23,069 bases of DNA, from the IMG/VR virus record IMGVR_UViG_3300020182_000200, positions 1-23,069 of that record; one strand, written 5' to 3'. Positions 1-23,069 of the stretch are shown piece by piece. The position numbers were made by a program, and so were the translations under genes. The notes under the pieces are model-generated. The model saw only the letters and a list, made by a program, of their open reading frames with translations, was not told where the DNA came from and made no database searches. Numbering within the stretch: the first letter of the stretch is position 1; each line of letters starts with the position of its first letter. Origin of the DNA: a virus.

Positions 1-3000
1 CTTTCTTGAGGAATCTATTACTGTAGTTCCATTAATAGAAACGGTATTACTTCTTGCTGTGCCTGAAAGGTAGAGGTCTTTGAAGCGGTTGCCTATGCTT
101 CCAATGTCTAAATAAGCGTCAACCGCACCACTTTGGTTTCCTGGAGATATTTTATTTGTTCCTCCAGTAAGTGAAGCACCATTTGTTCTAGGGTCTAAAA
201 CTATTTTAGTAACAATACCAGAGTGGCTACCAATACTTCCAACTGTTGTGCCGTCTTTTGCAAACTCAACAATAGTACCATCACTACTGTTACGTCTAAA
301 ATAATGTCCTTCATTATTAACTGAAGTAACTAAACGACCTGTACTAAATATACGACCCCCTGCAACTGATGCAGATGTAGAAGTAGTACCCACTAACAAG
401 TCATTTGAAGAATTAATACGCATGGCTTCTAAGCCACTAGTACCGAATGCTAAAGCATCATTTGAATGAGTATATTGGACGTAACCTCTATATGCTTCAT
501 TTCCAGTTGTTCCGTCACCAAAAGCAAGAGTTCCAGAGTTTGTAGTTCCACTAACAATAGTTATTCCTGCAGAACCTGTTGTACCAACCACTAAATCAGA
601 AAATTGACTGAAATAACTTGATGGTGATGTATTTCCAATTCCAACGCTGCCACCATCTGTAATTCTCATCATTTCTACATCATTTGTAGTGCTATTTGAG
701 GTAGAGAAAACTAAGTCAGCAGCACCTCCTGTGGTTGATGCTGGAAAAGATTTTATTGAACCTCTAACTCCTGCACCTGCTCCTGAACTATCAGAGCTAT
801 AAAATTCTAAAATACCAAATGGTGTTGTTGTTGAATGTGCAGAATCATTTTGTGTAGATGATATACGGATTGTTGCTCCGTCTGTTGATTTAGAAACTTC
901 AAGTAACTCACTACTAGAGATAGTTCCTGCAAAAGTAGCGTTACCTGTTGTTTTAGCTATACTTAATTTTTCATCACCATTTTCTGTTAAGAATTGGAAT
1001 CCACCTGCATTATTATATATTCTAACTCTATCTGTTGAGCCAGTCCCATTGTAGTCCATTAATATTGCAGTTGGATTAGTGTCTGTACCTTTTAAATGTA
1101 TTTGGTCATTTCCATTACTCTCAGCAGTAATTGCACCACTAGAGATAGTTCCTATGTTGGATAAATTACGAGAAGCATCCAAGATTTGTGTGCCATCCAT
1201 CTTAATATTGCCATTAAGAAAGTTGATACCTGATTTACCATAAGTAGTTCCTGCACCATCAATCTCAATACCTGTATCCCATTTTAATTTTAGCTGTTGA
1301 TAATTTGGAGAAGACCAAACACCTGCTGTTCTATAAATGCCATACTGATTAGTTGTATGCCAAAAAATACCTTCTTCTGTTGATGTGGTATGACCAACTG
1401 TTGCACCTGATTTAACTGTACCAAAGCCAAGTCTTGAAGAATCAGTAAGTTGTATGCTGTCAAAGTTTGATGTGCCACTACTGTCTATAGCACCACTAGA
1501 GATAGTTCCAATATTGGTTAAGTTTCTTGAGGAATCTATTACTGTTGTGCCATTTACTTGATAAACATGACCACTAGAAATATCAAGGTTTGCTTGTGCA
1601 AGAATATTAGTATAGCCTTCACCTACTTGTAAATTAGTTCCGCCAGTGTCTCCCTCTAAAGCTCTATTGTTGTTAAAATAAATTCTATTGTTACCACCTG
1701 AAAAATATAAACCATCATTTGCAGTATTTATGTTTACATTACCTGAGGTTGTAATCGTTCCACTAGAGATAGTTCCTGCAAAGGTGGTGTTAGTATTATC
1801 AGCTATATGTAATGCCTGAGTTCTTGAAGTATTTGTCCCAACCCAAAACATGATACCTTGATTTGAATCATTATCGTAGTTAAATAAGTGTAACCCCCTA
1901 CCCACGCCAGTACTTTGGTTAAGCCCAGACATACCCTTATGATAAGCACCACTACTAGGTGCATAATCCATTGATATTGTTTTTGCATAGCCTGTTGTAA
2001 TATTGTCTGTTGATGTAATAGCACCACTAGAGATAGTTCCAGTAGTTTCTAAATTACTACTTCCAAAAGTAATACCATTACCACAAGAAATACTTAGTTT
2101 ATTATTAAAAACACCTTCGTAACCAATACTTGCATCAGTTGTAGCACCATCTTTAAAAGTAATAAAGCCTTGAACTGCTGAATCAAGTATGATTTCACTA
2201 GCACTAGATGTAGTGCCAATCAAACTTAACTTAGGTAAAGAATCTGTTATTTTTAAACCATCAGTTTCATTGTAGGTGAGATTAGCTTCACCTCGTATTC
2301 CTGTTGAACCTGTAGAAGTAACTATTCTATCGTCACCACTATCAACATAAGAACTAATTGCATTAGCAGTCCATTGTAAATTACCACTTGTATCACTTTT
2401 TAATATATAGCCACTTACACTAGGGAATGAAGGGAATGTATAGCCTTCAATCGTTGCACCTGATATATCGCCTGTACTTGTAATTGCACCACTAGAGATA
2501 GTTCCATTAAAAGTTGCGTTACCATTACCTGCAATGTAAAATCTAGGAGTTAATACTGTATTTGCTGAACTATTTTGTGGGCTAGTCCAAACTTGAAATT
2601 GTCCATATGTATTGTCATCTGCTTGAAGTGCTATAGCAGTTGCACCTGTTACACCGCCCCATGTATTAGCTTGTTTAGGACTATTAGAACTTAGAGAACT
2701 ACTTATATTTACACCGAAAACTTGTCCTGCAAAGCCAACACCTAACGAAGAATTTAATGAAGGAATGACCACTAAATCTCCCACTCCATTAGATGCGGGA
2801 GAAGTATCTAGTGTAAAAATTCCTGTACTAGTTATAGCCCCACTAGAGATAGTTCCGATATTGGTTAGGTTTCTTGACTGGTCAATAATAGTTGTTGCTG
2901 CTGTTGTAGATGAGCCAACTTGAAAGTTTCCATTTACATCTATTTTAAAACGTTGATTTCTTGTATTTGCACCAGTAGAAAAAGAAACACCATCATAGCC

Positions 3001-6000
3001 ACTAATACAAATACCATCAGCAGAACCTCCGTTATGGTCTTCTGCTGTAATGGAGCAATTATAAGTAAAACCATCTCTGAAAAATATTCCTGCACCACCA
3101 CCACTTGTAAATGAATTTAAGTTTAAATTTGTTCTTGAGGAATTTATTACTGTTGTCCCTGAAATACCAATTGAACCATTAACATTAAGTTTATCTGTAC
3201 CTGTATTTACACCAATACTTACATTACCACCACCCATTGCAAGAACTACTCTGTCTGATGAGTACCAGTTTAATGCAGCATTTCCACCACTTGAATCCAT
3301 TATTAGAAAACCTGAATCATCTGTACCCGCTTTAAGATTTGGTTGCCCTGAATATCTATTTAAAGTAACAGTAGGATTATTTCCAGTAGAATTAAAAGTA
3401 ATAGTGGCAGTGTTATTTATTGATGGTATATTTTGTAAGGCTTTTGAGGAATCTATTACAGTTGTTCCATTAATAGAAACGGTATTACTTCTTGCTGTGC
3501 CTGAAAGGTAGAGGTCTTTGAATCTTAATCCGCTTTGTGCTAAATCTACTGCACCATCAGCACTAGGTTCAAATCGTGGTTGCCCTGATGCTGTTGATGT
3601 TACTGCTCTTACATAATTTGATTGGTCTGCACCAAGATTAACAAGACCACTTGCACTGTTATAAGAAGCAGATGTTCCTGAAATAGATGAAATACTTCCA
3701 ACTGGTGAGCCACTTTTATTAAACTGTAGAATAGTTCCGTCAGAGCCTGTTCTGTTCATATAAACAGCTTGACCATCGTGTCTACTAAATGCTGAATAAA
3801 CTGTATTAATATTTTGCCCAGTATCAGCAGAGGTGTTGCTGCTAGAGTTCCAAAGACTATTATTGGTTGTGTGTAATAACAAGTTGCCTGAAGAATCTAT
3901 TGCCATTTGGTAAGAAGCACTTGCGGCAGTACCAAAGCCCATTATATTTGCAGAGTGGTCGTATGTAATTAACCCTTGATAACGACCTGTTCCTGACGTT
4001 GCATCGCCAAATCCAATATAGTTTTTCCCCGATGTACTACTTGTTAAATTAATTTGTGCATAAGTGTCTGAGGTGTTTCCTACATTGAGTACTGGTCCTG
4101 TTTGATAACTGACAGGCGAATCAGTCCCAATTCCAACGTTGCCTGAAGGATTTATTGTTAATCTTATAGTGCTTGAATCTATAGGGTCACTAGCATTAGC
4201 AACTCTAAATCTCATTCCATTAGTTCTATCTGCTGTTATAGTTCCTACATAATAGGTATTATCAGTAAATTGTAATTGAGAGCCATCTGCATTATTACCA
4301 CTATTAGCCAGTCTAAATACAGCAGAGCCTGTTCCTGCTGTATTGGAGTTCCAAACTCTTGATACAACACTTCCTCCTGCACTTTTTTTAACATCTAAAT
4401 CAAGTGTAGTTGATGCTGTACCTATAGCTAGGGAGTTTATATTAGTTAGGTTTCTTGAGGAATCTAAGAAAGTAGTATTAGTTAGTTTTAAATCGCCATC
4501 TCTTGTTAATGTTAAATATTTAGAACCCCAACTATTAAATAAAATAGCATTTTCACCAGTATCCATATATAAACCAACATAAGCACTGTCACCAGACCTA
4601 TAAACTTTAAGCTGATTTCCATTAGTAATAGTATGCCCACCACTAGAGATAGTTCCAACAGTTATATTTGGAGTACCTGATAAACCTATTGCAGTTATAC
4701 CTAATGCATTTATTTCAGCTTGAGTTTGGTCTGTAGTTGCACCTGCTTCTATTCCATCTAGCTTAGTTCCATCTGTCGCTATATCTCTACCATCAACTGT
4801 ACCTGTAACACCTATATTGCCTGTTACATTTAAAGGATGCGAAAAATTAAAACTATCATTACTTGTATTCCAAGTTAAGGTAGCATCTTGGGTAGCACTT
4901 ACAGCATCCTGAATAGTAATACCTGCTCCGTTTGCATTAGCTGAAGTATCACCAGTTCCATAGTTAAGGGTTATGTTCTTATCTTTGACATCAAGATTTG
5001 CAGTATCTATTGTGGTCGTAGTACCTTGTACGTCTAAATCTCCTTGAATGACTACGTTGTTTGTAAAGGTTTTTGCACCATCAATACTTGAAGCAAGTGC
5101 TAAAGTAAATAAAGCATCACCTGATGCAAAATTTGCACCTCCTGTTAAACCACTATTTGATGCTGTTGTAATTTGAACTCTAGTAATATCACCTTCAGGT
5201 GCTACCTGAGAACCACTACCATCTCCCACATAAAAACCATCACCACTTGGGTCTGTTACAGATAATACTCTTGGTGCTGTAGAGCTGACATTATTATTTG
5301 TTGTGTCATAACTTGTATCTGTTGTTGATACTGTTGCCTTAATTCTATGGGTTGTACCTGTACTTATACCAGTTAATGTCAATCCAGTAGATGCTAAAAT
5401 AGTTCTGCCATCTGAGTCTACACAACCAAGATTTAAAGATGTGGTTGTTGTGGCAATAATTATGACACCACCCTGACCGCCAATAAACAATTGTTCAGTT
5501 TCAGTATTTATTTTATATTCATCTGATAAAGGAGTCGTTTTTGGATTTAATCTATCATTAACCCTTGTAAATGTGTCTGTAACAACAGTTGCATAGTTAG
5601 AACCGCCATCACTTGAATGTTGTATTGTTAGGGTAAAGTTTTCAGGCACTTCCGCTTCTGATTCATCTATAGCTGTATTAGTAGAACTATCATCACTATT
5701 ACCACCAAAGTTTGTATCAATACTTACTGAAACATCAACATCTGTATCTTCTGTTACTGTAATTTCTTCGTATTCTGTATCTGCATCAAAAGTACTAGAT
5801 ACTGTAGAAACTTTTGTTCCTGTTGTTAAGGATATTTGCGATAAAGCTGAATTACTAAAACCAGTTTCTGAATCAAAATATACTGTTCCATCTGTTAGTT
5901 TTAATACTAAGTTTTTAGCAATAACTTTACCTGCTTTATCTACAGAGAAACTTGCATTTGCTGGTGCTTCATTACCTGACCAAAATCTGTAGTCACCAGT

Positions 6001-9000
6001 TCCAGCCATTTTTGCAATCTCGCCTGAACCTGCAACACCTGCTGTAAAACTTTTTGTTGTTTGCACTTCACCAGTATTAAGTGCTTTAAAAGGAGCTGAT
6101 GCAAAAGATGTATTGCCTAAATAAATACCATTACCATCAACAGTAAATATTTCTGAGCCTGAACCTATTTGTATTTTAGAATCGGCTGCTGTATTAGTAA
6201 GAGATGTTTCACCTAAAGTAAAGCCACCAACTTCACCTGAAGTAGCAGATATAACACCTGTTGAAGATACAGTAAATGCACCTGAACCTAAATTGATTGA
6301 TGATGAAGAACCATTAATAGTGATACCTGAATTATTAATAGTTACATCACCACCACTTACAGTTACATTAGCTGCGTTTAAAGTACCTGTATCTATATCA
6401 TTAGCACTAATAGAACCAAATACACCTGATGCAGAAGTTAATGTTCCTGCTTCAATTCTATCTGCATTGATATCACCTGCTATTATTTTTGCACCTGCGA
6501 TAGTTCCGTCTACAACTAAATCACCAGTTTGGAAATTTGTGATTTCTACAAAAGAACCACCACTTCCTGAAGTACCTGAATATTTATAGGCTTTAGATAC
6601 TTTAGGTGAAGCACTGGTATTAACCATAATTAAGATATCATCTTCAATTGGTAATCTTCCGTGTGCTGTATTAAAAGCTGAATCTGATAATGCTGTAGTC
6701 GTTGAACCTTCTACATGGAAATACCCTGAGAATATCGCGTCAATATCAGTTGCTTCTACTTTAGTAAATGAGCCACTAGTTTGACTTGATGCACTTGATT
6801 CTTTATCAAAGAAACTTACTGCTTTAACTTTAAAATAATATGTTGTACCTGCTACTAATCCATCATCAATACCAAAAGATACTTTTTGAGTAACACTTGG
6901 CACACCTGCTATTGTTCTTACTAAATTAGTTCCGTCATTAGGTGTGAACCCTGAACTGGTTGACCTATAGATTTTTATATCTCTTAAATCGCTATTATTA
7001 GGGTTAGTCCAAGATAATCCTATGTTAAGTGGTTTACCTGTTGTTGCAGACAATGAAGTTGGTGCAGATGGTGTAGTAATACCTGCATCTGAATTAGTAT
7101 TGATAGTGACTTCACTTGTTACAGCACTAAACACGTTATTTGCTGAAAAATGTCTAGCTACTATGTAATAAGTTGAATTAGGTTTGACATTAGGAATAAT
7201 CTCCTTTGTTTTACCTTTACCTGCTATAGCTGAACTTATGTATGTACCTGAAGCAGTACCATATAAGATTTCAGTTCCTTGTATTAAATCATCTGTATTG
7301 TTTGTCCATTGAACTTGTAAATCATAACCAGTGTTAACTAAAGTTGCTGATACTGATAAGTTGGTTGGTGCAGTTACTGTAAAACTACCTGTAGAAACGC
7401 TTGAGCCTTCGTCTATTGGGTTTGTATAACTACTTGAAGCAAAACTATATACAGAAGAATCAATCTCTTTAAGGGCGAGTCTCGTTGCTAAGATTGGAAC
7501 ATCATCTGTATCTATAACTTCTAAATTTGTGCTTAAAACTTCAAAAGTTTTGTTGGTATATCCTAATCTTTCATTTGTTAAGTAAACCCAGTCAAAAGGT
7601 TGTAATTGCATAAAAGCGATATTACATAAAACAGATAAACTTACTTCTTGCCTTGTATGTAATAAATAGGTTCTTTGTAATCTTTGTGCCATTGTAGTTG
7701 TATCAGTAAATGGCAACTGTATTTCTAAAGTCTTTCTATAATTAGCTTGTGATTCTCCACTTGGGGTGTCTGCACTTAATAATGTACTATCTGTATAAAC
7801 TGGTGAATCAGTTGCAACATAATTATTATTAGCATCAACATAAACAGACTTAACCGTGTTATAAGTCTCACCACTTGCATTTTTTGTTGATATAGCAATT
7901 GGTGCTAATAAATTATCATCAGTTATGGTCATATCAGGCGTTACGGTTGCACCTGCAAACATTACAAACTTTCCATTGATATATGACAACTTACCTGCAC
8001 AAGAACTTAGTAATCCTTGTATTACACCTGCACCATCTGCAGTCATATTAGTTATACCATTGGCTTTATACAGTTCTTCATTAAATGTAATAGTTACTCC
8101 ATCTGCTATGGTTTGTGCAGAAGATAAAGTAATTAAATTACCACTTCTAGCTATTACAGTCGGTGAGTTTGATATTCCTGTACCTGTTACTGTTTGACCT
8201 ATATCTATAAGTGTGTTTGTTGAAGCAGTATCTATTGTTAATGTTGTTGAACTTGTTACAGCACCATTAACTGTAGCTGTGGTTATTGCTCCTGCAGGTG
8301 TTTCACAAATATTTGCTGCTGATGAGAATCCACCTACTGCTGTTGTATCTAATACCTCACTAGAGGTAGCTTTCAATCCATAAGTTGTGTCTGTTATAAA
8401 ATCTCTAATACAAAGAGCAGGATTATCTGACCAAGCTGTAGTTGATGTTCTTGGGTCATAAACTTTTTTACCTTTAATAACAAAAGCTAATGGTGGAATA
8501 CCACCGCCAAAGGCTTCTGAATCAAATACCATTTCAATAAGCATATAAGCCATGCCTGTGAACTTATCAGTATTTCCTAAGGATGTGTTGCTAGTAATAG
8601 TAGAATCAGCACTAGATTGTGACCCATTTAAAAATCTATATCTTAGTAATGAACTGCTTACATCAAATTTATTTTCATTTTCACTATTAGTAAATCTGCT
8701 ATTTGTAGCATAATTAAAACCACCGCTTACTGTTGTTGTTAATTTTGTATCATTTACTAATACTTCTTCTAAACTTTCTACTTCGTGTCCTGCAAGAACA
8801 ACAATCATAGATATCTTATAGTTATCTGTCCCTGAAGTTTCTATATGGGTTATTGTTCCACCAACTCTAGCTTTACCATAAATTATTTGTCTTGGTCCTG
8901 CTGAAGTTCTTGTTGCTACTTTTGTACCAAAGTTTTCAGCAGTAGCTTGTGTGCCTTTTGACATTAAACCGCCAATAAGTGTTGATGCTGCTGAAAGTGC

Positions 9001-9159
9001 TGCTAGTGATAACGTACTTACACCACCTAAAAATGCACCTGCTGCACTAAATGAACCTAATGCAAAAAGACCTGCACCTTGAAAAACAAAAGCAAGACCT
9101 GTAGTTATCGCAAAAGTAATAACAAAAACTTTAACAGCTGCTTTGACTGCCTTACCCAT
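1..9159 (-). CDS. Giant gpJ-like tail tip / tail fibre protein (partial, C-terminus outside window)
   Basis: Reading the minus strand codon by codon from ATG at 9159 gives an open frame to the window edge: 3053 codons with no stop seen. The start overlaps the preceding stop codon (ATGGGTAA). Residues about 5-68 are hydrophobic. Residues 92-102 read IIYGKARVGGT, as in phage lambda J-type tip proteins; more J-like sequence follows to about residue 575. Two fibronectin III-like domains lie at about 592-685 and 692-800. A VDGTIAGAKI segment (about 877-907) leads into the fibre. Residues about 1366-1487 hold the phage-fibre words TTTTIDTANLDVKDKNITLN and DGTKLDGIEAGATTDQT. From about 1500 onward the chain is Gly/Ser/Thr/Asn-rich with repeated GTISSG and VIDSSRNL words and GNVGIGT modules. 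It probably forms the trimeric central tip and receptor-binding fibre. Such fibres often end in a self-cleaving S74 chaperone domain, which would lie outside the window. Confidence 0.9.
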   Translation of the reverse strand, partial: MGKAVKAAVKVFVITFAITTGLAFVFQGAGLFALGSFSAAGAFLGGVSTLSLAALSAASTLIGGLMSKGTQATAENFGTKVATRTSAGPRQIIYGKARVGGTITHIETSGTDNYKISMIVVLAGHEVESLEEVLVNDTKLTTTVSGGFNYATNSRFTNSENENKFDVSSSLLRYRFLNGSQSSADSTITSNTSLGNTDKFTGMAYMLIEMVFDSEAFGGGIPPLAFVIKGKKVYDPRTSTTAWSDNPALCIRDFITDTTYGLKATSSEVLDTTAVGGFSSAANICETPAGAITTATVNGAVTSSTTLTIDTASTNTLIDIGQTVTGTGISNSPTVIARSGNLITLSSAQTIADGVTITFNEELYKANGITNMTADGAGVIQGLLSSCAGKLSYINGKFVMFAGATVTPDMTITDDNLLAPIAISTKNASGETYNTVKSVYVDANNNYVATDSPVYTDSTLLSADTPSGESQANYRKTLEIQLPFTDTTTMAQRLQRTYLLHTRQEVSLSVLCNIAFMQLQPFDWVYLTNERLGYTNKTFEVLSTNLEVIDTDDVPILATRLALKEIDSSVYSFASSSYTNPIDEGSSVSTGSFTVTAPTNLSVSATLVNTGYDLQVQWTNNTDDLIQGTEILYGTASGTYISSAIAGKGKTKEIIPNVKPNSTYYIVARHFSANNVFSAVTSEVTINTNSDAGITTPSAPTSLSATTGKPLNIGLSWTNPNNSDLRDIKIYRSTSSGFTPNDGTNLVRTIAGVPSVTQKVSFGIDDGLVAGTTYYFKVKAVSFFDKESSASSQTSGSFTKVEATDIDAIFSGYFHVEGSTTTALSDSAFNTAHGRLPIEDDILIMVNTSASPKVSKAYKYSGTSGSGGSFVEITNFQTGDLVVDGTIAGAKIIAGDINADRIEAGTLTSASGVFGSISANDIDTGTLNAANVTVSGGDVTINNSGITINGSSSSINLGSGAFTVSSTGVISATSGEVGGFTLGETSLTNTAADSKIQIGSGSEIFTVDGNGIYLGNTSFASAPFKALNTGEVQTTKSFTAGVAGSGEIAKMAGTGDYRFWSGNEAPANASFSVDKAGKVIAKNLVLKLTDGTVYFDSETGFSNSALSQISLTTGTKVSTVSSTFDADTEYEEITVTEDTDVDVSVSIDTNFGGNSDDSSTNTAIDESEAEVPENFTLTIQHSSDGGSNYATVVTDTFTRVNDRLNPKTTPLSDEYKINTETEQLFIGGQGGVIIIATTTTSLNLGCVDSDGRTILASTGLTLTGISTGTTHRIKATVSTTDTSYDTTNNNVSSTAPRVLSVTDPSGDGFYVGDGSGSQVAPEGDITRVQITTASNSGLTGGANFASGDALFTLALASSIDGAKTFTNNVVIQGDLDVQGTTTTIDTANLDVKDKNITLNYGTGDTSANANGAGITIQDAVSATQDATLTWNTSNDSFNFSHPLNVTGNIGVTGTVDGRDIATDGTKLDGIEAGATTDQTQAEINALGITAIGLSGTPNITVGTISSGGHTITNGNQLKVYRSGDSAYVGLYMDTGENAILFNSWGSKYLTLTRDGDLKLTNTTFLDSSRNLTNINSLAIGTASTTLDLDVKKSAGGSVVSRVWNSNTAGTGSAVFRLANSGNNADGSQLQFTDNTYYVGTITADRTNGMRFRVANASDPIDSSTIRLTINPSGNVGIGTDSPVSYQTGPVLNVGNTSDTYAQINLTSSTSGKNYIGFGDATSGTGRYQGLITYDHSANIMGFGTAASASYQMAIDSSGNLLLHTTNNSLWNSSSNTSADTGQNINTVYSAFSRHDGQAVYMNRTGSDGTILQFNKSGSPVGSISSISGTSASYNSASGLVNLGADQSNYVRAVTSTASGQPRFEPSADGAVDLAQSGLRFKDLYLSGTARSNTVSINGTTVIDSSKALQNIPSINNTATITFNSTGNNPTVTLNRYSGQPNLKAGTDDSGFLIMDSSGGNAALNWYSSDRVVLAMGGGNVSIGVNTGTDKLNVNGSIGISGTTVINSSRTNLNLNSFTSGGGAGIFFRDGFTYNCSITAEDHNGGSADGICISGYDGVSFSTGANTRNQRFKIDVNGNFQVGSSTTAATTIIDQSRNLTNIGTISSGAITSTGIFTLDTSPASNGVGDLVVIPSLNSSLGVGFAGQVFGVNISSSLSSNSPKQANTWGGVTGATAIALQADDNTYGQFQVWTSPQNSSANTVLTPRFYIAGNGNATFNGTISSGAITSTGDISGATIEGYTFPSFPSVSGYILKSDTSGNLQWTANAISSYVDSGDDRIVTSTGSTGIRGEANLTYNETDGLKITDSLPKLSLIGTTSSASEIILDSAVQGFITFKDGATTDASIGYEGVFNNKLSISCGNGITFGSSNLETTGTISSGAITSTDNITTGYAKTISMDYAPSSGAYHKGMSGLNQSTGVGRGLHLFNYDNDSNQGIMFWVGTNTSRTQALHIADNTNTTFAGTISSGTITTSGNVNINTANDGLYFSGGNNRIYFNNNRALEGDTGGTNLQVGEGYTNILAQANLDISSGHVYQVNGTTVIDSSRNLTNIGTISSGAIDSSGTSNFDSIQLTDSSRLGFGTVKSGATVGHTTSTEEGIFWHTTNQYGIYRTAGVWSSPNYQQLKLKWDTGIEIDGAGTTYGKSGINFLNGNIKMDGTQILDASRNLSNIGTISSGAITAESNGNDQIHLKGTDTNPTAILMDYNGTGSTDRVRIYNNAGGFQFLTENGDEKLSIAKTTGNATFAGTISSSELLEVSKSTDGATIRISSTQNDSAHSTTTPFGILEFYSSDSSGAGAGVRGSIKSFPASTTGGAADLVFSTSNSTTNDVEMMRITDGGSVGIGNTSPSSYFSQFSDLVVGTTGSAGITIVSGTTNSGTLAFGDGTTGNEAYRGYVQYTHSNDALAFGTSGLEAMRINSSNDLLVGTTSTSASVAGGRIFSTGRLVTSVNNEGHYFRRNSSDGTIVEFAKDGTTVGSIGSHSGIVTKIVLDPRTNGASLTGGTNKISPGNQSGAVDAYLDIGSIGNRFKDLYLSGTARSNTVSINGTTVIDSSRK
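6..84 (-). repeat. 79-bp direct repeat, copy near the window edge
   Basis: Positions 6-84 match 3444-3522 at 77 of 79 bases by eye; both differences are near the Thr-Val codons. It codes FKDLYLSGTARSNTVSING followed by TTVIDSS. The offset is 3438 bases, exactly 1146 codons, so both copies are read in the fibre frame (residues about 3026-3052 here). Confidence 0.92.
911..4656 (-). repeat. In-frame GTISSG-coding short repeats, eight copies, in tail fibre gene
   Basis: The plus-strand word ccactagagatagttcc recurs at 1136, 1493, 1760, 2024, 2489, 2840 and 4640, with a one-base variant (ctactagag...) at 911. On the coding strand it reads GGA ACT ATC TCT AGT GG, giving Gly-Thr-Ile-Ser-Ser-Gly. 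Distances between copies (225, 357, 267, 264, 465, 351 and 1800 bases) are all multiples of three, so each copy is read in the same frame. Synonymous positions are the same in every copy. Copies often follow an (N)LTNI word and precede A-I-T. Confidence 0.9.
3444..3522 (-). repeat. 79-bp direct repeat, internal copy
   Basis: Partner of the repeat at 6-84 (residues about 1880-1906 of the fibre protein). The protein around both copies is also related: GNVGIGT/GSVGIGN, a GFGD or AFGD segment, an SSGNLL/SSNDLL word, GSDGTI/SSDGTI, GSPVGSI/GTTVGSI, then RFKDLYLSG. A whole module of about 220-240 residues is therefore duplicated, with only the last part nearly identical in DNA. Confidence 0.9.
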
Positions 9160-9571
9160 TAGGTATTCTCCATACAGAAATAATATCTACATTTTGTTTA
9201 GCTACTACCATGTCATCTGAGGGTGTTAAAACTTTTACACCATCTGACATACCAACTAATTCTGATTCTTCTTTATAAACCACTAAATCGCCTTTTTGCA
9301 TAAATGCTTTGTCTATTTTTTGTACACCTTTTGCTTTACAAGCCTTTTCAATACTTTTAGAAAGAGTTTTACCATATTCTTTAATTGATTTCATAGCTCC
9401 TGCTTCGTTTTTCCATTTTAGTTCTTTAGGTATCAAATCTTCACCTGTTATAGCTTTTATACAAGCATTAGAAAATTTACAACAATCCCAAGAACCCCAT
9501 TTAAAAGGTTTAAACCTGTTCTTTGTTATGAACTGGTCAAATTCTATACTCCAATCTGCTTTCTTAATCAT
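9152..9571 (-). CDS. DUF6950-like (NlpC/P60-related) tail assembly protein
   Basis: A 139-residue protein whose N-terminal part reads PFKWGSWDCCKF (residues 22-33), the Cys-containing motif of DUF6950 proteins that sit before the tip protein in many phages. Later segments also fit: an EAGAMKSIKEYG helix and GDLVVY (about residues 94-99), then a final VWRIPNG. Its place between the DUF2163-like gene and the giant tip gene matches the peptidase slot (gp14) of the GTA cluster. Members are thought to help tail tip assembly or to cut peptidoglycan during entry. The protein contains no histidine at all, so the Cys-His pair of classical NlpC/P60 enzymes is absent; it may be structural or use another general base. 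The stop overlaps the next start by 8 bases. No clear Shine-Dalgarno site is seen; it starts just after the upstream stop. Confidence 0.75.
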   Translation of the reverse strand: MIKKADWSIEFDQFITKNRFKPFKWGSWDCCKFSNACIKAITGEDLIPKELKWKNEAGAMKSIKEYGKTLSKSIEKACKAKGVQKIDKAFMQKGDLVVYKEESELVGMSDGVKVLTPSDDMVVAKQNVDIISVWRIPNG

Positions 9572-9573
9572 TA

Positions 9574-10227
9574 TTATGTTGGTGGTGGTACTCTTATATC
9601 TTGTCTCTCACCAGTATCTTTACTTCCGCCACCACGAGAAGTTCCACCGCCTGTATTAGAAGATGACCTGCCCCATACAATTTCTTTATCTTGTAAAGAT
9701 TGAACTCTGTTAAAACAAGTATCAGTAGAGTCTATAAATTGTTGTGATTCTTTTGTATATCTAAGGTTTGATGGTTTTTGTAAATCTATTAGTCTGTTTT
9801 CAGCATCTACAGTAATTGTAGAGCCATTAGGGTCATCATTTATCACCATTGATTGCATACGACCTTTAAATAAAGTCATAGTGCCTACAGTGGTGTCTGT
9901 TCCCCCTGAGAGGTATCCTAGATAAACAGTTATAAATCTATTTTGATAATTTTCTGTAAGTGCTAAATCAAGAACAGTCGTATCCATACCTGCCAAAGCT
10001 ACAGATAATCCACTAGATTTTAATTCTAAAGTATCTTCAATGTTTGATATAGACAATAAAGTACCAACACCAGTATATGTTCCACCATCTATTATAAGGT
10101 CATAATCACCTGACCATAATCTAATGGTTTCTGAATCAAATTCAGCTTTTACTGCTAGGAATAATACTTGATGGTCAGCTTCAAGGTAGCTTGTAATTGA
10201 ACTATCAATACCACCTCTATTAGACAT
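9574..10227 (-). CDS. DUF2163-like minor tail / baseplate hub protein
   Basis: A 217-residue protein resembling the N-terminal part of the DUF2163 (phage TIGR02218-type) family: a LFLAVKAEF start, LRLWSG-like RLWSGDYDL, then SSGLSVALAGMD and a DLALTENYQNRFITVYLGYL segment (about residues 85-125), then a FKGRMQSM strand and DAENRLIDLQKPSNLRYT (about residues 140-160). In the GTA cluster this protein (gp13) is part of the baseplate hub between distal tail protein and peptidase, and the order is the same here. The C-terminal tail from about residue 187 is a Gly/Ser/Arg-rich low-complexity stretch ending in VPPPT, in place of the second conserved domain of some members. The ATG directly abuts the upstream stop, with GAGGT inside the end of the previous gene as ribosome binding site. 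Confidence 0.7.
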   Translation of the reverse strand: MSNRGGIDSSITSYLEADHQVLFLAVKAEFDSETIRLWSGDYDLIIDGGTYTGVGTLLSISNIEDTLELKSSGLSVALAGMDTTVLDLALTENYQNRFITVYLGYLSGGTDTTVGTMTLFKGRMQSMVINDDPNGSTITVDAENRLIDLQKPSNLRYTKESQQFIDSTDTCFNRVQSLQDKEIVWGRSSSNTGGGTSRGGGSKDTGERQDIRVPPPT

Positions 10228-11118
10228 TTAAACTACCTCAATACATGAAAAAGATATGCCATAGTTTGAAATATTATCAGCATCCCAGTCAACAGAATTT
10301 GTTGTTAATCTAAACAAACCTTTTGGACTAGCAAATCTTATTAAATTATTTTCTGTGATAACAGTTCTTAACTTGGGTTGTATTTTTACAGCATAAGTAT
10401 CTTCACCTGCTATCACATTTAATGTAGCGTCATCTGTAGCCATTACATATTGAATAGGATTTCCACCTGCTGTTGAACTTGCTGTTATTTGTAAATAATC
10501 GCCTTTTTTTATAGTTCCTGTAGCACTGTTAGAACTTGCTGATAAATTAATTCCTGTAGCACCTTTTTGATTAGATTTTATTGTGCATCCTGTTTTATCT
10601 GCTTCTGTTATTAAACCACCTGATTCAGATTCCACGACTACTGTATAAGCATTAGTTTTTGTAGTTATTTTATGTGTTCCATTGTTTTCAGGATAAGCTG
10701 AACCAGTAACTACTATAAAGTCTCCTTCAACTGCATTAGCAAAAGGTGTTGTATTAGATGGTGCAGATATTGTTTGTGTTGCTGAGGTAAAATCTAATTC
10801 AATATTAGTTGCGTTTATTCTATCTTTTGCTTTTAAATCAGTTCCATTATATGTGCCTTGATTTACTAAAGCATCAGGGTCTGCAAATTTAAAATGATTT
10901 ACAGGACCATTAAGTTCTAAAAGAAATGATTGCCAATTTTTAGCAACATCTCTACGCATAGGTGGTAAATTGACTGTAGCTTCCCAGTAAACACCATCAT
11001 ATTCTTGTGTTCTAACTTTACCTGTATAGGGTGAAGCAACACTACCTACTGCACGTCTTAAAACAAAATTACTCCTAATAAAATTAGGTGTACTTGGCAT
11101 TGTTACTATCTTAGCCAC
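10228..11118 (-). CDS. Distal tail-type minor tail protein with an internal beta-rich insertion
   Basis: A 296-residue protein. Residues 15-80 (RSNFVLRRAVGSVASPYTG, then YWEATVNLPPM and NHFKFADPD) match a family of phage minor tail proteins found just after the tape measure. The C-terminus (FASPKGLFRLTTNSVDWDAD, residues 262-281) closes the same fold. Between them, about residues 100-185, is a beta-rich stretch (IELDF, GDFIVVTGSAYPENNGTH, YTVVVES) that looks like an insertion. By position it is the DUF2460/gp12 or distal tail protein, forming a ring between tail tube and hub. The start is GTG at 11118, overlapping the tape measure stop (GTGGCTAA); a good AAGGAG lies 8 bases upstream. The ATG six codons later has no ribosome binding site. 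The exact family is less sure than the role. Confidence 0.65.
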   Translation of the reverse strand: MAKIVTMPSTPNFIRSNFVLRRAVGSVASPYTGKVRTQEYDGVYWEATVNLPPMRRDVAKNWQSFLLELNGPVNHFKFADPDALVNQGTYNGTDLKAKDRINATNIELDFTSATQTISAPSNTTPFANAVEGDFIVVTGSAYPENNGTHKITTKTNAYTVVVESESGGLITEADKTGCTIKSNQKGATGINLSASSNSATGTIKKGDYLQITASSTAGGNPIQYVMATDDATLNVIAGEDTYAVKIQPKLRTVITENNLIRFASPKGLFRLTTNSVDWDADNISNYGISFSCIEVV

Positions 11119-13000
11119 CTACTAGACTCCTTCTAAATGTACCGCCACGCATAGCTGCTTCTTGTACTGCTGCTTTAGTTACATCGGCTATTTGTGGCAT
11201 CATTTTCGTTACTTCTGCTCTTACAGTAGGTACTATGCCTGTAGCAAAATTGATTGATTGATTTATGACTGTAGTTCCACCACCACCCATAGCATTTTTG
11301 CTATTCATATTATTCATAATAGTTCCACCAGTATTAGGTACAAATATTTCAGGACCACGTTCACCAACTAATGTGGCTCTATTACCTTGTATTGTTCCAC
11401 CACCTGCTGAAGAATCCATAGGAATTGTTGGTAAGCCAACAGCAGTAAATAAAGCATTCATCATAGGTTTAATAACTTGCATTTTTAAGAACTCAGCTAT
11501 TACTTGTTGAATCATATCTCCAACCAAGTTTCTAAATGATACTAGGGCATTTTCACCATCTTGAAGTGCATTGATAAAATCATTAGCAAATTGGTCAGCA
11601 GCACTTTCTAATATCAAAGCTAATTCATCTGTTACTTCACCAGTTTCTTCTAATTCTTTTTTAACTTTTTCTAAATGTGTAACAACATTTTGTAATTCAC
11701 TTGCATCTTTTACACCAAGAAAAGCCATAATACCTTTCATATCTTCTTCATTAGGTGTTTCCATTAGACCTTTTATATAATCTATTTGGTCTTGTAATTT
11801 TTGTGTTTCAGGTATCGTATCTTCTACTAATTTTTTAAATGTTGACTGAAAATCAATTAATCCATCAATACTTCCTGCTTCAAATTCCTTTATGTCAACT
11901 GTTTTCTTGGTAGTTTCTTCAATACCTTGTAAGATTCCTAATCTTAATGTTTCTTTGTTTGTTATATCTTGTTGCAACCTTAATAACTTAGTCATATGTG
12001 ATAAAACTAATTCATCTTTCATAGGCATATTGTTTGCCATAGAATCTGCTCTAGCCTTATCTGCATCAATTTGGTCTTGTAACAAATTAGCTTGTTTCTG
12101 TGGGTCTGTTTCTGTAATGCCGACATCTGCTACAGTGATATCACCTCTGAGCCTTCTAACTGTTTTGCCTATAGCATTTGCCATATCAGTTAATCTATCC
12201 GCCATATTTTTTAGAAAATCACCAAGACCACTTTTAAAAACTTCATCACCAAGTTGTTTAAAAGCAATAACCATATTAGAAGTTTTTGTACTAAGGTTAT
12301 CCATTTTAGACTCCATAGCACCACCAAACTTTTCATTAAGACCTTCTGTTAATGCTTTCACCATTTCAGCAGCACCTTCAGCAGTTTTACCAAACTTAGC
12401 TATATCATCTTTAGTTAAGTCTAATTTATCACCAAGAATACCAAGAACATCTATACCTCTATCGGATATCATATTTAATTCTTCTAGACCCATGCCACCT
12501 GAAGCTGACCTTTGTACCATTCTTATAAGTGCTTCAAATGTTCCTAATTGGTCTACAGAAACAGACGCAGTATCAGCAAATGTCTGTAACATATCCATGC
12601 TTGGTTCTATACCTGCTGATTTAAGTGCTATAAATGCCTTAGTTGCAGTTTCTATTTGGAATGGTGTTGTTTGTGCAAAAGTAAAAACTTTTTGCATAGC
12701 TGCATCACCTGCTTCCATGCTACCAAATACTTGGTCTAATGAATCTTTTAAATCTTCAAATTGTGCTCCAACACCTGCTATTGCTTTCATTGGTAAGACT
12801 ATTGCTGCTATACCTGCTGCTACTCCTAATGCTGGACCACGAATACTTTTTAAAGATGCTGCCATACCACCAAAAGCAGCACCGCCTACAGCACCTGTAA
12901 CTCTAATCTTGCCTTGTATTTGTTTTAAATCTTTTTGTAGCTGTTTAGTATCAGCTTTAATTTCAATGACTAATTCATCTATTGTTTTTCCACTAGCCAT
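11111..13000 (-). CDS. Tail tape measure protein
   Basis: A 629-residue protein, the longest after the tip gene, in the tape measure position after the two chaperones. The N-terminus is a coiled coil (residues 5-32) with TKQLQKDLKQIQGKIR, followed by Gly/Ala-rich hydrophobic segments (about 36-78) typical of tape measures. Residues 80-210 (FEDLKDSLDQVFGS, TTPFQIETATKAFIALKSAG, DRGIDVLGILG) match the conserved tape measure domain. The centre is charged and helical. The C-terminus (about 545-629) has ATLVGERGPEIFVPNTGGTI and ends in AMRGGTFRRSLVGG, as in lambda-like tape measures. At roughly 0.15 nm per residue the tail would be about 95 nm long. It overlaps the upstream chaperone by 8 bases. 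A 372-codon open frame on the other strand over this gene is a shadow. Confidence 0.88.
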   Translation of the reverse strand: MASGKTIDELVIEIKADTKQLQKDLKQIQGKIRVTGAVGGAAFGGMAASLKSIRGPALGVAAGIAAIVLPMKAIAGVGAQFEDLKDSLDQVFGSMEAGDAAMQKVFTFAQTTPFQIETATKAFIALKSAGIEPSMDMLQTFADTASVSVDQLGTFEALIRMVQRSASGGMGLEELNMISDRGIDVLGILGDKLDLTKDDIAKFGKTAEGAAEMVKALTEGLNEKFGGAMESKMDNLSTKTSNMVIAFKQLGDEVFKSGLGDFLKNMADRLTDMANAIGKTVRRLRGDITVADVGITETDPQKQANLLQDQIDADKARADSMANNMPMKDELVLSHMTKLLRLQQDITNKETLRLGILQGIEETTKKTVDIKEFEAGSIDGLIDFQSTFKKLVEDTIPETQKLQDQIDYIKGLMETPNEEDMKGIMAFLGVKDASELQNVVTHLEKVKKELEETGEVTDELALILESAADQFANDFINALQDGENALVSFRNLVGDMIQQVIAEFLKMQVIKPMMNALFTAVGLPTIPMDSSAGGGTIQGNRATLVGERGPEIFVPNTGGTIMNNMNSKNAMGGGGTTVINQSINFATGIVPTVRAEVTKMMPQIADVTKAAVQEAAMRGGTFRRSLVGG

Positions 13001-13202
13001 CAGGATATAGCTCCATCATTTCTTCTAACCTATTTGAATCCATAGGTTCTTCTTTTTCTTCTGTGCTGTTAAATTCTTTAAAACCTTTTATAACTAAATA
13101 CATTTCACGAGGAGATAGATTCCAAAAATCATTAGGTCTCATGTTTATCATACCAATACAGATTTTTACATAATCTGCCCAGTTGATGCTGACTGGATTC
13201 AT
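12993..13202 (-). CDS. Second tail assembly chaperone (GTA gp10.1 / TAC type)
   Basis: A 69-residue protein with NWADYVKICIGMINMRPNDF (residues 7-26) followed by WNLSPREMYLVIKGFKEFN. This is the pattern of small tail assembly chaperones encoded between the first chaperone and the tape measure (Phage_TAC family in GTA clusters): a helix, then P-x-x-FW and a SPRE helix. It probably binds the tape measure during tail tube growth. Its ATG overlaps the stop of the first chaperone (ATGA) in the -1 frame, so it can be made both by re-initiation and as a C-terminal extension through frameshifting on the A9 run 12 bases upstream of its ATG. The stop overlaps the tape measure start by 8 bases. Confidence 0.72.
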   Translation of the reverse strand: MNPVSINWADYVKICIGMINMRPNDFWNLSPREMYLVIKGFKEFNSTEEKEEPMDSNRLEEMMELYPDG

Positions 13203-13546
13203 GCTACTTTTTCTTTTTTTTTATCTTCCTCGTCTGAGTCATTATCGGTTAATGTTGCAACTAAGAGTTTAGCTACTTCGGTTGATGCTACTACTATGCC
13301 TACGCTTGATATGATTTCACCGACTTTTTTATCATCAAAATCATTACCACCACCTCTTAAAGCATATCTCATAACAACAATTAGAGTTCTGATACGCACT
13401 TTAGCATCAGCAATGGCAGTAGCTAATTCCAAAATGCCTTTATCAAGTTCATCTTCTATTCTTACTAACGCATCAATTGTAAGTCTGCATTTATAAGTTT
13501 CTTTATTTAGGGTTATTAATACTTCACCCTTTAGTGGATTTGCCAT
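13199..13546 (-). CDS. First tail assembly chaperone (GTA gp10-like)
   Basis: A 115-residue protein starting MANPLKGEVLITLNKETYKC and followed by RLTIDALVRIEDEL, the pattern of GTA gp10-like tail assembly chaperones (a small beta-hairpin, then a helical bundle). The ATG at 13546 is preferred over an upstream TTG at 13585 because GGAG/GAAG lies just upstream and family homology starts there. The end is acidic then lysine-rich (DNDSDEEDKKKEKVA). The lysine codons form a run of nine A (13222 down to 13214) five codons before the stop, a good -1 slippery site into the next chaperone. It overlaps the end of the small unknown gene before it by 23 bases. Confidence 0.72.
   Translation of the reverse strand: MANPLKGEVLITLNKETYKCRLTIDALVRIEDELDKGILELATAIADAKVRIRTLIVVMRYALRGGGNDFDDKKVGEIISSVGIVVASTEVAKLLVATLTDNDSDEEDKKKEKVA
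13214..13222 (-). promoter_or_regulatory. Probable -1 programmed ribosomal frameshift site (A9 run)
   Basis: The coding strand reads GAT AAA AAA AAA GAA AAA GTA GCA TGA, so A_AAA_AAA sits in the right phase for tandem slippage. A -1 shift passes into the second chaperone frame with no stop between and would give a G-GT fusion of about 184 residues. A small stem (CCAGT/ACTGG, 13196-13179 region) begins 17 bases after the run, farther than usual, so a stimulator is unsure. Frameshifting at this gene pair is well known in tailed phages. Confidence 0.6.
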
Positions 13547-13772
13547 CTGACTTCTTCTCCTTTTTAGGTTTACTTGCCTTTGCAAGATTAATTGTTAATA
13601 AATCTCTAGTGTAATCAACAGATGAAGATAAAACTGTATATTCTTTCTTATTAACTTTAATGCTATCTCCAACTTCAATTATATTTTTACATTCAAGTTG
13701 TGATTCATCATGTTTTAAATAAGCATTTACAGTTTCACCACCAACATCAATATGTACTTTATTCCAAGACAT
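13524..13772 (-). CDS. Small unknown protein between tail tube and tail chaperone
   Basis: An 82-residue protein not assigned to a family. It begins MSWNKVHIDVGGETVNAYLK and continues with short beta-like strands (GDSIKVNKKEYTVLSSSVD, LLTINLAKA), then a basic tail rich in lysine (KPKKEKKSDGKSTKG). The first 65 residues could form a small beta barrel. It sits one base after the tail tube stop and overlaps the first chaperone by 23 bases, so it is probably translationally coupled to both. The position suggests a tail-tube accessory or tail assembly factor, but this is inference from place only. The ribosome binding site is weak. Confidence 0.6.
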   Translation of the reverse strand: MSWNKVHIDVGGETVNAYLKHDESQLECKNIIEVGDSIKVNKKEYTVLSSSVDYTRDLLTINLAKASKPKKEKKSDGKSTKG

Positions 13773-13773
13773 C

Positions 13774-14217
13774 TTATGCCGCTGATACTACAATAATACC
13801 TGCTGATTCAAAAGACATTGAATATGTTGCTTCTCCATTGTATTCACCTGCATATTCTAATGATGTAATTTGAAATGCACCTGTGAATTTAAAAAAGTCA
13901 GGTACTATAAATTCAAAATTTGTAAATGCAGGTGTATTAGCTGTAGTGCCATCTGCTTGAAATTGTAATTGACCTAAATAAGCATCTTTTAAATTTCCTT
14001 CTTGAGTATCATCTGTAAAAACACCTGAACCACTTATGCTGATACTATTTACACCTGCTCCTGCTAATAAATTTCTGTAACCACTACTGCTTTTTGTTGT
14101 AACATCAACTGATTCATCATTTAATGTTATTGAAGATGACCTTAGACCACCAATAGTTTCATAACTACCTGAATCGTCTATTTTTATTAAAACATCTTTA
14201 CCTTTTTGTGCTGCCAT
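13774..14217 (-). CDS. Major tail tube protein
   Basis: A 147-residue protein of the TP901-1/phi13-type major tail protein family. It starts MAAQKGKDVLIKIDDSG, then has GGLRSSSITLNDESVDVTTK (residues 23-42), the most typical signature, and SISISGSGVFTDD (about 58-70). The end, YNGEATYSMSFESAG, is the usual C-terminal strand of the family. It makes the stacked hexamer rings of the tail tube through which DNA passes. Its place between the tail terminator and the chaperone/tape measure genes fits. A strong AGGAG lies upstream of the ATG, expected for a protein made in many copies. Confidence 0.85.
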   Translation of the reverse strand: MAAQKGKDVLIKIDDSGSYETIGGLRSSSITLNDESVDVTTKSSSGYRNLLAGAGVNSISISGSGVFTDDTQEGNLKDAYLGQLQFQADGTTANTPAFTNFEFIVPDFFKFTGAFQITSLEYAGEYNGEATYSMSFESAGIIVVSAA

Positions 14218-14233
14218 TTTTTTCTCCTATAAA

Positions 14234-14641
14234 TTAGTTTGTTCCTAATATTATTGCTCGGAATCGCATGACTCCATGTCTAGTAACACCGTCTGGGTCT
14301 CTTAGTATATCACTAAATTCAAATCTAAGGTTAATCAGATTAAATCCAATAACTGTTAAGTTACTATCATGCAATAAATCGTGAATTCTGTCCATTATTT
14401 GTTTTGTTTCTTTAGCACCTTTGTATTGTGACCATATGTGAATATTTATAGTAGTTTCGCCACCATTTTCATTTTTAGTGCCATAATCAATAGCTGTTTC
14501 TTCACCTAATGACACAAAAGGGTATGTAGCACCTTCCACAACTTCGTCATACACTCCTGAACCCAAAGTTGATGTTAGGGTGTTATCACTAGATAGAGTG
14601 CTGTATATAGTTGTTTGTAGTGCAAATTGACCAATACTCAT
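14234..14641 (-). CDS. DUF3168-type tail terminator / completion protein
   Basis: A 135-residue protein with the DUF3168 pattern: an ALQTTIYSTLSSDNTLTSTL start, GVYDEV (about residues 29-34), YPFVSLGEE (40-48), a THIxxWS-like NIHIWSQYKGAKETKQIMDR segment (66-85), and RFRAII near the end. DUF3168 proteins include the SPP1 gp17 and GTA gp8-type tail completion proteins, which cap the tail tube at the head-proximal end. It lies directly before the tail tube gene as in those clusters. The ATG overlaps the upstream stop as ATGA, so translation is probably coupled. Confidence 0.8.
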   Translation of the reverse strand: MSIGQFALQTTIYSTLSSDNTLTSTLGSGVYDEVVEGATYPFVSLGEETAIDYGTKNENGGETTINIHIWSQYKGAKETKQIMDRIHDLLHDSNLTVIGFNLINLRFEFSDILRDPDGVTRHGVMRFRAIILGTN

Positions 14642-15069
14642 TTTAGTATGCCTTTTTTAAATAATGCTTCTATCTTTCTTTTATTCTTTTGTAATGCAGG
14701 TTGCATAAAAGGTCTTTCAGTCATATTAGTAGTTCCAAACTCTAAATGCTTAGAATAAGGTGCTGCTGATATTATTTGACCAACAACTGTGCCATTAGCC
14801 TTCACATCAACATTCATTGTAATTTGACTTGCTAGAAACCCTGTATCACTGGCAGGTGGTTGATTAGGTGCTGATGCTCTATGGCTTCTTCTTGGCTCAT
14901 ACTTTTCATATAATCTACCTGTGCCACCTTTTAAAATGCTTTCTTTAGCTGTATTTTGCACCATCAAAGTACCGCGAGTTACATATTCTTTAACTTTGTT
15001 ATCTGTAAGTCTTTTATTTAATTTTTTATTAAATGCTTTTAGGTTTGTAATTTTTAAATCAATACTCAC
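14638..15069 (-). CDS. HK97 gp10-like head-tail joining protein
   Basis: A 143-residue protein matching the HK97 gp10-like family: a basic N-terminus (IDLKITNLKAFNKKLNKRLT), then VQNTAKESILKG (about 32-43), a TGFLASQITMNVDV strand (about 76-89) and the family signature PYSKHLEFGTTNMTERPFMQ (about 105-124). This family contributes to the head-tail interface or tail completion. The start codon is GTG at 15069, overlapping the upstream stop as GTGA; no ATG fits better. Neighbours on both sides are other head-tail interface genes, which supports the call. Confidence 0.82.
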   Translation of the reverse strand: MSIDLKITNLKAFNKKLNKRLTDNKVKEYVTRGTLMVQNTAKESILKGGTGRLYEKYEPRRSHRASAPNQPPASDTGFLASQITMNVDVKANGTVVGQIISAAPYSKHLEFGTTNMTERPFMQPALQKNKRKIEALFKKGILK

Positions 15070-15392
15070 GTTGCAACTCCTTCTTCACAAAGAAGTTTTA
15101 AAAATCTATCTCTTTCATCAACATTTATAATGGCTCTTATGTTAAAGAGTTTGCTGTCAAAACTTATCCTTGAAGCGTTGGTAATATCAGTCCTGTAACG
15201 CACTGTAATCTCGTGGGACACGCTTCCAACTAACTTGCCTTGTGCATACACCTCTTTTCCACTTTTAGGCTTTATATCAGCGTATACTGAAGCAATACTT
15301 GACCAACCTGAACTAATACCACCACCACTATCTCTAGTAGTACCTTGACCTTGAAGGGTGATTTGATGTCTTAACTGACCTACTTGACTCAT
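15066..15392 (-). CDS. Head-tail adaptor (phage H-T join family)
   Basis: A 108-residue protein of the phage head-tail adaptor family (SPP1 gp16/TIGR01563-like stopper). Seen are VGQLRHQITLQGQGTTRDSG at the start, WSSIASVYADIKPKSGKEVY (about 30-49), HEITVRYRTDI (60-70), and a FNIRAIINVDERDRFLKLLC end (about 83-102). These are the family's usual strands and end signature. It should sit beneath the connector, closing the head and binding the tail. The ATG overlaps the upstream stop by one base (TAATG) and the gene overlaps the next by four, so it is within a tightly coupled series. Confidence 0.85.
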   Translation of the reverse strand: MSQVGQLRHQITLQGQGTTRDSGGGISSGWSSIASVYADIKPKSGKEVYAQGKLVGSVSHEITVRYRTDITNASRISFDSKLFNIRAIINVDERDRFLKLLCEEGVAT

Positions 15393-16048
15393 TATCCAAT
15401 TGACATGAGTTTAGAACTACCTAAACCGCTATAAACTACATAGGGTGCTAGTAATCTAGTTGCTGTAGCAGGTAATGATGTTTTACCTTCATACATATCC
15501 CCTCTATGTTCATACAAATAGGTTAATACTTGATAAATAGAGAATTTAATTGGTTCAGGAACAGCGTTAGCACTTGCATAACCTACAATGTATTGAACTT
15601 CTATAGCATTGGCTACTCTTAGTGCTGTTGGGAATGTTTCACCTGTTCTTAAAACTATTCTTGCAGGTTGTTTAGCACTATCTACATAATAATTAGAACT
15701 TGCAAAAGTTGTAGCAGTATCATTATCATCATACGTCTTGACATGAGTGACTGAAGTAACTGGTGGCATAGGTAAGTCAATATAGTTTTTGTAATAATTA
15801 AGATATGGACCAGTTCTCATACCTTCCCATAAGGGGTTATCTATATCATCAAGATTATCTAAGAATAGTTGCAAAGTTTGGGACATGATTGCCCTTTGCA
15901 TATGTTCTTCACATAACTTTCTTGCAGAAACAATTAATGATGTGATTAAAGCATCATCACCTGAACTATCTACTCTTAAATATGCTTTTGCTTCTGCAAG
16001 TGTTATTGGTTCTGATGCAGGTTCTGTATGTATTACTAGACCTGCCAT
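15392..16048 (-). CDS. Head-tail connector (gp6 / phiE125 gp8-type)
   Basis: A 218-residue protein of the phage connector family (HK97 gp6-like, phiE125 gp8-type). The signature start reads EPITLAEAKAYLRVD (residues 13-27), followed by DDALITSLIVSARKLCEEHM (31-50), a helical pair typical of these adaptors, and LQLFLDNL. Later segments VTSVTHVKTYDD and IEVQYIVGYA, and the helix PIKFSIYQVLTYLYEHRGDM (about 165-184) also fit. The longer form has a beta-rich insertion between the helices. It forms a ring of about twelve copies under the portal. A good AGGAG lies upstream of the ATG. Confidence 0.83.
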   Translation of the reverse strand: MAGLVIHTEPASEPITLAEAKAYLRVDSSGDDALITSLIVSARKLCEEHMQRAIMSQTLQLFLDNLDDIDNPLWEGMRTGPYLNYYKNYIDLPMPPVTSVTHVKTYDDNDTATTFASSNYYVDSAKQPARIVLRTGETFPTALRVANAIEVQYIVGYASANAVPEPIKFSIYQVLTYLYEHRGDMYEGKTSLPATATRLLAPYVVYSGLGSSKLMSIG

Positions 16049-16056
16049 TCATTCTC

Positions 16057-16230
16057 CTAATTAGCCTTTTTCTTATCTGCTTTTTCTTCTACAACTTCAG
16101 CTTGAACTGGTGCTTCTCCACCTTGTACTTCTTGCAATCTTTGTATTAAGACTCGGATTGTGTGTTGTGCATTAGCTAGTTCTTGTTGAGCAGTGTTGTA
16201 AAGTGCTTCGTAATTTAATTCTTCTGACAT
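16057..16230 (-). CDS. Small helical protein of unknown function
   Basis: A 57-residue frame: ATG at 16228-16230, TAG at 16057-16059. It starts MSEELNYEALYNTAQQELAN, continues with a likely coiled coil (TIRVLIQRLQEVQ, about residues 24-36), and ends with an acidic then lysine-rich tail (VVEEKADKKKAN). A clear AGGAG lies upstream of the ATG. It fits neatly between the membrane-segment gene and the connector gene with gaps of 14 and 8 bases, which supports a real gene. No family recognised; no function claimed. Confidence 0.72.
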   Translation of the reverse strand: MSEELNYEALYNTAQQELANAQHTIRVLIQRLQEVQGGEAPVQAEVVEEKADKKKAN

Positions 16231-16244
16231 TTAATTCTCCTAAA

Positions 16245-16436
16245 TTAATTAAAAAATACTCTTTCTATGAGTAAGCCAAACATGGAAGTAATAATTAAAG
16301 CGTACTGACCATAAATGAGATTATCAAGCTTATCAAATCTCTTTGAGCCACTTGCTAATCTGTTGTCTATGTTTTCATAACGAATAGCACATTCACGTTC
16401 ATGTGCTTCTAGTTTGCTTATAGTTCCACTTGCCAT
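16245..16436 (-). CDS. Small membrane-anchored protein, possible holin/XhlA-like
   Basis: A 63-residue protein with a charged helical N-terminus (KLEAHERECAIRYENIDNRL, residues 8-27) and one likely C-terminal membrane segment (YALIITSMFGLLIERVFF, about 45-62). This layout, an amphipathic coiled-coil helix followed by a single membrane helix at the end, is that of XhlA-type haemolysin/holin accessory proteins and some spanin-like phage proteins. No dual-start motif or lysis neighbours are seen. It lies among head-tail connector genes, not in a lysis cassette, so a role in lysis is only a guess. The ribosome binding site is weak. Confidence 0.6.
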   Translation of the reverse strand: MASGTISKLEAHERECAIRYENIDNRLASGSKRFDKLDNLIYGQYALIITSMFGLLIERVFFN

Positions 16437-16453
16437 AAATCTATTCTATTCCA

Positions 16454-17194
16454 TTAATTCTTTATGTACAACATAATAAACGAACCTGAAACACCATGCG
16501 TACCAGCACTAGCAATACAAGTTAATTTGCAATCTGCTTTTTCAGGTATAACTTGTGGTAATTCTATATCAAACTTTAACGCATCTGTTGTAAATGTACC
16601 TTTTTCTTTTGTTTGATAAACACCACCAAATTCTTTACATTTAACTCTTGCTGTTAAATATACAGAACCTTGTATGTTTGATGAAAAATCCACTTGGTAT
16701 AGATAACCTGTATGACCTGAGGGAACAGTCCATACTGCCATAAGTGTTTGGTTTTCACCTGTAGATATTTTTGCTAATGATGTTGCAGGAACACCTGAAG
16801 ATACAGCACCAGTTCCCATATGGATACCACCTGCGTTTGCACCGCCTGTACCTGCTGTTAATACTTTTGCTCTAAATACTCTTAAATATGAATTAGTTGT
16901 ATTAACTGCTGTTTGTCCATTTAAGGTAACAATCTCTTCTATCTCGTTATAATCCCCATCCAAGCCACTGAGACGCACTGTCCTTGCACCTGTGCCATCA
17001 CTTGTATCGTTTGTATTAGTTGATGAAACTTTGATTACACTGGCTTCTGTTAAAGCGTCATAATCACTACCATTATCTGAAATAGTTACTTCTGTATTAC
17101 CAACAGAAGGGTGGAAACCAAATTTATAGAGACCTTTGGTTTTATCCCACCTTCCTTGTCTTACTTGTAGACCTAAAAAGGAATTTATAGACAT
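16454..17194 (-). CDS. Probable virion structural protein (capsid-associated)
   Basis: A 246-residue beta-rich protein of a type common after the capsid gene in environmental phages, usually listed as hypothetical or virion structural. Seen are SDNGSDYDALTEASVIKVSS (about residues 39-58), DGTGARTVRLSGLDGDYNEI (66-85), VTLNGQTAV (88-96), a Gly-rich GTGGANAGGIHMGTG stretch (about 114-128), and a closing half with QTLMAVWTVPSGHTGYLYQV (148-167) and PEKADCKL. No enzyme motif, signal or membrane segment is seen. It may be a capsid decoration or head fibre-type protein. The ATG directly follows the upstream stop with an AAGG site inside it. Confidence 0.65.
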   Translation of the reverse strand: MSINSFLGLQVRQGRWDKTKGLYKFGFHPSVGNTEVTISDNGSDYDALTEASVIKVSSTNTNDTSDGTGARTVRLSGLDGDYNEIEEIVTLNGQTAVNTTNSYLRVFRAKVLTAGTGGANAGGIHMGTGAVSSGVPATSLAKISTGENQTLMAVWTVPSGHTGYLYQVDFSSNIQGSVYLTARVKCKEFGGVYQTKEKGTFTTDALKFDIELPQVIPEKADCKLTCIASAGTHGVSGSFIMLYIKN

Positions 17195-17542
17195 TTAAGC
17201 CTTCTTTTTAGTAGTTTTCTTTTTAGTTGTTTTTTTCGGTGCTTCTCCACCTTCCCATGCTTCATTAACATTAGGTGTAGAAGGGTCATCAGCTTTTAAT
17301 TGACCTTTTTCGTTTCTTGCTCTTTTAACTTCTTTAACATCCGCTTGAACATCTAGTGTTTCTTCTACAGAATCTACTTTAACTTCCATAGCCCAACCAT
17401 TTTCAACAAAATTGTCCATGATTTCTTCTTGCCATTTACCTTTTGAAACAACAATATCATCTGCTTTGTGTAAAACCATATCAGCAGAGTTTTCATCTGC
17501 TATAGCAGGTTTTGGAACTAATATTTTAAATTTTCTTGCCAT
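17195..17542 (-). CDS. Small protein with Lys/Thr-rich C-terminal tail, unknown
   Basis: A 115-residue protein not assigned to a named family. It starts MARKFKILVPKPAI, has an amphipathic helix with KGKWQEEIMDNFVENGWAME (about residues 34-53), and the motif ARNEKGQLKADDPSTPNVNE (about 75-94), which recurs in marine phage proteins next to capsid genes. It ends in a strongly basic low-complexity tail, KKTTKKKTTKKKA (103-115). The tail could contact DNA or acidic capsid surfaces. It lies just after an intrinsic terminator, so it is probably made at a lower level than the capsid and decoration proteins. An AAGG site precedes the ATG. Confidence 0.65.
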   Translation of the reverse strand: MARKFKILVPKPAIADENSADMVLHKADDIVVSKGKWQEEIMDNFVENGWAMEVKVDSVEETLDVQADVKEVKRARNEKGQLKADDPSTPNVNEAWEGGEAPKKTTKKKTTKKKA

Positions 17543-17554
17543 AATTTTTACCTT

Positions 17555-17581
17555 AAAAATGGGGGGAAATTAATCCCCCCA
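17555..17581 (-). terminator. Intrinsic terminator after capsid/decoration genes
   Basis: The minus strand reads TGGGGGG, loop ATTAATTT, CCCCCCA, then TTTTT: a perfect 7-bp GC-rich stem followed by a U-run. It lies in the 51-base gap between the decoration-type gene (ends 17594) and the next gene (starts 17542), the largest gap among minus-strand neighbours here. The plus strand has no T-run after the stem, so the direction is minus. Confidence 0.82.
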
Positions 17582-17593
17582 AAGATTGCTCAA

Positions 17594-18055
17594 TTAAGCG
17601 TTATGAATAACGTTTGAGACAGGTGCTGACCTTGGTCTGCTCTTAACAATCAATCCACTAATAGGTGTTCCATTAGTGTGAGTGCCTGTTTTAGCAAGAA
17701 CAAGTCTTACATATCTCTTTCCGCCAACATAACCAACTTGCCATTGACCACCTGCGGTATCAGGGTCTCCACCTGTAGTACCATCAAGTTTTAGCCAAAT
17801 ACCACCTGCAGCAATTGTTCCATTAACAATATCTGCTTGTACAACATCTGTATAATCAGAATCGTCATCTGAATGCTCTAGTGATACTTCAAAGTAAACA
17901 GAACCTGAAAGTGTATCACCTTCTGCTCCTACGCTTACTACAGCAGTTGCTTCTTCAAAACCCTGTAAATCAATACCACTTCCATTTTCAGCGGCAGTTT
18001 TTACAGCATTTATTATTGAGTTACCTAGACCAATATTATTTGATAAATCTTGCAT
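17594..18055 (-). CDS. Probable head decoration / capsid-associated protein
   Basis: A 153-residue beta-rich protein placed 14 bases after the major capsid gene. Seen are GSGIDLQGFEEATAVVSVGA (about residues 25-44), SGSVYFEVSLEHSDDDSDYT (50-69) and GYVGGKRYVRLVLAKTGTHT (about 108-127), followed by NGTPISGLIV. This pattern is very common in small proteins directly after the capsid gene in tailed phages; they are usually hypothetical or called decoration proteins. No signal or enzyme motif is seen. A strong AAGGAG precedes the ATG and a terminator follows, which fits a highly made virion protein. The exact role is inferred from position and composition. Confidence 0.68.
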   Translation of the reverse strand: MQDLSNNIGLGNSIINAVKTAAENGSGIDLQGFEEATAVVSVGAEGDTLSGSVYFEVSLEHSDDDSDYTDVVQADIVNGTIAAGGIWLKLDGTTGGDPDTAGGQWQVGYVGGKRYVRLVLAKTGTHTNGTPISGLIVKSRPRSAPVSNVIHNA

Positions 18056-18069
18056 TAGTTACTCCTTGC

Positions 18070-19284
18070 TTACGCTGTTACTTTAAGTTTTGTTATAGCT
18101 TCAGGGAGAATCACTTGACCACCAACTCTTCTTCTAGCAATGTATCTTACATTTCCAGTAGTAGCTTGTGTAAATGGGTCTCTTAAAACCGCTAATGATA
18201 CTCTATCAACAATCATATATGCTCTTCTGAAGTCACCATAAGCAACTGGGAAAGCATTTTGTGCGATAGATGCCATGTCTGTAGCTTCCACATAAGGCTG
18301 TCCAAGAATAGTGTTAGTAACACCACCTTGTAAAGACATACCTGCTTGGAATACATACTGACCTGCAGTATCTTTAAGTTTTCTTACAGCTGCTAAAGTG
18401 CTTCTGTTAAATACAAAAGTACCATTTCTGCCATAGTCTGACTTAATGTTATGAACCAAAGTAATAAGGTTATCAGCAGTAATTGCTGTGTTAGAACCTG
18501 AATCTATAGAACTAACAGAACTGTTAGTCATAAATCCTTCAGGTTTTCCAACAGCGTTACCACTTACGAAAGCTGCACCTTCAGCTTTTGCAAATTGCTC
18601 TGCAAACTCTGACTGCATTTCAGCTTCTAAGTCAAATACTGAATCTTCTAAGTCTTGCTCAGAAATATCTACTAGAGCATATTGCTCATGAGCAGGTAAT
18701 TCTTCTAGACCTACATTATATCCAGTTGTTTCACTTCTAGTTCCACTTTCTGCTACCCACTGTGCTGCAAATGTACCAGTTCTTTTTGGAACTTGAATAC
18801 TTCTACTAGCAGTGCTTCTGATTCTTGCAATACTTCTGATTGGGGATATTTCAGTAACATCTTTAATCAGTTCTCTTACATATTCAGGTGGTGCTAAATA
18901 ACCACCAGTTGAATCATTACTTACAGTTAATGCTTTCTTCTCTACTGGGTCAAGACCTTCCAGTCCTTTTCTACAGTAAGTGTCAAATGCACTCATATAT
19001 TCATCTACTTGCTTAGATTCAAAACCTGAGTTTGGTCGTGTTACGATTGTCTCTAGTTTCTCAATTTGGCTTTTGATGTTATCAGCGTTAAGTTCAGCAG
19101 TTGTTAGTTTTTGATTAATGTCTTCATAAGAATCCATCTTAGCTTCCATCTTAGCTAATTTCTCATCCACTAATGCTGTGCTTTCGCCTTTTTCAATCTG
19201 CTCTAGTCTTTGGTCATTTACTTTTTTAAATTCTTCAAAAGTTTGACCTAAGTCTGTTATAGCATTTTTTATATCTTCCGACAT
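18070..19284 (-). CDS. HK97-fold major capsid protein
   Basis: A 404-residue HK97-type major capsid protein. Residues 1-85 are a charged coiled coil, the delta domain that acts as scaffold and is normally cut off by the protease. Then GLDPVEKKALTVSNDSTGGY (110-129) and LAPPEYVRELI lead into the shell. Further family marks are SIQVPKRTGTFAAQWVAESG (162-181; E-loop region), ALVDISEQDLEDS (203-215), GNAVGKPEGFM (242-252), and GDFRRAYMIVDR (350-361) near RDPFTQ (369-374) in the end of the P and A domains. It starts 12 bases after the protease stop with a strong AGGAG. No sign of fusion or truncation. The exact cleavage point cannot be told from the sequence. Confidence 0.95.
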   Translation of the reverse strand: MSEDIKNAITDLGQTFEEFKKVNDQRLEQIEKGESTALVDEKLAKMEAKMDSYEDINQKLTTAELNADNIKSQIEKLETIVTRPNSGFESKQVDEYMSAFDTYCRKGLEGLDPVEKKALTVSNDSTGGYLAPPEYVRELIKDVTEISPIRSIARIRSTASRSIQVPKRTGTFAAQWVAESGTRSETTGYNVGLEELPAHEQYALVDISEQDLEDSVFDLEAEMQSEFAEQFAKAEGAAFVSGNAVGKPEGFMTNSSVSSIDSGSNTAITADNLITLVHNIKSDYGRNGTFVFNRSTLAAVRKLKDTAGQYVFQAGMSLQGGVTNTILGQPYVEATDMASIAQNAFPVAYGDFRRAYMIVDRVSLAVLRDPFTQATTGNVRYIARRRVGGQVILPEAITKLKVTA

Positions 19285-19296
19285 AATAATCTCCTA

Positions 19297-20229
19297 TTAA
19301 GATTTTAAGGTTAAAGTTAAGTTCTTTATGGCTTCTACCAATTCAACATTTGTATCAACATCGCGTTGACCGAATGCATCAGTGACAGCTTTTGCTGCCA
19401 TCTTTGCTTCTGAACGAGAAAGACTGAAAGCATCTCGCATTCCATTTTCCCACTCTCTAATAGAAATCTCTTCACCTTTCACTGAACGAACAGTTGCCTG
19501 AGGGTTCATGGGAAAGGTTACTAACGACACTTCCATCAAATCTACTTCTTTAATAATACGTTTGTTACCACGTTTATCATATGAAACTTCTTTTGGGTTT
19601 ACTCTAAAGCCTATTGATAGACCATCTAATGCACCCATTTTTAATAATTCGTATGCTTCCGCACCTGCTTGTGTTTTAAGAGCTAATCTACCCTTAACAA
19701 CTAAACCATGTGCATCTTCTTTTATCTCATCAAACACACCAATAGGCATATCAGATTTATGTTGATATAAAAGTTTTACATTTTGTGGTTTTCTTCTTTT
19801 TAAAGATTTTGCAAACGCACCTGCTTCAATTACATCATTACCTAAGTCTTTGTTTCCAAAGACAGAACCATAACCTTCAAATGTTCCATAGTTCTTATCT
19901 TCTTCATCATCGTTGTAGGCTTTAATACTGGATTTGATTTCTATAGATTCTTTTTCTACTTCTTTAGAATCCATATCATCTTCAGTTTCTTCAGAATCAG
20001 GTTTGCTTTTACCAAACTCTATAATGTAAGAGTCATCTGTTTCTTCTACTGCTCTTATGTGTTTTTCATCATTCTGTGTAGAATCTTCTTTGTTTGAATC
20101 GTACTCATTAGTACAGACAGCTAATCGTTGGTCGGAATCTGTATATTCACTCGCCATAGTGTCGTCTCCCATACATCTAGTTATAAAATTTTGCCTTGAC
20201 TCATTACTGTTAGGTTTTGGTATTGGCAT
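19297..20229 (-). CDS. HK97-type prohead protease (U35 family)
   Basis: A 310-residue protein. The start ATG at 20229 (MPIPKPNSNESRQNFITRCM) is preferred over a TTG at 20319: the N-terminal motif is a known phage one, with QRLAVC and acidic linker following, and the upstream extension would run over the divergent promoter. The protease domain spans about 98-250: GYGSVFGNKDLGND (119-132), LLYQHKSDMPIG (153-164) with likely catalytic His157, and LDGLSIGFRV (201-210) with likely catalytic Ser205; DLMEVSLVTFPMN (230-242) is the usual closing strand. It would cut the capsid delta domain inside the prohead. The C-terminal 60 residues resemble a short scaffold-like helix region. It lies directly before the capsid gene. 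A weak GAAG precedes the ATG. Confidence 0.9.
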   Translation of the reverse strand: MPIPKPNSNESRQNFITRCMGDDTMASEYTDSDQRLAVCTNEYDSNKEDSTQNDEKHIRAVEETDDSYIIEFGKSKPDSEETEDDMDSKEVEKESIEIKSSIKAYNDDEEDKNYGTFEGYGSVFGNKDLGNDVIEAGAFAKSLKRRKPQNVKLLYQHKSDMPIGVFDEIKEDAHGLVVKGRLALKTQAGAEAYELLKMGALDGLSIGFRVNPKEVSYDKRGNKRIIKEVDLMEVSLVTFPMNPQATVRSVKGEEISIREWENGMRDAFSLSRSEAKMAAKAVTDAFGQRDVDTNVELVEAIKNLTLTLKS

Positions 20230-20303
20230 AATTACTTCATATAGTATCTTATTGAATAGATTTGCACAATATATAGGTATATTAAAAATAATTAAAATAA
20301 TTC

Positions 20304-20333
20304 TTGCATAGTATTCCAATTTGGGGTTATACT
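20304..20333 (+). promoter_or_regulatory. Sigma70-type promoter for the plus-strand island
   Basis: TTGCAT at 20304-20309 and TATACT at 20328-20333, separated by 18 bases. Transcription would start near 20340, giving a leader of about 36 bases before the first ATG. It lies in the divergent gap upstream of both the plus-strand gene and the protease, and near-consensus elements are rarer than chance AT-rich matches here because both hexamers fit with correct spacing. Confidence 0.55.
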
Positions 20334-20353
20334 GTGTACATAATAAATTGATA

Positions 20354-20370
20354 GCCGAAAGGCAAGGAAG
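20354..20370 (+). promoter_or_regulatory. Ribosome binding site with small GNRA-type hairpin upstream
   Basis: AAGGAAG at 20364-20370 lies 6 bases before the ATG at 20377. Directly upstream, GCC GAAA GGC (20354-20363) can form a 3-bp stem with a GAAA tetraloop. The stem is too short to be sure of. Confidence 0.5.
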
Positions 20371-20376
20371 AATAAA

Positions 20377-20661
20377 ATGAAAAACTATCTAACACAAAGA
20401 GAATACACAGGAGAAAACATTTTGACTCTTGAATCATTAGGATTTAATGAAGATGATTCTTTTGTAACATTTAAACAGGCTTTAAAAATTGATGGAATCA
20501 CAGGTCAATCTTTAAAAGGTCTAAAAAAAGCAGCAACTCTTATCTTTTATAAAGAAGAAAAAGATAAAGAAACTGGAGAAAAGAAAAAAATTAGAAAATA
20601 TTTCTCAGTCTTTAACGCTGCGGAAGTATTATCAAGAATTGAAACTAACAAGGCAGCTTAA
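20377..20661 (+). CDS. Small ArdC N-terminal-like (antirestriction-type) protein
   Basis: A 94-residue protein on the plus strand. Residues 10-46 (YTGENILTLESLG, then SFVTFKQALKIDGITG) and 47-82 (KGLKKAATLIFYKEE, then RKYFSVFNAAEVLSRIE) follow the pattern of the ArdC N-terminal domain: a Y-x-G-x-N start, TFKQA, a K-G-x-K turn, a long charged strand pair and the closing VFN. ArdC is a plasmid antirestriction protein whose N-terminal domain binds single-stranded DNA; the usual C-terminal metallopeptidase-like domain is absent, and the first helix is shorter than usual. A role in protecting entering DNA is plausible but not shown. It starts a two-gene island opposite to the structural genes, with a promoter upstream and a terminator at its end. 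Confidence 0.68.
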   Translation: MKNYLTQREYTGENILTLESLGFNEDDSFVTFKQALKIDGITGQSLKGLKKAATLIFYKEEKDKETGEKKKIRKYFSVFNAAEVLSRIETNKAA

Positions 20662-20676
20662 GGCTGCCTTTGTTTT
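20650..20676 (+). terminator. Intrinsic terminator overlapping the end of the ArdC-like gene
   Basis: AAGGCAGC (20650-20657), loop TTAAG, GCTGCCTT (20663-20670), then TGTTTT: a perfect 8-bp stem plus U-rich tail on the plus strand. The stop codon lies within the loop region. It sits in the 26-base gap before the next plus-strand gene, so it probably works as a partial terminator or attenuator. The minus-strand direction has no T-run. Confidence 0.75.
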
Positions 20677-20687
20677 AAGGATATAAA

Positions 20688-21056
20688 ATGACTAAAAAAA
20701 TTAAAGCAATACTAATTGACCCAGTTGACTGTTCTACTTCATACATTGATATAGATGATAATTTAAAATCTTTTTATAGCATCATGGATTGCGATTTAAT
20801 AGATGCACAGCAAATTGGATTAGACACTGTTATGTATTTTGATGATGAAGGTAAATTAAAGAATAACCAAAGATACTTTCAATTCACAGTTGCAAATCCG
20901 ATAGCATATTGTGGCAGATGCATAGTAATAAGTTCTGACGAAGATGGTGGCAATGATGATGTTAAAATTGATATTGATGTTTTAACAAAACAAATTGAAT
21001 GGTTACCTGAAGGTTATACTGAAGAACCTTATATGGAGTTTATCCCTCTTAATTAA
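20688..21056 (+). CDS. DUF3846-like protein
   Basis: A 122-residue plus-strand protein matching the DUF3846 layout: KAILIDPVDCSTSYIDIDDN (about residues 6-25), SIMDCDLIDAQQIG (about 31-44), MYFDDEGKLK (49-58), an ANPIAYCGRCIVIS strand (about 69-82), and DVKIDIDVLTKQIEWLPEG (91-109). The family is common on phages and plasmids, near DNA metabolism or antirestriction genes, but its function is unknown. AAGG lies 7 bases before the ATG, just past the terminator of the previous gene. Its stop codon at 21054-21056 overlaps the stop of the facing Mu F-like gene, so no terminator fits behind it and transcripts may run antisense into the head genes. Confidence 0.75.
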   Translation: MTKKIKAILIDPVDCSTSYIDIDDNLKSFYSIMDCDLIDAQQIGLDTVMYFDDEGKLKNNQRYFQFTVANPIAYCGRCIVISSDEDGGNDDVKIDIDVLTKQIEWLPEGYTEEPYMEFIPLN

Positions 21057-21862
21057 TCCATGTCACGTTCATCAGCGTAGATAATCACACATCTACAGTT
21101 GATGACGTTGGCAACTCCACCTTTTGAGTCTCCTGCATAACCCATTGGCATTCCACCAACTATAAAGTCTTCATTCATATCTACAATTTGACCATTAGCT
21201 GATGCATGTGTTGACCTAGTTCTGCCATCACTTGTTGCAACCCATTTCTTTAACATCTTTATTCCTAAGTCTGTTTCTACAGTTTGATGATAAGAGTGAT
21301 TAGCAAAAGAAGCAGCATTATGAGTTTCTGTTCTTGAAATTAAAGCTGCTCTACTTCTGCTTATAGATGTAAACTTTGTTGATACTAATTTAGCAATCTC
21401 AGGCAAAGTTAAATTATCTGCCCTACCTTGTTCTATTAACCTACTAATTCTGTTAGCCATTCTTGTACTTATACCTGCAAGTATTAATTGTCTTGAATTA
21501 AAATATTGTTCAACCACTGCTTCAAAGTCTGTGCTTCTTCCAAAAACAAAAGCATCATCTTTTTGTGAATTATAATAAGTTTCTTCGTTAGATTTATAAA
21601 TCACTTGGAGTGTTCTTCTGTAATGACTTAACATCAAAGGCATAAAATCTTCATTTAAAGATTGAGTTGCTACATCATTTTGATATATCCCATATTCTTT
21701 ATAAAGATGTAATTGAACTCTTACAAATTTTCTAAACAAGGTGTCTAATCTTTTAAAAAATCTTTTTTCTAGGTTATTTCTAAGAGCAAGTTGCCTTCTT
21801 GATTCTTTAGCAGCACTTATTCTTTGTCTATAAGTATTAAATCTTTTTTGATTTAACTTCAT
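21053..21862 (-). CDS. Mu F-like minor head / head morphogenesis protein
   Basis: A 269-residue protein of the phage Mu F-like (SPP1 gp7-type) family. The N-terminal half is helical and basic. The conserved C-terminal domain shows RAALISRTETHNAASFANHS (171-190), KKWVATSDGRTRSTHASANG (205-224) and PMGYAGDSKGGVANVINCRC (239-258), the three standard blocks. These proteins enter the capsid in a few copies and help DNA packaging or ejection. The ATG overlaps the portal stop as ATGA, the normal portal-F arrangement. The next minus-strand gene, the protease, is about 820 bases away because the plus-strand island lies between. Confidence 0.9.
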   Translation of the reverse strand: MKLNQKRFNTYRQRISAAKESRRQLALRNNLEKRFFKRLDTLFRKFVRVQLHLYKEYGIYQNDVATQSLNEDFMPLMLSHYRRTLQVIYKSNEETYYNSQKDDAFVFGRSTDFEAVVEQYFNSRQLILAGISTRMANRISRLIEQGRADNLTLPEIAKLVSTKFTSISRSRAALISRTETHNAASFANHSYHQTVETDLGIKMLKKWVATSDGRTRSTHASANGQIVDMNEDFIVGGMPMGYAGDSKGGVANVINCRCVIIYADERDMD

Positions 21863-23069
21863 GTCTTGCTAGATAGTGGGTGTCCTTTAGGAAATAAATC
21901 TGTGTCATGTTTGCCACCTCTAAATTTACCTGATGATAATGCTCGTAAAAAACTATTTACTCTTGCATATGCCCACTGGTCAGGACTGCTTACACTTGGT
22001 CTTACACTTTGTGGATTAGTTCTATAAGCACCAACACCCCTTCTAAACACAGCTTCTAACATTCTAAGAGTTACTCTTTTAGTTTTGCTATTACCATGTT
22101 TTTCGTTGTGGTCTTTTACTTTATCTTCTAAAGCTGTTTTAACTTTACCTGATAAAGCCTTTTCATCTTCTTTGCTTTCTATATGTTCTTGTAATGCAAA
22201 CTCTTTATCTTCTTCTGTGATTATTTGTTGGCGTTTTCTTTTTGACCAAGCAAACCCTGAATCACCACCCCAAAGCAACCAAGCAATCTTTCCTGCACTT
22301 GGATATCCTTCTTCACCTTGTCTAAAACCTTGTGCTTGTTTATCTACTTCATGTCTACTAAAAAAACTGTACATTCTTTTGACTGTAGATATAGATAGCC
22401 TTTCTCTTGATACCAGTTGATTTGCACGAGCAACACCGACAGCAGTGCCACCCCTATTGAACTTTTTTCTTAGTTCAAGCCCTCTCTTAGCTTCTTCTGC
22501 CATTTCACTGGTAGGAACTGTATTGATATCTGATAATGCTTTTTCTTCTTGTAATAAAAAGTCAATCTCTTTATCAACTTCATCATCATTATCATAATCT
22601 TCTAAATCTTCTTCATTGATTGGATTCTCAGGTTTTTCAACTTCACCATCACCGATTGGGAATAGAGTTGCTGAAACATATAATTCATCTGCACCTTGTA
22701 CTGGTTCTAATCCAATAATCTTTCTAGCTTCGTTTCTTGTCATAATCCCTTCACGAACTGCTGATGTTACATTCTCATACGTCTTCTTTTTTCTTTCAGC
22801 TAATGCAGGTATAGAATCAATATCAAATTCAATAGAAAGTCTTTCATCAAACATTGGCACTAACCATTCATTCAGGTCTGATGATATCTTTCTTAAATGT
22901 GGGATAATTGTTTCTTCATATAAAGCAAGTCTTGCTTCAGCTACATTAGAATAAGTCTGCGAATCAGGAACACCAACTAATTGACTTGGAACACCAAAAC
23001 ACAAAGCTATATCAGTGGTTGCCATATTCTTTAATGCATGGAAATCCATATCTTTTGGACTTAAACCCA
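21859..23069 (-). CDS. HK97-type portal protein, C-terminal part with two extra domains (partial)
   Basis: Open to the right window edge; the ATG at 23049 is internal, as the frame continues upstream with GLSPKDM, a known portal segment. Counting from that Met, residues 1-135 are the portal end: IALCFGVPSQLVGVPDSQTY (14-33), YEETIIPHLRKI (44-55), and GIMTRNEARKIIGLEPVQGA (101-120). An acidic linker (about 138-175) leads to two further domains. Domain A (about 178-275) has VPTSEMAEEAKRGLELRKKF, RRHEVDK-like SRHEVDKQAQ and LLWGGDSGFAWSKRK. Domain B (about 299-396) has HNEKHG, RRGVGAYRTNP, QWAYARVNSFLRAL and KHDTDLFPKGHPLS. Both recur in environmental phage head proteins but I know no function. 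The portal forms the twelve-part packaging ring. Confidence 0.88.
   Translation of the reverse strand, partial: GLSPKDMDFHALKNMATTDIALCFGVPSQLVGVPDSQTYSNVAEARLALYEETIIPHLRKISSDLNEWLVPMFDERLSIEFDIDSIPALAERKKKTYENVTSAVREGIMTRNEARKIIGLEPVQGADELYVSATLFPIGDGEVEKPENPINEEDLEDYDNDDEVDKEIDFLLQEEKALSDINTVPTSEMAEEAKRGLELRKKFNRGGTAVGVARANQLVSRERLSISTVKRMYSFFSRHEVDKQAQGFRQGEEGYPSAGKIAWLLWGGDSGFAWSKRKRQQIITEEDKEFALQEHIESKEDEKALSGKVKTALEDKVKDHNEKHGNSKTKRVTLRMLEAVFRRGVGAYRTNPQSVRPSVSSPDQWAYARVNSFLRALSSGKFRGGKHDTDLFPKGHPLSSKT

Follow-up and report, generated by a model that had tools for sequence, protein, structure and literature searches.

A likely early-regulon cassette placed antisense in a gene-turnover hotspot of the head operon of an uncultured marine phage

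In SIRV2 and other archaeal viruses, small and variable early genes lie behind one conserved promoter-regulatory sequence, which in some cases contains inverted repeats, and the HTH repressor Aca8 is thought to shut these genes off (PMC11065993). In the establishment regulon of the conjugative plasmid pLS20, ardC and a set of variable genes are distributed over several operons, each of them directly behind EGeRS1, a GC-rich and highly structured element of 420-750 bp that ends at the ribosome-binding site (PMC8708921). In P2 and P4, small high-turnover loci occur between pairs of conserved phage genes; they hold prophage or satellite defence systems near cos, and the available part of that account describes neither a promoter common to an early operon nor an antisense placement in a head operon (PMC9122126). 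As for the ArdC protein of R388 (6i89/6sna), its N-domain binds single-stranded DNA and its metallopeptidase domain was reported to be dispensable for antirestriction (PMC7213743), the ArdC-N domain being related to the DNA-binding hairpin domains of Rad4/XPC (PMC5512222).

The locus described here belongs to an uncultured marine tailed phage, and consists of a pocket of small genes between the MuF and prohead protease genes. It resembles the SIRV2-type regulon in its variable small genes, common regulatory sequence, putative HTH repressor and inverted repeats, and pLS20 in that the same regulatory sequence stands directly before variable genes, an ArdC-type gene included. The archaeal systems, however, have TATA/BRE promoters and tested anti-defence genes, whereas the present one shows, besides candidate counter-defence genes, a sigma-70-like promoter with a hairpin leader and a pocket lying antisense in the head operon, and its regulatory block is AT-rich and only ~75 bp long, in contrast to the pLS20 element. 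The likeness to the P2/P4 hotspots lies in the high turnover between two conserved genes. Among open papers, none was found that describes a tailed phage built in this way, with the pocket lying antisense in its head operon.

The window, by which we mean the whole stretch of DNA analysed, is a virus record of 23,069 bp whose - strand carries portal, MuF, S78 prohead protease and HK97-type capsid genes. Between MuF and the protease, two ORFs run on the + strand (Table 1). The preliminary description had recognized there an ArdC-N-type and a DUF3846 gene, an assignment that holds at the curated Pfam cut-offs: ORF1 matches ArdcN (PF08401) over profile positions 36-123 of 123 with E 2.1e-6 and 28.4 bits (cut-off 22.6), and ORF2 matches DUF3846 (PF12957) with E 9e-11 and 42.3 bits (cut-off 27.5). 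Values of dN/dS are 0.09-0.40 for ORF1 and 0.03-0.36 for ORF2, and purifying selection acts on both. On one side of the island, the stops of ORF2 and MuF overlap in a 4-bp TTAA (21053-21056). On the other side, the mechanically called protease ORF begins at a TTG at 20319, whereas the conserved start is the ATG at ~20229, with an N-terminus (MPIPKP) conserved in relatives; moving the start to this ATG leaves a divergent control region of ~150 bp. The stretch before the protease reads TTGTGC-N17-TACTAT (window 20229-20281, - strand, and relatives too) and ends less than ~15 bases from the ATG; it may be a late promoter whose leader is very short. At the far end of the window (1-9159, - strand), a single ORF of at least 3,053 aa runs off the record, with a tail-tip (host-specificity)-like start followed by long repetitive fibre-like sequence. 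By capsid, the best named relatives are remote, with 50% to Rhizobium phage RHph_X2_25. A scan of 84,980 genomes revealed no close provirus and relatives in MAGs at 31-38% only, and neither island protein had a tblastn match among 50,697 phage records.

Table 1. Features of the island and its borders in the window
Feature	Positions	Strand	Basis
Cassette promoter, -35 TTGCAT (20304-20309), 18-bp spacer, -10 TATACT (20328-20333)	20304-20333	+	sequence, relatives
Box with inverted repeat, CCAATTTGG, within the promoter spacer; candidate operator for a small HTH repressor-like protein	20316-20324		similar boxes in relatives
Leader hairpin GCC-GAAA-GGC, directly 5' of the Shine-Dalgarno sequence	20354-20363	+	stem kept in relatives
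Shine-Dalgarno sequence AAGGAAG of ORF1	20364-20370	+	conserved
ORF1, compact ArdC-N-domain protein, 94 aa	20377-20661	+	PF08401 match, dN/dS
Intrinsic-terminator hairpin overlapping the ORF1 stop (TAA in loop), between ORF1 and ORF2	20650-20670	+	scan, relatives
ORF2, DUF3846 protein, 122 aa	20688-21056	+	PF12957 match, dN/dS, pLDDT 82 model
Head morphogenesis gene of MuF type, bordering the pocket on the left	21053-21862	-	PF04233, E 1.5e-13
S78 prohead protease, start reassigned to ATG at ~20229	19297-20229	-	PF04586, E 2.9e-34
Conserved control region 5' of the protease ATG (CTATATATTGTGC...ATACTATATG), right border of the pocket	20229-20281	-	kept in filled and most empty sites

The cassette promoter does start at 20304, as originally placed, and its TTGCAT-N18-TATACT arrangement is conserved across relatives; in a generic promoter scan it was too weak to register. 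This promoter opens a block of ~75 bp before the first cargo gene, which comprises TTGCAN, a spacer of 17-18 bp that holds an inverted repeat (CCAATTTGG and CCCATTATGGG are examples), TATAAT or TATACT, a leader hairpin and a Shine-Dalgarno sequence. In relatives, the TTGCAN/TATAAT arrangement precedes unrelated cargo genes and also the early operon. Between the window and L155, the 75 bp before the ATG are identical, whereas the downstream part, a different gene, shows 53% identity, about what unrelated AT-rich DNA yields in such a global alignment. Such a break behind the block, with other genes following, is also found in L013, L004, L005 and L007. The pairing of the leader stem is kept as GCC/GGC, GCT/AGC, GCCC/GGGC, GCTC/GAGC or ACTC/GAGT, a covariation that counts as supporting evidence only, since it comprises few independent change events. 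The pockets of L051, L059, L038 and L018 have a second type of promoter, in which the box lies upstream of the -35, here TTTACA, and phages of the L089/L090 type show an arrangement different from the block. With a rigid promoter pattern, full contigs yielded no hit, and the search then relied on looser patterns and on local alignment. Scans for the exact leader among 2.9 million viral contigs gave 27 stretches, and those examined are located at the MuF-protease pocket, in an early operon or in another late-region pocket. The pocket of G007 (L138) contains three copies of the block (6708, 7337 and 8349), one before each of three genes. There is also a second accessory pocket of the late region, between genes of ~592 and ~350 aa (G001 16333-16863, G002 19127-19856, L157 957-986), with the same box or leader in sense orientation.

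The turnover of the pocket was followed in 80 viral contigs with a related MuF gene, 64 of which also have the protease. Among the 64 junctions compared besides the window, 49 are filled with 1-6 small genes and 15 are empty, the MuF stop lying 0-65 bp from the protease; at most empty sites this stop runs directly into the conserved pre-protease stretch (CTATATATTGTGC...ATACTATATG). Clustering of the pocket ORFs gave 53 families, 47 antisense and 6 sense relative to the head genes. The short sense ORFs (families 11, 12, 34, 35, 44 and 50) overlap control regions, MuF or antisense genes, and were for this reason rejected as probably spurious. What is left are ~47 cargo families, essentially all antisense to the head genes, in 38 distinct antisense contents (some truncated by contig ends). 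Opposite-strand genes had been taken for a rarity in this position, and they turn out to be the rule at this junction. The suggestion of a self-contained and exchangeable cassette fared better, as the island carries its own promoter and leader and is missing from many relatives. Judged from these comparisons, the MuF-protease junction is a hotspot of gene turnover, and the protease control region may represent a transcription-unit border that lets the pocket fill harmlessly.

Does such an island deserve the name of moron cassette, as initially given? Its accessory nature stands, with absence at the 15 empty junctions; the promoter is conserved, but the terminator proved to be intercistronic. 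A classical moron would be expressed in lysogeny and benefit the host cell or defend it against other phages. A promoter of its own, a terminator and a position on the opposite strand are traits of this kind, and variable defence-gene hotspots between conserved phage genes are documented for P2/P4 (PMC9122126). The lysogenic sense of the term is nonetheless improbable here: the island promoter is common to the early operon, neither integrase nor resolvase was found in ten relatives (whose records may be incomplete), the genome scan gave no close provirus, and PADLOC returned no match for the six proteins tested.

A recognizable domain is present in few of the checked cargo families. A Pyr_excise-like gene (T4 endonuclease V type; 28.2 bits against a cut-off of 23) is a common cargo, found in the pockets of L038, L066 and L072, and in G003 (L134), where the MuF-protease pocket is empty, a gene of this type lies antisense at a second late-region site (31707-32195). 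In L018 and L024 the pocket holds a 259-aa protein with an HExxH motif (HEVAHH) and a sub-threshold SprT-like match, which looks like the metallopeptidase half of ArdC without ArdC-N; elsewhere the same pocket holds ArdC-N without the peptidase.

The window has no early region, and the link with the early operon comes from relatives, chiefly G001. In this near relative, an ERF-type recombination gene (PF04404, E 8e-23) lies on the strand opposite the late genes, together with RecB-like and SSB-like genes (assigned by reading of the sequence) and an operon of small ORFs. When the window block was locally aligned with G001, the island reached a score of 71, the head of the early small-ORF operon 41 and the next best place 19, against a maximum of 18 in 12 dinucleotide shuffles. 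The corresponding scores were 29 (early operon), 27 (island) and 22 (third site) in G002, and 31, 25, 24 and 21 (three island copies and one early copy) in G007, with shuffles reaching 18 in both. Block sites above the shuffle maximum number two in G001, three in G002 and four in G007, so that in each of these genomes the same regulatory sequence precedes several unlinked small-gene operons. No site was detected by this alignment in G003 and G009, which have empty junctions, or in G004, which has the second promoter type.

Four intergenic boxes of the inverted-repeat kind were located in G001, at the early operon, the island, the gene at 16417 and the promoter of a 69-aa HTH protein, in which the box sits directly after the -10, and such a box occupies the same position in G002, L005 and L013. 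Homologues of this protein gave weak HTH_3 matches in six of nine cases and matches to a PHROG repressor profile in four of nine (best 1e-4); this small repressor-like protein would bind the short candidate box. Moreover, the early operon of L088 and L089 begins with the very pair of ArdC-N and DUF3846 genes, followed by homologues of the early small genes of G001, L090 being similar. With its promoter-leader found again at the front of the early operon, and its gene pair at the front of that of L088/L089, the cassette very probably belongs to the early regulon, in line with the early character first attributed to the island. Altogether, the island is likely to be an early-regulon cassette that sits antisense within the late (head) operon, at a hotspot. 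G001 (27448-28695) and G002 (28762-30006) also encode what reads as a ParB-like domain joined to a DNA methyltransferase domain, which may give these phages one more means against restriction.

The location among head genes admits another view of ORF1, in which it would be packaged in the virion and injected as a polyvalent-type ArdC-N protein, made together with the head proteins; injected polyvalent proteins do include ArdC-N and MuF-C domains (PMC5512222). This view is scarcely credible, given that ORF1 runs against the direction of the head operon, that it depends on the early cassette, and that L088/L089 carry the same pair in the early operon.

An island terminator had been predicted as well, and a perfect hairpin exists, but it stands between ORF1 and ORF2 and not at the end of the island. 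Two terminator-like sites were counted against 0.2 expected by chance, both corresponding to the two strands of this one hairpin. A strong terminator-like hairpin is present at 11 of the 12 ArdC-N loci, in pocket as well as early-operon contexts, with compensatory change at two pairs. After ORF2, the scanned stretch from 21056 up to 21200 contains no terminator-like site. One could think that the island serves above all for antisense transcription, in which a + strand transcript would enter MuF and portal and delay late head expression, the proteins being secondary; the lack of a terminator-like site in this stretch, the overlapping stops of ORF2 and MuF and the nearly invariable orientation of the cargo are in keeping with it. 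We consider this highly improbable, as the terminator after ORF1 would stop most read-through, the 15 relatives without an island retain the head operon, and both ORFs are under purifying selection.

Cargo moves between the early region and the late pocket. Six families (c5, c7, c18, c31, c41 and c49) also occur outside the pocket, mostly in early regions, with c7, c18, c31, c41 and c49 found in the early regions of other relatives, and DUF3846, with one copy in each of G001-G004, occupies three different positions among them. In L091, whose structural genes are of another kind, ArdC-N and the pocket gene c17 follow a GCCGAAAGGCAAGG leader and are antisense to the structural genes around them, and in L097 and L099 the ArdC-N/c17 pair follows a capsid-like gene in sense orientation. 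Comparison of the window with L008 gives mostly 95-100% identity for the cassette and 74-85% for the adjoining MuF gene, with synonymous divergences of 0.04 for ORF1, 0.37 for ORF2 and 0.83 for MuF. A cassette far less diverged than its neighbour points to recent exchange, and the shared 5' block may provide the homology that permits cargo exchange.

Regarding the function of ORF1, a profile of 12 relatives gave ArdC (6i89/6sna) as top PDB match with E 0.018, aligned over residues 50-127 of the R388 protein, and the VFNAAE of ORF1 falls on the VFNADQ squiggle of ArdC. The AlphaFold model is of low confidence (pLDDT 57), and in the fold search ArdC 6i89 was the top match, with a non-significant E of 0.29. 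Unlike R388 ArdC, ORF1 is phage-borne and compact, lacks the first ~35 positions of the domain (first helix region) and ends with ArdC-N, so that the C-terminal HExxH metallopeptidase domain is absent. The resemblance of ArdC-N to ArdC and to the Rad4/XPC hairpin domains suggests that ORF1 is probably a small protein binding single-stranded or distorted DNA through the ArdC-N beta-hairpin. By analogy with the domain, it might shield phage DNA from nucleases or restriction, a possibility we put forward with some doubt, and an anti-restriction role is perhaps conceivable on the same analogy; assistance to neighbouring ERF/SSB-type recombination genes appears somewhat unlikely. For ORF2, the confident model found no match in a PDB fold search, and a full-text search of open papers returned DUF3846 once, in a single paper.

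A broader version of the recombination idea would make both ORFs replication or recombination accessories, ORF1 being the ssDNA-binding helper of an ERF/SSB-type module with no role in host defence, and the cassette still being early. In L088-L090 the pair lies directly downstream of RecB-like, ERF-like and SSB-like early genes, the ERF of G001 is confirmed by its Pfam match, and ArdC-N is a ssDNA-binding domain (PMC7213743, PMC5512222). The pair is, however, missing from most relatives and replaced by unrelated genes at the same place; being dispensable and swapped, it is better explained by an accessory function than by core replication, and we consider this explanation unlikely. For the pocket as a whole, the cargo probably consists of anti-host or counter-defence genes, the term counter-defence being here guilt by association, as few cargo domains are recognizable and PADLOC found no match.

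Returning to the early-cassette reading, the 5' block, with its sigma-70-like promoter, spacer operator, hairpin leader and strong Shine-Dalgarno sequence, would drive any gene placed behind its ATG. The island genes would be transcribed early, ahead of the late operon, and shut off later by the HTH protein, by converging late transcription or by both. With a terminator over its stop, ORF1 would be the most expressed product and ORF2 a product of read-through, and both would act in the first minutes of infection on processes of the host or of the incoming DNA. As a tentative proposal, to which we give slightly less than even chances, this phage family would run a distributed early, probably counter-defence, regulon, with the block as a plug-in socket behind whose ATG unrelated small genes are precisely swapped, in the early operon and in antisense late pockets, under a single HTH regulator.

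If this proposal is true, the ~47 cargo families, which lack a known domain in nearly all the cases checked, would supply candidates for early proteins of anti-host or counter-defence function, and dozens of new counter-defence families could be sought with the 75-bp block as search key and bait, as in archaeal viruses. Antisense genes within a phage structural operon would then not need to be oddities: the pocket, sitting at a possible transcription-unit border before the protease, would hold early genes on the early strand.
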